From assembly GCA_013298865.1 (NCBI GenBank), contig JAAFJL010000003.1, positions 1-64,000 of the forward strand: 64,000 nt of DNA. The letters run 5' to 3'. Below, one piece after another: positions 1 to 64,000 of the stretch. This DNA comes from Cytophagales bacterium. Lineage in GTDB: Bacteria > Bacteroidota > Bacteroidia > Cytophagales > Spirosomataceae. A model generated the notes under the pieces. That model saw only the letters and a program-made list of their open reading frames with translations. It did no database searches and had not been told where the DNA came from. How positions within the stretch are numbered: position 1 is the stretch's first letter; each line of letters begins with the position of its first letter. The position numbers were made by a program, and so were the translations under genes.

Positions 1-1128
1 CTAATCATAATCATACAATCCCCATTTGTCCATTACTTTTACCATTCTGTCGAAATAATATTTGCCTCCTTTGTGGCAATAGCCTCTATCGCCAATGGCA
101 TAAATAAAAGTATAAGCTGCTTCTTTTTTCTCGATTCCTGCGGCAATATTTCGCTGATAGGCTTTCGCAATATCACTGTAATCTTTTTTCCATTGTCCAG
201 TTTTGTGCAGAAAAACTTCTTCAACCAAAAATTCCATCGACTCACGTCTCGAACGAAATAATTTGTACCAATTATCAGGTCTTTTGGTTTCGTCGTAAAT
301 CAATTGCCCTGTTTCAGTTTTACGAATTACTTTTGCAAATCCATCATTTTCATCTGGTTGACCAATTAACTGAAATGCGTTTGACGAATTGCCATTCCAT
401 TGTTTTATTCCGAAAAAATTGTTCGCAAAAACTGCTGTACGGCTATATCCGTAGCCACTTTCCAAGGCACACATTGCCATAATTACACTGGCAGGAACAT
501 TGTATTGGTCTGACAATTCCATGGCATCTCCACTGATTTCATCCACAAATTTTTTGGATTCCGCTGCCGTAGGATGCCCCGTTGCTGTATTATAAACATT
601 GTCATTTTTGCCATTTATTTCATCTTCGGCTGGTATTGGTGGAAATGCTAATCCATTCTTTTTCAGAAGATTAGGAGTCATATCTTCTTTTTTTGTAACA
701 AACTTTGCTTTTGGAGTTTCTTCTTCTGAATCACCAATTTTATAGTAAATTGTTGCCTTTTTAGCTTTTTGTTCGGAAGGGTTTTTTACAACAATATTTC
801 CTAAAAGTTCACTCAGGACTTGTCCAGATTTGTCTAAGCCGACAAACTTCATTTTTTTCTGACTCGGAAAATTAAACACAAATTTCAGATTGGCTTTATT
901 TTTTTGAACCTGAGTTGAACCCAAACTTTTTCCATCAGAAAATATCCTGATTTTATGTACATTATCGCCTGCAACGAAAGCAAAATGTACTTCCTGACCC
1001 ATCAAAACTATCGGAGGATATTCAGCTAATATACCCGTTCGATTGAATTTCTTTTCCCTGAATGATAACGAAATAATGAGGATTGAAAGCACCGCCGCCA
1101 CAATTCCAATTTTAAAATACTGTCTCAT
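1..1128 (-). CDS. Glucosaminidase-domain cell-wall hydrolase
   Basis: This 375-residue protein probably cleaves peptidoglycan glycan strands in the periplasm. A membrane anchor or uncleaved signal lies at residues 7-23, followed by a 170-residue linker region. The glucosaminidase (FlgJ/LytD-like) domain covers about 190-375. The segment ASVIMAMCALESGYGYSRTA carries the likely catalytic Glu at 223, and the motif NNFFGIKQW follows, as in the mannosyl-glycoprotein endo-beta-N-acetylglucosaminidase family. The gene is complete; its stop codon is the first three bases of the window. The family call is from motifs; the extra N-terminal region (about 40-130) is not recognised and may be a beta-sandwich. 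Confidence 0.85.
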   Translation of the reverse strand: MRQYFKIGIVAAVLSILIISLSFREKKFNRTGILAEYPPIVLMGQEVHFAFVAGDNVHKIRIFSDGKSLGSTQVQKNKANLKFVFNFPSQKKMKFVGLDKSGQVLSELLGNIVVKNPSEQKAKKATIYYKIGDSEEETPKAKFVTKKEDMTPNLLKKNGLAFPPIPAEDEINGKNDNVYNTATGHPTAAESKKFVDEISGDAMELSDQYNVPASVIMAMCALESGYGYSRTAVFANNFFGIKQWNGNSSNAFQLIGQPDENDGFAKVIRKTETGQLIYDETKRPDNWYKLFRSRRESMEFLVEEVFLHKTGQWKKDYSDIAKAYQRNIAAGIEKKEAAYTFIYAIGDRGYCHKGGKYYFDRMVKVMDKWGLYDYD

Positions 1129-1463
1129 AAATAATTATTACACCATCCCTTTGCAAGAAAATGGAAGGCAAGTTTTAGAAATTATTAAGACAAAGTAGGG
1201 TACAAGAAATTTTCCAAAAATCAGAGAAAGATTTTTAGAAAAAATGTTGATTAGCGGAAACGGGGCGGAAAGTTGAAAGGGTGTGAGATTTAATAATTGT
1301 TGATTTTTGAATTGTTGATTTGTTGAAAAAAGTCAGAATACAACAACAATTACAACATAAGCAACAAGAATCATGCCTTTGCAGAACTTAAAAAGAGGGA
1401 TTTTGATTTAAAACGACAAGAACTTGCCGAACGTATGGATTATTGAGTAAACGGTGAATTATA
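1129..1463. other. Gene-free spacer with TTG/CAA word repeats
   Basis: No convincing gene is present in these 335 bases. From about 1291 to 1373 the spacer has ATTGTTG-type words followed by their reverse complement CAACAA-type words, a degenerate version of the inverted short-word arrays seen elsewhere in the window. From 1372 to 1446 one frame reads a basic and acidic peptide (NHAFAELKKRDF..., stop TGA at 1444) without a start codon. That could be a remnant of a gene 3' end, but it is too short to assign. Confidence 0.4.
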
Positions 1464-2483
1464 CTAATGAAATTGTGTTTCGGCTTCTTTTAAGACTTGC
1501 GTTAGTTGTGTGATTTCAATATCAAAACCACATTTGAAGTGTCCTTTTGGGCAAGTTTTATGTCCGTGAAGTCCGCAAGGGCGACAGTCAAGTTTTGTGC
1601 CAACTTCGACAATCCTTGAAAAATCGGAGAGTGGTCCAAAGCCAAAATCAGGAATGGTAGAACAATAAATTGCACAAACAGGGGCGTTTGTAGCAGAACA
1701 AAGGTGCATCGGTGCGGAGTCATTTACGTAGTTCAAAACTGCACCTTCCATGAGTTTGGCGGATTGTAGAAAATTAAGTTTTCCTGCTAAGTTCTTGATA
1801 GATTTATGAGAAGATTGATTAATGATTCTTTCACAGGCTTCCGTATCACTTCCTGCTCCCATGAGATAAATTTTATAATCTGCTGAAATAGCATTTATCA
1901 ATTTAACCCACTGATTTTCAGGAAATTGCTTTGTAAACCAAACAGAAGTTGGAGCTAAACAGATATATTTTTGGGATAATCCTTCTGGAAACTTATGGCT
2001 TAAATCAGTAGTTTCAACAAATAATTTTGGTCTAAAAACTGTCTCATCACACAAGCCAACTAATAGTTTTGTATTACGTTCTACTTCATGAACTCCAGGC
2101 TGAATTTGGTGTTTTATTTTCTGAGAAAACAAAAAAGAGAAAGGATTTTTATCGAAGCCGATTTTGGTTTTTCCTTTAGAAAATGCCGTAAAGAAACCCA
2201 TTGTAGCAAATCTTTGAAGGCAAACGACAAAATCATATTGTCGATTTCTGACAGTTTTTAATAAAGAAAACAGGCTTTTGTATTTTGATTTTTTATCCCA
2301 AATTAAAACTTCTCTCACCTTTGGATTACCCGAAAATAAACCTTCGTTTCCTTTACGCAATAAAAAATCTATCTGATAATCAGGGAGTTGACTCGCTATT
2401 TTTTCTACTAATGCCGTTGCTAAAATGACGTCCCCAATAAAGGCAGTTTGGATGAGTAGGATATTTCTCTGAGAATTATTCAT
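1464..2483 (-). CDS. Glycosyltransferase family 9 (heptosyltransferase-like)
   Basis: This 339-residue cytoplasmic enzyme probably transfers a sugar (heptose in the classic family) from ADP-sugar to lipopolysaccharide core. The N-terminal motif AFIGDVILAT (about 14-23) is the GT9 phosphate-binding loop. The C-terminal Rossmann half has APTSVWFTKQFPENQW and the NDSAPMHLCSA motif, which binds the donor in WaaC/WaaF-type enzymes. A Cys-rich segment near 298-318 (DCRPCGLHGHKTCPKGHFKC) could bind metal. Family assignment is firm; the exact acceptor is unknown. The gene stands alone, with a heptamer repeat spacer upstream. Confidence 0.88.
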   Translation of the reverse strand: MNNSQRNILLIQTAFIGDVILATALVEKIASQLPDYQIDFLLRKGNEGLFSGNPKVREVLIWDKKSKYKSLFSLLKTVRNRQYDFVVCLQRFATMGFFTAFSKGKTKIGFDKNPFSFLFSQKIKHQIQPGVHEVERNTKLLVGLCDETVFRPKLFVETTDLSHKFPEGLSQKYICLAPTSVWFTKQFPENQWVKLINAISADYKIYLMGAGSDTEACERIINQSSHKSIKNLAGKLNFLQSAKLMEGAVLNYVNDSAPMHLCSATNAPVCAIYCSTIPDFGFGPLSDFSRIVEVGTKLDCRPCGLHGHKTCPKGHFKCGFDIEITQLTQVLKEAETQFH

Positions 2484-2527
2484 TTAGTATGATAGTATGA
2501 CTAATTTTACAATATAAAGGATGTCTC

Positions 2528-2617
2528 AAGTATTTAGTATTAAGTACCAAGTATTAGAAAAGGATTTTACAGTTTTTCAAAGACTTAGGACTTAATACAT
2601 AATACTTTGTACATCAT
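2528..2617. repeat. Inverted heptamer array (AAGTATT type)
   Basis: Four in-phase 7-base words start at 2528 (AAGTATT, TAGTATT, AAGTACC, AAGTATT). After a 27-base centre come reverse-oriented words from 2583 (ACTTAGG, ACTTAAT, ACATAAT, ACTTTGT, ACATCAT). The array fills the spacer between the divergently oriented GT9 and M16 genes, so it may sit within their promoter regions. Confidence 0.65.
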
Positions 2618-2632
2618 CCTCAACAAAAATAC

Positions 2633-3868
2633 ATGGAAGGAATCGACATTTTTACACTACCGAACGGCATTCGTATCGTACACAGGCAAGTTACGCACAC
2701 CCAAATTTCGCACATTGCGATTATGCTCGACATGGGTTCTCGTGACGAAAAACCGCACCAACAAGGTTTGGCACATTTCTGGGAACACCTCGCCTTCAAA
2801 GGAACGAAAAAACGCTCTTCCTTGCAAATAATTAATCGACTCGAAATCGTTGGGGGCGAATTGAACGCTTATACAACCAAAGAAAAAATCTGTTTTCATG
2901 CTTCGATGTTGACCCAACATTACGAACGTGCCTTAGATTTATTAACCGATATTACTTTCCACTCTACTTTTCCAGACAAACAATTAGAAAAAGAACGCAA
3001 TGTTATCCTCGAAGAAATGGCAATGTACTATGATTCGCCAGAAGATGCCATTCAGGATGATTTTGATGAAATTCTTTTTCCAGACCATCAGTTAGGTAAA
3101 AATATCTTGGGTAATCAGGACAGTGTTTCTAATTTTAGCAGGGAAGATTTGAATAATTTTATCTTGGAAAATCTTGATACAGAGAGGATTATCTTTTCAT
3201 CAATTGGAAAAATGACATCTCAGCAAGTAAAGAAAGTAGCAGAAAAATATTTCAAAGATATTCCTACAAAGCGTTCTAATTTAATCAGAAATCCAGTAGA
3301 AAAGTATATTCCTACACACACAGTTGTCAACCGAGGCATCACACAGGCACACGTTGCCATTGGGCGACCGTCTTATGCCATTGCGGACGACAAGCGTTTG
3401 CCTTTTTTTACTTTGGTGAATCTTTTGGGTGGTCCAGGCATGAATTCAAGACTGAATCTTTCTGTGCGAGAACGTCATGCTTTAGTTTATTCTATTGATG
3501 CGACTTTTAACCCATATATCGACACTGGTTTTTGGGGAATTTATTTTGGAACAGAACCCAAGCAAGTCAAGAAAGCGATGTCATTGATTCACCAAGAACT
3601 GAAAAAATTGAGAGAAGTAACGCTAACGCAAACGCAACTTTTCAATAATCAACAGCAACTGATTGGGCAATTGGCAATGGCAGAGGAAGGCAATATGAAT
3701 TTTATGTTGATGATGGCAAAAAGCCTTCTGGATTTAGAAAGAATCGATTCATTGGATGAACTTTTTGTACAAATGCAAAAAGTTACCGCTCTGGATATTA
3801 GGGACTTAGCCAACGAAATGTTCCAAGAAGATGAAATAAGTAGTTTGACTTTTATGCCAGAAAATTAA
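2633..3868 (+). CDS. M16 family zinc peptidase (pitrilysin/processing-peptidase type)
   Basis: This is a 411-residue single-unit M16 metallopeptidase. The inverted zinc motif HxxEH is present as H48-F-W-E51-H52, and the distal zinc ligand fits Glu128 in VILEEMAMYYD, giving the usual spacing of about 76 residues. The N-terminal FTLPNGIRIVHR and later ERHALVYSIDATF are typical of the family. There is no signal peptide, so a cytoplasmic role in degrading peptides is likely (inference). It lies 10 bases upstream of the HemW-like gene and the two are probably cotranscribed. Confidence 0.92.
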   Translation: MEGIDIFTLPNGIRIVHRQVTHTQISHIAIMLDMGSRDEKPHQQGLAHFWEHLAFKGTKKRSSLQIINRLEIVGGELNAYTTKEKICFHASMLTQHYERALDLLTDITFHSTFPDKQLEKERNVILEEMAMYYDSPEDAIQDDFDEILFPDHQLGKNILGNQDSVSNFSREDLNNFILENLDTERIIFSSIGKMTSQQVKKVAEKYFKDIPTKRSNLIRNPVEKYIPTHTVVNRGITQAHVAIGRPSYAIADDKRLPFFTLVNLLGGPGMNSRLNLSVRERHALVYSIDATFNPYIDTGFWGIYFGTEPKQVKKAMSLIHQELKKLREVTLTQTQLFNNQQQLIGQLAMAEEGNMNFMLMMAKSLLDLERIDSLDELFVQMQKVTALDIRDLANEMFQEDEISSLTFMPEN

Positions 3869-3878
3869 CCCCAAACAT

Positions 3879-5000
3879 TTGCATTTATACATCCACATAC
3901 CATTTTGCAGACAAGCCTGCCATTATTGTGATTTTCATTTTAGCACATCGCTTTCTCAGAAAAAAACAATGGTAGAAAGCATTGCGAAAGAAATAGAAAT
4001 TCAAGCTAACTATCTAAAAAACAAAACATTACGAACGGTTTATTTCGGAGGAGGCACTCCATCGCTTTTGGACGAAGAAGAGTTCAATATTATTTTTGAG
4101 CAAATCCATAAAACCTTTTCTTTCGACCCAAATCCAGAAATTACACTTGAAGCAAATCCAGATGATTTGACGCTTGAAAAATTGAAATTATTCAGAAAAG
4201 TAGGAATCAATCGCTTGAGTATTGGCGTGCAATCGTTTGACGAGAATCATTTGAAATTACTTCATCGGGTACATAATGCACAAGAGTCTGAGACTTGTAT
4301 AAAATTGGCACAAGATACTGGTTATCAGAATCTTACGATTGATTTAATTTATGGAATTCCTGCTTTAAATCATGATATTTGGCAAAAAGATTTAGAAAAA
4401 GCAACTAATTTTGGCGTAAATCATATCTCTGCGTATTGCCTAACAATTGAACCAAAAACTGTTTTTGGGAAATGGTTAAAACAGGGTAAAATTCAAGTAA
4501 TTGATGATGATTTTTCATCTGAACAATATGATTTATTAACTGCACATTTAGGAAAAAATAATTTCGAGCAGTACGAGATTTCTAATTTTGCAAAAAACGA
4601 ACAATACGCTCGCCATAATTCCAGTTATTGGCAACAAGAAGAATATCTTGGCGTTGGTCCTTCTGCCCATAGTTTTGATGGTGAAAGTAGACAATTTAAT
4701 ATTTCAAATAATCAAAAATATATTCAGGCTTTGGCAAAAAATAGTTTGAATTTTGAAAAAGAAATATTGTCTAAAGAAGATAAAACTAACGAATATTTAA
4801 TGACTGGACTGAGAAGCAAATGGGGAGTTAATCTTTTAAAAATCAGAGATTTACTGAGTTTTTCATTACAAGATATTCGAGAAAAAGAGTTAACTTTTTA
4901 CTTAGAAAATAATACTTTAATTTTAGAAGAAAATATTCTAATGCTTAGTCCAAAAGGCAAATTATTAGCAGACAGAGTAGCCTCAGAGTTATTTGTTTAA
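3879..5000 (+). CDS. hemW: HemW-like radical SAM protein (oxygen-independent coproporphyrinogen oxidase family)
   Basis: This 373-residue protein has the radical SAM CxxxCxxC motif at C10, C14 and C17 (IHIPFCRQACHYCDF), which binds the 4Fe-4S cluster. GGGTPS at 57-62 is the SAM-binding element and FGVNHISAYCLTIEP follows later. HemW proteins are heme chaperones rather than true oxidases in most bacteria; the extended N terminus expected of HemN is missing here, which supports HemW. The start is an unusual TTG at 3879, only 10 bases after the M16 stop; no in-frame ATG lies between, and the resulting N terminus HLYIHIPFC matches the family. Confidence 0.88.
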   Translation: MHLYIHIPFCRQACHYCDFHFSTSLSQKKTMVESIAKEIEIQANYLKNKTLRTVYFGGGTPSLLDEEEFNIIFEQIHKTFSFDPNPEITLEANPDDLTLEKLKLFRKVGINRLSIGVQSFDENHLKLLHRVHNAQESETCIKLAQDTGYQNLTIDLIYGIPALNHDIWQKDLEKATNFGVNHISAYCLTIEPKTVFGKWLKQGKIQVIDDDFSSEQYDLLTAHLGKNNFEQYEISNFAKNEQYARHNSSYWQQEEYLGVGPSAHSFDGESRQFNISNNQKYIQALAKNSLNFEKEILSKEDKTNEYLMTGLRSKWGVNLLKIRDLLSFSLQDIREKELTFYLENNTLILEENILMLSPKGKLLADRVASELFV

Positions 5001-5041
5001 AAGCAATTTCTTTGCTTTCAAGTTGAAAAGTTACAGAGAAT

Positions 5042-5080
5042 AAATTTTCAAATTCACTAATTTCCAAATTTTCAAATTCA
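5042..5080. repeat. Short AAATTTTCAAATTCA direct repeat
   Basis: The 15-base word AAATTTTCAAATTCA occurs at 5042-5056 and 5066-5080 in the 90-base spacer before mtgA. It is one of several AT-rich word repeats in the spacers; similar words (GATTTGGAAATT) occur at about 46405-46460 and 52952-52985. Confidence 0.6.
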
Positions 5081-5090
5081 TTGCTAAGTT

Positions 5091-5885
5091 ATGGCAAAAA
5101 ATATCTTACGAACTCCTCCAGAAACCCCAAAAATCGCTCAACCAAAATTGAGTTTATGGCAACGTTTCCGAGTATTTCGTGAAAACTCTTCTATTTATCG
5201 TTGGGTACTCAAAAAAATTTATCGGGGGATGCTCTACTTTTTCGGTATTTCTCTCGTTTGGGTAATTGTATTGAAGTTTGTACCAGTTTGGATTACACCA
5301 ACCATGATTGACCGAAAATTTGATGCAATTGCAGACGGAAAAAATTCTGAAATTCATTCAGATTGGACACCTTACGAAGATATTTCAAAAGAAGCCGCTT
5401 TAGCAGTTGTGGCATCAGAAGACCAACTTTTTCCTCAACATTTTGGCTTTGATTTTGATGCCATGTGGGGAGCATTCAAGCATAATTGGAAAGGGAAACG
5501 CATCAAAGGAGCAAGTACAATTTCGCAACAGGTAGCTAAAAATGTGTTCTTGTGGCAGGGTAGGAGCTATATTAGAAAGGTTTTGGAAGTATATTTTACT
5601 TTTTTGATTGAAGTTATTTGGGGAAAAGAACGAATCTTGGAAGTGTATCTGAACGTAGCAGAAACAGGTAAAATGACTTTTGGAGTTGAAGCTGCATCTC
5701 AACGTTTTTATGGACATTCAGCAAATAATATTTCCAGAAGTGAAGCTGCCAGAATTGCAGCGGTTTTGCCAAGTCCCAATCGTTTTTCAATAGCCAATCC
5801 TTCAAGCTATGTGCAGAGGAGAACCAATTTTATTGTTCGACAAATGAGAGGCTTAGGTGGTAAAGCCTACATCAGTAAAATGTAG
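5091..5885 (+). CDS. mtgA: Monofunctional peptidoglycan transglycosylase
   Basis: This GT51-family enzyme polymerises lipid II into glycan strands at the outer face of the inner membrane. Its 264 residues include one transmembrane helix at about 44-63 and a GT51 domain from about 95 to the end. The catalytic Glu is E110 in VVASEDQLFPQHFGFD, and KGASTISQQVAKNVFLW (139-155) is the second hallmark motif. No transpeptidase domain follows, hence monofunctional MtgA. The N terminus is longer than in E. coli by a Pro-rich cytoplasmic tail. Confidence 0.95.
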   Translation: MAKNILRTPPETPKIAQPKLSLWQRFRVFRENSSIYRWVLKKIYRGMLYFFGISLVWVIVLKFVPVWITPTMIDRKFDAIADGKNSEIHSDWTPYEDISKEAALAVVASEDQLFPQHFGFDFDAMWGAFKHNWKGKRIKGASTISQQVAKNVFLWQGRSYIRKVLEVYFTFLIEVIWGKERILEVYLNVAETGKMTFGVEAASQRFYGHSANNISRSEAARIAAVLPSPNRFSIANPSSYVQRRTNFIVRQMRGLGGKAYISKM

Positions 5886-5933
5886 TGAAAAGTATTCAAA
5901 CAATAATTACCTTAAAAGGGAAATAGAACTTTC

Positions 5934-5978
5934 AAAAAAATAAGCCTGATTTCGAGATAGAAATCAGGCTTATTTTTT
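5934..5978. terminator. Bidirectional terminator between mtgA and thrB
   Basis: A perfect 13-bp stem (5941-5953 with 5960-5972, TAAGCCTGATTTC) and a 6-base loop are flanked by an A-run on the left and a T-run on the right. It should stop both convergent transcripts. The right T-run overlaps the thrB stop codon. Confidence 0.9.
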
Positions 5979-6915
5979 ATCCCAACACCACTGGTCCCGC
6001 CTGATTAATACCCGAAACGTAACATTCAGAACCTATTCCTACCTTTGCAAAACCATCTTGCATTGCTTTCCCGACCCGATTTGCAGTGAATAAATCTTTT
6101 GATAAAGCAAACATCGAAGGACCAGAACCAGAAATTGAACAGCCTAAAGCACCGTTTTCAAGTGCAGCGTTTTTTACCTCATCGAACTGAGGAATTAAAA
6201 TCGAACGAATCGGTTCAATGATAACATCAACCAAACTTCTTGAAATTAAATCATAATCTGGTAACATCAATCCTGCTACTAACCCTGCTACATTTCCCAT
6301 TTGAGTAATGGCATTTTTCAAAGAAATCTCTCTTTTCAAAATATTCCGAGCATCCTTCGTATTTACTTCAATATGTGGATGTACAATGGTTGCGTAAAGT
6401 TCTTTGGGCGTTTTTATTTGAATAATATCTAAAGGTTCGTACGAACGAATCACTACAAAACCTCCCATCAAACTCGGACCTACATTATCCGCATGGGCAG
6501 CCCCACAAGCAATACGCTCGCCTTCCATTGCAAAAGGCAATAAGTCTTTCTGTGCTAAAGGTTTGCCCATCAGTTCGTTAGCGGCAAAAACACCTGCAAC
6601 CGCAGATGCAGCCGAAGAACCTAAGCCAGAACCTAAAGGCATTAATTTCTTGAGATTCATTTCAAAACCCTGTCCCTCTTCCCCGATTGCCTCTAAAAAT
6701 TTAAGAATAGCAATACCTGCAGTATTTTTATGTGCATCTAAAGGCAATCGGCCATCGTCACCTTCAATGGAGTTAATTTTAACACCTTTAGTATTAGATT
6801 TTTTCAAGATTAACTCATCCCCAGGGTTATCAACAGCAAACCCGAAAATATCAAATCCACAAGCTACATTGGCAACTGTTGCAGGGGCAAAAACTTTTAT
6901 TGAATTATTGGTCAT
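5977..6915 (-). CDS. thrB: Homoserine kinase
   Basis: This GHMP-family kinase phosphorylates homoserine in threonine biosynthesis. The ATP-binding loop PLGSGLGSSAAS is at 93-104 of 312 residues, and the N-terminal ATVANVACGFDIFGFAVD is typical of ThrB. Near the C terminus, GCSISGSGPSMFAL is the third GHMP motif. Usual thr neighbours (thrA, thrC) are not next to it in this window: upstream is the divergent suf operon. Confidence 0.95.
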   Translation of the reverse strand: MTNNSIKVFAPATVANVACGFDIFGFAVDNPGDELILKKSNTKGVKINSIEGDDGRLPLDAHKNTAGIAILKFLEAIGEEGQGFEMNLKKLMPLGSGLGSSAASAVAGVFAANELMGKPLAQKDLLPFAMEGERIACGAAHADNVGPSLMGGFVVIRSYEPLDIIQIKTPKELYATIVHPHIEVNTKDARNILKREISLKNAITQMGNVAGLVAGLMLPDYDLISRSLVDVIIEPIRSILIPQFDEVKNAALENGALGCSISGSGPSMFALSKDLFTANRVGKAMQDGFAKVGIGSECYVSGINQAGPVVLG

Positions 6916-7105
6916 TTAATTATTAATTTCAAAAAATAAGGTATTTACTCGTTAAATATCATACAAAATCAAGAATCCTGCCATTTTAGCATTTGAGATT
7001 CCATTCCACGAAGTTACAGAATTTTATTTTCTCTCTAAATTTTCATTAATATCAAGACTATACGCAAACTTTTTTTCCTTGCTTAGAGTTGTTCTAAATA
7101 AACAC

Positions 7106-7145
7106 TTGGAAAGCAAAAGTGTAAAACGTAATTTTGTATTACGTT
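7106..7145 (+). promoter_or_regulatory. suf operon promoter with overlapping inverted repeat
   Basis: A -33 TTG (7106-7108) and a -7 TAATTTTG (7129-7136) fit the Bacteroidota promoter TTG-N17-23-TAnnTTTG with 20 bases between. A perfect 7-bp inverted repeat, AACGTAA at 7125-7131 and TTACGTT at 7139-7145, overlaps the -7 box. This is where a repressor would bind. Which regulator (an iron-sulfur or redox sensor would be natural) cannot be seen from the sequence. Confidence 0.65.
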
Positions 7146-7175
7146 AAATCATGAAAATACAAATAATACAACATA

Positions 7176-7934
7176 ATGTTAAAAATCAGCAATTTACAGG
7201 CTAAAATTGGAGATAAAGAAATTCTAAAGGGGTTAAATTTGGAAGTTAAAGCAGGCGAAGTTCATGCTATAATGGGACCGAATGGTGCGGGAAAAAGTAC
7301 CCTGGCATCCGTATTAGCAGGACGTGAAACCTACGAAGTTACAGGTGGAGAAGTAGATTTTGAAGGGGAAGATTTATTGGAACTTGCTCCAGAAGAGCGA
7401 GCGGCTAAAGGAGTTTTCTTGGCTTTTCAGTATCCCGTAGAAATTCCAGGTGTTTCAACGACTAATTTCTTGAAAACGGCGGTAAATGAAATGCGTAAAT
7501 ACCGTGGTGAAGAGGCGATGGATGCGGTGCAGTTTTTGAAGATGTATAAAGAGAAAATGAAGATTGTCAACATTGACCAATCTTTGTTGAATCGTTCATT
7601 GAACGAAGGTTTTTCTGGTGGTGAAAAAAAGCGTAACGAAATCTTCCAAATGGCGGTTTTGAATCCGAAATTAGCTATCTTAGATGAAACAGATTCTGGG
7701 CTTGATATTGATGCCTTACGCATTGTGGCTGAGGGAGTTAACAAATTAAAATCTGCGGATAATGCAACAATTGTTATCACTCACTACCAACGTCTATTGG
7801 ATTTTATAGTTCCAGATTTTGTTCACGTTTTATACAAAGGGCGTATCGTGAAATCAGGCACAAAAGAATTGGCTTTGGAGTTGGAAGAAAGAGGGTATGA
7901 TTGGATTAAGGAGGAGTTAGGAGAGACGGTTTAA
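7176..7934 (+). CDS. sufC: Fe-S cluster assembly ATPase SufC
   Basis: SufC is the cytoplasmic ABC-type ATPase of the SufBCD scaffold that builds iron-sulfur clusters. The 252-residue sequence has Walker A GPNGAGKST at 34-42, the signature FSGGEKKR at 146-153 and Walker B LAILDE at 166-171 followed by TDSGLDIDALR, all diagnostic of SufC. It is the first gene after the promoter. The usual upstream partner sufB is absent here. Confidence 0.97.
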   Translation: MLKISNLQAKIGDKEILKGLNLEVKAGEVHAIMGPNGAGKSTLASVLAGRETYEVTGGEVDFEGEDLLELAPEERAAKGVFLAFQYPVEIPGVSTTNFLKTAVNEMRKYRGEEAMDAVQFLKMYKEKMKIVNIDQSLLNRSLNEGFSGGEKKRNEIFQMAVLNPKLAILDETDSGLDIDALRIVAEGVNKLKSADNATIVITHYQRLLDFIVPDFVHVLYKGRIVKSGTKELALELEERGYDWIKEELGETV

Positions 7935-7958
7935 TTGCTTACAAAGATTAAAATTACC

Positions 7959-9272
7959 ATGAACAATACAGACTTAAAAACTCAATTAATCGCAGATTTC
8001 AAAACTGCCGAAGGACGCATGAATGGCGAAGCAAAATCGGCTGTTCATCAAGTTCGTCAGCAAGCGTTGGAGCGTTTCGATAAATTGGGTTTTCCTACCA
8101 CAAGACACGAAGAGTGGAAATATTCTAATGTTAAAAATTTAGTCAATCAAGCATTTGAATTTAATGCTGAGACTAATTTTTCAGCAAAAGATTTAGAAGA
8201 AATGCCCATTCCGAATCTTGAAGGCAATATTTTATATTTTATTAACGGAATTTATAATACAGAACTTTCATCAATTGTAAGTCCTGATTCTGAATTGCAG
8301 ATTTTGACTTTTGCAGAAGCTGCCAAAACTCAACCTGAATTAGTTGAACAGTATTTTAATAAATATTCAGACTATCAGGATAATGCTTTCACTGCTTTAA
8401 ATACAGCCTTCGCACAGAATGGCGTATTCGTTCATGTGCCTGACAATAAAGTAGTTGCACAACCAATAATCCTTCGTTTTATCAGTGATGCTCGTACTTT
8501 GAATGTAGCATCTCAACCCAGAAATCTTATCGTTGTTGGCAAGCGTTCAGAAGTTCAAATTGCAGAAGCGTATCGTTCTTTTGGAGAAAATGCCTCCTTT
8601 ACGAATGCCGTGACAGAGTTTGTTGTTGGAGAAGAAGCTAACGTACATTACTACAAAGTTCAGAACGAATCGGATAAATCTTACCACATCGGTACGACCT
8701 CGGTTTTGCAAGCTGGAAAATCAGTTTTCACCGCAAATACAGTAACTGCCAATGGTGGATTTGTGCGTAATAATCTGAATATCAAGATAGACGGTGAATA
8801 TGCAGAAGCCAATATGTTTGGTTTGTATATTCCAAATGGCAAGCAACATATTGATAACCATACTGCGGTTGACCACGCAAAACCTAATTCAAATTCAAAC
8901 GAATTGTACAAAGGGATTTTGAAAGGGAAATCAACAGGTGTATTTAATGGTAAGATTTTCGTGAGACAAGATGCTCAGAAAACGAATGCGTTTCAGTCTT
9001 GTAAAAACGTTTTGTTATCAGAAGATGCTTCAATGAATACTAAGCCACAGTTAGAAATTTGGGCAGATGATGTAAAATGTTCGCACGGTACAACCACAGG
9101 ACAATTGAACGACGATGCACTTTTCTATATGCAAGCTCGTGGTATTTCAAAAGATTCTGCCAGAGCTTTATTGACCTTAGCTTTCGCTCAAGACGTAATT
9201 GACAAATTTGAAATTGTAGCGATAAAAGAATACTTGCAGACTTTGATTGAGGAGAAGATTTATCAACTTTAA
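7959..9272 (+). CDS. sufD: Fe-S cluster assembly protein SufD
   Basis: SufD pairs with SufB and SufC in the scaffold complex. The C-terminal core with KTNAFQSCKNVLLSEDAS and CSHGTTTGQLNDDALFYMQ is the SufB/SufD beta-helix signature; NHTAVDHAKPNSNS and the GKSTGVFNGKIFVRQDAQ strand precede it. The frame is open back to a TTG directly after the sufC stop (7935), but the ATG at 7959 (MNNTDLKTQL) gives a normal SufD N terminus of 437 residues and is preferred. Confidence 0.95.
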   Translation: MNNTDLKTQLIADFKTAEGRMNGEAKSAVHQVRQQALERFDKLGFPTTRHEEWKYSNVKNLVNQAFEFNAETNFSAKDLEEMPIPNLEGNILYFINGIYNTELSSIVSPDSELQILTFAEAAKTQPELVEQYFNKYSDYQDNAFTALNTAFAQNGVFVHVPDNKVVAQPIILRFISDARTLNVASQPRNLIVVGKRSEVQIAEAYRSFGENASFTNAVTEFVVGEEANVHYYKVQNESDKSYHIGTTSVLQAGKSVFTANTVTANGGFVRNNLNIKIDGEYAEANMFGLYIPNGKQHIDNHTAVDHAKPNSNSNELYKGILKGKSTGVFNGKIFVRQDAQKTNAFQSCKNVLLSEDASMNTKPQLEIWADDVKCSHGTTTGQLNDDALFYMQARGISKDSARALLTLAFAQDVIDKFEIVAIKEYLQTLIEEKIYQL

Positions 9273-9284
9273 AAAGATAAGAAT

Positions 9285-9569
9285 ATGTTTCCAAAATTAA
9301 TTGATGTACAAGGACTTGATAATTACCGTCTTGCATTGAAATATGAAGATGGAACACAAGGCATTGCAGATGTTTCAAACCTTGCTCACAAAGGCATTTT
9401 TGAAGAATGGGATAGAAATAATCTTTTCAAAAAAGTATATCTTGACAAAGAATCAAACGCCGTAGCTTGGAATGAAGATTTAGATATTTGTCCTGATTCA
9501 TTGTATTTAAAATTATTAGGAATCAGTTTTCAAGATTGGAAACAAAAAGAACAGTATGCCACAAATTAG
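9285..9569 (+). CDS. DUF2442 domain protein
   Basis: This 94-residue protein matches the DUF2442 pattern: LALKYEDGTQGIADVSNL followed by GIFEEWDRNNLFKKVYLD and a Trp-containing AVAWNEDLDICPDSLYLK ending. DUF2442 proteins are often encoded next to DUF4160 proteins, as here, and such pairs are suspected of being toxin-antitoxin-like (inference). It begins 13 bases after sufD and its 3' end overlaps the next gene by 14 bases. Its placement inside the suf operon is unusual. Confidence 0.8.
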   Translation: MFPKLIDVQGLDNYRLALKYEDGTQGIADVSNLAHKGIFEEWDRNNLFKKVYLDKESNAVAWNEDLDICPDSLYLKLLGISFQDWKQKEQYATN

Positions 9570-9816
9570 TCGTTTTTTCGGAATACTCATTTATATGTAT
9601 TTCGATGATCATAATCCTCCACATTTTCACGCACATTATGGAGATTTTAAAGCGGTAATTTCAATCAATGATTTTGCCTTATTAGAAGGAAAATTACCAG
9701 CAAAAACATTAGGATTAGTAGTAGAATGGGCAGTTTTGCATCAACAAGAATTGATAAAAAACTGGGAGTTAATGGAAGAAAATAAACCTATGTTAAAAAT
9801 TGAACCTTTACAATAA
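9556..9816 (+). CDS. DUF4160 domain protein
   Basis: This 86-residue protein carries the DUF4160 hallmark FDDHNPPHFHAHYG (about residues 16-29), then an AVISIND strand and a C-terminal WAVLHQQELIKNWELM helix. Its biochemical role is unknown. It overlaps the DUF2442 gene by 14 bases and its TAA stop overlaps the sufS ATG by one base, so all three are likely translationally coupled. The tight overlap suggests the pair moved as a unit and became part of the operon. Confidence 0.82.
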   Translation: MPQISRFFGILIYMYFDDHNPPHFHAHYGDFKAVISINDFALLEGKLPAKTLGLVVEWAVLHQQELIKNWELMEENKPMLKIEPLQ

Positions 9817-11048
9817 TGCAACTCACAGAAACATTAGATATACAAGCAATCAGAGCTGATTTCCCTATCCTTAATCAAGAAATTAATGGACGGAAATTGG
9901 TGTATTTTGATAATGCTGCAACTACTCAAAAACCGACCTCAGTTATCGAAACTATTACGCATTACTACAATTTCGATAACGCCAATATTCACCGAGGAAT
10001 CCACACATTGGCAGAACGTGCCACTCGTGATTTTGAGGCTTCTCGTGAGGCAATCCGTGATTTTTTAGGGGCTTCGTCCATTGAAGAAATTATTTTTACT
10101 TCTGGAACAACGCAAGGTATTAACTTGGTAGCCAGCACTTTCGGACGAAAATTCATCAAAGAAGGTGATGAGATTATCATTTCGGGCATGGAACATCATT
10201 CTAATATTGTGCCTTGGCAAATGCTTTGTGAAGAGAATGGAATTAAACTGAAAGTGATTCCAGTAACGGATTTGGGCGAACTGGATATGGAAGCATACCA
10301 AAATTTGCTTTCTGAAAAAGTGAAGTTAGTTTCGGTCAATCACGTTTCAAATTCATTAGGAACTATCAATCCTGTGAAGGAAATAATTGATTTAGCCCAT
10401 AGTTTTGGAGCAAAAGTTTTGATTGATGGAGCTCAGGCAACCTCTCACTTAAACATTGACGTTCAAGCACTTGACGCTGATTTTTATGTTTTCTCTGCTC
10501 ATAAATTGTATGGTCCGACGGGGATAGGAGTTCTATATGGTAGAAAAGATATTCTCAACGCTATGCCTCCATACATGGGTGGTGGCGAGATGATAAAAGA
10601 CGTAACTTTCGAGAAGACAACCTATAATGAATTACCCTATAAATTTGAAGCAGGGACTCCAAATATCGCTGACGTAGTAGCTTTGAAAACTGCCTTGGAA
10701 TACATTGCTTTTCACGGAAAAGAAAATATTGCTGCCCACGAAGATATGTTGTTGAAATACGCAACAGAGCAATTATCTGAAATAGAAGGACTACGAATTA
10801 TCGGACAAGCAAAAGAAAAAATATCAGTAGTGAGTTTTGTAATAGACGGTATTCACCATCAAGATATTGGTGTATTGCTTGATAATCAAGGAGTTGCCGT
10901 TCGGACTGGACATCATTGCACACAACCACTCATGCAAAGATTCAACATCTTGGGAACGTCCAGAGCATCATTTGCTGTTTATAATACGGTGGAGGAGATA
11001 GATAGATTGGTGGCAGGTTTGCACAAGGTTAAGAAAATGCTTTTGTAA
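9816..11048 (+). CDS. sufS: Cysteine desulfurase SufS
   Basis: SufS takes sulfur from cysteine as a persulfide, for cluster assembly. In 410 residues the PLP lysine is K230 in FSAHKLYGPTGIG, and the persulfide cysteine is C368 in VRTGHHCTQPLM, followed by the SufS-type ending NILGTSRASFAVYNTVEEID. VYFDNAATTQKP near the N terminus is typical. It is followed after 11 bases by sufE, its sulfur acceptor. Confidence 0.97.
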   Translation: MQLTETLDIQAIRADFPILNQEINGRKLVYFDNAATTQKPTSVIETITHYYNFDNANIHRGIHTLAERATRDFEASREAIRDFLGASSIEEIIFTSGTTQGINLVASTFGRKFIKEGDEIIISGMEHHSNIVPWQMLCEENGIKLKVIPVTDLGELDMEAYQNLLSEKVKLVSVNHVSNSLGTINPVKEIIDLAHSFGAKVLIDGAQATSHLNIDVQALDADFYVFSAHKLYGPTGIGVLYGRKDILNAMPPYMGGGEMIKDVTFEKTTYNELPYKFEAGTPNIADVVALKTALEYIAFHGKENIAAHEDMLLKYATEQLSEIEGLRIIGQAKEKISVVSFVIDGIHHQDIGVLLDNQGVAVRTGHHCTQPLMQRFNILGTSRASFAVYNTVEEIDRLVAGLHKVKKMLL

Positions 11049-11059
11049 TATTTTAGAGA

Positions 11060-11479
11060 ATGACAATTAACGAATCACAAGACGAAATAATAGAAGAATT
11101 TGAGTTGTTTGACGATTGGGCAGACAAATACGAATATATCATTGATTTGGGAAAGAAACTCAAAGGGCTTTCCGAAGAACAAAAAACCGAAGATAATATT
11201 ATCAAAGGTTGCCAGAGTAGGGTTTGGTTGAATGCTCGGAAAGAAGATGAAAGTCTTATCTTTGAAGCTGATTCTGAGGCAATCATTGTGAAAGGTTTGG
11301 TCAATATGCTCATCAGAGTATTGTCTGGACATACGCCACATGACATTGCCAAAGCTGACTTATACTTTATGGATAAAATAGGAATGAGCCAGCATCTTGC
11401 CCAAACTCGCTCAAATGGTTTGGCTTCGATGGTGAAACAAATGAAGAATTATGCGATAGCTTATTCATTGAAAAATTAG
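11060..11479 (+). CDS. sufE: Sulfur acceptor protein SufE
   Basis: SufE accepts persulfide sulfur from SufS and passes it to the SufBCD scaffold. The 139-residue protein has the acceptor cysteine at C51 in NIIKGCQSRVWL and the characteristic LSGHTPHDIAKADLYFMDKIGMSQHLAQTRSNGLASMV. Placement directly after sufS is the standard order. Confidence 0.96.
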   Translation: MTINESQDEIIEEFELFDDWADKYEYIIDLGKKLKGLSEEQKTEDNIIKGCQSRVWLNARKEDESLIFEADSEAIIVKGLVNMLIRVLSGHTPHDIAKADLYFMDKIGMSQHLAQTRSNGLASMVKQMKNYAIAYSLKN

Positions 11480-11504
11480 ATTTTGAACTCAAAAAATTAA
11501 CATC

Positions 11505-11693
11505 ATGGAAGTATTAGAAAAAGCATCTTTTATGGATTTCATGCAAACTTTGCCTGATAGATTTTCTGTGGATGAAGTGATGGAAAGGGTTATTCTTTTG
11601 GCTAAGGTTCAAAAAGCACAAGAACAATTACGTAACGGTGAATCATTTAGTAATGATGAAATGAAAGCATTAGTGAAGTCATGGGCAAAGTAG
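11505..11693 (+). CDS. Small antitoxin-like protein
   Basis: This 62-residue, mostly helical protein (MEVLEKASFMDFMQTLPDRF...) precedes and overlaps by 13 bases a RelE/ParE-type toxin gene, the normal order of antitoxin then toxin. The C-terminal NGESFSNDEMKALVKSW fits the short addiction-module antitoxins that wrap the toxin. No clear DNA-binding fold is visible, so self-regulation of the module is uncertain; here it would be read from the suf promoter in any case. Confidence 0.75.
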   Translation: MEVLEKASFMDFMQTLPDRFSVDEVMERVILLAKVQKAQEQLRNGESFSNDEMKALVKSWAK

Positions 11694-11968
11694 AATGGTC
11701 GAATGAAGCAAGAGAAGATTTAGAAGAGTTTTATCTTCAATATTGTGAATTCTCAGAAAAGTTTGCTCAAAAATGGGCTGATGATATTTTCGAGGTAATT
11801 CATTTATTAGAAAAAAATCCAAGATTAGGTCGTATCGTTCCTGAACTACAAGTTCAATCCATTAGAGAAATGATTATTGGAAAATATAGATTACTGTATC
11901 AAATTGGGAAAGACGACAATATCGAAATTTTAACAATCCGTCATTCTTCAATGCCATTAAATTACTAA
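11681..11968 (+). CDS. RelE/ParE family toxin
   Basis: The 95-residue protein has the RelE/ParE plan: VEWSNEAREDLEEFYLQY helix, a HLLEKNPRLGRIVPEL turn, REMIIGKYRLLYQI strands, and an EILTIRHSSM C terminus. Members either cleave mRNA on the ribosome (RelE) or poison gyrase (ParE); sequence alone does not separate them. It sits inside the suf operon between sufE and the DUF59 gene, with only 7 bases before the latter. Confidence 0.85.
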   Translation: MGKVEWSNEAREDLEEFYLQYCEFSEKFAQKWADDIFEVIHLLEKNPRLGRIVPELQVQSIREMIIGKYRLLYQIGKDDNIEILTIRHSSMPLNY

Positions 11969-11975
11969 ACAAAAA

Positions 11976-12287
11976 ATGTCAGAATTAGAATTAAAAGAAG
12001 AAGTAATCAAAGCAATCAAGGAGGTTTATGACCCTGAGATTCCCGTGAATGTCTATGAATTAGGCTTAATTTATGACATAAAAGTGTTTCCAGTAAATAA
12101 TGTTTATGTCTTGATGACCTTGACCTCACCTTCTTGTCCATCGGCAGAAGCAATCCCTGTTGAAATTGAACAAAAAATAAAGGAAATTTCAATCGTTTCA
12201 GATGTAAGTGTAGAATTAACTTTTGACCCACCGTATTCACAAGATATGATGTCGGAAGTAGCAAAATTGGAACTTGGATTTATGTAA
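11976..12287 (+). CDS. DUF59/MIP18-family Fe-S assembly protein (SufT-like)
   Basis: This 103-residue protein belongs to the DUF59 (MIP18) family, helpers in cluster maturation. DPEIPVNVYELGLIYDI (about 19-35) and MTLTSPSCPSAEAIP with C54 are the signature stretches. It lacks the N-terminal extension of classic SufT, so it resembles the stand-alone form in Bacteroidota suf operons. It is the last clear suf gene of the operon. Confidence 0.9.
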   Translation: MSELELKEEVIKAIKEVYDPEIPVNVYELGLIYDIKVFPVNNVYVLMTLTSPSCPSAEAIPVEIEQKIKEISIVSDVSVELTFDPPYSQDMMSEVAKLELGFM

Positions 12288-12289
12288 CA

Positions 12290-12378
12290 ATGTTGAATGA
12301 GAGAATGAGTGATTGATAGAATGTTTTATTCTTTTGAACTTGTAGTATTCACTCATTCTCTCAATAATTCATTCAAAA
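12290..12378. repeat. Inverted GAATGA-type short-word repeat
   Basis: Words such as TTGAATGAGAGAATGAGTGA in the left part meet their reverse complement (CACTCATTCTCTCAA, ATTCATTC) in the right part. Unit length is 7-8 bases. The repeat occupies the spacer between the DUF59 gene and the bacilliredoxin gene and could form a hairpin in the transcript. Confidence 0.6.
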
Positions 12379-12389
12379 TTAGAAAAAAT

Positions 12390-12803
12390 ATGTACCCAGA
12401 ACATTTAGTTGCTCCCATGCGTGAAGACATCGCTTCGGGAGGATTCAAAGAATTAAAATCAGCGAATGAAGTTGATTTAGTAATGACTGAAAAAGGCACA
12501 ACTTTGGTGTTTATTAATTCAGTTTGTGGTTGTTCAGCTCGTACTGCACGCCCAGGTGTGAAAGAAGCTGTCTTGAATTCTGAGAAAAAACCAGACCACT
12601 TGGTAACTGTTTTTGCTGGAGTAGATGCAGAAGCAACTGCAAAAGCTCGTGAATATACAGTGCCATATCCACCATCATCGCCTGCAATTGCACTTTTTAA
12701 AGATGGCGAATTAGTTCACATGATAGAGCGTCACCATATTGAAGGGCGTTCTGCAGAATTAATTGCTACGCATTTAGAAGGAGTTTTTGAAGAATATTGT
12801 TAA
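12390..12803 (+). CDS. BrxA/BrxB family bacilliredoxin
   Basis: This 137-residue thioredoxin-fold protein probably removes bacillithiol (or another thiol) from oxidised proteins. The active-site motif is C46-G-C48 in INSVCGCSARTARPGV, the hallmark of the YphP/YqiW family, and YTVPYPPSSPAIALFKDGELV follows. The frame extends upstream to 12309 through the repeat, but the ATG at 12390 (MYPEHLVAPMREDI) is where family members start. Its position after the suf genes fits thiol and iron-sulfur homeostasis. Confidence 0.92.
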   Translation: MYPEHLVAPMREDIASGGFKELKSANEVDLVMTEKGTTLVFINSVCGCSARTARPGVKEAVLNSEKKPDHLVTVFAGVDAEATAKAREYTVPYPPSSPAIALFKDGELVHMIERHHIEGRSAELIATHLEGVFEEYC

Positions 12804-12817
12804 GAATATGAGTTTTT

Positions 12818-12861
12818 AAAAAGGGCTTTTCTGTAAGAAGAAACGCCCTTTTTGTTTTTTT
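12818..12861 (+). terminator. Rho-independent terminator after bacilliredoxin gene
   Basis: AAAAAGGGC (12818-12826) pairs with GCCCTTTTT (12845-12853), with an inner TTTCT/AGAAA extension, followed by GTTTTTTT. This likely ends the suf-bacilliredoxin transcript. Confidence 0.85.
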
Positions 12862-12907
12862 AGATAAAAAATGAGAAATTGTAACCTTATCATCAAATTT
12901 CATATAA

Positions 12908-13567
12908 ATGGCTAAACATTCAAGTAAAGAAAAGTATTATTCAGAAGCTGAATTAATTTTGACTTTTGGGCTAACTCGTGTACCCAATGGAAATACTGAT
13001 TTGATGAGAGAATGGTTGAATATACCCAATGTTACTTTAAAAAATGAAGAGCAAATTCTGTTTGATAAAATACTCCATGAAGCACAGCAAAAAATAGAGG
13101 GTTGGCACGAAGAAGCCTTGAAAATGAAATTTATTGCCTTTGTTTTGGCACTTGGTCAAATGGAGGATGGACATGATTATAACACCTATTTTGAAGAAAC
13201 AATCTCTGCTACTGTCGAAGGAAATTACTTAAAAACTAAGACCGATTTCATGATTGCGAAAGGTGTTTTAGATTTACCGATTAAACCATTTTTTCATTTT
13301 CAGGAATGGAAAAAACACAAAGACCCAAACGGTGACCCAGTAGCCCAATTATTAGAAGCCTTTTTAATTGCCCAAGAAATCAACAAAAATAATAAGCCTC
13401 TTTACGGGTGTACAATTTCTGGCAAATACTGGGATTTCTTTACTATTCAAGATAAAACTTACTGTATATCAAAGACTTATGATTGTACGGATTCAATAGA
13501 GTTGCTGCAAATTATTTCAATTCTTCGTAAGTTTAAGGATATTTTACATACGACATTATTAGAATAA
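12908..13567 (+). CDS. Uncharacterised protein, possible PD-(D/E)XK nuclease fold
   Basis: A 219-residue protein with no signal or membrane segment. The stretch KTKTDFMIAKGVLDLP followed by FFHFQEWKKHK and GDPVAQLLEAFLIAQEIN resembles the Asp...Glu-x-Lys layout and following helix of PD-(D/E)XK nuclease-like proteins (D about 117, E and K in QEWK). A next strand PLYGCTISGKYWDFFTI also fits that fold. This is inference from pattern only; I do not recognise a named family. The gene stands alone between two terminators. Confidence 0.75.
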   Translation: MAKHSSKEKYYSEAELILTFGLTRVPNGNTDLMREWLNIPNVTLKNEEQILFDKILHEAQQKIEGWHEEALKMKFIAFVLALGQMEDGHDYNTYFEETISATVEGNYLKTKTDFMIAKGVLDLPIKPFFHFQEWKKHKDPNGDPVAQLLEAFLIAQEINKNNKPLYGCTISGKYWDFFTIQDKTYCISKTYDCTDSIELLQIISILRKFKDILHTTLLE

Positions 13568-13589
13568 AATATTCATGCTGTAAATCAAA

Positions 13590-13624
13590 AGAGTACTCAA
13601 AATTCGATTTTGAGTATTCTTTTA
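13590..13624. terminator. Bidirectional terminator
   Basis: AGAGTACTCAAAAT at 13590-13603 pairs with ATTTTGAGTATTCT at 13607-13620 over a 3-base loop, with A-run and T-run flanks. It separates the convergent nuclease-like and TPR genes. Confidence 0.88.
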
Positions 13625-13643
13625 CTATCAACCAATAAATACC

Positions 13644-15050
13644 TTATTTCTTATACTGTTCGATAATTCTAAAAATAGCTTTTTGTCTTTCTATATCTTT
13701 AAAATATTGGAACATGATTTCGTGTTGGTCATAGTCCAAAATCAAACCTGTTTCTAAATACAATAATGCTTCCTTGTATTTTCCATCAAAAATCTGATAA
13801 ATGGCAGCTCGATAGTATAACTCTGCTTCTTCTGGCAATTCATCAATGGCTGATAACATTAAATCACTTGCTTTGTCGTTATCGCCTTGTGCATGATGTA
13901 GGATAGACCATTTTATCCAAGTTTCGGCACTCAAAGGGTCATACTCAATTGATTTTTCGTAGGCTTCCATTGCTGAAACAACATTTCCTATAAATGCTTC
14001 CGCTTCTGCAAGGGCTAACCAGTAAAATCCATTTTTTTCATGCAATTGGATAGCCTTTTTCAAAAAATGAATAGCTTCAAAAAACTTACCCATTTCACAT
14101 AAACAGACACCAATTCCAAAATAACCGTCATCCCAATCTTGATCTAATTTTACGGCTTCTTTGTAGTATTTTATTGCTTCCTCAAATCTTTCTTGTCTCT
14201 CGATACTTGCACCCAAACAGCAGTATGTTTCAGAGCTAATGTCCTCATTTTCAAGGCAATACTTGTAATTTTTTTCAGCTTCCTCGAATCTCTCAAGATT
14301 CATATAACTATTTCCTAAATTGAAATATGCCGAAGCAAAATCTTCTTTTATCGCCACAGCATACTCGTAGGCATCGGCGGCTTCTTCAAATCTTGATAAT
14401 TTTGAATAAGCAATCCCGATATTATACCAAGCATTGTGCGAAAATGGATCATTGTCAATAAACTGCTGATAATAAGGCAAGCTATCTTCTAATTTTCCGA
14501 TTTCATCTAAACTTGACGCCAACTCGTAGAGGGCATTTTCGTTTCCTAAATTAATCTGAATTGACTGCTTGAAGGCTTCTATTGCCTCATAATGTTTTCC
14601 CCAACTTTGATATGCTAAACCAATATGATAATAAACGTCGTCCTTATCTTCTGCATGATCTAAAACCTCTTTCAGAAGCATTACTGAGGCTTCGTAATCA
14701 CCTCGTAAGCCAAAAATTGTACCTTTCATGTACAAAATATCAAGGTCTGAGGGATTATAAAGAGCGGCTTGTTCAAGAATTTCGAGAGCTATGTCGTATT
14801 TACCTAAATTGGTCAATAACTGAGTTTTATCAAGCGTCAATTCAAGGGAATATGGATATTGTTCGAGGGCAATGTCACAAGCCTCAACGGCTTCTTCTAA
14901 TTTGCCTTCAACCATATAGTGCTCTACGATGTCTTCGTAAGTATCTAAATCAAAGAAAGATGGTTCACGTTTTTTGAGCATAGACTCAAAACGGCGAACA
15001 CAATCAAGAATATCTTCTTGTTTACGGTCTTCGTAATCTTCTTCCATCAT
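13644..15050 (-). CDS. Tetratricopeptide repeat protein
   Basis: This 468-residue cytoplasmic protein is made almost wholly of TPR units, roughly 11 tandem 34-residue helix pairs from about residue 40 to 440. Examples are AWYNIGIAYSKLSRFEEAAD and AYFNLGNSYMNLERFEEAEK, each with the W/Y-G-A pattern. TPR arrays bind partner proteins; no catalytic domain is attached. It is expressed alone. Its partner cannot be told from context. Confidence 0.92.
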   Translation of the reverse strand: MMEEDYEDRKQEDILDCVRRFESMLKKREPSFFDLDTYEDIVEHYMVEGKLEEAVEACDIALEQYPYSLELTLDKTQLLTNLGKYDIALEILEQAALYNPSDLDILYMKGTIFGLRGDYEASVMLLKEVLDHAEDKDDVYYHIGLAYQSWGKHYEAIEAFKQSIQINLGNENALYELASSLDEIGKLEDSLPYYQQFIDNDPFSHNAWYNIGIAYSKLSRFEEAADAYEYAVAIKEDFASAYFNLGNSYMNLERFEEAEKNYKYCLENEDISSETYCCLGASIERQERFEEAIKYYKEAVKLDQDWDDGYFGIGVCLCEMGKFFEAIHFLKKAIQLHEKNGFYWLALAEAEAFIGNVVSAMEAYEKSIEYDPLSAETWIKWSILHHAQGDNDKASDLMLSAIDELPEEAELYYRAAIYQIFDGKYKEALLYLETGLILDYDQHEIMFQYFKDIERQKAIFRIIEQYKK

Positions 15051-15251
15051 AAACTTTTTCGGGTATCGGTGTGGGGAGTTTCTTGTTTTGAAACATTTAC
15101 TCTCCGAATGATTAAATTATAATTCAAGATAGCAAAAAAAATCTTTTTTGCCAACAGATTTCATCTTGTTTTTAAGTAAAATCTCAGCTTTATATATCAG
15201 CAAAAATCGTACAAGTATTAGCTTTTCAGGAAAATCCTGCCAAATTCTGTC

Positions 15252-16244
15252 TTATTTGGGCAAATTGGCACAAATGCGTTGGATTGAATTTTCTAAAGTA
15301 TTGAATTCAAATTGAAGCAAATGTTTAATTTTTTTGTTGGAATAATAAAAATGAAGTGATGATGACAAGGCAGTTTCTTTTGTAATGAGTGGGGCTTTTC
15401 CTGTAAACCAACTTCTGACGGCTTCTATTCGCCAAAGAATATTTGAAATTTTGGATGAAATTTTAAAACTTGGAGCTTTTTTATTGAAACCTTTAGCTAC
15501 TAAATTAAAGAAATCTTTGTACTGAATTACGGCGGTACTCAAAATAAATCGTTCATTATCTGTCTGATTTTCAAATAGTTGGTAAACGATTTTAGCTAAA
15601 TCTTCAACGTCAATATAATTTAATGAACCTTCTGGGTAAAATTTCTTTTCGTCATAAATATATTTGAACAATTGCGTACTGCTTTTGCTCCAATCGGCTT
15701 CTCCAAGAATGACTGATGGATTCACGATAAAGGCTTTCAATCCTTCGGCTATTCCTCTCCAAACTTCAAGTTCTGCATGGTATTTTGTCTTGGCATAGTT
15801 AGAATTCAAAGGAGAATCTACCCATTGTTGACTTTCATCAATCGTAATTAGGTCATTAAAACTATTCGGATTAGTGGGTATTTTTCGCCCAAGAGCCGCA
15901 ACTGAACTGATAAAACAGAGGTATTTTCCTCCTGCCGACAAGCAAGCATTTACCACATTTGCTGTACCTTCTACATTGACTTTGAACATTAAATCCTTGT
16001 CTTTTTCTGCAAAAGAAACAATTGCTGCAGCATGAATAATTTTGTCTGCTTTCCTGACAGGTTCTTCCAAAGAAAGTACATCCAAAACGTCTCCTGCGTA
16101 CCATTCTATTTGATTTTGGACATCTTTCAATAGTGATAAATCTGCATTTGGTCGAGCCAAACCAGCAACTTTTTCACCTTTTGATAAAAAATGTCTTGCC
16201 AAAAAACTCCCCACTAAACCATTGATGCCTGTAATTAAAACCAC
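15252..16244 (-). CDS. NAD-dependent epimerase/dehydratase family protein (extended SDR)
   Basis: This 330-residue extended short-chain dehydrogenase has the nucleotide-binding GxxGxxG at 6-12 (ITGINGLVGSF), and the catalytic Tyr-x3-Lys at Y150/K154 (NYAKTKYHAE). A Ser before it (FISSVAALG) completes the triad. NPSVILGEADW is typical of dihydroflavonol-reductase or steroid-dehydrogenase-like members. The substrate is unknown. Downstream of its stop lies 201 bases of plain AT-rich spacer before the TPR gene start. Confidence 0.9.
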   Translation of the reverse strand: MVLITGINGLVGSFLARHFLSKGEKVAGLARPNADLSLLKDVQNQIEWYAGDVLDVLSLEEPVRKADKIIHAAAIVSFAEKDKDLMFKVNVEGTANVVNACLSAGGKYLCFISSVAALGRKIPTNPNSFNDLITIDESQQWVDSPLNSNYAKTKYHAELEVWRGIAEGLKAFIVNPSVILGEADWSKSSTQLFKYIYDEKKFYPEGSLNYIDVEDLAKIVYQLFENQTDNERFILSTAVIQYKDFFNLVAKGFNKKAPSFKISSKISNILWRIEAVRSWFTGKAPLITKETALSSSLHFYYSNKKIKHLLQFEFNTLENSIQRICANLPK

Positions 16245-16340
16245 GTTTTTCTTATTTGAAAAGTCAAAAATTTCGGAAACTTTAAAGTTAATAACGGTGA
16301 AATAATAACGTATAAAATTTTAGTCTGGTTATTTTAGCGT

Positions 16341-16401
16341 CAGTGTTCCCTATTTTTGAAGCGAATAGCATCGCTATTTAATGAAAAAATAGGGAACACT
16401 G
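16341..16401. repeat. 17-bp perfect inverted repeat element
   Basis: CAGTGTTCCCTATTTTT (16341-16357) is exactly reverse-complemented at 16385-16401. The 27-base centre has its own small inverted repeat (AGCGA...TCGCT). It sits in the 327-base spacer between the divergent SDR and ppx genes, which otherwise shows only the heptamer tract at 16486. It looks like a mobile hairpin element (REP-like) rather than a terminator, as there is no suitably placed T-run for either flanking gene. Confidence 0.7.
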
Positions 16402-16485
16402 GTGGTAAAAGAGTCGCATAAAAATTATAAGTTATTGTTTTACCGTTACTAAATTCAACAATTCACTTAACTTTAAAGAATGCAA

Positions 16486-24416: not shown

Positions 24417-25628
24417 ATGAAAAAGATTTATCAAATATTAACTATCTTGCTTTGTATATACGTACAAACAACCAATGCCCAAATGGGGGTAAATTCGACA
24501 GGGGCAGCACCTGCAACGACTGCGATGTTAGATGTTAGTAGTACGACAAAAGGGTTTTTGATGCCTCGGATGACAACCCTACAAAGAGATGCAATAATGT
24601 TTCCTGCGAATGGCTTAATGATTTATAATACAAGTATAAGCGAGGTTCAAGTTTATGATGGAAGCTGGAAACTTTTGAGTAGGATAAATGCACCATTAGT
24701 GATGGCTGGGACAACAAATAATGGTATCCTACAAGGATTTAATAGTGGAACTGGACAGGGATTATACGGATATTCAGCCTTGGGTTTTGGCGTATTGGGG
24801 GCATCTGGTGGTGCAACAAGTGGAGTTAAAGGGACTTCAGGCTCTGGTATTGGCGTAGAAGGATTTTCAACTTCTGGTTATGGCGTTTCGGGTGTTTCAA
24901 CTTCAAACTATGCCCTTTATGGTTTTGCAGGAACAAACCATGCCTTGTATGCTGAAATAAATGGCGGAACTGTTGCAGCAGCAAGAATTGTAAATAATAA
25001 TGGTACAGGAAATGCCATTTATGCCAATAATAATTCTTCCACAAACGCTACGGGTAGATTTGTAAATAATAATGTAAATGGTGATGCAGGTAGATTTGAA
25101 GCTACAAATGGATTTGGGGTTAATTCGTTTACTACAGGAACAGGTAATGCTGTACAAGGGGATGCAAATAGTGGCTTCGGAGGATATTTCAGAAGTGTAT
25201 CTGGTATAGGTTTGGCTGCAATTTCTACAAGTAATAACGGTTTTTATGCCGAGAATTCTTCATCAACAGTACCAGTTGCACAAATTGCTAATGTATCGGG
25301 CGGAACGGGTATTGAAGTTATAGCGAGTACCGCCCTGAAAATCACAGGGGCAATCAAAGTTGCGGGTGGAATTACAGCACAACCTGCTTTCAAAATTGTT
25401 TCAAGTGCATCAAATACATCAACATACATAATGACAATTCCGAATACAACACTTGCCAATAACGCTAACGATATTTTGATTGTTACGCATAATTATAGCC
25501 CGACTGGCATATATCTTACTAAACCTTATGGTGTTTTTTGGACTGGTACAAATTGGGCAATTTTTATTGAAGATTTTACTCCTATGGTAGTTGGGACAGC
25601 TTTTAATGTTCTGGTTATCAAGCAGTAA
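24417..25628 (+). CDS. Secreted Gly-rich repeat surface protein
   Basis: This 403-residue protein starts with a signal peptide (cleavage after TTNA, about residue 21). Residues 28-75 (TTAMLDVSSTTKGFLMPRMT) are the conserved N-terminal module of Bacteroidota tail-fibre-like surface proteins. The middle (about 95-300) is a run of degenerate G-x-G-V-x-G repeats (GSGIGVEGFSTSGYGVSGVS), which likely form a beta-helix or fibre. No T9SS sorting tail is visible. It is followed by a terminator and a lipoprotein gene. Confidence 0.82.
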   Translation: MKKIYQILTILLCIYVQTTNAQMGVNSTGAAPATTAMLDVSSTTKGFLMPRMTTLQRDAIMFPANGLMIYNTSISEVQVYDGSWKLLSRINAPLVMAGTTNNGILQGFNSGTGQGLYGYSALGFGVLGASGGATSGVKGTSGSGIGVEGFSTSGYGVSGVSTSNYALYGFAGTNHALYAEINGGTVAAARIVNNNGTGNAIYANNNSSTNATGRFVNNNVNGDAGRFEATNGFGVNSFTTGTGNAVQGDANSGFGGYFRSVSGIGLAAISTSNNGFYAENSSSTVPVAQIANVSGGTGIEVIASTALKITGAIKVAGGITAQPAFKIVSSASNTSTYIMTIPNTTLANNANDILIVTHNYSPTGIYLTKPYGVFWTGTNWAIFIEDFTPMVVGTAFNVLVIKQ

Positions 25629-25648
25629 CAAAATATATCACTAACACT

Positions 25649-25684
25649 CCAAAGGCTTTACATCATCTGAAGCCTTTGGGTTTT
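25649..25684 (+). terminator. Terminator after surface protein gene
   Basis: CCAAAGGCTT (25649-25658) pairs with AAGCCTTTGG (25670-25679) over an 11-base loop, followed by GTTTT. A weak T-run suggests partial read-through to the next gene, 14 bases on. Confidence 0.75.
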
Positions 25685-25697
25685 AAACTCAAAAGTT

Positions 25698-26186
25698 ATG
25701 AAAACTTATCTTTTTTTTCTCTTACTTCTTTGCAGTATTTCGTCTTGTTCAAAATCAAGCGATGCAACGCCTGTTCCAACTGTCAGTTATATTTCCATGA
25801 AAATTAATGGGGTAGAGTGGAAAAGTAGTGTGGGGTCTGGTGGTATAGGCTCTGGGAACTTTGCTGCAACTGGTACATTGGATGTTACTGGTGGGAAAGA
25901 TGTTTTGGTATTTGCAATGGTTAATTGTATAGCCGTAGGAACAGCCTATAAATTAGAAGATACGAACGACAGACTTTTTCAATTTACTCGGTCAGCTTCA
26001 AAAGTGAGTTATTTTATTGGTAAAGACACTAAAGGTTCTACAGGGACGCTCACAATTACGAAAACGAAGGCTGGTGCAGGTACTATTACATACGCCAATG
26101 CTACTTTTTCGGGAATTGCTAATGGTACAGACGGAAGCAAAATCACAATTACAGAAGGAAAAATTGTAAACTCACAGGTGGATTAA
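25698..26186 (+). CDS. Uncharacterised lipoprotein
   Basis: This 162-residue protein has a lipoprotein signal with lipobox SISSC (Cys17). The mature part starts with a Ser/Pro linker, then YISMKINGVEWKSS, a pattern shared with small Bacteroidota lipoproteins of the DUF6252 type. The rest is beta-rich and Thr/Gly-rich (STGTLTITKTKAGAGTITY). The function is unknown. Confidence 0.8.
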   Translation: MKTYLFFLLLLCSISSCSKSSDATPVPTVSYISMKINGVEWKSSVGSGGIGSGNFAATGTLDVTGGKDVLVFAMVNCIAVGTAYKLEDTNDRLFQFTRSASKVSYFIGKDTKGSTGTLTITKTKAGAGTITYANATFSGIANGTDGSKITITEGKIVNSQVD

Positions 26187-26223
26187 TTTCAAACTCGTAC
26201 ATAAAAGTGTAATAGTTTAACAC

Positions 26224-26277
26224 AAAAAACTCGTATGAATAAATGTGAAACTTCACATTTATTCATACGAGTTTTTT
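26224..26277. terminator. Very long perfect terminator hairpin
   Basis: A perfect 26-bp stem (26224-26249 with 26252-26277) with a 2-base centre ends in A6 and T6 flanks. It lies between the convergent lipoprotein and pectate-lyase-fold genes and should terminate both directions. The stem is much longer than usual. Confidence 0.92.
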
Positions 26278-26300
26278 GTTTTTATCAGAAAAATATCTAA

Positions 26301-28373
26301 TCAATACTCTTCTTTAATCTTCAAAATTGTTCCATTTGATAGCTGCACACTTCCGCCACGGTAGAAAATTTTATTGGCAAAAATGGTAGTGTTTGTTGCA
26401 GGAACTTGAATTAAGTGATTGGAATTAATGTAAACATTATCAGAAATCTCTGGAATTCTATTGCAAGACCATACACTTGGGTCATTCCAGTCCCCAGATT
26501 TTGTGGTTTCCATTTTCAAACAACTATTTTCAACACTACTTTTATAAAACCCAAATTGATAGGGCGTATTTCTCCAAATTGTATCACTTCTCAAAGTCCT
26601 TGAAACTCCATTCTGGCTTTCAATAACCCCGATTCCGTACCATCCATTTGAAACATAACTTGTCATGGTTAGTCCCACAACGCTGAATGCAGCATCTTGT
26701 ACTGTAAATGCGGGTTGATTATTACCAGAAAAAGATGAAGCAGGATAAACCAACGCTCCCAAGATTTCAGTAGCTCCACCATTGGTTGTGTTCGCAATTA
26801 CGGCACGTCCTTCAGTCTTTAGTCCTAAAATCCAGAATTTTCCACCTACATTATCAAGGTCTTTTTCGGTTTCGGGTTGTACTTCGGGGTTCAATTGTCT
26901 TGCCCACATACGTACAGGAAATTGCGGCGTAAAAGCCTCAACCATGTCCTCAATAAACACTTTTCCATTCGTATTTCGTACGGTATTGTTGTACTGTACC
27001 CCCGTTGATTTTATCACAACGGTTCTTTTGCTATTATTCAATAACCTAAATCCCCCTTTAAAACTGTCAATAAAAAGTGGTTTTGTTGCTGATGAATCAA
27101 TGATGATTTTACTATTGTTGAAGAAGAAAATTTTTGATAGATTCAAGCCAGTAATCATCTCGACCGAAGCAGGAATATTTATATCTGCATATACACAATA
27201 GCCAGTGCCATTATCTCCAATTTTGCCAAAATAAATAACTTTTTTCCCAGAATTAAACGCCGCCTGAATACCAGCAGTTGCATCTGAAAAACCATAAATA
27301 GGATTTGTTGGATTAGCCCCATAAGTAGTTACATCTGCCCAATCTGATTGTTTATTATTGTAGTATTCAGGAGTTTCTTCGATGGGTAAATCAAGGCTTT
27401 TATTATCATTCGGGAATTTAGAGTAGTTTTGTACATTCCGAAATTCCGATACATAAGGTGTCGTAACAGTCTGATTATTATTAATAATAGATGTTCCGTA
27501 TCCCTGAGTATCAATGTTTCTGGCATACAAAAATGCAGTACTATTGATGGCTGGATTACTGGCATTTCCTCCTTTTAGCTCACTGTCAATAATTACAATT
27601 CTGCCCAAATTACGAATGGCTGTTACAGAATTATTACTTTTTAAATGTCTGATTGCTAATGTGTTACAACTATTATACATTCCGTTTATAGCCTGATTGC
27701 TTAGCGTAATGTCTTCAAAGGTCATTGAGTATTCACAAGTGGCAACTCTTATTCCGTAATCAAATCCATCGATATTTACATTTTTAATTATCCCTGGTCC
27801 AGGCCAATTCTGTTCCATTTTCAAACCGCAATAACCACTGCCATCAGGAGAAAAAATATTCACGTTTCTGATAGCCCCATAATTACTTGTTACGTAATCA
27901 AAAGCGACCGCCCCTTCATTACTCAGACCTGTATTTATTGTTAAATTCAAAAAGTAATTTCCAAAAGCCTGATTGCCCCCACGAGTTTTGAAAACAGGTC
28001 TTGGATTAGTTTTACTCTGAAAATTTGGAGCATTGTCAATCACTTTTATGATAGTACTATCTCGACTTTCTCCCTGTAAAACCAAACAGCAATCGTAGTA
28101 CCCCATCAATCCCTGAATACTATCACTTACGAGATATGTACCTTTTGGAATGTAAATAGCAACGGTACTATTAAATCGATTGAGGAGTGTTCTAACAGCC
28201 GTCCTGAATGCCTGAGTATCATCATGAATACCGTCTCCGTAAGCACCATACACGGTTTTGATATTTTTCCAAGCTACGTTTGTTTGAGGAAAATAAGTTT
28301 GTTGAGCGTTTATTTTACCAACAGTGATAGTAAATAAAAGTATTGAACAGATTCTGATAATATTTTTTTTCAT
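26301..28373 (-). CDS. Secreted pectate-lyase-superfamily beta-helix protein
   Basis: This 690-residue protein (from the ATG at 28373) starts with a signal peptide (MKKNIIRICSILLFTITVGK, cleaved before QQTYFPQ). DYGA-like YGAYGDGIHDDTQAFRTAV (about 48-66) is the opening of the pectate lyase superfamily/GH55-type beta-helix, and VAIYIPKGTYLVSDSIQG follows. A second YGANPTNPIYGFSDATAGIQAAF unit begins near 355, as in two-helix GH55 enzymes. The C terminus (WNDPSVWSCNRIPEISDNV) is a G8-like module. The frame is open to 28427, overlapping the oxidoreductase stop by 4 bases. The target polysaccharide is unknown. Confidence 0.85.
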   Translation of the reverse strand: MKKNIIRICSILLFTITVGKINAQQTYFPQTNVAWKNIKTVYGAYGDGIHDDTQAFRTAVRTLLNRFNSTVAIYIPKGTYLVSDSIQGLMGYYDCCLVLQGESRDSTIIKVIDNAPNFQSKTNPRPVFKTRGGNQAFGNYFLNLTINTGLSNEGAVAFDYVTSNYGAIRNVNIFSPDGSGYCGLKMEQNWPGPGIIKNVNIDGFDYGIRVATCEYSMTFEDITLSNQAINGMYNSCNTLAIRHLKSNNSVTAIRNLGRIVIIDSELKGGNASNPAINSTAFLYARNIDTQGYGTSIINNNQTVTTPYVSEFRNVQNYSKFPNDNKSLDLPIEETPEYYNNKQSDWADVTTYGANPTNPIYGFSDATAGIQAAFNSGKKVIYFGKIGDNGTGYCVYADINIPASVEMITGLNLSKIFFFNNSKIIIDSSATKPLFIDSFKGGFRLLNNSKRTVVIKSTGVQYNNTVRNTNGKVFIEDMVEAFTPQFPVRMWARQLNPEVQPETEKDLDNVGGKFWILGLKTEGRAVIANTTNGGATEILGALVYPASSFSGNNQPAFTVQDAAFSVVGLTMTSYVSNGWYGIGVIESQNGVSRTLRSDTIWRNTPYQFGFYKSSVENSCLKMETTKSGDWNDPSVWSCNRIPEISDNVYINSNHLIQVPATNTTIFANKIFYRGGSVQLSNGTILKIKEEY

Positions 28374-28423
28374 GATTAATTTTAAGAGGAAAGTGAATAT
28401 CCTGAGTGTTTGTCGGTTCATTC

Positions 28424-29374
28424 TCAAGGAATCAAAATGATTTTTCCAGTACTTTTTCTACTTTCTATTAGTTCGTGAGCTTTTTTGCCATCTGCCAGTG
28501 CAAAACTCGTAGGACTTTGTATTTTGATTTTTCCTTCAAGAATCCACTTGAATAATTCATTACTCCTTACCACTCTCTCTTCCTTGCTGATAAGATAACT
28601 CCACAAATCGCCACCAATTAATTTTTTACTTCCATCCATCAACATTCGTGGGTCTATGTGCGGAGGATTTCCACCCGCAAAACCATAAAAAACTACACTG
28701 CCTGTTTCTTTTACTGTTTCAAAACTTTGTAAAATAGTCGTTCCAACACTTTCATAGACTACCGTGATTTCTTCGGCTTTGCACAACCGAACCCAATCTT
28801 CATTGTATAAAAAAACGGCATCGCAACCATTTTCAATTGCTATATTTTTCTTTTCTTCTGATGAAGTTAAGCCTATTACTTTTGCTCCTTTCATTTTGCA
28901 AATTTGTACCAATAATTGCCCCACACCACCCGCACACGTATGAATTAGCACAACATCTTTTTCGGAAACAGCATAACTATCAGTCGCAAGATACTGTGCC
29001 GTTAAGCCTTGTAACATTACGGAAGCGGCAGTTTCAAAAGAAATTGGATTTGGTAATGGCAAACATTTTTCGATTGGGACTGCTACCAACTCTGCATTGG
29101 CGAATGGGACATCAGCAAAACATATTTTATCCCCATTGTTAAATCCTTCGATATTATTTTGATTGACGATAATACCAGCACCCTCGTAACCAGCAATAAA
29201 TGGTGGTTGTCCTTTTAAATGATAATTTCCTTTTCGTCGATACACATCGGCATAGTTCAGACCGATAGCTTTCATTTGTACCAGAACCTCATTGGGCTGT
29301 AAAATGGGTGCTGGAATATCAATGTATTGTAGAACGTCTGGACCGCCAAATGTTGAAAAAGTTAATGCTTTCAA
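28424..29374 (-). CDS. Quinone oxidoreductase-like zinc-type dehydrogenase
   Basis: This 316-residue medium-chain dehydrogenase belongs to the quinone oxidoreductase group. MKALTFSTFGGPDVLQYIDIP and IGLNYADVYRRKGNY form the catalytic half; the nucleotide-binding motif VLIHTCAGGVGQLLVQICK (Axxgxgg type) is near 145-163. No structural zinc cysteines are present. It is NADPH-dependent by family. The ATGA overlap with the beta-helix gene suggests cotranscription, but no functional link is obvious. Confidence 0.92.
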   Translation of the reverse strand: MKALTFSTFGGPDVLQYIDIPAPILQPNEVLVQMKAIGLNYADVYRRKGNYHLKGQPPFIAGYEGAGIIVNQNNIEGFNNGDKICFADVPFANAELVAVPIEKCLPLPNPISFETAASVMLQGLTAQYLATDSYAVSEKDVVLIHTCAGGVGQLLVQICKMKGAKVIGLTSSEEKKNIAIENGCDAVFLYNEDWVRLCKAEEITVVYESVGTTILQSFETVKETGSVVFYGFAGGNPPHIDPRMLMDGSKKLIGGDLWSYLISKEERVVRSNELFKWILEGKIKIQSPTSFALADGKKAHELIESRKSTGKIILIP

Positions 29375-29450
29375 TTTGTTGATGTTTTGGTGAATATTGA
29401 TTTATAAGCAAAATTAGTCCATTCTGAGTCAATAATTTTATTCCCATACG

Positions 29451-29660
29451 TTATTCTAATTCCGAGCATAGAAACCCTAATTCATTAATCCCATTACAAA
29501 CTATGGCTGAAATATCTTTTTGACTTTCGATTCTTAAAATTCTATCAGAGTCCTTAAAATCAATATTCCATTTTGTAAACGGAAGGTATTTCTCTAAAAA
29601 TGGTTTAACAAATTTGACATCTCGTTTTTGTAGAGAGGTCTTAAAAACGTAAACATTCAT
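29451..29660 (-). CDS. Small conserved protein, ferredoxin-like fold suspected
   Basis: This 69-residue protein (MNVYVFKTSLQKRDVKFVKP...) has a beta-alpha-beta-beta-alpha-like pattern (VYVFKTSL, VKFVKPFLEKYL, RILRIESQ, ISAIVCNGINELGF), resembling HMA-like or ACT-like small domains, without the CxxC metal motif. Similar short proteins are common in Bacteroidota; I do not know a function. A TetR-type half operator lies 22 bases upstream. Confidence 0.7.
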   Translation of the reverse strand: MNVYVFKTSLQKRDVKFVKPFLEKYLPFTKWNIDFKDSDRILRIESQKDISAIVCNGINELGFLCSELE

Positions 29661-29681
29661 AATTCTTGATTGTTATAATCA

Positions 29682-29692
29682 GTGAGTAATCG
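29682..29692. promoter_or_regulatory. Partial TetR-type operator (GTGAGTAATCG)
   Basis: GTGAGTAATCG repeats the left 11 bases of the inverted repeat in front of the tetR-family gene at 31827; the right half has decayed. It lies just upstream of the small protein gene ending at 29660. Confidence 0.45.
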
Positions 29693-29707
29693 GTATTTTA
29701 AACAGTT

Positions 29708-29947
29708 TCAAAATTTACGCAGTAACCATCGCCACCAAATTTTTAAAAAATATTTTATGTTCTGCACAAATTCTTTGCCCAAAAAAATGATTGATAAAAC
29801 AAACAATCCTTCTCCAAATATGATTATAATAGTCAGTAAAATGGCTTTTTGCTTGGTTGGTAAATCAATAAAACCAATGAATAATGGTAAAATCCACATA
29901 AGACTGGCAAGCCCCAAGAGAATATAGCCAATAATTTTCTTGTCCAT
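29708..29947 (-). CDS. Small two-helix membrane protein
   Basis: The 79-residue protein has two hydrophobic helices (about 4-24 and 34-54) and a basic C-terminal tail (FLKIWWRWLLRKF). An in-frame ATG at 29977 gives an 89-residue form overlapping the DUF2147 stop by 16 bases; the ATG at 29947 (MDKKIIGYILLGL) avoids this. It resembles the small Bacteroidota membrane proteins annotated as transporter-suppressor-related, a name without firm support. Confidence 0.65.
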   Translation of the reverse strand: MDKKIIGYILLGLASLMWILPLFIGFIDLPTKQKAILLTIIIIFGEGLFVLSIIFLGKEFVQNIKYFLKIWWRWLLRKF

Positions 29948-29961
29948 AAACTTGAAAGTAT

Positions 29962-30348
29962 TTAGATTTTTTTCCACGTTTCATTAAAATTTATAAACCC
30001 CCATCTTACTTTTAGTTTAAGGCTTTTCCCATCCGCAGCAACCGTAAACAAACCTTTATATTCTTTATTATTTGAAGGGTCAATGACGATTCCTTTGTAG
30101 TCAGTATTTTCACTAAAAGCAAACTCCTTTCCAATAGTTTTACCGATATTGACTTTTTCTTTTTCATTGATTGCACTCATTTGCTTTATCGAAAACGAGT
30201 TACCTGTTTTAAAGATTTCAACTATAGTTTTATCTTCGGTTTGCCATTTGCCTACAAGAGTCTCTCCGTTTTTCTGAGCATATAACTGAGTTGAAATAGC
30301 TAAAATCATTGCTAAAATGCCAATTTGTGAGTTTTTGATGATTTTCAT
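29962..30348 (-). CDS. DUF2147 domain secreted protein
   Basis: This 128-residue protein has a signal peptide (cleaved before QKNGETLVG) and a DUF2147 domain: VGKWQTEDKTIVEIFKTG at the start, GIVIDPSNNKEYKGLFTV in the middle and LKLKVRWGFINFNETWKKI at the end. DUF2147 forms a small lipocalin-like beta-barrel in the envelope; its ligand is not known. It is in the cluster between the TetR-regulated outer-membrane gene and small membrane genes. Confidence 0.9.
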   Translation of the reverse strand: MKIIKNSQIGILAMILAISTQLYAQKNGETLVGKWQTEDKTIVEIFKTGNSFSIKQMSAINEKEKVNIGKTIGKEFAFSENTDYKGIVIDPSNNKEYKGLFTVAADGKSLKLKVRWGFINFNETWKKI

Positions 30349-30421
30349 GTTTTTAATTTTGATTGTTATAAATTATTGGAGTTATATGCTTTAAGTCGCA
30401 AGTCCAATTTTACTTGTTGAA

Positions 30422-30510
30422 ACCTCTCCCCCAGCCCCTCTCCTGCTGAGAGGGGAGCAATTGTCGCCGATTTTCTCCCCTCTCAGCAGGAGAGGGGTCG
30501 GGGGAGAGGT
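30422..30510. repeat. 36-bp inverted repeat, CCTCTCCCCC element
   Basis: Arms at 30422-30457 and 30475-30510 are reverse complements with two mismatches. The GC-rich, C/G-tract sequence (CCTCTCCCCCAGCCCC) is foreign to the local base composition. Elements of this kind are scattered in many bacterial genomes. It lies between the outer-membrane protein and DUF2147 genes and may weaken their cotranscription. Confidence 0.85.
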
Positions 30511-30544
30511 TTTGTGACATTACATATTTAGTTCCGTTAATAAA

Positions 30545-31180
30545 TTATTGAAGTGGCGTTTTAAAGCCAATTTGTAAACTAACCCCATTCAATTGTTTAT
30601 TGCTAATATCAGTTTTGAATGGAATAGTTAAATATTGTAATTCTGCAAAAACGATTAAATATTTATTGAATTCATATTCTCCCCCCATGCCGCCACGCAG
30701 GGAGAGAAAAGGTTTTTGAGTACTCGAAATTTCTATTGCACTTGTTGTTTTTTCATAATTCACAGTTGGTACATCCATTGAAGCATAGCCCAAACCCGAA
30801 TAGATAAAGGGAGAGAATCTTTTCGTTGCATGAAAGGTATAGCCAAAATCAAATCCTATAATTAAGGTTTGCACTTTATCCGAAATTCTAAAGGCTTGTC
30901 CATTGATTAGTGCATTATCAGAATAACCGATATTGTATTGGTCAAAAGCAAACCTTGTAAAGTAGTTGTGTTTATAATTAATCTGAGCTTGAAAACTGTA
31001 AACAGGACCATATTTTGCCAATAATGTGGATACTTCAGTTGGAAAATATAAGCCAAAACCACCATTAAAATAATACTCAAATCGCTTAGGATTTTTTTGA
31101 ATTATTTGATTTTCAGTTTGGCAAAGCACAGAATTTCCTTCCAATAATAGCAGGATGAATAGTAATATTTTTTTTGGCAT
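30545..31180 (-). CDS. Outer-membrane beta-barrel protein
   Basis: This 211-residue protein has a signal peptide (MPKKILLFILLLLEGNSVLC) and an amphipathic beta-strand pattern typical of an eight-stranded barrel: YYFNGGFGLYFP, FGYTFHATKRFSPFIYSGLG, LSLRGGMGGEYEF. It ends in VSLQIGFKTPLQ. The frame is open to 31231 but the signal peptide sets the start at 31180. A TetR-type operator is at 31248-31261, 68 bases upstream, suggesting control by the adjacent regulator. Confidence 0.82.
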   Translation of the reverse strand: MPKKILLFILLLLEGNSVLCQTENQIIQKNPKRFEYYFNGGFGLYFPTEVSTLLAKYGPVYSFQAQINYKHNYFTRFAFDQYNIGYSDNALINGQAFRISDKVQTLIIGFDFGYTFHATKRFSPFIYSGLGYASMDVPTVNYEKTTSAIEISSTQKPFLSLRGGMGGEYEFNKYLIVFAELQYLTIPFKTDISNKQLNGVSLQIGFKTPLQ

Positions 31181-31247
31181 TATTTCATGATTTATATTTT
31201 GCGCCCTACAATCCTCTATATGTTCACACACTATTGTTAATTTTATT

Positions 31248-31261
31248 AGTGAGTAATCACT
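31248..31261. promoter_or_regulatory. TetR-type operator AGTGAGTAATCACT
   Basis: A perfect 5-bp inverted repeat AGTGA-GTAA-TCACT, sharing the core GTGAGTAATC with the site before the tetR-family gene (31827). It lies between the regulator stop and the outer-membrane protein start, in the likely promoter of the latter. Confidence 0.6.
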
Positions 31262-31282
31262 TATTTTTTTTGATAAAATTTT

Positions 31283-31819
31283 TTAATCAATGAATTTGAG
31301 TTCTATATTTTTGACAAGCTCGACAGGATTTTCATTATTATCATTTTCAAGAATATACAATGCCAAGCCGTTCAAGAATATGAAAAAAGTTTCCTTTTCT
31401 ACATCAGGATTACCACAATTTAATGACTTGAAAGCATTTTTGACTTTGGTATCTAATGGTTCAAAGAACGCATTTTGGTCAAAATCTTCTCTGTATTTAT
31501 CATTTTGAAGTCTCATGTTATTCTGCAATTTCCAAAACTCCCGATGCTGACTAATAATTTTGTAGGGTAATTCTAAGGTTAATAGAATGACCTTTTTAGG
31601 GTCATTTTCCTCAATGATTAAGTCTAAATACGGTTTTATTTTAGTAAAGCCTTCTATTAAAATTTCATTCAGCAAACCTTCTTTGTTGGTAAAATGTCTA
31701 AATATTAGCCCCTCAGAAACCTCCGCTTTTTTAGCAATCAGACTTGTAGAAGTATTATCGAACCCTTGGCTCGAAAATAATTGTAAGGCTACATTAAATA
31801 TAGTTTCTTTCTTATTCAT
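31283..31819 (-). CDS. TetR/AcrR family transcriptional regulator
   Basis: This 178-residue repressor has an N-terminal helix-turn-helix: IFNVALQLFSSQGFDNTSTS then LIAKKAEVSEGLIFRHFTNKEGLL. The rest is a helical ligand-binding domain with no recognised specificity. The frame is open to 31852; the ATG at 31819 gives the standard TetR start. An inverted repeat at 31827-31842, 8 bases upstream, suggests self-repression. Confidence 0.92.
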   Translation of the reverse strand: MNKKETIFNVALQLFSSQGFDNTSTSLIAKKAEVSEGLIFRHFTNKEGLLNEILIEGFTKIKPYLDLIIEENDPKKVILLTLELPYKIISQHREFWKLQNNMRLQNDKYREDFDQNAFFEPLDTKVKNAFKSLNCGNPDVEKETFFIFLNGLALYILENDNNENPVELVKNIELKFID

Positions 31820-31826
31820 AATAAAA

Positions 31827-31842
31827 GTGAGTAATCGCTCAC
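31827..31842. promoter_or_regulatory. TetR-type operator GTGAGTAATCGCTCAC
   Basis: A perfect 5-bp inverted repeat GTGAG-TAATCG-CTCAC sits directly before the regulator start codon. The core is repeated at 31248 and, in part, at 29682, which supports a small local regulon. Confidence 0.7.
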
Positions 31843-32069
31843 AAAAGTACATAAGATATTTATATGTGCAATTTTTTTAGGATTAAATTTTTTAAATAGC
31901 GAACAATAGGCAATTGTAGTATTGATTAAACAGCCTTGAAATTTGTATCTTAAAAGTAGAGTTCATAGTTTTATAAATGAGAAACTAATGATATACTGTT
32001 TATGAAGGAGTTAATAGATGATTCTTGTAATTTCTTAGTCTCAATTTTTACAATATTCAACATAAATTC

Positions 32070-32630
32070 ATGAAAATATCAAACGCTATTTACCTGTCTC
32101 TGTTATTGTTAAGTAGTTGTCAAAATGCTTCCCAGAATAGTACTCCTATTAGAAACATTACTATCGCTAATGAATTTGTCGATGCTTTTTATTCCTTCAA
32201 CAGAGATTCTCTTCAAGCCATTTTATCCGTTGCAAAAGAATCCCAACCGAATATCTTATACTATCAAAAATGGGCTGAGTGTGCTAATTATGAAATAGTA
32301 AATCGTAATAAATTTATTGAGAAGAATGACTCTACCGTGATATTTCCTGTCACTGTAAAAGATGATTTGATGGCTACACTAAAAATCAATTTCAATGTTA
32401 CAGACACGTTCCGTATTACAATAAAAAATAAAAGAATCAGAGCTGTTACAACTTCCTCAAACGATCTTCCAGAATATTATAAAGCGAAAGAATGGGTAAA
32501 ACAAAACCACCCTGAATTAATTGAAAAAGCCTGTGAAGGTATTTGGGACGGAGGTCCTACACCATGCGAATGTGTAAAAGGAATGCTAAAAGGATTCAGT
32601 TTATTGAAGGAAAAGGATAGTAAATTTTAA
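32070..32630 (+). CDS. Uncharacterised lipoprotein
   Basis: The 186-residue protein has a lipobox LLSSC (lipid Cys17). The mature part (ANEFVDAFYSFNRDSLQAIL) resembles an NTF2/DUF4440-like start, but this is weak. Two Cys in IWDGGPTPCECVKG near the end may pair. It precedes a membrane protein gene with a 107-base gap, so may be cotranscribed. The 250-base region before it (31820-32069) holds the TetR operator and otherwise plain AT-rich DNA. Confidence 0.75.
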   Translation: MKISNAIYLSLLLLSSCQNASQNSTPIRNITIANEFVDAFYSFNRDSLQAILSVAKESQPNILYYQKWAECANYEIVNRNKFIEKNDSTVIFPVTVKDDLMATLKINFNVTDTFRITIKNKRIRAVTTSSNDLPEYYKAKEWVKQNHPELIEKACEGIWDGGPTPCECVKGMLKGFSLLKEKDSKF

Positions 32631-32737
32631 ACAGATTCTTTAAGAAGGTCGAGGCTAATGGCTTTGGGGAATGGTCATAGAAATACTTTAGTTACAGAAG
32701 AATCATCACATTTTAACCAATTATAAACCCAAAATTT

Positions 32738-33130
32738 ATGTCAATCCGAAAACATCTGTACTTGCTTTACCTGTCAACGTCTTTTTGGACATGGTTCTTT
32801 TTAGGCGGTTTATGGACTAACTACTATCAAGATTTAACTCCTATAAAATCTATTATAGTTGGTTTCATATTTCCTGCTATTATATTGATGACTTTAGGGA
32901 AAGGACTCTTAAAATCAGTGACCAAAAGTAATTATTTGAGAGCCTCCGTTATTTGTGCTTCTTATATCGCACTTGTATTAGTTGCTTATGATTTTATTTA
33001 TTTGAAGCTACATTTGGGTAAAAGTTTTACCTATTTGCTTGATTATTGGTACTTGACTTTCTTTACTCCAATTCCATATTTAGTATTATTGCCGATAGGT
33101 TATCAGTTGGACAAGCAATCTAAGAGTTGA
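32738..33130 (+). CDS. Uncharacterised four-helix membrane protein
   Basis: This 130-residue protein has four hydrophobic segments (about 8-26, 37-55, 67-88 and 98-120) and a short charged C terminus. No motif is recognised. It is followed by a hairpin repeat element. Confidence 0.7.
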   Translation: MSIRKHLYLLYLSTSFWTWFFLGGLWTNYYQDLTPIKSIIVGFIFPAIILMTLGKGLLKSVTKSNYLRASVICASYIALVLVAYDFIYLKLHLGKSFTYLLDYWYLTFFTPIPYLVLLPIGYQLDKQSKS

Positions 33131-33175
33131 TACAATATTAAAAACAACAATTTCCTTTCATTCTTGGACTGTGTT

Positions 33176-33240
33176 TGGTCGTAGGAACGTTTCGCTAAAC
33201 CTGAGTCTGTGTAGGTTTAGCGAAAACGTTCCTACGACCA
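33176..33240. repeat. Hairpin element, TGGTCGTAGGAACG family
   Basis: Arms at 33176-33202 and 33213-33240 are complementary with a single bulged base, around a 10-base loop. The arm contains TCGTAGGAACG and CGCTAAACCT. Parts of the same element recur at 40321-40408, so this is a dispersed family in the genome. Confidence 0.85.
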
Positions 33241-33366
33241 GTTGTGGAGTAAAAATTTGAACTTTTGTAGCTTACTTCCCCAAATCACAATTTTAAAGAT
33301 TTATCAAAAGAATTAAAGAATTTATTGCATAAATTGTAGAATAATTTATACAATAAAGATACAAAC

Positions 33367-34290
33367 ATGAATTCTTTGACTCAATTTCAACTTTCTACTG
33401 GTAAAATATTAGGACTGCTATTCATTGCTACTCTTTTGTATGGTATCTCTGAATTTGTTTATCTCAAATTCATCAAAAAAGTAGCAAAATCTAAAGAATA
33501 TGGAACAACTTTTATCGCTATAATTGTCCTAATTTTGGTTGCAGTTTTGGTTTCGCAAACTTACGGGAGAATCAATACTGCAATTATTGGTATTTGGGCG
33601 AGTAAATATTCGCTCTTTCAGACGGATTTGTCTTGGTATTGGTGGATTTATGGATTGGTAGTGTATGAATTTTTCTACTGGATTCAACATTGGTTGGCTC
33701 ATAAAGTCAGGTTGCTATGGTGTATTCATTCTCCGCACCATGCCCCCGAATCAATGAATATGTTTGTAGGCTTTAATCATTCTTTCCTGGAAAGTATTTT
33801 TTATATGCCTTTTTTCTTAGGTTTTTTTCCAGCTATTTGTGGCGTTCGTCCTGAGATTATTATCGTCGTCAATATTTTAGATACTGTTTATGGGAGTTTT
33901 CTTCATATCTCTGACCATGTATTAAAAGGCAGACTCAAATTCATTGAAAAATTCTTGCAAACTCCCATCTATCATCGTATTCATCATGCTCAAAATGTGG
34001 CTTATATGGATACAAATTATACATCAATTACACTTCTTTGGGACTATGTTTTCAAGACATTCCAGCCTTTAAAGTCTTCATTACCAATACAATACGGAAT
34101 TACGAGAGATGTTAATACCGAGAGTTTTAAAGATACCCATTTTGGAGAATTTAGACTACTTTGGGAAGACATAAAAAATGCTAAAACTCTAAAAGAGAAA
34201 TTTCAATACATATTTATGCCTCCAGGTTGGACAAGTGTTGGGGAACTTCAAACAGCGAGTTATTTGAAACAGAAATTAGTAGATATTTAA
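33367..34290 (+). CDS. Sterol desaturase/fatty acid hydroxylase family protein
   Basis: This 307-residue integral membrane di-iron enzyme has hydrophobic helices at about 13-33, 46-62 and 90-110 and the family His boxes: HWLAHKVRLLWCIHSPHHAPE (HxxxH and HxxHH, about 116-136), and HRIHHAQN (HxxHH, about 198-205), with GFNHSF and FLHISDH between. Such enzymes hydroxylate or desaturate lipid substrates. The substrate cannot be told here. Confidence 0.92.
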   Translation: MNSLTQFQLSTGKILGLLFIATLLYGISEFVYLKFIKKVAKSKEYGTTFIAIIVLILVAVLVSQTYGRINTAIIGIWASKYSLFQTDLSWYWWIYGLVVYEFFYWIQHWLAHKVRLLWCIHSPHHAPESMNMFVGFNHSFLESIFYMPFFLGFFPAICGVRPEIIIVVNILDTVYGSFLHISDHVLKGRLKFIEKFLQTPIYHRIHHAQNVAYMDTNYTSITLLWDYVFKTFQPLKSSLPIQYGITRDVNTESFKDTHFGEFRLLWEDIKNAKTLKEKFQYIFMPPGWTSVGELQTASYLKQKLVDI

Positions 34291-34297
34291 GATTGAA

Positions 34298-35452
34298 CTA
34301 CTCAATTTTGATTTCATCAATCAATGTTCGGCGTACAATTTTACCATCTTTCAGGTATTGTGTAGCTCGTGAGCGATTTTTGCCATCATCACTTAATGTT
34401 ATAATTTCATAAACGTACATATTTGAACCGTCTTTATATTTCATATAAAACATAGATGAACGTTGCGTAGGGTCAGCGGATATTTCGGAGGCGTACCCTT
34501 CGATTTGTTCATTCGAGAATATCAATTTATCTCTTTCAATTTTCCCAGAAGACTCTATTTTTTGCGTTTTTCCATCAGCAAAAGTATAGAGGTTTTCTTG
34601 TTGATAAGGTTTTTCAAGACTCATAAAATCTAACTTTACGGTAATTTTCGAGGTAAAATCAGAGGTCAATTTTCCATCGGCATCAACTCTACGAAATTTA
34701 CCTTGCCAAGTACCAATTTGCTTTGATAATGAAGGAAAACGCTTGTCAAACTCTTCTTTTTGAATAACATTTGGTGCTTTTTTATCGAATCTTAGCCAAC
34801 TAAAACCATCTATTTCTCCTCGGATACAACCATCTGCAACTTTCATGCTTCTGTCTCTATACCAAAGTTGATTTTTGAATAGCAACATATCATATTCGGC
34901 ATATACTTTTCCATCAATGGGGTGGTCATATACACACGTTTTGCAAAGCATTGAGCCTCGGTAGCGGTTATTTTTTACTTCAAAATCAATGAATAAATCG
35001 CATTTATCAATGTAATCAAAACTTTCGAGGGGCATTTTTGCTACAATTTCTGCTGCCAAAGGTTTTCTGTCATAAGTACCGCCTGTTTTGAAAAAGAATT
35101 GTTTTACCCGAACTTTCTTTTGTTCTTTATCATAAATCAAGCCCATGACTCGCTGACGATGAGCGACTTGCGGGTTTGTTTCACGAAATTCTTCCAAATA
35201 TAAAACCACTTCTCCAAATTGCTTTGCATCTAATCTCAGAACTTTCATTTCACGTTTTTCACGAGTCATCTCAGGAGCAACTTGGTCGCCCAATGCTATG
35301 TTATTTGCAACCTGTCTATGATTGTCGTATTGACCTACCCACGACTCAGCAATTTCTTGAATCATCATTTCTGTGGTTTTGGGGCTTTGGGCAAAGGCTA
35401 TTGTTTTGCTTTGCAAAAGGATAAAAAGGATGAGAAAATAAGATGGTTTCAT
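34298..35452 (-). CDS. CpcT/CpeT-like secreted protein
   Basis: This 384-residue protein has a signal peptide (cleaved after about residue 21). The region from about 30 to 235 (ESWVGQYDNHRQV, MGLIYDKEQKKVRVKQFFF, GCIRGEIDGFSWLRFDKK) follows the CpcT/CpeT pattern, a family named for cyanobacterial chromophore lyases. A C-terminal lipocalin-like part (about 240-384, IGTWQGKFRRVDADGK) follows. No phycobiliprotein is expected in this organism, so the fold presumably serves another lipid or pigment role. The assignment is moderate. Confidence 0.7.
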   Translation of the reverse strand: MKPSYFLILFILLQSKTIAFAQSPKTTEMMIQEIAESWVGQYDNHRQVANNIALGDQVAPEMTREKREMKVLRLDAKQFGEVVLYLEEFRETNPQVAHRQRVMGLIYDKEQKKVRVKQFFFKTGGTYDRKPLAAEIVAKMPLESFDYIDKCDLFIDFEVKNNRYRGSMLCKTCVYDHPIDGKVYAEYDMLLFKNQLWYRDRSMKVADGCIRGEIDGFSWLRFDKKAPNVIQKEEFDKRFPSLSKQIGTWQGKFRRVDADGKLTSDFTSKITVKLDFMSLEKPYQQENLYTFADGKTQKIESSGKIERDKLIFSNEQIEGYASEISADPTQRSSMFYMKYKDGSNMYVYEIITLSDDGKNRSRATQYLKDGKIVRRTLIDEIKIE

Positions 35453-35539
35453 TCGTCTTTGATATAATGTTTTTATTTTTTCAAGAGCGTTTTACGTTGT
35501 TTTTTATAAAGATAAATTCAAGATTTTAATCATGGAAAT

Positions 35540-36241
35540 CTATTTCTCTTTCTGAGTTTTCATCTGAATAATATCTACTAAAAAAGCAAAAGCCATTGAG
35601 AAATAAATGTATCCTTTGGGGATTTCGAAATGGAAACCCTCTGCCATTAAAGAAACTCCAATCATCATCAAGAAACATAATGCTAAGATTTTGAAGGATG
35701 GGTGTTTTTGGATGAATGCACTAATGGGTTTTGAGGCAACGAGCATGATTAAAACTGTTACTACTACTGCCGTGTACATTACCCATAGTTGTTGAACCAT
35801 ACCTACGGCGGTGATGATTGAATCTATCGAAAAAACTAAATCCAAGATAATTATTTCAGTCAATAATTTTTGAAAATTACCTTTTTGAACTTCATTTTTT
35901 GGCGTATCTTCTTCGTTGGCTTGTTCGGTTTTGTGGTAGATTTCTTTGGTACTTTTATAAATCAAGAAAATACCTCCGATGATTAAGATTATGCCTTTTC
36001 CTGAAATTTCTGTTTGGAAAATGGTGAAAAGGGTTTTATCCAATTGTAGAATCCACGAGATAAATGCCAGCAAGCCCAACCGCATTACCATTGCTAAACC
36101 GATGCCCCAGTATCTCAATTTATCTCGTTGATTATCAGGTAGTTTGTCTGCCAAGATGGATATAAAAATAATGTTATCAATGCCAAGAATAACCTCTAAG
36201 GCAATTAATGAGATTAATGGAATAATTGCGTCCGCTAACAT
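35540..36241 (-). CDS. TerC family integral membrane protein
   Basis: This 233-residue protein has about seven transmembrane helices. LEVILGIDNIIFISIL near the N terminus and IIILDLVFSIDSIITAVG in the second half are the paired acidic motifs of TerC, thought to handle metal ions such as Mn2+ or Ca2+. The central EQANEEDTPKNEVQKGN loop is cytoplasmic. Original TerC members give tellurite resistance; here a metal export or metalation role for secreted proteins is more likely. Confidence 0.93.
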   Translation of the reverse strand: MLADAIIPLISLIALEVILGIDNIIFISILADKLPDNQRDKLRYWGIGLAMVMRLGLLAFISWILQLDKTLFTIFQTEISGKGIILIIGGIFLIYKSTKEIYHKTEQANEEDTPKNEVQKGNFQKLLTEIIILDLVFSIDSIITAVGMVQQLWVMYTAVVVTVLIMLVASKPISAFIQKHPSFKILALCFLMMIGVSLMAEGFHFEIPKGYIYFSMAFAFLVDIIQMKTQKEK

Positions 36242-36617
36242 ACGTAATGGTTTAAGAATGAATTATTTAGCCTTTCTGTTTTTATTTTAACACGTTTACT
36301 TTTGAAAAGTTTTCAAGCTGTAAAAAGGATAAGTATCGAACCCAAGCTCGATACTATTCAAAAATACCTACCGTTTAATAATCTTTGATGTAATCTTATG
36401 GTTATGAACTACTTAGCGATTCATTTTCAACTTAAATTTCAAACCAATTCTCTAAAAATGAGGGTTAGCACCTATTTTATGTCAATGACAAACTGAATAA
36501 ATTTGCTCCCATAAACTATTATAAAACTAATTTTAGCAAGTACAATACCACTCTCAAATTCATCAAGATTCTTTCTTTGTTCTGAAAATTATTACTAACA
36601 CAAAAAACTATTTTTTC
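36242..36617. other. Gene-free spacer before metalloprotease gene
   Basis: No gene in these 376 bases. An 8-bp inverted repeat AGTATCGA-TCGATACT lies at 36332-36355 around an 8-base loop. A TAAATTTG at 36498-36505 matches the Bacteroidota -7 element but lacks a clear -33 TTG, so the metalloprotease promoter is only tentative. Confidence 0.45.
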
Positions 36618-39221
36618 ATGTCAATTTTTACCTCCAAATTCTGGTCACTCCTCGTGATGTCCTTTGTAGCTTTATCTCTAAAAAGTAATGCACAATCAAA
36701 AATCTGTGGTACTCCTTCACCCTCAAAAGAAGAAAAAAATCGAATTGTTGAACTTCGTAATCAGTACAATCGTGGGTTGAAAGCTGCCCGAATGGATACT
36801 GCCCGAAAAGATACCGTAAGGGGAGTTGTTTACATTCCTGTTCGTCCGCATATTGTTCGTAAAAACGATAAATCGGGCGGTTTGCCTTTGTTTGATTTGA
36901 ATAATTCCTTAGCCATTTGTAATAAATTTTACATCAATGCAGGCAAAGGAATTCAGTTTTATATTGCGGGAACAGAACCCAATTACGTGGATGATTCAAC
37001 GCTTTATGAGTTTAATTCTGGAAAAAAAGATGCTTCTGGAAAAACAATGGAGGAACGTATCACCGCTAAAAATGCCGTGAAAAACGCTGTAAACGTCTAT
37101 TTTGTAGGAAGCCTTTTAGCGGATGGCAAATCTCTGGCAGGTTACGCTTATTTTCCTACAACTGAGGCTTCTTCAAATACTTGTGTGATGTTGAATGGTC
37201 AGACTAATGATAATTCTACCTTCGCACATGAGTTTGGGCATTATTTTAATTTGTATCATACTTTCCAAAGTAATAATGACACCATTCCCGAAAGAGAGTT
37301 GGTTACTCGCTTGGCGGTAGAATCTGGTAAAAGAAAACCTGCCAATTGCGATGCCAAGGGCGATTTGATATGTGATACGCCATCCGACCCTTTTGATAGA
37401 AAACCAAAAGTGAATAGTTGTGTGTATGCCGACACGACTTTGAAGGATGCTAACGGTGATATTTTTGAGCCAATTATGAAAAATATCATGAACTATTTTG
37501 AATGTGAGAATGATAGTTTCACGCCTCAACAATACCAAATCATGGGTGGTTTTGGACTTAATGCCCGCTTAAATCCTGCGAATGAATACTTTTTATCAGG
37601 AAGCAAAGCATGGCAACCTTCGGTGGTAAAAGCTCCTGTTTTGAGAAAACCAACCTACAAAGTCATGCAAGGCGTTACGTTAGTTTGGAAGGATTCGTCG
37701 AGTAATGAAACTGGTTTTTTTGTAGAACGAGCTACGTCTTTGAAAGGTCCTTTTTTAGGTGTGGGCGGAACAGCTCCTAATGACACTGTTTTTGTGGATA
37801 GAACGGTGGCTTCTAATCAAAAATATTATTACCGAATTAAGCCTTCAAATACCACGCTTGGTTCATTGAGTAATGTGGATTCTGTGACAACTGGGGCGGT
37901 TTATTGCAAACCAACGTATTCGTTTGGATGTGGCGAAACGGGTGGAAAAGGTAATCTTGATTGGTTTAAATTAGAAGGTGATTCAACTACGATAAATAAC
38001 GAAAAATCAGCCTGTTCAGTTGCTGCTTACGGAGATTTTACAAACCTTTCGGCTAAGATGACGGGTGGTAAAAAGTATAAAGTTACGTTAGGTACTTCGT
38101 TGGACAAAGACAGCACTTTTTATACCTTAAATTCAGCCATTTGGATTGATTTTAATAAAGATGGAATCTTCACAGGTACGAAAGTGGGCGAAGATTCGGA
38201 GATGGTTTATCAAGGGAAAATGGCTACGGGTGATAATGTTTTGATTGACTCTTTGAGAATACCCAAAACGGCTTTGGGAGGCTCTACACGTATGCGAGTG
38301 AGGGTTCAACGCATTACAGGTGGTCCAGTTTTGAGTGCTTGTGATAATTATTTTACGGGCGAAACGGAGGATTATTCTGTCAATATTACCAATGCAAAAC
38401 CTGAGCCTACGCCTGTTACGTATTGCGTACCTACCTATACGTACCCATGCGTGAAGGGTGGGCAACTATTGAATTTTAGTTTGAAGGCGGATTCTTTGAG
38501 CATCAATCATGGTGATACAACTTGTGCGGGAGGTTACAATAATTATCGTTCAAAAACCTCCGCCATGGTGAAAGCTGGGAAGAAATATCCTATCTCTTTG
38601 AAGATGTCTTCCGATAGTACAACCTTAGCCTATATGGTGGGAATTTGGGCAGATTTTAATGGTGATGGGGTTTTTACAGGTTCAGAAAAGGGTAAAGGTT
38701 CAGAGATGTTATTGCAAAATATCACTACGGTTAAGGGAGTTTTGAACGATACTTTAACTATTCCAATTGACATAAAATCTGGGAATTATGTCTTGCGGGT
38801 ACGTACACAACGAGCCTCGTACGGGGCAGTGGCGGATGCCTGTGAGCGATATACGTATGGCTCAACGGGAGATTTTACGATAGCGGTGAAGGACACAAGC
38901 ACGAAAAAAAGTGGGCGTGTAATTGCACAGGTTGTTCAAGAGAAAGTTTCAGAATTTAGGAATGAAAATGAGAACGAAGGAGCGTTAATTTATCCCAACC
39001 CAACGGACGGTAGTTTTGTGTATGTGCGAGTAAATAATGCCGAAGAAGCTCATTTGGCACTTTTTAATAGTTTGGGCAATGAAATTCCGACTTTGAAAGG
39101 GATTGTTTCGCAGTATGTCGTAACGCTAAAACCAATTCAAAATATAGCCTCTGGGGCTTATTTTGTGAGTATTGTGGAGGATGGGAAAAGGGTTGTGCAG
39201 AAGGTGATGGTCGTTAAGTAA
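36618..39221 (+). CDS. Secreted M43-type metalloprotease with GEVED domains and T9SS tail
   Basis: This 867-residue secreted protein has a signal peptide (cleaved before QSKICGT). The zinc motif HExxHxxxxxH is at 204-214 (HEFGHYFNLYH), with the Met-turn at M291 (IMNYFECEND), as in pappalysin-like M43 peptidases. A fibronectin-III-like domain is near 340-420, then two GEVED modules (each with IWIDFNKDGIFTG or IWADFNGDGVFTG, and TEDYSVNI) at about 430-590 and 595-755. Residues about 790-867 (IYPNPTDGSFVYV ... VVQKVMVVK) are a type A T9SS sorting domain. It should be exported by the gliding/T9SS machine. Substrate is unknown. Confidence 0.93.
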   Translation: MSIFTSKFWSLLVMSFVALSLKSNAQSKICGTPSPSKEEKNRIVELRNQYNRGLKAARMDTARKDTVRGVVYIPVRPHIVRKNDKSGGLPLFDLNNSLAICNKFYINAGKGIQFYIAGTEPNYVDDSTLYEFNSGKKDASGKTMEERITAKNAVKNAVNVYFVGSLLADGKSLAGYAYFPTTEASSNTCVMLNGQTNDNSTFAHEFGHYFNLYHTFQSNNDTIPERELVTRLAVESGKRKPANCDAKGDLICDTPSDPFDRKPKVNSCVYADTTLKDANGDIFEPIMKNIMNYFECENDSFTPQQYQIMGGFGLNARLNPANEYFLSGSKAWQPSVVKAPVLRKPTYKVMQGVTLVWKDSSSNETGFFVERATSLKGPFLGVGGTAPNDTVFVDRTVASNQKYYYRIKPSNTTLGSLSNVDSVTTGAVYCKPTYSFGCGETGGKGNLDWFKLEGDSTTINNEKSACSVAAYGDFTNLSAKMTGGKKYKVTLGTSLDKDSTFYTLNSAIWIDFNKDGIFTGTKVGEDSEMVYQGKMATGDNVLIDSLRIPKTALGGSTRMRVRVQRITGGPVLSACDNYFTGETEDYSVNITNAKPEPTPVTYCVPTYTYPCVKGGQLLNFSLKADSLSINHGDTTCAGGYNNYRSKTSAMVKAGKKYPISLKMSSDSTTLAYMVGIWADFNGDGVFTGSEKGKGSEMLLQNITTVKGVLNDTLTIPIDIKSGNYVLRVRTQRASYGAVADACERYTYGSTGDFTIAVKDTSTKKSGRVIAQVVQEKVSEFRNENENEGALIYPNPTDGSFVYVRVNNAEEAHLALFNSLGNEIPTLKGIVSQYVVTLKPIQNIASGAYFVSIVEDGKRVVQKVMVVK

Positions 39222-39227
39222 TTTTTG

Positions 39228-39266
39228 AAAAGAGGCTCTGATTTGGTTTGGAGCCTCTTTTTTTTC
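39228..39266 (+). terminator. Terminator after metalloprotease gene
   Basis: AAAAGAGGCTC (39228-39238) pairs with GAGCCTCTTTT (39251-39261) over a 12-base loop, followed by a T-run. Confidence 0.9.
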
Positions 39267-39314
39267 TCTTCTTGATTTTTTATCATATAAATACAAAAGG
39301 AAATATTTTGATTT

Positions 39315-40049
39315 TCAAATTTTTTCGAGAAGAGAAAAGCCATAAATTGATTTATTTTCTGGATAAAATTCACTGGTAAAATTCTTTATGATGAACATCT
39401 TACTATCTTGAATAGATTTTAAAGATTCATACAATATTGTTCTGTTTTGTTTAATCTGATTCTTTGATAAAAATACACCTTCTTGCCTTGATGGTGTTTC
39501 TGAAAAGAAATCAATGTTAATGTTTAATGAGAAAATTAACGATAAATAGTCTGAATCATGATTAAAATAAATTGTACCACTTTTTAGAAAACCATCATAA
39601 TAAATATTTTGAATAGTAGCATTACAATTGAAAATAGCATACCCTAAATCCATTACAAAATCTTCTTTACTACTCTCTAAATCAGAATATTGTTCTAACC
39701 AATCTTTTAAACTCAAAATGTTTTCGTCAAGAATCCATTTCACTTCTGAATTTCTAAGTCCTATTTCTTTAACAGTTAGCCAAGGTAATAGCTTAATAAG
39801 AAGCAAGAAATATTTTTTGAACGTTTTAATGTCTATTGTTTCTATTTCTTTCAATACCTCAATATTCCAAGAACCTACATCATAGAAATCAAAAAGTTCT
39901 TCATTTTCAGTATCAAATGCCTTTTTATACATAGAATCTGAAAATACAAAATACTGTTTTCCATTATTTGGCTGCTTTCCCGAGTAGGCATTTCTAGGAA
40001 GCAACCTCTCCAACAGATTTGTATTTATGTTTAATACATTGATTTTCAT
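39315..40049 (-). CDS. Uncharacterised protein
   Basis: This 244-residue soluble protein has no signal or recognised family. It is rich in aromatic and charged residues (GKQYFVFSDSMYKKAFDT, ELFDFYDVGSWNIEVL) and resembles SMI1/KNR4-like immunity or polymorphic-toxin-associated proteins in general look, but I cannot confirm this. It stands alone between the T9SS protease and glgE. Confidence 0.7.
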   Translation of the reverse strand: MKINVLNINTNLLERLLPRNAYSGKQPNNGKQYFVFSDSMYKKAFDTENEELFDFYDVGSWNIEVLKEIETIDIKTFKKYFLLLIKLLPWLTVKEIGLRNSEVKWILDENILSLKDWLEQYSDLESSKEDFVMDLGYAIFNCNATIQNIYYDGFLKSGTIYFNHDSDYLSLIFSLNINIDFFSETPSRQEGVFLSKNQIKQNRTILYESLKSIQDSKMFIIKNFTSEFYPENKSIYGFSLLEKI

Positions 40050-40424
40050 TTTATTAGCTATTAAATCTCATGTAACCTCGCCCGTAATGTCTGAACAATC
40101 TTTACACAAATCTACTAAAATTGCCCTAATTTCATTGCCCAAAAATCATTTAAAGCCTATATTTGATTTACAGACTACACTTATTATCCTTAGTATGAAC
40201 TAAATTCAATTTTGGAAAAATGTCAATAAAAATGATACATATTTCCAATATTAAAACTAAGAAAACAGAGAAAAATCTTACAAAACCACTATTTACCAAT
40301 GTCCGAAATGAGTCTGGTCTTAGGTTTAGCGAAGCGTTCCTACAACCAGACTCATTTCGGACATTAGAGGAATGAGAATCTGGTCGTAGCAAAAGTTCCT
40401 ACGACCAGTTATAGAAAAGATAAA
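40050..40424. repeat. Spacer with nested hairpin elements of the TGGTCGTAGG family
   Basis: This gene-free region has two hairpins. First, 21-bp perfect arms AATGTCCGAAATGAGTCTGGT at 40298-40318 and its complement at 40345-40365, enclosing AGGTTTAGCGAAGCGTTCCTAC, which is an arm of the element at 33213. Second, CTGGTCGTAG (40380-40389) pairs with CTACGACCAG (40399-40408), again element ends. It looks like an element that inserted into or recombined with another copy. Confidence 0.85.
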
Positions 40425-42389
40425 TTAGTAATTACCCTCAATCCTAAACAAGTGCATTGGCATAATGTGTGGGTCGAGGTCTATGTAGTTGTACTCGCCT
40501 TTCCAGAAATATTTTGCTCCAGAAATTAAATCATGGACAATAAATTCTTCGTCAGGATGCTTACCAATTAAGTTCAGTGGCACCTTTACTACGCCATTTT
40601 GCTTGTTATAAGCATCCAAATTGACAATAGATAAAATCTGATTTCCATTCTGATGGGTTTTCAGATATGCCAATAATTGGTCGTTATTGATGTCACAAAA
40701 AGTAATATTATTTGTTCTTTGCAAAGCACTATTCTCTTGCCGAACTCGGTTTACTGTCCGAATCAGATGGGTGAGTTTGTTCTCGAATGTCCAGTCCCAC
40801 CATTTTACTTCATACTTTTCTGAATGACTGTATTCTTCTTTTCCTGGGTAAGCATCTTTGACCATTGCTTCAAAAACAGGACTAAATGTTCCATAATTTG
40901 AAGATAAAGTTGCTGCCATAAAATAACGAATCAAGAACATTGGTTCGAGCCCCCCTTGCAACGAATACGGTAAAATATCGTGAGTATTGGGCCAAAAATT
41001 CGGACGCATATAATATTGCTGGTCAGTCTGAGTCAGTTCGTTCATGTACTCAATCAATTCCGCCTTCGTGTTTCGCCATGTATAGTAGGTATATGAGTGG
41101 GTGTAACCCAATTTTGCCAATTGTTGCATTACTTTTGGCTTAGTGAAAGCCTCCGCCAAGAAAATCATATCTGGATACACTTCCTGAACTTCCGCAATGA
41201 CCCATTCCCAAAAACCAAAGGCTTTTGTGTGCGGATTATCAACCCGAATGATACGAACGCCCCATTTTCCCCAAGTCAGGATTGTATTTTTTAATTCTTC
41301 CCAAAGTTCTACCCAATTCTCAGACTCAAAATTTACAGGATAAATATCTTGGTATTTTTTAGGAGGATTTTCAGCATATTGGATCGTTCCATCTGGACGA
41401 ACTTTAAACCATTCAGGATGCGATTTTGCCCAAGGATGATCTGGCGAACATTGAATCGCTAAGTCCATTGCCAACTCAATATCCATTGACTTACAGACAC
41501 TTATCAAATGTTTTAAATCATCGAGCGTTCCTAATTCTGGTAAAATAGCGGTATGTCCGCCCAATTCAGAACCAATACCATACGGCACACCCACATCATC
41601 AGGCAAGGCATTGGTTGTATTGTTTTTTCCCTTTCTAAATTGTGTTCCAATCGGGTGAATAGGAGGGATGTACAAAACATCAAAGCCCAATGACTTCATT
41701 CTTGGCAAAACATTGGCTTCAACATCCTTGAAAGTCCCGTGTTGTCCATTTCTACTTGCCGCCGAACGAGGAAACACTGAATACCAAGCCGAGAAGGCAG
41801 CTTTCTCACGGTCAACCCAAAGTTTTAGCGGAGGATGTTGCGTAACGTTCTGTTTATCAGGATATTGGCTTATCCATTCTTTCATGGTATCACTCAATGA
41901 AAAGGCAACAGCTTCATCATAATGCGTTGAATCTCGAAAGATTTTTGCTGCATTTTGGATAGGTTTCTTGTCTTCTTTTGCAGCAATTTTTGCCATTTTA
42001 TCCAGTATCAAAGCACCCACTAATAACTCAATATTTACGTGTTGATTATCTTTGATTTTTGCTTTGATTTCATGTTGCCAACTGGCAGAATGATCAACCC
42101 AAGATTCAATTGTATATTGATATTGGCAGTTGGTGTCAACCGAAAAAGAGGCAGCATAACGATCATTTCCGATAAAAGACATAGCTGATTCTGTCCAGTT
42201 TCTATCTTTTGTTTTTTTGTGTAATAGTCTAACCGCCAGTAAATCATGACCGTCCAAGAAGACATCACCTTCAACATTAATCGTATCACCAACGAATGCC
42301 TTCACGGCAAACCGTCCGCCATCTAATTGAGGCGTAATTTTTTCAATAATAACTCTATTCTGACCTTGAATTGGCTTAGGAATACCCAT
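40425..42389 (-). CDS. glgE: Alpha-1,4-glucan:maltose-1-phosphate maltosyltransferase
   Basis: GlgE (GH13_3) extends alpha-glucan chains using maltose-1-phosphate. The 654-residue length is typical. An N-terminal beta domain (about 1-110) precedes the barrel with YIPPIHPIGTQFRKGKNNT and VPYGIGSELGGHTAILPELG, both characteristic. The nucleophile fits D384 (RVDNPHTK) and the acid/base E413 (LAEAFT). The partner genes of the pathway (treS-mak, glgB, glgX) are not next to it in this window. Confidence 0.95.
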   Translation of the reverse strand: MGIPKPIQGQNRVIIEKITPQLDGGRFAVKAFVGDTINVEGDVFLDGHDLLAVRLLHKKTKDRNWTESAMSFIGNDRYAASFSVDTNCQYQYTIESWVDHSASWQHEIKAKIKDNQHVNIELLVGALILDKMAKIAAKEDKKPIQNAAKIFRDSTHYDEAVAFSLSDTMKEWISQYPDKQNVTQHPPLKLWVDREKAAFSAWYSVFPRSAASRNGQHGTFKDVEANVLPRMKSLGFDVLYIPPIHPIGTQFRKGKNNTTNALPDDVGVPYGIGSELGGHTAILPELGTLDDLKHLISVCKSMDIELAMDLAIQCSPDHPWAKSHPEWFKVRPDGTIQYAENPPKKYQDIYPVNFESENWVELWEELKNTILTWGKWGVRIIRVDNPHTKAFGFWEWVIAEVQEVYPDMIFLAEAFTKPKVMQQLAKLGYTHSYTYYTWRNTKAELIEYMNELTQTDQQYYMRPNFWPNTHDILPYSLQGGLEPMFLIRYFMAATLSSNYGTFSPVFEAMVKDAYPGKEEYSHSEKYEVKWWDWTFENKLTHLIRTVNRVRQENSALQRTNNITFCDINNDQLLAYLKTHQNGNQILSIVNLDAYNKQNGVVKVPLNLIGKHPDEEFIVHDLISGAKYFWKGEYNYIDLDPHIMPMHLFRIEGNY

Positions 42390-42586
42390 AGATTTTGTTT
42401 GTAAAATGGTTTGAAAATAAGTTTGGTACGCAAATTGATATTAATATATCTGAGTAGTTTTTGAAAATATATTTTGGTAATAAAATTTCAAAACACAAAT
42501 TAATAAAATCAATTGATTGTTTCTTGATAATTAATTGATGTTCACCAACAAATCGCCCATTTTTTTAATTTTAACCATATTTTGCC

Positions 42587-43381
42587 ATGAAAATGTCATT
42601 CGCATCCGTCTTAGTACTTGTGCTTGCACATGGTAGTTTGTTTGCTTCTTTAGGTCCAGTAAAAACTGGGACACTATCAGAAGAAGGTGTAGCCAGATAC
42701 TATGCTGCCAATTTGAAAGGAAAAATCACCGCACATGGTGAAAAATACGATGAATCCCAGCTAACGGCTTCTCACTCTAAACTTCCATTAAATACATTAG
42801 TGAAAGTAACCAATTTAGAAAATAACAAGAGTGTAGAAGTACGAATTAATGATCATTGTCGCTGCGAAGAAGAAGGGAAAATTATTAATCTTTCTCGTGA
42901 AGCGGCTTCAAAATTAGGAATGATAGCCAGTGGCGTTGCCAAGGTTCGCTTAGAAGTTGTTACGCCACCTGAAAGTGGAGTGGCTTCAACACGAGAAATA
43001 AATACGAAAGAAGAAAAAGATGTTACCCATGTAGGTGTTGGCACAGCCAAAGCAAGTCCTGCAACTGGTGGAACTTTGGAAACTAATTTAGAAATTAATA
43101 AATCTTATAATTCAACTTGGCAAGAGCAACATCCTAAAGGTTTTGGGGTTCAGGTAACATCATTGACCAACCTAAAAATGCTCCAAGATATTTGTGATGA
43201 ATTGATTAAGTTAGGCGTAAAAAAAGAAGAGATTTATATCCAGGTCGGACAGAAAGAAACGCAAAAAGTATTCAGATTAATGTTCGGAACTTTTTATACA
43301 AAAGAAGGAGCAAATGAAAGATTAGCTTGGCTTTCAGAGCAAGGCTACAAAGGAGTAATTCGCTCTCATTTGAATAATTAG
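42587..43381 (+). CDS. rlpA: RlpA-like septal ring protein with SPOR-like domain
   Basis: This 264-residue secreted protein has a signal peptide (about 1-20), a double-psi beta-barrel domain (about 30-125) with GVARYYAANLKGKITAHGEK and VRINDHCRCEEEGKIINLS, and a C-terminal SPOR-like domain (about 185-262, KGFGVQVTSLTNLKMLQDIC). RlpA cuts or binds denuded glycan strands at the division site. The Asp/His pair in INDHC matches active RlpA members (NDRGP in E. coli), but the DHCRC variant is notable. It is followed by a bidirectional terminator. Confidence 0.88.
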   Translation: MKMSFASVLVLVLAHGSLFASLGPVKTGTLSEEGVARYYAANLKGKITAHGEKYDESQLTASHSKLPLNTLVKVTNLENNKSVEVRINDHCRCEEEGKIINLSREAASKLGMIASGVAKVRLEVVTPPESGVASTREINTKEEKDVTHVGVGTAKASPATGGTLETNLEINKSYNSTWQEQHPKGFGVQVTSLTNLKMLQDICDELIKLGVKKEEIYIQVGQKETQKVFRLMFGTFYTKEGANERLAWLSEQGYKGVIRSHLNN

Positions 43382-43411
43382 AAGGGTTTTGTACTTATTT
43401 AGAACTAACAA

Positions 43412-43449
43412 AAAAAAGCCTGCAAATCAATTGATTTGCAGGCTTTTTT
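43412..43449. terminator. Bidirectional terminator between rlpA and rpsP
   Basis: A perfect palindrome, AAAAAAGCCTGCAAATCAA with its complement directly following, ends in T6. It serves the convergent rlpA and rpsP genes. Confidence 0.93.
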
Positions 43450-43470
43450 GGTACGAATAAGAAAATTGAA

Positions 43471-44121
43471 TTACTCAGCAGTTTCAGTTGATGCTTCCGC
43501 TACTGGAGCTTCAACAATTTCCGCTACAGCTTCAACTGCCTCAACTACTGGAGCTTCAACAACTTCTGCTACAGCTTCAACTGCCTCTGCTACTGGAGCT
43601 TCAACAACTTCTGCTACTGCTTCAACCGCCTCTGCTACTGGAGCTTCCTCAACTTCTTCTTCTACTTGATTTTTCTTAGCAATTGCTGCTGCACGAGTTT
43701 CATTAACCTTAGTTTCATTTGCCAAACGTGCATTTCTGTCAGCTTTTTCTTTAGAAGATAAACCTTCTACTTTACTTGCTACTTTACCGTCTTTAACCGT
43801 CTTCCAACCTTCAAATTTCGAGTCAGCTATTTCCTGAGAAATAGCACCTTTATTTACACCTACTTGTAAGTGTTTCTTCAATAAAACACCTTTGTAAGAT
43901 AATATTGCACGAGCAGTATCAGTTGGTTGAGCCCCGTTCATTACCCATTTCAACGCTTGATTTTCGTTGATAGAAATTGTAGCAGGGTTTGTATTTGGAT
44001 TATAAGTTCCTAATTTCTCGATGAAACGACCGTCACGTGGAGCTCTTGAGTCTGCCACAACGATGTCGTACATTGCTAATTTTTTACGTCCACGACGTGC
44101 TAATCTGATTTTTACAGCCAT
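43471..44121 (-). CDS. rpsP: 30S ribosomal protein S16 with long acidic repeat tail
   Basis: The first 80 residues are normal S16 ([28 protein letters not shown]), which binds 16S rRNA and helps assemble the 30S platform. A charged extension follows (about 85-155), then tandem 15-residue repeats [15 protein letters not shown] at 159-173, 174-188, 189-203 and a partial copy to 210. Total length is 216 versus about 80-90 in most bacteria. Extended S16 is common in Bacteroidota, but the Glu/Ala/Val tandem part appears freshly expanded, as the DNA repeats of 45 bases are nearly identical. The tail is acidic, unlike the RNA-binding core. Confidence 0.95.
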
Positions 44122-44240
44122 TGTAGTCTGAATTTGTGAAGGAACCCGTCCTTCGGTTACGTTGGTTTTATAAATTGGAGTGCAAAAATAGTGATTTTTA
44201 CTGACTTATCAAAAAGCGATTGGTAAATATTTGTAAAACA

Positions 44241-44274
44241 AAAATACCCACAAGATTTGCCTTGTGGGTATTTT
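44241..44274 (-). terminator. Terminator of rnpB
   Basis: AAAATACCCACAAG (44241-44254) pairs with CTTGTGGGTATTTT (44261-44274) over a 6-base loop. It lies directly downstream of the rnpB 3' end on the minus strand, upstream of the rpsP leader. Confidence 0.88.
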
Positions 44275-44277
44275 GTT

Positions 44278-44738
44278 ATTAAGCGATAAGCCGGGTTCTG
44301 TCAGAAAATTCATCAAATTACTTTGAATCAAATTCGTCTTATCATTTATCTCGACGCACCGTCACCGATACGCTCTATCAACCTACCCACTGACATCAGG
44401 CGAGCAGCCCTCTTTTTAGTTATCAGTTATCAAGAAACAGTTATCAGTTTTGCGGATGACCGTTTAACTGTTTACTGCTTACTGTTTACTGATAACTGTC
44501 TCGTCAGCCTATTTGGTTTTTCAACTCATGAGGTTTACAGCTGCCCTCGTTGTCACCAACGAGGCGGTAGGCTCTTACTCTACCTTTTCACCCTTACCTA
44601 AAAATAGGCGGTAATTTTCTGTTGCACTGGCTGTCACGGATTCGTCACCAAATACGTGCCTTCCCGTTAGGAAGCATGATGCTCTGTGTTGCCCAGACTT
44701 TCCTCCCTGATTGCTCAAGGCGATAAGATACTTAACTG
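44278..44738 (-). ncRNA. rnpB: RNase P RNA, type A, with internal repeat insertion
   Basis: This is the catalytic RNA that trims tRNA 5' leaders. On the minus strand the 5' part has GGAGGAAAGTCTGGGC (P4 and core), then AGGTAAGGGTGAAAAGGTAG and AGAGCCTACCGC, GGCAGCTGTAAACC, the conserved AACCAAATAGG, GGGTAGG (tRNA CCA-binding loop L15), AGATAAATGA and the 3' ACAGAACCCGGCTTATCG. P1 can form between GTTAAG at 44736-44731 and CTTAAT at 44283-44278. Between AACCAAATAGG and GGGTAGG, where E. coli has the short P15-P17 arm, there is an extra inverted heptamer array (44417-44498). Ends are approximate. Confidence 0.95.
44417..44498. repeat. Inverted heptamer array inserted in rnpB
   Basis: On the plus strand, five words TAGTTAT, CAGTTAT, CAAGAAA, CAGTTAT, CAGTTTT run in phase from 44417 to 44451; after a 12-base centre, TTAACTG, TTTACTG, CTTACTG, TTTACTG, ATAACTG run in phase from 44464 to 44498. 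ACAGTTATCAGT (44437-44448) and ACTGATAACTGT (44488-44499) are a perfect 12-bp inverted repeat, so the RNA would gain a long hairpin. The words match the free arrays at 16486 and 63582. Confidence 0.9.
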
Positions 44739-44873
44739 TCACAAAGGTAGTTTTTTTATGTGAAGTGACAAAGTGGCGAAGGCACAAAGGAACAGAGGTT
44801 CAAAAGCATAAAGTGGCAAAAAATCAGAATGGCAAAGGAGTAATTGAGTCAAGTGGTAAAGGCATATAAAATC

Positions 44874-44902
44874 AAAAGCCCTCGCTTTTGGCGAAGGCTT
44901 TT
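44874..44902. terminator. Candidate terminator AAAAGCCCTCGC hairpin
   Basis: AAAAGCCCTCGC (44874-44885) pairs with GCGAAGGCTTTT (44891-44902) with one wobble and a 5-base loop. It lies downstream of the DUF4403 gene (minus strand). The stretch 44755-44873 between it and rnpB holds degenerate AAAGTGGC-like words and no gene. Confidence 0.6.
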
Positions 44903-44909
44903 ACTCTCT

Positions 44910-44979
44910 CGAAAAACGAACAACGAACAGCGAAAAACGAAAATCGCACAACGAGTAACGAAAATCGAACAACGAAAAA
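44910..44979. repeat. Ten-unit heptamer array (CGAAAAA type)
   Basis: Exactly ten in-phase 7-base words run from 44910 to 44979: CGAAAAA, CGAACAA, CGAACAG, CGAAAAA, CGAAAAT, CGCACAA, CGAGTAA, CGAAAAT, CGAACAA, CGAAAAA. The last word ends at the base before the stop codon (CTA on plus strand) of the DUF4403 gene. The same words occur in the right arm of the array at 18343-18405. Confidence 0.92.
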
Positions 44980-46401
44980 CTACAATCCGTCAATTTGAAG
45001 GTTCATTTTTCCTTTGGCAAAAATTACTGCTATGATTGAGTTGGGAGTTAAATATACTTTATCAGGAGAAAGGCTCTCGATTTTTCCGTTCAATGTAACG
45101 CCTTTTGATACTTTGTTATTCGTCAAACTTGATTGAACTTGTCGCTTGATTTCGTCAATATTATTACCAATCGGGAAGGTCATAGCTTCTTTCATATTTT
45201 TCGTAAAAGCACCTTGGAACATCCAATTGGCAGTTTTTACCAATAAATTTTTGCTTTCTAAATCATAATCAAAGCCTTCCAAATAAATAGCTTGTTTTAC
45301 GGGGTCGTAGGTAGGAACGCCCTTGAAGAAAATATTTCCCTGAATACTCCCTTTCAGACCAGACTTAATCACCATTTTATCTTGTTGTCCATAAATATCA
45401 ATGCTTGTTACTTGTACATTATATTTCCCCTCTTTGAAAGAAAAATTTTGACCCACCAAAGTATCTGCTGTCAATTTTGATGCTTGGTCATGCGGAATTT
45501 CTGCAATAATTGCTACCTGAAAATCATCTGGAACAGTTGTAACTACCTTTAAATCAGGCACATCATTTACCATTTGCACTGTTGGTTTTGCTCCTGTAAC
45601 TGTTTCTGTATAGGCTTTTATGGCGATGGTAGCTTTTACCTTATTATTGGCTGTAACCAATGGTGTCATTTGTAATTCTACGGGAGAAACTTTCAACCAA
45701 GTTTTGTATTTTTCAGACATTAAATAAGGCTGCATGGCGGTATTCCAAGCCTGAATCACGTATTTCTTGATTTCTACATTTTTACGAACAGCTTCATCCA
45801 AAGATTTTAAAATCACATCTTGTTTAGAATTTAGGGCTTTTTCGACCAAACCAGCCACTGAAATTTCTACACCAGCTAAACGAATAGTTGGTTTCTTTAC
45901 CCATTCATAACCAATCGGAAAAGATTGTACATTGGCTTGCCAATTGGGTGCAATTGAAAATTTTGAACCAAATTTTACGTTAAAATCAAAGGTCAATTCT
46001 TGCGGAGGAATCGACATTCCCATTACTTTATAACCAACTTTTGCCCAAACTTTTAGTGGAACATTAAAGGTGAAAGTCTCATTCTGAGCAGACACTGTAA
46101 TGGTTTCACGCTTCCAGACTTTACACATAAAATTGTCGTAATTATTGTCGTCCATGCTATTATCTTCAAAAAGAAGGTCTTTCAAATTAGCATTAATTTG
46201 GCGTTCAACATCTGGCATTGTAATCTCAAAAGGCACACTGATAGTCGAAAGATGTTTTTCCACTTGCTTGATTTTATATTGATACGATTCTTGTGGTGCT
46301 TTCGGGTCGGTAGTAGTTGTAGCTACGGTTGCAGAACTCGAACAGCTTTGTAACCAGATAGTTAAAGGGAACAGAATGACTAAGGATGCTATTTTTTTCA
46401 T
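44980..46401 (-). CDS. DUF4403 family lipoprotein
   Basis: This 473-residue protein has a lipoprotein signal (MKKIASLVILFPLTIWLQSC, lipid Cys20). The body follows the DUF4403 pattern: STISVPFEITMPDVERQINANL near the start, a repeated TULIP-like beta/helix layout, and a final VKTANWMFQGAFTKNMKEAM region. TULIP-like proteins bind lipids, so an envelope lipid role is possible (inference). The frame is open to 46476, overlapping the HAD stop by 4 bases, but that extension is encoded by AT-rich repeat words, and the signal peptide supports 46401. Confidence 0.88.
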   Translation of the reverse strand: MKKIASLVILFPLTIWLQSCSSSATVATTTTDPKAPQESYQYKIKQVEKHLSTISVPFEITMPDVERQINANLKDLLFEDNSMDDNNYDNFMCKVWKRETITVSAQNETFTFNVPLKVWAKVGYKVMGMSIPPQELTFDFNVKFGSKFSIAPNWQANVQSFPIGYEWVKKPTIRLAGVEISVAGLVEKALNSKQDVILKSLDEAVRKNVEIKKYVIQAWNTAMQPYLMSEKYKTWLKVSPVELQMTPLVTANNKVKATIAIKAYTETVTGAKPTVQMVNDVPDLKVVTTVPDDFQVAIIAEIPHDQASKLTADTLVGQNFSFKEGKYNVQVTSIDIYGQQDKMVIKSGLKGSIQGNIFFKGVPTYDPVKQAIYLEGFDYDLESKNLLVKTANWMFQGAFTKNMKEAMTFPIGNNIDEIKRQVQSSLTNNKVSKGVTLNGKIESLSPDKVYLTPNSIIAVIFAKGKMNLQIDGL

Positions 46402-46472
46402 AGAAAAAATACTGATTTGGAAATTTTGAAATGAGTTAATTTGAAAATTAATGAGAATTGATGCAGGAAAAT

Positions 46473-47135
46473 TCAACTTTCTTCAAAAAGTGCTTTCATC
46501 CTAGAGAAGTTGATGTCTGAAATTTTATCAATAATTACATCAGCTTTTGATAAGTCTTGATTTCCAGAGTTGACATTCCTAAAACCAATACATTTCATTC
46601 CAGCACTTTTTGCGGCAATTGTTCCACTTCGGGAATCTTCTATTATAATGCATTCTGAGGGATTTACTTTCAATAATTCTGAAGATTTCAAGAAAACATC
46701 AGGCTCTGGTTTGCTTTTTTCAACTTCTTCTCCACTAATCCAATTGTCAAAATAGTCGGAGATTTCTAATTTCTTAATGACGGCTTCAATGAAAATTCTT
46801 GGCGAAGACGATGCTATTCCGATGGGAATATTATTGTTTTTTATTTCGACTAAAAGCTCCTTTATTCCGTTGATTGCCTGATAGTTACTTTCTGCTAAAA
46901 ACTTCAATTTAGTAGTCAATTGCAAGTCTATCAATTCTTCAATGCTCTTTTCTATGGAATATTCGCTTTTTATGATTTTCCACATAGCAGGGTTTGTGTA
47001 ACCCACAAATCTTTCTAAGTAATGCTCTGATTTATTGATATTTAGCATACGCAAGACCATTAAATCTACTTCAAAATGCAAGGGTTCGCTATCAATTAAA
47101 ACGCCGTCCATGTCAAATATTACAGCTTTTAACAT
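46473..47135 (-). CDS. HAD family phosphatase (beta-phosphoglucomutase-like)
   Basis: This 220-residue HAD hydrolase has motif I DMDGVLIDSEP (catalytic Asp about 8 and 10), motif II SSS in GIASSSPR, motif III KSKPEPDVFL and motif IV IIEDSRSGTIAAKSAGM. The helical cap after motif I is C1 type, as in sugar-phosphate phosphatases and beta-phosphoglucomutase. Substrate is unknown. It lies upstream of the DUF4403 gene on the same strand. Confidence 0.92.
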   Translation of the reverse strand: MLKAVIFDMDGVLIDSEPLHFEVDLMVLRMLNINKSEHYLERFVGYTNPAMWKIIKSEYSIEKSIEELIDLQLTTKLKFLAESNYQAINGIKELLVEIKNNNIPIGIASSSPRIFIEAVIKKLEISDYFDNWISGEEVEKSKPEPDVFLKSSELLKVNPSECIIIEDSRSGTIAAKSAGMKCIGFRNVNSGNQDLSKADVIIDKISDINFSRMKALFEES

Positions 47136-47163
47136 TCAATTTTAAATTTAAGATTTGCTTTAT

Positions 47164-47195
47164 ATTCATTCATTCATTCATTCATTCATTCATTC
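47164..47195. repeat. (ATTC)8 tetranucleotide tract
   Basis: Eight perfect ATTC units lie between the HAD gene start and the fusion gene stop. A tract like this is prone to slippage. Being outside coding sequence it would change only the spacing to the HAD promoter. Confidence 0.9.
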
Positions 47196-47220
47196 GCACA
47201 TTCTCTCATTCATAAAACCC

Positions 47221-49257
47221 CTACTTCATAATATTTCTCTTGTTCAGTGCTTCTTGATATATGGCGGCGTTTTTCAAGTGGTCTGAATAAGTAACAGCAA
47301 AATTATGATAGCCCGAAAAATCCTCTTTCGCACAGAAATACATAAACTCATGTTTTTCGTAGTTCAAGACTGCATCAATTGAAGTCAAATCTGGCAAATT
47401 GATAGGTCCAGGCGGCAAACCGACAACCTTATAAGTATTGTATGGCGAATCAATTTGCAACAAAGCCTTTGTCACTCTTTTTATCGTAAAATCCTGATGG
47501 GCAAAAATCACCGTTGGGTCTGCACCTAAAGGCATAGCATCACGGAGGCGGTTCATATACACACCTGCAACCCGTGGTTTTTCATCAGCTTTTTTTGTTT
47601 CTCCTTCCACAATTGAAGCCATAATTTGAGCTTTGATTGGGTCAAGTCCTATTTCTTGTGCTTTCTTTTTACGCTCGTCTGTCCAGAAACGTTCGTATTC
47701 AGATTTCATTCTGTCTAACACTTTTTCTGGCTTAGAATTCCAATACATTTCATACGTATTGGGTAGAAACATACACATGAAAGTTTCTTTCGTGAAACCG
47801 TATTTCTGAGCAATCACCTCAGAATCAAGTAGTTCTTGAAATCTTGTTGAGTCGAAAGTGAATTTATTGCCAATTTTATGCACCAAATCTTTTTTGAGAC
47901 GAACGTTATTGAAAGTCAATTTTACAGCATCTTGGTCGCCACTTCTGAGTTTTTTGATGAGTTCATAATTCCCCATCTTAGCCGTTATTTTATACCGACC
48001 AGGTTTTACGGCTTCTTTATATTTCAAGAATTTCGCCAAGAACTTAAACGAAAGTTCGTCTTCTACTATTTTGTTGGTACTTAAAGAATCCCAAACGGTC
48101 TCAAAATTTGCTCCTTCTGGAATAAGTAGATAGAAACTTTTTTCTTTATCAACTTTGAAATTTGGCGTTTTGGCAACTTGCCAGATATAATAAGAAAACA
48201 TTGCTGCAAAAAAAGACACAGCCAAAATCAAATAACGAACTAATTTATTTTTAACCATTTTTATTGGAGTTTTATGAGGGAATTCACGTTCGGGGTCTCC
48301 AGGAATTAAAACCGATTGTCCTTCTATGGCAGGGGCAGCCCTGAAACGGTTTATCCACTTGTCCATATCTTGCTTAAAATCATCAGCAGGACGGAAGCCA
48401 TCAATACGCATTGCACCCAAAAAATGCCCCGTTCCTTTACCTACTTGTTCTCCAGCAGCCATAAATCCTGCGGTGGCAAAAGGAGGAACCCAAGGTCCAA
48501 AGTTTGCCCCAGACAACACGCCAGACAAAATATCAACAATAGCTCCCATGCCATAACCTTTGTGCGAACCATGTTCACGGTCGCCACCAACGGGCAATAA
48601 TGCCCCTCCGTTTTTCACGGCATTGGCATCATCAGTTGGGTTTCCGTCTTTGTCTTGTACCCAACCCAAAGGAGCAGGCGAACCTTTTCTTTGTAAAATT
48701 TCCATTTTGCCATAAGCCACCGCCGTAGTGGCAAAATCTGCAACAAAGGGTGGATTTTCCTTCGCAGGAATCGCTAATGCAATGGGGTTAGTACCCAATA
48801 ATTTTTCTTTTGAAAACGTAGGTGTTACCAATGGAGCGGCGTTGGTCATTGCCCAACCAATCATATCATTTTCCAGAGCCATCATAGCATGAAAACCAGC
48901 AATGCCAAAATGGTTTGAATTTTGCACTGAAATCCAACCAGAGCCTACTGCATTGGCTTTTTGCATGGCAATTTGCATAGCTTTTGGTGCAACTACTAAT
49001 CCCAAACCTTTATCGCCATCAACCACGGCAGTCGAGGGGCTTTCATGAATAATTTTAATTTCAGGTTTTGGATTCAATCTTCCATTATCGTAAAGTCGTA
49101 CATAACCCACCAAACGAGCGATTCCATGAGAATCGACACCCCGTAAATCAGCAGAAATCAAGACTGACGATGCCAACTGAGCGTCATCGTCTGGGCAACC
49201 AATTGAAAGAAAAACTTGTTTAATAAATGCTTGGAGATATTGGTAATCGTAGGTCAT
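47221..49257 (-). CDS. Ldh2-family dehydrogenase fused to MltG endolytic transglycosylase
   Basis: This 678-residue reading frame joins two unrelated enzymes. Residues 1-325 are a malate/L-lactate dehydrogenase (Ldh2/YlbC family): DLRGVDSHGIARLVGYV with catalytic His44, QNSNHFGIAGFHA with His116, and the late GDREHGSHKGYGMGAIVDILSG. It breaks off at LIPGDPERE, lacking the last 25-30 residues of the family. Residues 334-678 are a full-length MltG (345 residues), beginning with its own Met334 (ATG at 48258), a membrane helix, and ASIVEGETKKADEKPRVAGVYMNRL with catalytic Glu551 (E218 in MltG numbering). MltG cuts nascent glycan strands at the inner membrane. Topology works: dehydrogenase in the cytoplasm, MltG outside. 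Internal start at 48258 may also make free MltG. Confidence 0.88.
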   Translation of the reverse strand: MTYDYQYLQAFIKQVFLSIGCPDDDAQLASSVLISADLRGVDSHGIARLVGYVRLYDNGRLNPKPEIKIIHESPSTAVVDGDKGLGLVVAPKAMQIAMQKANAVGSGWISVQNSNHFGIAGFHAMMALENDMIGWAMTNAAPLVTPTFSKEKLLGTNPIALAIPAKENPPFVADFATTAVAYGKMEILQRKGSPAPLGWVQDKDGNPTDDANAVKNGGALLPVGGDREHGSHKGYGMGAIVDILSGVLSGANFGPWVPPFATAGFMAAGEQVGKGTGHFLGAMRIDGFRPADDFKQDMDKWINRFRAAPAIEGQSVLIPGDPEREFPHKTPIKMVKNKLVRYLILAVSFFAAMFSYYIWQVAKTPNFKVDKEKSFYLLIPEGANFETVWDSLSTNKIVEDELSFKFLAKFLKYKEAVKPGRYKITAKMGNYELIKKLRSGDQDAVKLTFNNVRLKKDLVHKIGNKFTFDSTRFQELLDSEVIAQKYGFTKETFMCMFLPNTYEMYWNSKPEKVLDRMKSEYERFWTDERKKKAQEIGLDPIKAQIMASIVEGETKKADEKPRVAGVYMNRLRDAMPLGADPTVIFAHQDFTIKRVTKALLQIDSPYNTYKVVGLPPGPINLPDLTSIDAVLNYEKHEFMYFCAKEDFSGYHNFAVTYSDHLKNAAIYQEALNKRNIMK

Positions 49258-49410
49258 TTAACAATTTGAAAGTTTACATTTTCTAAAAAAATAATAGTGC
49301 AAATATACAAAATCATCATCGGATAGAGTTTATTTGTGTATATTACATTTGTATTAATAACCAACCATAAAAAATATATTTTTAGCTAACTAATTGTTAT
49401 TCAGTGTGAT

Positions 49411-49848
49411 ATGAAGATAATAATTATTTTTTCTATTTTTTTTGTGGAGGTAATTTCTTCTACTTGCCTCAAAACGTATGCTCAGAAAGGTACGCAAATT
49501 GATACGTTGAGGATTTCTTCTGAAAAGAAAAAGAAACTGACAATTCGGCGAGATAAAATTTCTGGACAGAATTTCAAAAAAATTGAAGGTTCAAAAATGG
49601 CGGAATATCATGCGTATAGATTCACGATAAGGAATCCTCGTTACCGCAAACTTGATTTTAGTTTCGAGCAAAGAATTCCTATTTCAAAAAATAAAATTGA
49701 AGTAGAATTATTAGAAAGTTCTGAAGCAGATATTGATGCCCAGAGAGGAAAACTTATCTGGAATCTGAAACTGAAAGCAAAAGAAGAACGTATTATAGAA
49801 ATAAAATATATTGTGCGGTATCCGTATCATACAAAAACTATCAGTTAG
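49411..49848 (+). CDS. Short secreted protein with DUF4139 C-terminal part
   Basis: This 145-residue protein has a signal peptide (cleaved before QKGTQIDTL) followed by only the end of a DUF4139 domain: HAYRFTIRNPRYRKLDFSFEQRIPISKNKIEVELLE and GKLIWNLKLKAKEERIIEIKYIVRYP. Full-length DUF4139 proteins exceed 500 residues. It has an intact signal and start, so it may be a mini-paralogue rather than a simple fragment. Function is unknown. Confidence 0.72.
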   Translation: MKIIIIFSIFFVEVISSTCLKTYAQKGTQIDTLRISSEKKKKLTIRRDKISGQNFKKIEGSKMAEYHAYRFTIRNPRYRKLDFSFEQRIPISKNKIEVELLESSEADIDAQRGKLIWNLKLKAKEERIIEIKYIVRYPYHTKTIS

Positions 49849-49884
49849 GAGAGACTGATTGATAAACTTACTTTATTATTTGGA

Positions 49885-50463
49885 ATGAATTTTAAAAACC
49901 TTACATCACAACTTTTTGGATATTTTGTAAAAGGGCTACTGCTTTTAGCTCCATTCTATATTACTGCCTACATTATTTACAATATCCTTGATTCTTTGGA
50001 TAGCCATTTCTACTTTTTTGTTAGAGGAACGGGCTTAGTTATCATGGTGGCAATCATTATGTTGGTGGGCTTTTTGGGTTCTACTTTTATCACGGTTCCT
50101 GTGGTTAGAATTTTTGAAGAAGCTATTTCAAATCTTCCTTTAGTTAGACTTATCTATTTCTCTCTCAAGGATTTAGTGCAGGCTTTTGTGGGCGACAAAA
50201 AGAAATTTAACCAACCAGTGGTCATTGTTTTGAACAAAGAAAATGGTATCAAAAAAATCGGATTTATTACCCAAAATGATTTATCTTTTTTAAATTTGGA
50301 TGCTTCTGTGATGGTCTATTGCCCACATTCGTATGCTTTTTCTGGTGAAATGTTCATTGTCCCTTCCGAAAGCATAACGCCATTAAACATACCAACTTCC
50401 GATGTAATGAAAATGATAATTTCTGGTGGTGTTTCCTTGACACAAGAAAATACACCATCGTGA
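49885..50463 (+). CDS. DUF502 family membrane protein
   Basis: This 192-residue protein has two membrane helices (about 15-35 and 50-72) then a soluble domain. GYFVKGLLLLAPFYITAYIIY, FLGSTFITVPVVRIFEEAIS and LPLVRLIYFSLKDLVQAF are DUF502 hallmarks. The related COV (continuous vascular ring) proteins of plants share the fold; bacterial function is unknown. It follows the DUF4139-like gene by 36 bases. Confidence 0.92.
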   Translation: MNFKNLTSQLFGYFVKGLLLLAPFYITAYIIYNILDSLDSHFYFFVRGTGLVIMVAIIMLVGFLGSTFITVPVVRIFEEAISNLPLVRLIYFSLKDLVQAFVGDKKKFNQPVVIVLNKENGIKKIGFITQNDLSFLNLDASVMVYCPHSYAFSGEMFIVPSESITPLNIPTSDVMKMIISGGVSLTQENTPS

Positions 50464-50470
50464 TTGTAAA

Positions 50471-50571
50471 TAGAGACGTTTCATGAAACGTCTTAACCGA
50501 CACAAAACAGAAATATTTAAAATTTGGTACGTAAATATTTGAGAATGAAGACGTTTCATGAAACGTCTCTA
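50471..50571. repeat. Paired palindromes AGACGTTTCATGAAACGTCT
   Basis: A perfect 20-bp palindrome occurs at 50474-50493 and again at 50549-50568. With flanks, the whole is an inverted repeat (TAGAGACG... at 50471 and ...CGTCTCTA at 50571). The 55-base centre is AT-rich. It is a dispersed-element candidate in the spacer between the DUF502 and lipoprotein genes. Confidence 0.88.
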
Positions 50572-50602
50572 CCTAAAAAAAAACTAGATTAACTGCCCTC
50601 GA

Positions 50603-51397
50603 ATGAAACTCTTTATCATATCAATTTTAATTCTACAAATGGTAATTGCTTGTTCTTCTAAGAAAAAAGAAGAGAATGTTACAGTGGAAAATTTGAAAAT
50701 TGCTATACAGAATGAGTTTATTAAAAATGATTTGATAATCTGGAAAACTGCTGAAATTGTTGAAGTCGATGGAATGGAAAACTTGAATGAATTATTACAA
50801 AAACTGAAAGAGATTAGGGAGTTTCGACAAGAGAATATTCGTGATAAAACGTTCATTAGGAAAAAAAATATTCAAGAATATCAAAAACTGTTATTGTTGA
50901 GTTTGAAAGCAATAGACGTTTCAGCATATAAAGAAGTGAATGTCAAAAGAATTGATAATCTGTTACAAGAACCTTCTGAGGAAAATCAATTAAATTTGAT
51001 TTATACATTAGCCTTGATTGAAGGAAATGTTTTTTTAAATGCTGCTGCCAGATACTGTATTCGAGGTTTATATTTTACAAAGTATGTGGTATCCTACGAG
51101 AAAGATTCTATAACTGTCAATAGAGAAGCGAAGATTGCTTTAGTTTGCCCAAACTCAAATACAAAACTTTGTAAGCTCAAAATCAATGAGTTAGCATTTT
51201 TTGTCAATAAAAAACCTGTAAATCTCAATTTTAAAATAGAAACAATTGGAAAGGTAGAATTGATAAGATTCTTTCCTAAAGATACTGGAAATATAACCTT
51301 AAAAATGAATATCAGTTCGTTTTATCCAAACTCAAAACCTAAAGATAAACCTTTCAGTACATTCGATGCTGAAGAAATTATCCACGTCAATCCATAA
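50603..51397 (+). CDS. Uncharacterised lipoprotein
   Basis: This 264-residue protein has a lipobox VIACS (lipid Cys17) followed by KKKEE, and a helical N-terminal half (LQKLKEIREFRQENIRDK) with a beta-rich second half (about 150-260). I do not recognise it. GldM/GldL-like features are absent. It lies 12 bases upstream of the FMN-binding protein gene and is likely cotranscribed. Confidence 0.75.
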   Translation: MKLFIISILILQMVIACSSKKKEENVTVENLKIAIQNEFIKNDLIIWKTAEIVEVDGMENLNELLQKLKEIREFRQENIRDKTFIRKKNIQEYQKLLLLSLKAIDVSAYKEVNVKRIDNLLQEPSEENQLNLIYTLALIEGNVFLNAAARYCIRGLYFTKYVVSYEKDSITVNREAKIALVCPNSNTKLCKLKINELAFFVNKKPVNLNFKIETIGKVELIRFFPKDTGNITLKMNISSFYPNSKPKDKPFSTFDAEEIIHVNP

Positions 51398-51409
51398 AAC
51401 CTTCATCCC

Positions 51410-52948
51410 ATGAACTACTACTACTTTTGGCTTTTGCTTCCTGCTGGAATTATTGCTTTGGCAATTCGAGATATTCTTCAAAATCGGCATACAATTCAGC
51501 ATAATTTCCCTGTAATTGGGCATCTTCGTTATATGTTAGAGAAAATTGGCCCCGAAATTCGACAGTATTTGGTTGCCAATAATCGGGAAGAATTACCTTT
51601 CAATCGGGGTGAACGTGCTTGGGTGTATGCGTCTTCTAAACAAGAAAATAATTTACAGGGATTCGGGTCTGACCAAGACTTTAATTCCGTAGGCTATATT
51701 TTTATCAAACATGCCATGTTGGGGCATCGTTTACCCGAAAATCATCCTAATAAAAAAGACCCAAGTGCAGTGCCTTGTGCCAAAACAATGGGAGAATTTC
51801 ATAAAAGAAAACGCCCTTATAAACCTTTTTCAGTCATTAATATTTCGGGAATGAGCTACGGTTCTTTGTCTGCTAAAGCCATAGAATCAATGAACAAAGG
51901 AGCTTTGAAGTTTGGCTGTTATCACAACACAGGCGAAGGTTCATTGTCGCCGTATCACAAATATGGTTCAGATGTGATTGTGAACATTGGTACAGCCTAT
52001 TTTGGAGTTCGGGATGAAAATGGAAATTTTTCCATGGATAAATTAGTCAAAATGACAACCGATAACCCGTTTGTCAGAGCATTAGAATTGAAACTTTCTC
52101 AGGGAGCAAAACCAGGGAAAGGTGGTGTATTGCCAGCCGCAAAAATTACCCAAGAAATTGCAGATATTCGACACATTCTGATGGGAAAAGATGCGATTTC
52201 GCCAGCTTTTCATTCTATGTTTTCTACAATTCCAGAATTGGTTGAATTTATAGAATCTATGGCAGAAAATACAGGTTTGCCCGTAGGAATAAAATCTGCC
52301 ATTGGTAAAACTGAAATGTGGGAAGAATTGGCACAATACATGGCAAAAACTCGCAAAGGTCCAGATTTTATAACGGTTGATGGAGGCGAAGGTGGTACTG
52401 GTGCTGCTCCTCATGCTTTTGCAGACCATGTGTCATTACCTTTCAATTTTGGTTTTGCACAGGTGTATCAAATCTTTCAAAAATACAATTTAACAGATAG
52501 AGTAGTTTTCATTGGCTCAGGGCGTTTAGGCTTTCCAGAAAAAGCTATGATGGCGTTTTCGATGGGTTGTGATTTAATCAATGTTGCCCGTGAAGCCATG
52601 CTTTCAATTGGGTGTATTCAGGCACAAGTTTGCCATACCAATAAATGTCCGACTGGCATTGCGACTTCTAATAAGTGGTTACAAGCAGGGGTTGACCCAA
52701 GTCTGAAAAGTGAACGTTTTTATAATTATGTAAAGACACTGAACAAAGAAATTTTGGAAATATCACACGCCTGTGGCTACGAACACCCCGCCCAAATGAC
52801 GATGGAAGATGTGGACATGGTTATGGGAGATAATAATAAAACAGCAGCACTTTCGCAGACTTTTGGCTATCAGAAAACACCAGTAAAATTTTCTGGTGTA
52901 GCCGATTTATTGAGCAGTCCGTTTTTGGGAGGAGGGAAGAGTATTTGA
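51410..52948 (+). CDS. FMN-binding glutamate synthase-like protein
   Basis: This 512-residue protein is the central FMN/synthase domain of glutamate synthase without the amidotransferase domain. A membrane helix at 4-22 precedes it. ISGMSYGSLSAKAIESMNKGA, DFITVDGGEGGTGAAPHAFADH and the cysteine set CIQAQVCHTNKCPTGIA (3Fe-4S ligands) are diagnostic. In several bacteria such stand-alone forms use ferredoxin or have unclear substrates; it should bind FMN and an iron-sulfur cluster. Confidence 0.93.
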   Translation: MNYYYFWLLLPAGIIALAIRDILQNRHTIQHNFPVIGHLRYMLEKIGPEIRQYLVANNREELPFNRGERAWVYASSKQENNLQGFGSDQDFNSVGYIFIKHAMLGHRLPENHPNKKDPSAVPCAKTMGEFHKRKRPYKPFSVINISGMSYGSLSAKAIESMNKGALKFGCYHNTGEGSLSPYHKYGSDVIVNIGTAYFGVRDENGNFSMDKLVKMTTDNPFVRALELKLSQGAKPGKGGVLPAAKITQEIADIRHILMGKDAISPAFHSMFSTIPELVEFIESMAENTGLPVGIKSAIGKTEMWEELAQYMAKTRKGPDFITVDGGEGGTGAAPHAFADHVSLPFNFGFAQVYQIFQKYNLTDRVVFIGSGRLGFPEKAMMAFSMGCDLINVAREAMLSIGCIQAQVCHTNKCPTGIATSNKWLQAGVDPSLKSERFYNYVKTLNKEILEISHACGYEHPAQMTMEDVDMVMGDNNKTAALSQTFGYQKTPVKFSGVADLLSSPFLGGGKSI

Positions 52949-53006
52949 TTCGAAGATTTGGAAATTAGTCAATTTGGAAATGAATAGACAAAACACATTA
53001 TCAGCA

Positions 53007-53041
53007 AAAAATCCCTTCAATTTACGATTGAAGGGATTTTT
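53007..53041. terminator. Terminator after FMN-binding protein gene
   Basis: AAAAATCCCTTCAA (53007-53020) pairs with TTGAAGGGATTTTT (53028-53041) over a 7-base loop. Confidence 0.9.
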
Positions 53042-53044
53042 GTT

Positions 53045-53119
53045 GTAGCACTGGAATGCTTCCCGTGAGTTATACATAAGCAAACGGACTCCGATACACG
53101 GGACAGATTCCCGTTCTAC
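53045..53119. repeat. Imperfect inverted element GTAGCACTGGAATG / CATTCC-like
   Basis: 23-base arms at 53045-53067 and 53097-53119 match in 18 positions (GTAG, GGAAT, TCCCGTG in common). The right arm contributes the stop codon of the anti-sigma-like gene at 53116-53118, so the element has reached into the gene end. Confidence 0.65.
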
Positions 53120-54423
53120 CTTTGTCCGAAATTATATAAACCTCTGAATCTTAGACCCCAAGAGTTTAAATCTGGTTTGTAACTAACATTTTGAAGTTGG
53201 GTTGTCCAATAAGGATTGGCTTGAAAAACAAAGCGATTAAAACGTTTTTCAACCCCAACAGAAAGTTCTACATTATTGAAAAAACTTGTGTTAATTCCAG
53301 AGTTGAGATTTGGATTTGAAGATTCAGTGATACCACCACGTGCAGGGTCTTTGAAATTGAAATTAATACGATTTTTTCCAGCAATATCAAATACAGTTCC
53401 CGCTCCAACAATCACAGCAAATCCATTTTTCAGCGGTGCATGAAAGTTCAAATTCAATGGGATTTGTAAAATCATATTACTACTTTTAATCTCTTCTATA
53501 TTAAATTTTTGAGGAAGATTCGGGGCATAATTTGGGCGAAAAGGTTTTCCTTTTTTATACTCAAACCCATCTTCTGAACGAATATCATCTTCACGATACT
53601 CTGCTGATTTTAGACCTACGTTTATACTCCAGTTTTTGTGGAAAAATATTTCAGTCCATAATCCTGTGCTTAAACGTCCGTTATAAAAATCTGTTCCCAA
53701 ACCAACCCGATAAGTCAAGTTTTTCAACGAAATAGAATTATTATTTTCTTCTGAATTCTCACTATTTTCTTGCTTAAAATTCAAAGATTTATTGCTATTT
53801 TTTGCCAAAGAGTTTTCTGGGAAATAAACATTAGATTTAGCAGGAATTTTCTTTGAACCTTCTTCAGAAATTATTCTATCTTCTTGTTTTTCAAGTAGTT
53901 GGTTGTTGTTTTTTTCTTGAAAAAGTACGGTTGTATTATCAAGAATATTGACAGTTTCGTCTCGCTTTTTCAACAAATAAGAAGTCAATATTTTTTCTTT
54001 TTGCTCGGGCGAAAGTTGTTCAAAAACTTCAGAAGCATTTCTTGATTTTTGAATATCAGCCACTTTTTTCTGAATAGTCGAATTCAGGGATAAATAACTT
54101 GGTTGTTTTTGAGTAATATAAATCGTATCCGTCTTCACGATTACCGAAGGCGTGGCAGATTTATCCATTTTATTTTGAAGAGAAACTAATTGGCTACGTA
54201 AATCTTTATTCTCATAATGTTGGGTTAAAATAGAAGCAATAATTCCTGTTACAAGCACCGTACCTAACGTATAGGTAACTATTTTTGAGTATTTACCCCA
54301 AAAAGTTGGTGTTTTGTTGATGTTGATATAGTCGTTTATTCGATCTATTTCAGCATCGTCGAAAGGTGGGCTGATTCCTCCGATTTTCCTTCGGAAAGCA
54401 TCATCAAATTGTTCAGTTTTCAT
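53116..54423 (-). CDS. Anti-sigma-like protein with inner-membrane helix and outer-membrane barrel
   Basis: This 435-residue protein has a short N-terminal cytoplasmic part (1-42), one membrane helix (about 44-66), a long polar coiled and low-complexity periplasmic stretch (about 70-220, many Glu/Asn/Lys), and a C-terminal beta-barrel-like domain (about 225-435: YRVGLGTDFYNGRLSTGLWTEIFF, LRFRGLYNF). It overlaps the ECF sigma gene by 11 bases and is likely its anti-sigma factor. The layout matches the dual membrane-spanning anti-sigma factors (Dma type) described in Bacteroides, where the barrel senses outer-membrane state. This is a pattern-based inference. Confidence 0.82.
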   Translation of the reverse strand: MKTEQFDDAFRRKIGGISPPFDDAEIDRINDYININKTPTFWGKYSKIVTYTLGTVLVTGIIASILTQHYENKDLRSQLVSLQNKMDKSATPSVIVKTDTIYITQKQPSYLSLNSTIQKKVADIQKSRNASEVFEQLSPEQKEKILTSYLLKKRDETVNILDNTTVLFQEKNNNQLLEKQEDRIISEEGSKKIPAKSNVYFPENSLAKNSNKSLNFKQENSENSEENNNSISLKNLTYRVGLGTDFYNGRLSTGLWTEIFFHKNWSINVGLKSAEYREDDIRSEDGFEYKKGKPFRPNYAPNLPQKFNIEEIKSSNMILQIPLNLNFHAPLKNGFAVIVGAGTVFDIAGKNRINFNFKDPARGGITESSNPNLNSGINTSFFNNVELSVGVEKRFNRFVFQANPYWTTQLQNVSYKPDLNSWGLRFRGLYNFGQR

Positions 54424-55018
54424 TTAATTTAGTAATTTTCAACGCATATATTTGGTATAAATGTGGGAATTCTGCACGAATCATTGCCTGTAATCTATGG
54501 CGGGCATCTCGGAGATTCGACTTTGAAGTTCCTTCTTGAATGCCCAATTTTTCTGCAATTTCTCTATGATTATAACCTTCAATGACGTACATCGTGAAGA
54601 CCATTTTATAGACTGGCGATAACCTTTGCACCAAAGCCAAAATTTCTTCTCCAGAGATTTTAGAAATAATATCAATATCAAAACTTTCTACCTCAACATT
54701 CTCAATACCAGAGGTTTGCGAGTTGAATTTGTTGTTTTTCCTATAATAATCAATCGCATTATTTACAAAAACTGTCCTTAACCAAGCCTTAAAAGATTGA
54801 TTACGGTCATACTTTTTCAAGTTCGTAAAAACCTTCAAGAAACCATCATTCACCATTTCTTCGGCTTCTTCTTGATTAGCTGCATAACGCAAACAAATAC
54901 TTTTTGCGTAGCCCAAAAAAAGTTTAATCATAGCTCTTTGTGCATGATTGTTGTCGGACAAGCACGCATCAATTACCTCATCGAGGCTCGAGAAAGAAGT
55001 CTTTTTTTGGAAAAACAA
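54413..55018 (-). CDS. ECF-type RNA polymerase sigma factor
   Basis: This 201-residue sigma-70 family factor has region 2 (LRYAANQEEAEEMVNDGFLKV, FKAWLRTVFVNNAIDYYRK) and region 4 (VFTMYVIEGYNHREIAEKLG, GTSKSNLRDARHRLQ) and no region 3. Its 3' end overlaps the anti-sigma-like gene. It probably directs an envelope-stress regulon that includes itself; the 131 bases upstream show no obvious standard promoter. Confidence 0.95.
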   Translation of the reverse strand: MFFQKKTSFSSLDEVIDACLSDNNHAQRAMIKLFLGYAKSICLRYAANQEEAEEMVNDGFLKVFTNLKKYDRNQSFKAWLRTVFVNNAIDYYRKNNKFNSQTSGIENVEVESFDIDIISKISGEEILALVQRLSPVYKMVFTMYVIEGYNHREIAEKLGIQEGTSKSNLRDARHRLQAMIRAEFPHLYQIYALKITKLNEN

Positions 55019-55149
55019 ATCCTTGTTAATTTGGGAAGTTATGTAGTTTCAGTAATTATTAGTTGTACTTGCTGATTTATAATACGAATAAGTCCTTGAA
55101 AACGTGTGCAGTGAAAGCGAATCTTCGATATATTGTGCAAAACTGAGTT

Positions 55150-56040
55150 CTACTCATTCACCAATTCACTAAAATTGGTAAATATTCCGTCTTGAGATGG
55201 TTTTTGATGTTTCCATCGCTTGTGAGACCATAAGTAGGCAGCAGGGTTTTTCTGAACAGATTCTTCTAATTTCCTTACAAATTTTTCCATAATTTCACCT
55301 TTTGCCACTTCTGAATATGGAGCTTCTGCCAGTGGAAAATATTCAATTACGTAGTGTCCACGCTTTACACGCCTCATTTCGGCAAAAACCATGGCACAGT
55401 TAAATTGTCTCGCAAAACGCTCCATGCCAGTAAAAAAATCGGTGTCTTGGTGCATGAATTTTGTCCAATACGCATACCGAGGATTACCAGGCACTTGGTC
55501 TGCCGCCAAGCAGATTGTCCTTGGAATATCTTGTCGTTCAAACATTTTTCTGACAGAATCATTTTTTTCAATCATCTCAGGGCTACCAAACCGATTTCTG
55601 ATGTTTAAAGTCAAATCATTAAAGGAGTCGCTGGATAATTTTTTGTAAATAATATCCATTTTCACACCCGATAAATTTACGGCATGAACCGCCCATTCCC
55701 AGTTGCCTTGATGCCCAGCCACCATCAGAACAGAAATGCCTTTATCCGTATATTGGCTAATTCCCTCTGGATTTAAAACTACGGCACGCTTCAAAACTTC
55801 TTCTTTTGTGATGGCAATCCCTTTGAAAAATTCTATAAAAACATCGGCTAAATGTCTGTAAAAATCTTTAGCTAATTGAACAATTTCCTTTTCTGTTTTT
55901 TCTGGAAATGAGTTGCGGAGATTATTTAAAACTACTTTTTTGCGATACCCCACAAAATGATACAAAATAAAGGCTACAAAGTCCGAAATACCATAAAGTA
56001 CTGTAAAAGGAAGACGAGATAAAATTTTAAAGAAAAACAT
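55150..56040 (-). CDS. Lysophospholipid/lipid A acyltransferase family protein
   Basis: This 296-residue inner-membrane enzyme matches the LpxL/HtrB lauroyltransferase family. The catalytic HX4E motif is H110...E115 in VAGHQGNWEWAVHA. RYAYWTKFMHQDTDFFTGMERFARQF and AAYLWSHKRWKHQKP are the second and last family motifs. It acylates lipid A or a related lipid. An N-terminal hydrophobic helix is at 10-30. It is divergent from the WbqC gene. Confidence 0.93.
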   Translation of the reverse strand: MFFFKILSRLPFTVLYGISDFVAFILYHFVGYRKKVVLNNLRNSFPEKTEKEIVQLAKDFYRHLADVFIEFFKGIAITKEEVLKRAVVLNPEGISQYTDKGISVLMVAGHQGNWEWAVHAVNLSGVKMDIIYKKLSSDSFNDLTLNIRNRFGSPEMIEKNDSVRKMFERQDIPRTICLAADQVPGNPRYAYWTKFMHQDTDFFTGMERFARQFNCAMVFAEMRRVKRGHYVIEYFPLAEAPYSEVAKGEIMEKFVRKLEESVQKNPAAYLWSHKRWKHQKPSQDGIFTNFSELVNE

Positions 56041-56087
56041 AAATTAAATAATTTGATAATTTGTTCTTAATCTGTTATTTTAGATAA

Positions 56088-56696
56088 ATGATTATTGACT
56101 TACACTACTTACCAAGCACCGAGTACATAGCACGGTTATTGGAACATGACGAAATCGTTTTTGAAATACACGAGTTTTATCAGAAACAAAGTTACCGAAA
56201 CCGTTGCAAAATTCTTACTTCCAACAAAATTGATGTGCTTTCGATTCCTGTAAAAGATGGAAATACAAAGATTTTAGTGAAAGATGTAAAAATAGATTAT
56301 TCACAGGATTGGGTACGCAGGCATTGGGGAGCAATCTATTCTGGTTACGGGAAATCACCTTTTTTTGAATTTTATTCAGATTATTTTAAAAATATTTATG
56401 ACAAAAAAACTGACTTTTTGATAGACTTTAATCTTGAAATGCTGTCAATTTGTCTGAAATTTTTGAAGGTTGAAAAAAAGATTTCTTTTTCTGAAAGTTA
56501 CGAAGAACATCATGGAAATGATTTCAGAGGGCAGATTCATCCCAAACGCATCTTTTCACCAGAAAATACGTACAGAGCAAAAGAATATCGTCAAAATTTT
56601 GGCAATGAATTTGAGCCTAATCTCTCTATTCTTGATTTATTGTTTTGTCAGGGAAATCAAGCAAAAAAGATTCTACAAGATTCATTCATAAAATGA
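56088..56696 (+). CDS. WbqC-like family protein
   Basis: This 202-residue protein matches the WbqC family: IDLHYLPSTEYIARLLEHDEIVFEIHEFYQKQSYRNRC at the start and IPVKDGNTKILVKDVKIDYSQDWVRRHWGAI in the middle. WbqC proteins are found in O-antigen loci and elsewhere; their role (possibly amino-sugar acylation) is not firmly known. The clpC gene follows after 91 bases. Confidence 0.9.
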   Translation: MIIDLHYLPSTEYIARLLEHDEIVFEIHEFYQKQSYRNRCKILTSNKIDVLSIPVKDGNTKILVKDVKIDYSQDWVRRHWGAIYSGYGKSPFFEFYSDYFKNIYDKKTDFLIDFNLEMLSICLKFLKVEKKISFSESYEEHHGNDFRGQIHPKRIFSPENTYRAKEYRQNFGNEFEPNLSILDLLFCQGNQAKKILQDSFIK

Positions 56697-56787
56697 ACAA
56701 TTAATTTAAAAATGCCGTTTAGATGATTAATTGAACACAATTATTTGTCTAACAATAATTGATAAATGCAAACAACAAGTCTTTAAA

Positions 56788-59331
56788 ATGGAAGCAAAAT
56801 TTTCAAACAGAGTGAAAGAAGTAATTCAGTTCGCAAGAGAAGAAGCACTACGACTTGGGCATGACTACATCGGGACGGAACATTTCATGTTGGGAATGAT
56901 TCGAGAAGGAGAGGGGCTTGGTCTGGAATTGTTGAAAAAAATGGGTGTTTCTCTGGAGGAACTTAAAGTTACTATCGAGCAATCTACCAAAGGACTCTCG
57001 GGTGCATCGAGCTATACTATTAAGAATATGCACAATATTCCACTTACCCGACAGTCAGAAAAAGTTTTACGTGTAACTTATCTTGAAGCCAAAAATTTCA
57101 AAACAAATTTAGTCGGAACAGAGCATTTATTGCTGGCAATCCTCAGAGATGAAGACAATCTTGCCGCTCAAATTTTAACCAAATTCCAGTTAACTCATGA
57201 TTTAATTAAAGAAATGATAGAATATCAGGCTAATCCGAACATAAAAGCAGCCCAAGATACCGACGACAACGACGACGAAGCTCGTATGTTTGCAGGGGGC
57301 GGCTCTGGTAGTAGTGGAAGTTCCACAGCCAATAAAGGTGCAGAAAAATCTAAAACTCCAGTTCTTGATAATTTTGGTAGAGATTTAACCAAAGTTGCAG
57401 AAACAGGAAAATTAGACCCAATTGTGGGCAGGGAAAAAGAAATTGAGCGAGTTGCTCAGATTCTATCTCGTAGAAAGAAAAATAATCCAATTTTGATTGG
57501 TGAACCAGGTGTTGGTAAAACAGCCATCGCAGAAGGTTTAGCTCTTAGAATTGTTCAGAAAAAAGTATCTCGTGTACTTTTTGGCAAAAGAGTTGTTACA
57601 CTCGATTTGGCATCTTTGGTGGCAGGTACAAAATACCGTGGTCAATTTGAAGAAAGAATGAAAGCAGTAATGAATGAGTTGGAGAAGTCACCAGACGTAA
57701 TCCTTTTCATTGACGAATTACATACAATTGTAGGTGCAGGTGGAGCGTCAGGGTCATTAGATGCGTCTAATATGTTCAAGCCAGCGTTGGCTCGTGGAGA
57801 CATACAAGTTATCGGAGCTACTACTTTGGACGAATATCGCCAGTATATCGAGAAAGATGGAGCTTTGGCAAGACGTTTCCAAACTGTTATGGTAGAAGCA
57901 ACTTCGATTGATGAAACCATCGAAATTCTTCATAATATCAAAGATAAATACGAGGAACATCACCACGTGAATTATACAAAAGAAGCCATTGAGCAATCAG
58001 TGAAACTTTCGGAAAGATATGTTACAGATAGGTTCTTGCCAGATAAAGCCATAGATGTTATGGACGAAGTAGGGGCAAGGGTGCATATTTCAAACATTAC
58101 AGTTCCAGAAGATATTGTTTCTTTGGAGGCTTCTATTGAGAATATCAAAAAAGAGAAAAATGCAGTAGTGAAATCGCAGAAATACGAAGAAGCTGCTCAA
58201 CTCCGTGACCGTGAGAAGCGTTTATTAGATCAGTTAGAAAGAGCAAAACGTGAGTGGGAAGAAGATACCAAAAAACGCAGATACACTGTTACAGAAGAAC
58301 ACGTAGCAGAGGTGATTGCTCAGATGACAGGTATTCCTGTAAATCGGGTGGCTGCTACCGAAGGACAAAAACTATTGGGCATGAACGAATCCCTACAAGG
58401 AAAAGTGATTGGTCAGGAGTCGGCGATTTCTAAATTGGTAAAAGCGATTCAACGTACACGTGTAGGTTTGAAAGACCCGAAAAAACCAATCGGTTCGTTC
58501 ATTTTCTTAGGACCTACGGGTGTTGGAAAAACAGAATTAGCGAAAGTATTGGCAACTTACCTTTTCGATAAAGACGACGCTTTAGTAAGAATTGACATGA
58601 GTGAGTACATGGAGAAATTCAGTGTATCTCGCTTGATTGGAGCCCCTCCAGGTTATGTTGGTTATGAAGAAGGTGGACAATTGACCGAGAAAATTCGTCG
58701 TAAACCTTATGCTGTTGTACTTTTGGATGAAATTGAGAAAGCACACCCAGACGTTTTCAATATTCTGTTACAAGTGCTGGACGATGGAATCTTGACGGAT
58801 GGATTAGGAAGAAGAGTTGATTTTAGAAATACAATCATCATCATGACTTCAAATATTGGTGCAAGAGATTTGAAAGACTTTGGTGCAGGGATTGGTTTCA
58901 GTACTAAAACACGTATGGATTCTTCTGAGGAAATGATGAAAGGAACAATTCAGAATGCTTTGAAGAAAGCGTTTTCTCCTGAGTTCCTGAATCGTTTGGA
59001 TGACGTAATTGTATTTAATGCACTCGAAAGAGAACATATCCACCAAATTATTGACTTGATGTTGAGCAAACTTTTCATCAGAATTAGTTTGTTGGGCTAT
59101 AAAGTTGAGTTGACAGAAAAAGCAAAAGATTACATTGCTGAAAAAGGTTATGATAGCCAATACGGTGCAAGACCATTGAACCGTGCAATTCAGAAGTATT
59201 TGGAAGACCCAGTGGCAGAAGAAATCCTGAAAGGAGATTTGTCTGAAGGGGATATAATTTTAGCTGATTATTCAGGCGAAGGCGATTCTCTGACACTCTC
59301 AAGAGTTTCAACAGTTGTTATTTCAGAATAA
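56788..59331 (+). CDS. clpC: ATP-dependent Clp protease ATPase subunit ClpC
   Basis: ClpC is an AAA+ unfoldase that feeds ClpP and aids protein quality control. Two Clp-N repeats (about 1-150) precede AAA+ domain 1 with Walker A GEPGVGKT and [13 protein letters not shown], a middle domain with UVR-like [20 protein letters not shown], and AAA+ domain 2 with [12 protein letters not shown] and [22 protein letters not shown]. Length is 847 residues from the ATG at 56788 ([15 protein letters not shown]); the frame is open to a TTG at 56731, which is unlikely to be used. Followed by a strong terminator. Confidence 0.96.
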
Positions 59332-59345
59332 AGAGTATGCTATAT

Positions 59346-59383
59346 AAAAAAGCCTCTGCAATTAATTTTGCAGAGGCTTTTTT
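59346..59383. terminator. Bidirectional terminator after clpC
   Basis: A perfect 16-bp stem (59346-59361 with 59368-59383, AAAAAAGCCTCTGCAA) and a 6-base loop ends in T6. It serves clpC and the convergent HD-domain gene. Confidence 0.93.
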
Positions 59384-59393
59384 GTGCCTATTC

Positions 59394-60014
59394 CTAAAAC
59401 AATTTTAGTTCCCGAGCTAAATTTTCTTTGGCATTTTCTTCAAATTTTTCATAGAAATAATCTGTCTTGAAGATTCTCTCCATTTCCAAAAAGTGATTTA
59501 GCACTTTTTTCCTGCCTGGATTATAGACAAAATTTGGATAGATACTATATTCTTTTCTTACTTGTTTTGAATACGCTGAATAACTTTCCCAATCACTCCC
59601 CAAGACAGATAAGTCTGCATCTAATAGAAAATTACAGTCAGAATCCTCATGCAGAATATGGTTTTTGGTTGCTAAAATGTAGTCTGTAGTCTTTTGGATG
59701 ATAACAGGGTCAATTCCTACATTAAGCATTCTTTTTTCAGCTAAATTAGCACTTTGTTCTTCGTTATCTTTTTTGAGGACGTTATAAATGGCATCATGAT
59801 AGAAAACGGAGAAAAGAATGGTATCCCAATTTTGGATGTTTGTTTTTACCTCATTGAGTTGATTGATAAGGTTTTCAAGATGTGTTAAAGTATGATAATG
59901 CCTTTTCTTATGAGCGTAATTTGTCTCAATTTCTTCCCAATATTGATTAAATACGGCATCATCGTTTACATGACTATATTTACGAAGAAGGGTAATGAAA
60001 ATATCCTTTAGCAT
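59394..60014 (-). CDS. Predicted HD-superfamily metal-dependent phosphohydrolase
   Basis: This 206-residue protein has the HD metal motif set: RHYHTLTHLENLI (His ligands), then FSVFYHDAIYN with the HD pair, and later LLDADLSVLGSD with an Asp. The pattern fits the small HD-family predicted phosphohydrolases (COG4339). The substrate is unknown. It is downstream of the WG-repeat gene on the same strand. Confidence 0.88.
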   Translation of the reverse strand: MLKDIFITLLRKYSHVNDDAVFNQYWEEIETNYAHKKRHYHTLTHLENLINQLNEVKTNIQNWDTILFSVFYHDAIYNVLKKDNEEQSANLAEKRMLNVGIDPVIIQKTTDYILATKNHILHEDSDCNFLLDADLSVLGSDWESYSAYSKQVRKEYSIYPNFVYNPGRKKVLNHFLEMERIFKTDYFYEKFEENAKENLARELKLF

Positions 60015-60029
60015 AATTGTATTTGCATA

Positions 60030-60056
60030 AAAAAAGCCAAATCCTGAGATTTGGCT
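60030..60056 (-). terminator. Terminator of WG-repeat gene
   Basis: AGCCAAATC (60035-60043) pairs with GATTTGGCT (60048-60056). On the minus strand it is followed by a run of T (the A-run at 60029-60035), placing it directly after the WG-repeat gene. Confidence 0.82.
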
Positions 60057-60073
60057 CTTTCAAATTGAATGAT

Positions 60074-62182
60074 TTATTTTTTTCTCGAAGGTCCAACTGT
60101 CGCTGTATTTTCTTTTAAATTCTCAACCGCTCGAATTGATTCAAAGTTTCCGCAGTTCTGAAAGCACTCTCCTTGTTGATTGAGTTTAAATCTATTGCCC
60201 TGATTATCAGTGACTTCAAATTCTTTTGCTATCTCAGAATACTTTACTTCTTTAAAAACGCATGGAATCACTTTAGCATTGAATTTATTGATAAGTCCTA
60301 CTTGATTGTTTCCTTTTGAAGCAATAGAAAGTCCGTTTCTATAATAATCAAGACTTTCATATTCAGCTAATATTTGGTTCTTGCCACGGCTGTCGATATA
60401 GCCAAATTTACCATTCTCATGTTCAACTTGATAATATTCTTCAGATTCAAACAAAATTGATTTAAACTGACATTTCACTAAGTATTTTCCAGTTGTATCC
60501 AAAGTTCCCCAAAGACCATTTTGCTTTACGAAATAGAATTGACCTTTTCTAACTAACTGAATATACTCGAAAGGTTCAGGAGTAATCAATTTAAAATCTT
60601 CATTTCTTACAAGCATATATTTCAAAAACTTGTGTTTGTCATCAGAACGGAATGCTTTGATAACTATATTGTTATTGATTACAGAATCCGTGACAATGTA
60701 ATTTACTTTACCAGCGTCATTAGGTTTCAGCATGGCGGGTACTACGACACTACCATTTATATCAATAACTTTGTCAGCTTTACAAGTACCAATTTTACCT
60801 TTCAAGTCAACATTGTAAGTCATTGTTTCTTTGGCAACCAGTAATCCTTTTTTACTAACTTTTCCAAAACCATCATATTCAAAAGGAACAATTTCTTGTC
60901 CTTTGGTATTGATAAGACCAAATTTTACACCTTTTCCAGTAACTTCTTTACTTACAGGAATCAAATCAAAATCATTGATATTGCCGATAGTTGTATAAAT
61001 TGGCTCTAAAACTGAGCTTAAATCTTTATCGACTAAGCCATAAAGACCATTCATATCTTGTACTAAAGCCAAACCACGAACATCGAAATTACTAATATTT
61101 TGATAAATTTTACTGATTTTAAAGTCATTGGTATTGATTAATTGCTGACTCGTTTCGTTGATTCCCTTCACGTAACCAAAGCGGTCAGCATCAGTAATTA
61201 TATTGTAATCAGGTTTTATCAAAATATCTCCATTGGCATTAATTAGCCCAATTCTGTTAGCTACACGTACTTTAAAAAGGTTGTCTTTCCCAGAAGGTTC
61301 AAGTTGGTCGTAATTGGTAATAATCGGAGAATTACTTCCTATTTTATAAATCCCCCATTTTCCGTTTGCTTTCACACCTAAGGTAGTGGTATTTAAAGCA
61401 ATCATAGAATCAAAAAAATCAGAAACAGGTTTGCCAGTTTTGTCGAAACTATTATCAATCAAAGCCATTTTATCGTCTTTGAATTTAACTAAACTCAACC
61501 CTCCAATCATAGGCTTGGCTTCAACAACGCCATTCAGTACATCGCTTTCTACACCTTTATCATCTATAAAATACCAAACAAGTCTTTTTACCAAAGCCTT
61601 TCCCTGATTGAATGCTTCGGCTTCATCGTATTGGCAAGTGATCACTTCATCTCCACAAAGATTCAAGAATCCCCAAACTTGATCTTTTTTTATTCTTGCA
61701 AAACCTTGTTTGTAATTTTCTACAAAACCGTATCTAACATTAGATTTAAGTTTGTTTAGTGGAAATGCCAAAATATCTTTTCCTTCTAAATCACGGCTTG
61801 CCACTAAGGCTTCCCCCGAACGGTTGTTAAGACAAGTTGTGGCATTTGCATTTTTTGTTGGGTCTTGTTTTTCTCTTGTTGGGTCTTGCTTAACTTCTTT
61901 TACGAAAGAATCGTAAGACTTTTTGATAGGAGAATACCCGTCTCTGTCAGAATTTTGTTCTGAACTTTTTCCTGTAACACTTGAACTTATTGGATTTGCA
62001 ATGGCTGGAGGGACAATGAATTTTTTGGTGGTCACATTACCTTTTGTCGGACCAGATTCTTGTATTTCGGAGTTGACAATATCTTTGACTTTAATAACAG
62101 AAGTCTTTGGCACTTGTGTACCTTCGGCGAAAACCGAAACATTGAGGCACAATACGCCAACAGCCAATAGTAATTTTTTCAT
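60074..62182 (-). CDS. Secreted WG-repeat protein
   Basis: This 702-residue protein has a signal peptide (cleaved after VSVFA, about residue 19), a polar linker (to about 150) and a run of at least eight WG/KWG-like repeats: GFVENYKQGFARIKKDQVWG, NGKWGIYKI, NRIGLINANGDI, NGLYGLVDKDL, NGLWGTLDTTGKY, NGKFGYIDSRGKN. WG repeats are common in Bacteroidota surface proteins; function is not known. It likely forms a beta-propeller-like or solenoid surface. It ends in a basic tail GPSRKK. Confidence 0.88.
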   Translation of the reverse strand: MKKLLLAVGVLCLNVSVFAEGTQVPKTSVIKVKDIVNSEIQESGPTKGNVTTKKFIVPPAIANPISSSVTGKSSEQNSDRDGYSPIKKSYDSFVKEVKQDPTREKQDPTKNANATTCLNNRSGEALVASRDLEGKDILAFPLNKLKSNVRYGFVENYKQGFARIKKDQVWGFLNLCGDEVITCQYDEAEAFNQGKALVKRLVWYFIDDKGVESDVLNGVVEAKPMIGGLSLVKFKDDKMALIDNSFDKTGKPVSDFFDSMIALNTTTLGVKANGKWGIYKIGSNSPIITNYDQLEPSGKDNLFKVRVANRIGLINANGDILIKPDYNIITDADRFGYVKGINETSQQLINTNDFKISKIYQNISNFDVRGLALVQDMNGLYGLVDKDLSSVLEPIYTTIGNINDFDLIPVSKEVTGKGVKFGLINTKGQEIVPFEYDGFGKVSKKGLLVAKETMTYNVDLKGKIGTCKADKVIDINGSVVVPAMLKPNDAGKVNYIVTDSVINNNIVIKAFRSDDKHKFLKYMLVRNEDFKLITPEPFEYIQLVRKGQFYFVKQNGLWGTLDTTGKYLVKCQFKSILFESEEYYQVEHENGKFGYIDSRGKNQILAEYESLDYYRNGLSIASKGNNQVGLINKFNAKVIPCVFKEVKYSEIAKEFEVTDNQGNRFKLNQQGECFQNCGNFESIRAVENLKENTATVGPSRKK

Positions 62183-62635
62183 CTTTTTAAGGGTTAATCT
62201 TAAGTAGGGATTATTACGTTAGAAAGAACACAATTCATGCCAGAATGGAATTGTACTTATTGATGTTAAATTTTGAACTCTCAACCAACATTATCGAAAG
62301 AGTTTACAAAAATGAATGCGTACAATCAGAAGATTTTCAAAGGCTAAATATGTTCAAACTAATTGACACTTGGCGGAGTGGAATTCAAGAAAACTAAATT
62401 ATTTATTATCAAGGGCTTAGAATATCTTGAATGTTTCAAAAATAATTGAAAGTTGTGACAATTAATAGTATTTCAGCTTTTTTTTTCGAGTTAATGCGTG
62501 AACGGTACTGTTTTTCTGGAATAGTTTGTTCTTATGGGTAATTTGTTGGCAAAATTTGGGGATTAAGTCGTTAACCTGCTAATTTTGAAGAGTCAACACA
62601 AAGAATTGAATTTTTACAAAACCATAAAATTAACA
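62183..62635. promoter_or_regulatory. Spacer with candidate fabG promoter
   Basis: No gene is seen in these 453 bases. A TTG at 62556-62558 and TAATTTTG at 62580-62587 (21 bases between) match the Bacteroidota promoter, 49 bases before the fabG start. The stretch up to 62520 serves the divergent WG-repeat gene; no clear promoter could be assigned to it. Confidence 0.55.
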
Positions 62636-63382
62636 ATGAGTCTTTTACAAAATAAAATTGCCTTAGTTACAGGGGCTTCGAGAGGAATAGGACGAGCGAT
62701 TGCCTTGAGATTTGCTCAACAAGGTGCAAATGTTGCCTTTACATATTTGTCTTCTGTCGAAAAAGGAGAGGCACTTGCAGCTGAATTAGAGGCTTTCGGA
62801 ATTAAAGCGAAAGGTTATCGTTCGGATGCTTCAGATTTTAAACAAGCCGAGGAACTCATCAATAATGTGGTAGCTGATTTTGGCACAATTGATGTATTAA
62901 TTAACAATGCAGGAATCACGAAAGACGGTCTTTTGATGCGTATGTCCGAAGAACAGTGGGATTCCGTAATTCAAGTAAATCTGAAATCGGTTTTTAATCT
63001 TACAAAAGCAGTAACAAAACCAATGATGAAAGCCAAATCGGGTTCAATCATCAATATGACTTCAATTGTTGGTATTCGTGGAAATGCAGGACAAGCTAAT
63101 TATGCGGCTTCAAAAGCTGGAATTATTGGTTTTACTAAATCGGTTGCTTTAGAATTAGGTTCAAGAAATATTCGTTCAAATGCCATTGCACCAGGTTTTA
63201 TTGAAACAGAAATGACTGGCGAACTCAACGAAGCCGCTACTGAAGAATGGAAAAAAACAATTCCACTCAAACGTGGAGGACAAGCAGAAGAAGTTGCAGA
63301 CGCTTGTGTTTTTCTGGCTTCGGATATGTCAAAATATATCACAGGGCAAGTTTTACAAGTTGACGGTGGAATGCTTACTTAG
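62636..63382 (+). CDS. fabG: 3-oxoacyl-ACP reductase
   Basis: FabG reduces 3-oxoacyl-ACP with NADPH in fatty acid elongation. The 248-residue protein has TGASRGIGRAIALRFA (cofactor binding), NNAGITKDGLLMRM, and the catalytic Ser-Tyr-Lys set in NMTSIVGIRGNAGQANYAASKAG, with VDGGM at the end. The frame is open to a TTG at 62585, inside the promoter, but ATG at 62636 is the correct start. Arrays of repeats follow the stop. Confidence 0.97.
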   Translation: MSLLQNKIALVTGASRGIGRAIALRFAQQGANVAFTYLSSVEKGEALAAELEAFGIKAKGYRSDASDFKQAEELINNVVADFGTIDVLINNAGITKDGLLMRMSEEQWDSVIQVNLKSVFNLTKAVTKPMMKAKSGSIINMTSIVGIRGNAGQANYAASKAGIIGFTKSVALELGSRNIRSNAIAPGFIETEMTGELNEAATEEWKKTIPLKRGGQAEEVADACVFLASDMSKYITGQVLQVDGGMLT

Positions 63383-63394
63383 GTTTATTTATTT

Positions 63395-63575
63395 GTGATT
63401 TGGTGAGTTTGTGATTTAGTGATTTGCGATTTAGTGATTTGTGATTTAGTGATTTGTGATTTAGTGATTTGCGATTTAGTGATTTGCGATTTAGTGATTT
63501 GTGAATTAGTGATTTGTGAATTAGTGATTTGGTGAGTTTGTGATTGAGTGATTTGTGAATTAGTGATTTGTGTTT
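63395..63575. repeat. GTGATTTGTGATTTA tandem repeat
   Basis: About a dozen units alternate GATTTAGT and GATTTGT/GATTTGC (8 and 7 bases, 15-base period), unidirectional. The spacer after fabG is filled by this and the next array. Translation of the reverse strand gives a repeated KSLNHKSLNR peptide, which is an artefact. Confidence 0.88.
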
Positions 63576-63581
63576 TATAAG

Positions 63582-63686
63582 TATATTGTTCACTGATAAC
63601 TGCTAACTGTTCACTGCTAATTGTTCACTGCTAATTGTTCACTGCTAATTGTTCACTGCTAACTGCTAACTGACAACTGTTCACTG
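63582..63686. repeat. Long heptamer array (TTCACTG / CTAATTG)
   Basis: Fifteen in-phase 7-base words follow each other: TATATTG, TTCACTG, ATAACTG, CTAACTG, TTCACTG, CTAATTG and so on to TTCACTG at 63680-63686. Word consensus is NNANTG-like with fixed TG at positions 6-7. The family is shared with 16486 and the rnpB insertion. It ends about 60 bases before the next gene. Confidence 0.9.
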
Positions 63687-63748
63687 CTAATCCGTTCACC
63701 ATGAACCGTAAGTAACCGTAGAAAATTTTACCCTTTTATCATTACGAA

Positions 63749-64000
63749 ATGAATTTTGATTTTCTTTTTCAGTCCTCTCCGTGGTTAATTCCAGTTTGTT
63801 TGTTGGTTGGGGGAATTTATGCCTTTGTATTATATCAAAAATCTTCTTCTTGGAATAGAAAAATCAATTTTACATTGGCTTTTCTAAGGTTTCTTGTAAC
63901 AAGTATTTTGTGTTTCTTATTGCTTAATTTTTTATTGAGACAAATCAATCGCACAGTACAAAAAAAGACGATTGTTTTAGCCATAGATAACTCACAATCT
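63749..64000 (+). CDS. VWA/BatA-like membrane protein, N-terminal part (window-truncated)
   Basis: The frame opens at ATG 63749 and is still open at the last base, giving 84 residues: MNFDFLFQSSPWLIPVCLLV... Two membrane helices (about 13-29 and 41-63) are followed by KKTIVLAIDNSQS, the start of a von Willebrand A domain. This layout is typical of the large (about 700-residue) BatA-like or VWA membrane proteins of Bacteroidota. The product continues beyond the window. Confidence 0.8.
   Translation, partial: MNFDFLFQSSPWLIPVCLLVGGIYAFVLYQKSSSWNRKINFTLAFLRFLVTSILCFLLLNFLLRQINRTVQKKTIVLAIDNSQS

What the first reader, a model, noticed from the sequence alone, without database searches (positions are those of the whole stretch)
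44417..44498. Inverted heptamer array inserted inside RNase P RNA
The rnpB gene is clear from its conserved ends and core. In the P15-P17 arm, between the conserved AACCAAATAGG and GGGTAGG, there is an 82-base insert made of five 7-base words and five reverse-complement words, with a perfect 12-bp inverted repeat. The same words form free spacer arrays at 16486 and 63582. So a repeat family of this genome has entered an essential ribozyme and should be present in the mature RNA as a long hairpin. Heterocystous cyanobacteria are known to carry heptameric STRR sequences in rnpB; a similar case in Bacteroidota would be convergent and, as far as I know, undescribed.
Basis: partly seen in the sequence, partly recalled or inferred. 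Interest (0 to 1): 0.87.

Follow-up and report, generated by a model that had tools for sequence, protein, structure and literature searches.

The report
Genomic repeats grow hairpins on RNase P
In this bacterium and many of its relatives, short 7- or 8-letter repeats that litter the spaces between genes have also taken over outer stems of the RNA enzyme that trims tRNAs, adding long hairpins that change almost completely between close relatives while the catalytic core stays the same.

Summary
The only rnpB found in this genome (44736-44271, minus strand; RF00010, 233.5 bits) carries an 82-nt inverted heptamer array (CAGTNNN x5, spacer, NNNACTG-type x5). It lies in the P16/P17 junction and is predicted to fold as a self-contained hairpin (-28.8 kcal/mol, z -7.2). 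P15, P16, P17, P6 and the GGGUAGG motif are intact. The words belong to a genome-wide intergenic family: 195 four-word matches against 0 in the control.

It is not a one-off. Relatives carry short hairpins or nothing at this spot. Nine other sampled genomes have inverted heptad arrays there, built from different words. About 30 carry long P12 stems, most of 7- or 8-nt units, and three carry P19 arrays. The segment from the GGAAAGTC motif to P11 has none. Two relatives with 99.5% identical cores have unrelated arrays. Two of three cyanobacterial rnpBs checked carry heptad-like P12 arrays.

Best reading: genomic palindromic repeat arrays repeatedly seed, replace and lengthen peripheral helices of RNase P RNA, tolerated because the core is untouched. 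This is a new variant of a known kind (cyanobacterial STRR in rnpB; Nostoc trnL-intron P6b). RNA processing, activity and mechanism of spread are untested.

The parts
44271..44736 (-). rnpB, type A RNase P RNA gene carrying the array
   Evidence: RF00010 233.5 bits, model 1-367; only copy found in the assembly
44417..44498 (-). 82-nt inverted heptamer array in the P16/P17 junction: five CAGTNNN words, spacer, five NNNACTG-type words (two degenerate)
   Evidence: CM insertion; fold -28.8 kcal/mol, z -7.2; pairs with itself, not with the rest (28.0 vs 0.2 expected pairs)
44503..44508 (-). P16 5' strand GCUGAC, just before the array
   Evidence: CM alignment
44398..44410 (-). P17 stem-loop GGGC-UGCUC-GCCU, just after the array
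   Evidence: CM alignment
44389..44394 (-). P16 3' strand GUCAGU
   Evidence: CM alignment
44382..44388 (-). conserved GGGUAGG (contains the GGU that in type A RNA binds the tRNA 3' end; function from established knowledge)
   Evidence: CM alignment
44680..44684 (-). GAGCA, complementary to the P17 loop UGCUC (P6 pseudoknot)
   Evidence: read from the sequence; P6 pairing from established knowledge of type A RNA
16486..16521 (+). weak intergenic array of the same word family
   Evidence: TRF period 7
63582..63699 (+). strong intergenic array of the same word family (one arm)
   Evidence: TRF period 14; 15 successive heptads
20623..20696 (.). intergenic inverted array of ATTG words, CAAT arm left and ATTG arm right

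Best explanation
The insert is one copy of a genome-wide family of palindromic tandem-heptamer arrays. It occupies the P16/P17 junction of RNase P RNA, a spot where relatives have only a short, variable hairpin. It is transcribed as part of the ribozyme and folds back on itself into an extended peripheral helix. It is tolerated because P15, P16, P17, P6 and the catalytic core are untouched. Across the family the same process has acted repeatedly: 7- or 8-nt units, in the cases tested the genome's own dispersed repeats, seed, replace and lengthen three dispensable stems (P12, J16/17, P19), and arrays turn over far faster than the core. Shown: presence, placement, family membership, recurrence, turnover and polarity. 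Inferred: that the RNA is transcribed whole, folds as predicted and is active, and that the effect is near neutral. Not resolved: whether arrays arrive by recombination or gene conversion with other arrays, by slippage from a short hairpin, or by a dedicated element.
For: Placement between P16 and P17 with flanking helices intact. Same words genome-wide, 195 vs 0 in the control. 22 of 22 two-armed arrays in the genome have the same arm order as the rnpB insert. Short hairpin or none at the same spot in neighbours. Inverted heptad arrays at J16/17 in nine other sampled genomes, P12 and P19 arrays in others, none between the GGAAAGTC motif and P11. Period peaks at 7 and 8 only in long segments. 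At least 5 changes of the J16/17 array label on the rnpB-core tree, 3 forced by starred branches. G440 and G446: 221/222 core identity, arrays no more alike than shuffled. Octad units are also dispersed inverted repeats in their genomes.
Against: No RNA data: transcription as one piece, fold and activity are unproven. Array-rich relatives such as G411 and G435 have no rnpB array, and G444 has one without any four-word ACTG array elsewhere, so genome load alone does not predict it. The sample was biased to long or low-scoring rnpB, so counts are not frequencies. Several of the most informative genomes are draft MAGs.
Confidence: 0.8

Rival explanations
1. The hairpin is cut in the cell (for example by RNase III), so mature RNase P RNA is a two-piece ribozyme held together by P15/P16/P6, as with intervening sequences in some 23S rRNAs.
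For: Several arrays make long near-perfect stems: 18 bp in G404 and G516, about 24 bp in G444, very stable P12 stems in G254. RNase III cutting of such stems is established knowledge.
Against: In the window's own RNA the longest unbroken helix is 10 bp, with internal loops. No RNA data were available.
Confidence: 0.15
2. The array helix has been recruited for a function of RNase P: extra stability, a protein site, or pairing with arrays in mRNAs.
For: Both arms change together, so the hairpin persists while the words change. The outer 18-bp stem of G404 and G516 is unchanged.
Against: Intergenic arrays are palindromic too, and the energy per nt of the rnpB insert (-0.35) lies inside their range of -0.15 to -0.47. 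Close relatives lack any array, and arrays are replaced at near-identical cores.
Confidence: 0.08
3. The array grew in place by slippage from a short hairpin that happened to hold CAGT/ACTG, independent of the genomic family.
For: G005 has a short CAGTAA-GAAA-TTACTG hairpin at this spot with no four-word ACTG array in its genome. Nostoc P6b is described as varying by 7-nt repeat gains and losses (PMC4476775).
Against: The words match the genomic family. Whole-array replacement between G440 and G446 is hard to reach by slippage. Arm order is the same as in the intergenic arrays.
Confidence: 0.2
4. Assembly artefact or pseudogene: the insert is a misjoin, or a working rnpB lies elsewhere.
For: Draft genome of 302 contigs, 94% complete; repeats are where assemblies fail.
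Against: The next genomic match to the insert is 94% over 35 nt; the flanks complete one gene with all helices and no other rnpB was found; G404 and G516 share an orthologous array; genomes in one or two contigs show P12 arrays.
Confidence: 0.03

Closest known systems
STRR heptamer repeats in rnpB of heterocyst-forming cyanobacteria (Vioque 1997, PMID 9254706; cited in PMC2858038, original not held)
   Same: Heptamer arrays inside a type A RNase P RNA; of three cyanobacterial rnpB genes read here, two have heptad-like arrays in P12 (L312, L313).
   Different: Bacteroidota (Cytophagales) instead of cyanobacteria; the window's array is in J16/17; relatives use P12, J16/17 and P19, many word families and octamers. 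One cyanobacterial rnpB read here has no array (L311).
Nostoc tRNA-Leu(UAA) group I intron P6b, built from one of two 7-nt motifs (PMC4476775)
   Same: Degenerate heptamers form both sides of a peripheral stem of a ribozyme, vary in 7-nt steps, and different motifs replace each other repeatedly.
   Different: Different ribozyme, phylum and motifs; here the units are also dispersed intergenic repeats of the same genome and an essential single-copy ribozyme is affected.
TAACTGA intergenic heptamer repeats (MacGregor 2015, PMC4679880)
   Same: Same heptamer words (TAACTGA and variants), intergenic, known in Beggiatoaceae, cyanobacteria and five Bacteroidetes.
   Different: That paper reports mainly direct repeats upstream of start codons in Beggiatoaceae and mentions neither rnpB nor RNase P. 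Here arrays are often inverted, abut gene starts and ends alike and enter an RNA gene.

Membership tests
Type A bacterial RNase P RNA (RF00010) | full-length match to the covariance model above the gathering score | tested here: met
   233.5 bits against 100, model positions 1-367
Type A bacterial RNase P RNA (RF00010) | P15, P16, P17, P6 and GGGUAGG present | tested here: met
   CM alignment; P6 complementarity GAGCA/UGCUC read from the sequence
Type A bacterial RNase P RNA (RF00010) | cleaves pre-tRNA | not testable with these tools
   needs an enzyme assay
Heptamer (TAACTGA-type) dispersed repeat family | tandem heptamers dispersed over the genome, mainly between genes | tested here: met
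   195 four-word matches vs 0 in the control; fetched arrays abut gene ends
Heptamer (TAACTGA-type) dispersed repeat family | placement just upstream of start codons (as in Beggiatoaceae) | tested here: not met
   array arms face stops 37 times and starts 21 times; the source paper itself says placement varies between lineages
Cyanobacterial STRR-in-rnpB | tandem heptamers inside rnpB | tested here: met
Cyanobacterial STRR-in-rnpB | same helix as in cyanobacteria | tested here: not met
   two cyanobacterial rnpB genes have the array in P12; the window's is in J16/17, though relatives use P12 as well
Cyanobacterial STRR-in-rnpB | host is a heterocyst-forming cyanobacterium | tested here: not met
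   G460 of the window's family group matches a record titled uncultured Cytophagaceae bacterium
Cyanobacterial STRR-in-rnpB | common descent of the repeats with the cyanobacterial ones | not tested
   7-nt words carry too little signal and the host lineages are distant

The most novel reading that the evidence does not exclude
Inverted 7/8-mer arrays with strict polarity are an unrecognised class of spreading palindromic element in Bacteroidota (possibly hairpin- or ssDNA-based), able to enter and replace peripheral helices of an essential ribozyme, making RNase P RNA a recorder of their movement.
Probability: 0.22. Interest if true: 0.8.

Novelty: new variant of a known kind. Interest (0 to 1): 0.6.

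Why it matters
It shows that an essential, single-copy ribozyme repeatedly absorbs a genome's dispersed repeats at defined outer helices, and that these parts can be swapped almost completely while the core barely changes. That gives a natural series for testing which parts of RNase P are dispensable. It also gives a tractable system for asking how 7/8-mer palindromic arrays arise and move, a question that remains open for the cyanobacterial STRRs. Practically, rnpB annotation, rnpB-based typing and rnpB reference assays in this family could be confounded by arrays.

Tried and rejected
Pattern scans for CAAATAGG + CAGT words across 85k named genomes and 390 order genomes found only the window's rnpB. 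They were too strict (the arrays of G423 and G404 fail them), so those negatives are not used. A viral-contig scan was uninformative. Start-codon association of arrays as in Beggiatoaceae was tested and not seen. The idea that the rnpB array is more hairpin-like than intergenic ones was not supported: its energy per nt (-0.35) lies inside the intergenic range of -0.15 to -0.47. The Vioque 1997 paper is not held. G460, a member of the same family group, has its rnpB at the same place as G453, the genome of the record 'uncultured Cytophagaceae bacterium Loclat_bin-13011', so the window is placed in that family-level group of Cytophagales.

Full report
Observation. The minus-strand gene at 44736-44271 is a full-length type A RNase P RNA (RF00010, 233.5 bits, gathering 100) and the only one found in its 5.69 Mb assembly. 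P16 closes with GUCAGU and P17 is GGGC-UGCUC-GCCU. The P17 loop UGCUC can still pair with GAGCA at 44680-44684 (P6), and GGGUAGG is present. The insert reads CAGTTAT CAGTAAA CAGTAAG CAGTAAA CAGTTAA, a spacer, then AAACTG ATAACTG TTTCTTG ATAACTG ATAACTA; two of the 3' words are degenerate. Alone it folds to -28.8 kcal/mol, z = -7.2. In a full-length fold it makes 28.0 expected pairs with itself and 0.2 with the rest. Plain MFE folding is not a reliable guide to the RNase P core: only 57 of 119 core pairs are the same with and without the insert. Core integrity therefore rests on the covariance model, not on this fold.

Repeat family. The pattern (ACTGNNN)x4 occurs 195 times in the genome and never in the reversed control; ATTG versions add 64 against 20. 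The insert has many partial matches elsewhere, the best 94% over 35 nt, so a misjoin through an identical repeat is unlikely. In 40 array loci fetched, all 22 with two arms have the CAGT arm on the left and the ACTG arm on the right, which is also the order in rnpB. Arms face gene stops (37) and starts (21) alike, so the start-codon placement described for Beggiatoaceae (PMC4679880) is not seen. In 121 genomes of the family, array load varies from 0 to over 300.

Relatives. At the same spot, close relatives carry short hairpins of 4-8 bp (for example G036, G005, G429, G434, G032) or nothing (G411, G435). Dissecting about 110 rnpB genes with conserved anchors shows J16/17 arms of about 34-73 nt in nearly all. 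Arms of 100 nt or more occur only in G000, G052, G404, G516, G444, G423, G430, G440, G446 and G417, and all ten are inverted heptad arrays of ACTG, ATTG or TTAA-type words. The covariance model places the arrays of G404, G423, G417, G444 and G052 in the same junction. About 30 genomes have P12 stems of 80-220 nt. Most are heptads (ACTG, ATTA, TTAGGGG or GGGATTA words) or octads (AATGAGTG...CACTCATT), with exceptions such as G410 and G519. P19 carries arrays in G404, G430 and G434. The segment from the GGAAAGTC motif to P11 stays at 72-81 nt (one mis-anchored exception) and carries none. Counting 4-mers that recur at a fixed distance, long J16/17 arms give 67 at distance 7 and at most 11 at any other distance tested. 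Long P12 stems give 178 at 7 and 278 at 8, others at most 37. Long P19 gives 73 at 7, others at most 10. Short J16/17, P12 and P19 segments have no such peak. Most arrays fold well below dinucleotide shuffles (z -2.4 to -18; G410 and G519 do not). The octad unit is itself dispersed in many of these genomes, again in inverted pairs of one polarity. The sample favoured long or low-scoring rnpB genes, so these counts are not frequencies.

Turnover. On a tree of rnpB cores with the variable parts removed, the window groups with G430, G417, G446 and G440 (support 86), all with J16/17 arrays of differing words. The label needs at least 5 changes, 3 of them forced by well-supported branches; P12 needs 15 and P19 needs 2. 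G440 and G446 differ at 1 of 222 core positions, yet their arrays are no more alike than shuffled sequence (40 matches; shuffled mean 38.2, maximum 44). G430 and G417 (96.8% core identity) behave similarly. G404 and G516 share an orthologous array with an unchanged 18-bp outer stem. Arrays are therefore inherited for a while and then replaced wholesale. G440 and G446 are draft MAGs, so this pair deserves a check with better assemblies.

Mechanism. The best-supported account is that palindromic tandem arrays of the genome's own 7/8-mers enter, replace and lengthen dispensable outer helices of RNase P RNA. They survive there because they fold on themselves and leave the core alone. Placement, family, recurrence and turnover are shown. 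Transcription as one RNA, activity and near-neutrality are inferred. Because intergenic arrays are palindromic as well, hairpin formation in rnpB is not by itself evidence of selection on the RNA. The route of entry (gene conversion or recombination between arrays, slippage, or a mobile hairpin) is open. Whole-array replacement and strict polarity argue against slippage alone.

Comparison with the known. Heptamer STRRs in rnpB of heterocystous cyanobacteria are known (Vioque 1997, cited in PMC2858038; original not held). Of three cyanobacterial rnpB genes read here, two (L312, L313) have heptad-like arrays in P12 and one (L311) has none. The Nostoc trnL intron builds P6b from one of two 7-nt motifs and changes in 7-nt steps (PMC4476775). 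TAACTGA repeats in Bacteroidetes are known (PMC4679880), but that paper does not mention RNase P. My searches of the paper library turned up no report of repeat arrays in RNase P RNA of Bacteroidota; the library lacks most subscription journals. What is added here is the phylum, the J16/17 and P19 sites, the variety of units including octamers, and the pace of replacement.

Noticed in passing
window 44910-44987 and 18343-18406: Tandem arrays of another heptamer family (CGAAAAN / CGAACAN); the first lies about 170 bp upstream of rnpB.
   Followed up: no
window 63391-63577: A 15-nt tandem array (ATTTGTGATTTAGTG, 12.8 copies) directly beside the heptad array at 63582.
   Followed up: no
window 43492-43657 (ORF 43471-44121, minus): The gene next to rnpB looks like ribosomal protein S16 with a C-terminal extension made of 45-bp in-frame repeats ([12 protein letters not shown]-like).
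   Followed up: no
G000 array loci L086-L125; octad loci in G008, G263, G018, G539: Strict polarity: 22 of 22 two-armed ACTG arrays are CAGT-left/ACTG-right, and listed octad pairs are AATGAG-left/CTCATT-right. No explanation found.
   Followed up: partly
L335 (G417), L330 (G423), L337 (G430): Some rnpB genes hold two or three different arrays at once; the G417 gene spans 635 nt by the covariance model.
   Followed up: partly
L030 (G005) J16/17: A short hairpin CAGTAA-GAAA-TTACTG carries the heptad end words although that genome has no four-word ACTG array; possible seed state.
   Followed up: partly

Follow-up and report, generated by a model that had tools for sequence, protein, structure and literature searches.

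The two enzymes represented in the protein described here are each known from solved structures. In AllD, a member of the Ldh_2 / L-sulfolactate dehydrogenase-like family (PF02615; PDB 1v9n, 2x06, 3i0p and, for AllD, 4fju), Domain I is assembled from both the N- and the C-terminal regions of the chain, with a four-helix bundle of a1, a2, a3 and a10 that is sealed by helix a9 and strands b1/b13; residues of this domain help surround the cofactor, and roles have been described for the active-site residues S43, H44, R48, Y52 and H116 (PMC3527362). The second is the endolytic transglycosylase MltG, or YceG (PF02618, TIGR00247; PDB 2r1f, 4iiw). Some MltG proteins carry a cytoplasmic N-terminal extension before the membrane segment, among them that of Enterococcus faecalis, in which the extension is reported to be disordered and to be phosphorylated at a site that influences resistance (PMC12369325).

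The window analysed here (64,000 nucleotides of contig JAAFJL010000003.1 from a Spirosomataceae genome, GCA_013298865.1) contains a single open frame that joins these two enzymes (Table 1). An earlier note, made from the sequence alone, had described it as a dehydrogenase without its C-terminal end running in frame into a complete MltG with its own Met334, and the uninterrupted frame and the matches to both family profiles bear this out. As in other Ldh_2 proteins, the catalytic positions are the same, the profile match is strong and the fold is that of the family in a model of a sister protein, but the last ~32 residues are gone, replaced by the junction and a membrane protein. As in other MltG proteins, the domain is complete, with a membrane segment and the IVEGET motif, but it is preceded in frame by 333 residues made up of another enzyme and the junction. 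A predicted cytoplasmic addition ahead of the membrane segment is also found in MltG of E. faecalis and others, but there it is reported to be a disordered phosphorylated segment (PMC12369325) and here it is an enzyme. The residues across the join read PGDPERE-FPHKTPIK-M334VKNK, and the whole genome has one copy each of ldh2 and mltG. Between mltG and a gene for a HAD-type phosphatase, ATTC is repeated eight times in tandem (47164-47195).

Table 1. Features of the fused ldh2-mltG locus, in window coordinates.
Feature	Position	Strand	Basis
Fused frame of 678 aa, truncated Ldh_2 followed by MltG	47221..49257	(-)	Reading frame (678 codons without a stop, ATG 49257 to stop 47221) and Pfam
Ldh_2-type NAD(P)-dependent dehydrogenase, residues 1-325, without the last ~32 of relatives	48283..49257	(-)	PF02615; alignment with 18 relatives
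Junction, residues 326-333 (FPHKTPIK), kept mltG leader, in frame	48259..48282	(-)	mltG leaders of relatives; start-signal score
Complete MltG (endolytic transglycosylase) from its native Met334, with a single membrane segment at the N terminus (near 340-361)	47221..48258	(-)	PF02618, TIGR00247; hydropathy
TATATTTG, putative Bacteroidota-type -7 promoter box	49300..49307	(-)	Consensus match only

The dehydrogenase half matches Pfam Ldh_2 over residues 4-325 (profile positions 2-312 of 333, E 4e-116, 388 bits against a cut-off of 38.8), and S43, H44, R48, Y52 and H116 (AllD numbering) all fall in invariant columns of the alignment with 18 relatives; catalytic residues are thus present here as well as in the MltG half, as had been claimed. 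What the half does not have is a complete Domain I with its C-terminal helix, as both the sequence (ending at ~325 of 357) and the profile match stop short. The earlier estimate of a 25-30 residue loss was therefore right about the truncation and slightly low about its size, which is ~32 when the sister Ldh2 of 357 aa is compared with the last shared residue near 325. In a structural model of that sister protein, the corresponding tail is a helix (321-333), a strand and a second helix (339-351) with block-mean pLDDT of 86-96, and the model aligns end to end, to its last residues, with solved family members. By this comparison, Domain I of the fusion is predicted to stop within a9 and to have neither b13 nor a10, and a hydrophobic membrane helix follows the Ldh2 part and junction in place of the lost tail. 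Because Domain I has lost its last helix, the truncated half is probably unstable or inactive, and its dehydrogenase activity is doubtful. The predicted structure of the fusion itself is a weak hint of low confidence (mean pLDDT 54, with the MltG half modelled from one sequence).

Decay of the Ldh2 half was looked for and not seen: only two conservative changes (L223V and L237M) were seen at 116 near-invariant columns, and the terminal branch is of ordinary length (0.103, against 0.099 and 0.120 in sister genera). Such an undecayed sequence fits equally well with a recent event and with a half that may still be working.

The MltG half is complete. Pfam YceG matches residues 379-664 (profile 3-273 of 275, E 5e-81, 272.6 bits against a cut-off of 32.4), TIGR00247 scores 174.7 bits against a cut-off of 103.4, the catalytic glutamate motif IVEGET at 549-554 aligns with 2r1f and 4iiw, and a hydropathy peak at 340-361 marks the N-terminal membrane segment. 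In alignments, Met334 coincides with the first residue of MltG where relatives encode it separately, in agreement with the suggestion that the joining segment is mltG leader sequence translated in frame. Scored with a start-site profile trained on 320 genes of the same genome, whose starts were picked by the model itself, the 20 bases 5' of Met334 reach 5.4 bits, which is the 81st percentile of the 320 inferred starts and the 99.8th of 1627 internal ATGs; none of the other internal ATGs up to residue 353 scores near it, and the start signal of Met1 lies at the 15th percentile of starts. The strength of the signal before Met334 suggests that the mltG leader was spared, and that MltG can start internally, as the earlier note had allowed, is on this score very probable; MltG alone is probably still made from Met334. 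Upstream, the sole TAnnTTTG on the minus strand between 48200 and 49500 is TATATTTG, which we take to be a -7 box of the Bacteroidota-type promoter class, ~45-50 bases before Met1; the same scan found no promoter-like -7 box inside ldh2. With one such box before Met1 and none within ldh2, both parts are probably carried on one transcript.

Comparison with relatives shows how the two genes are otherwise arranged. In a first sample of 38 other genomes, ldh2 and mltG adjoin on one strand in several Spirosomataceae genera and lie apart in others. Adjacent separate pairs occur in Pseudarcicella hirudinis, a Pseudarcicella MAG, Aquirufa, Dyadobacter and others (same-strand neighbours at L003, L044, L040, L047, L008, L013 and others). 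Each junction read in these relatives has a full Ldh2 tail (~32 residues after PGDPER) and at least one in-frame stop, with spacers that measure between one base, in Aquirufa, and ~150 bases. Arcicella has the pair either widely separated or interrupted by a small frame: in Arcicella aurantiaca an apparent DNA cytosine methyltransferase, judged by eye, follows ldh2 (L035:5098-6063) and mltG lies ~18 kb away on the other strand, while in Arcicella rosea the intervening frame encodes 82 aa and is antitoxin-like by eye (L039:5174-5422). A match over residues 1-678 was found only in this genome among the 196 with matches of 200 family genomes searched, that is, in one of 196 rather than in the more than one lineage of a conserved Ldh2-MltG fusion. 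Independent fusions elsewhere were also considered, and genomes with an open frame above 700 were inspected by hand; every junction read contained one or more in-frame stops. No Ldh2-MltG fusion appeared among the best matches of a literature search.

Here 24 bases separate residue 325 from the mltG start, compared with 112 in the Pseudarcicella MAG, 160 in a further relative (G001) and 249 in P. hirudinis, which implies that ~90-225 bp of ldh2 tail and spacer are missing, a size estimated from the spacing in relatives rather than from an ancestral sequence of the locus. The single frame, the missing Ldh2 tail, the separate neighbours in relatives and the lack of a comparable fusion in 196 genomes together argue for a deletion that joined neighbouring genes, as the earlier note had supposed. 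We favour, with a probability of about 0.72, a recent deletion in one lineage, tolerated as mltG keeps its own start – a one-off accident that implies no new function. A deletion of this size would have taken out the last part of ldh2 together with the stop codon and most of the spacer, leaving the ldh2 frame to run on into the leader of the adjacent mltG; as far as seen, the event is private to this lineage. One mRNA would then be made from the ldh2 promoter, and MltG would be translated mainly from the preserved Met334 start and keep its cell-wall function; some full-length fusion may also be made, in which the first 333 residues would stay cytoplasmic and the dehydrogenase part, with its Domain I short of the last helix, would probably be unstable or inactive. 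An in-frame join is expected by chance in about one third of such deletions and does not by itself point to selection, and the undecayed Ldh2 half fits a recent event. The absence of a second lineage, the damaged fold and the preserved internal start make a recent tolerated accident the best reading.

The most serious alternative, although an unlikely one, is that tail, stop and spacer are all present in the true genome and that ~100-200 bp dropped out of the contig through an assembly artefact or a mixture of strains. The assembly is a draft of 302 contigs, 94% complete, the genus is represented by one genome in our comparison, and the fusion is absent from all relatives. Against this, the window starts at the end of contig C223, which shares its first 125 bases exactly with the end of contig C173. 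Exact end overlaps of this kind are a trace left by short-read de Bruijn assemblers, and in such an assembly the words spanning the junction must occur in the reads. Neither the window nor 400 kb of other contigs contains an N run; this and the end overlap indicate that the junction probably rests on reads. In addition, the domains of 20 neighbouring proteins are not visibly broken where a family was found, and the join lies at the preserved mltG leader. We therefore consider an assembly deletion less likely than a real one, carried either by the strain or by part of the population.

A real deletion may also have been a neutral accident after which the shortened Ldh2 half still folds and works, both functions surviving. 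The kept catalytic residues and undecayed sequence would agree with this, but the lost region forms part of the fold of those solved relatives that were aligned, and all relatives read have it; we regard such survival as highly improbable. Least credible is a selected bifunctional protein, that is, an active dehydrogenase anchored in the membrane beside the cell-wall elongation machinery and serving MltG as a metabolic tether or sensor: its intact active site, undecayed sequence, possible topology and the cytoplasmic N-terminal segments of some MltG (e.g. the phosphorylated site in E. faecalis; PMC12369325) stand against its occurrence in one genome only, the missing end of a9, b13 and a10, the preserved internal start and, as a weak point given the one-sequence MltG half, a lower model confidence in the N-terminal part of Domain I (63 over the first ten residues of the fusion model against 95 in the sister). 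The earlier proposal of a working dehydrogenase held at the elongation site by the fusion is not supported, as the lost tail is structural in the fold, no relative shares the fusion and the frame had a one-in-three chance; a still-folded cytoplasmic dehydrogenase covalently tied to MltG, linking a metabolic signal to glycan-strand cleavage, is just as remote a prospect.

The fused frame is a sound observation, though one of low biological interest. It serves as a warning that domain architecture from one draft genome should not count as a functional link, and the adjacency of ldh2 and mltG across several genera of one family offers a modest lead on gene context. If real, the locus is a clear case of a deletion that fuses neighbours while the downstream gene survives on a preserved start site.
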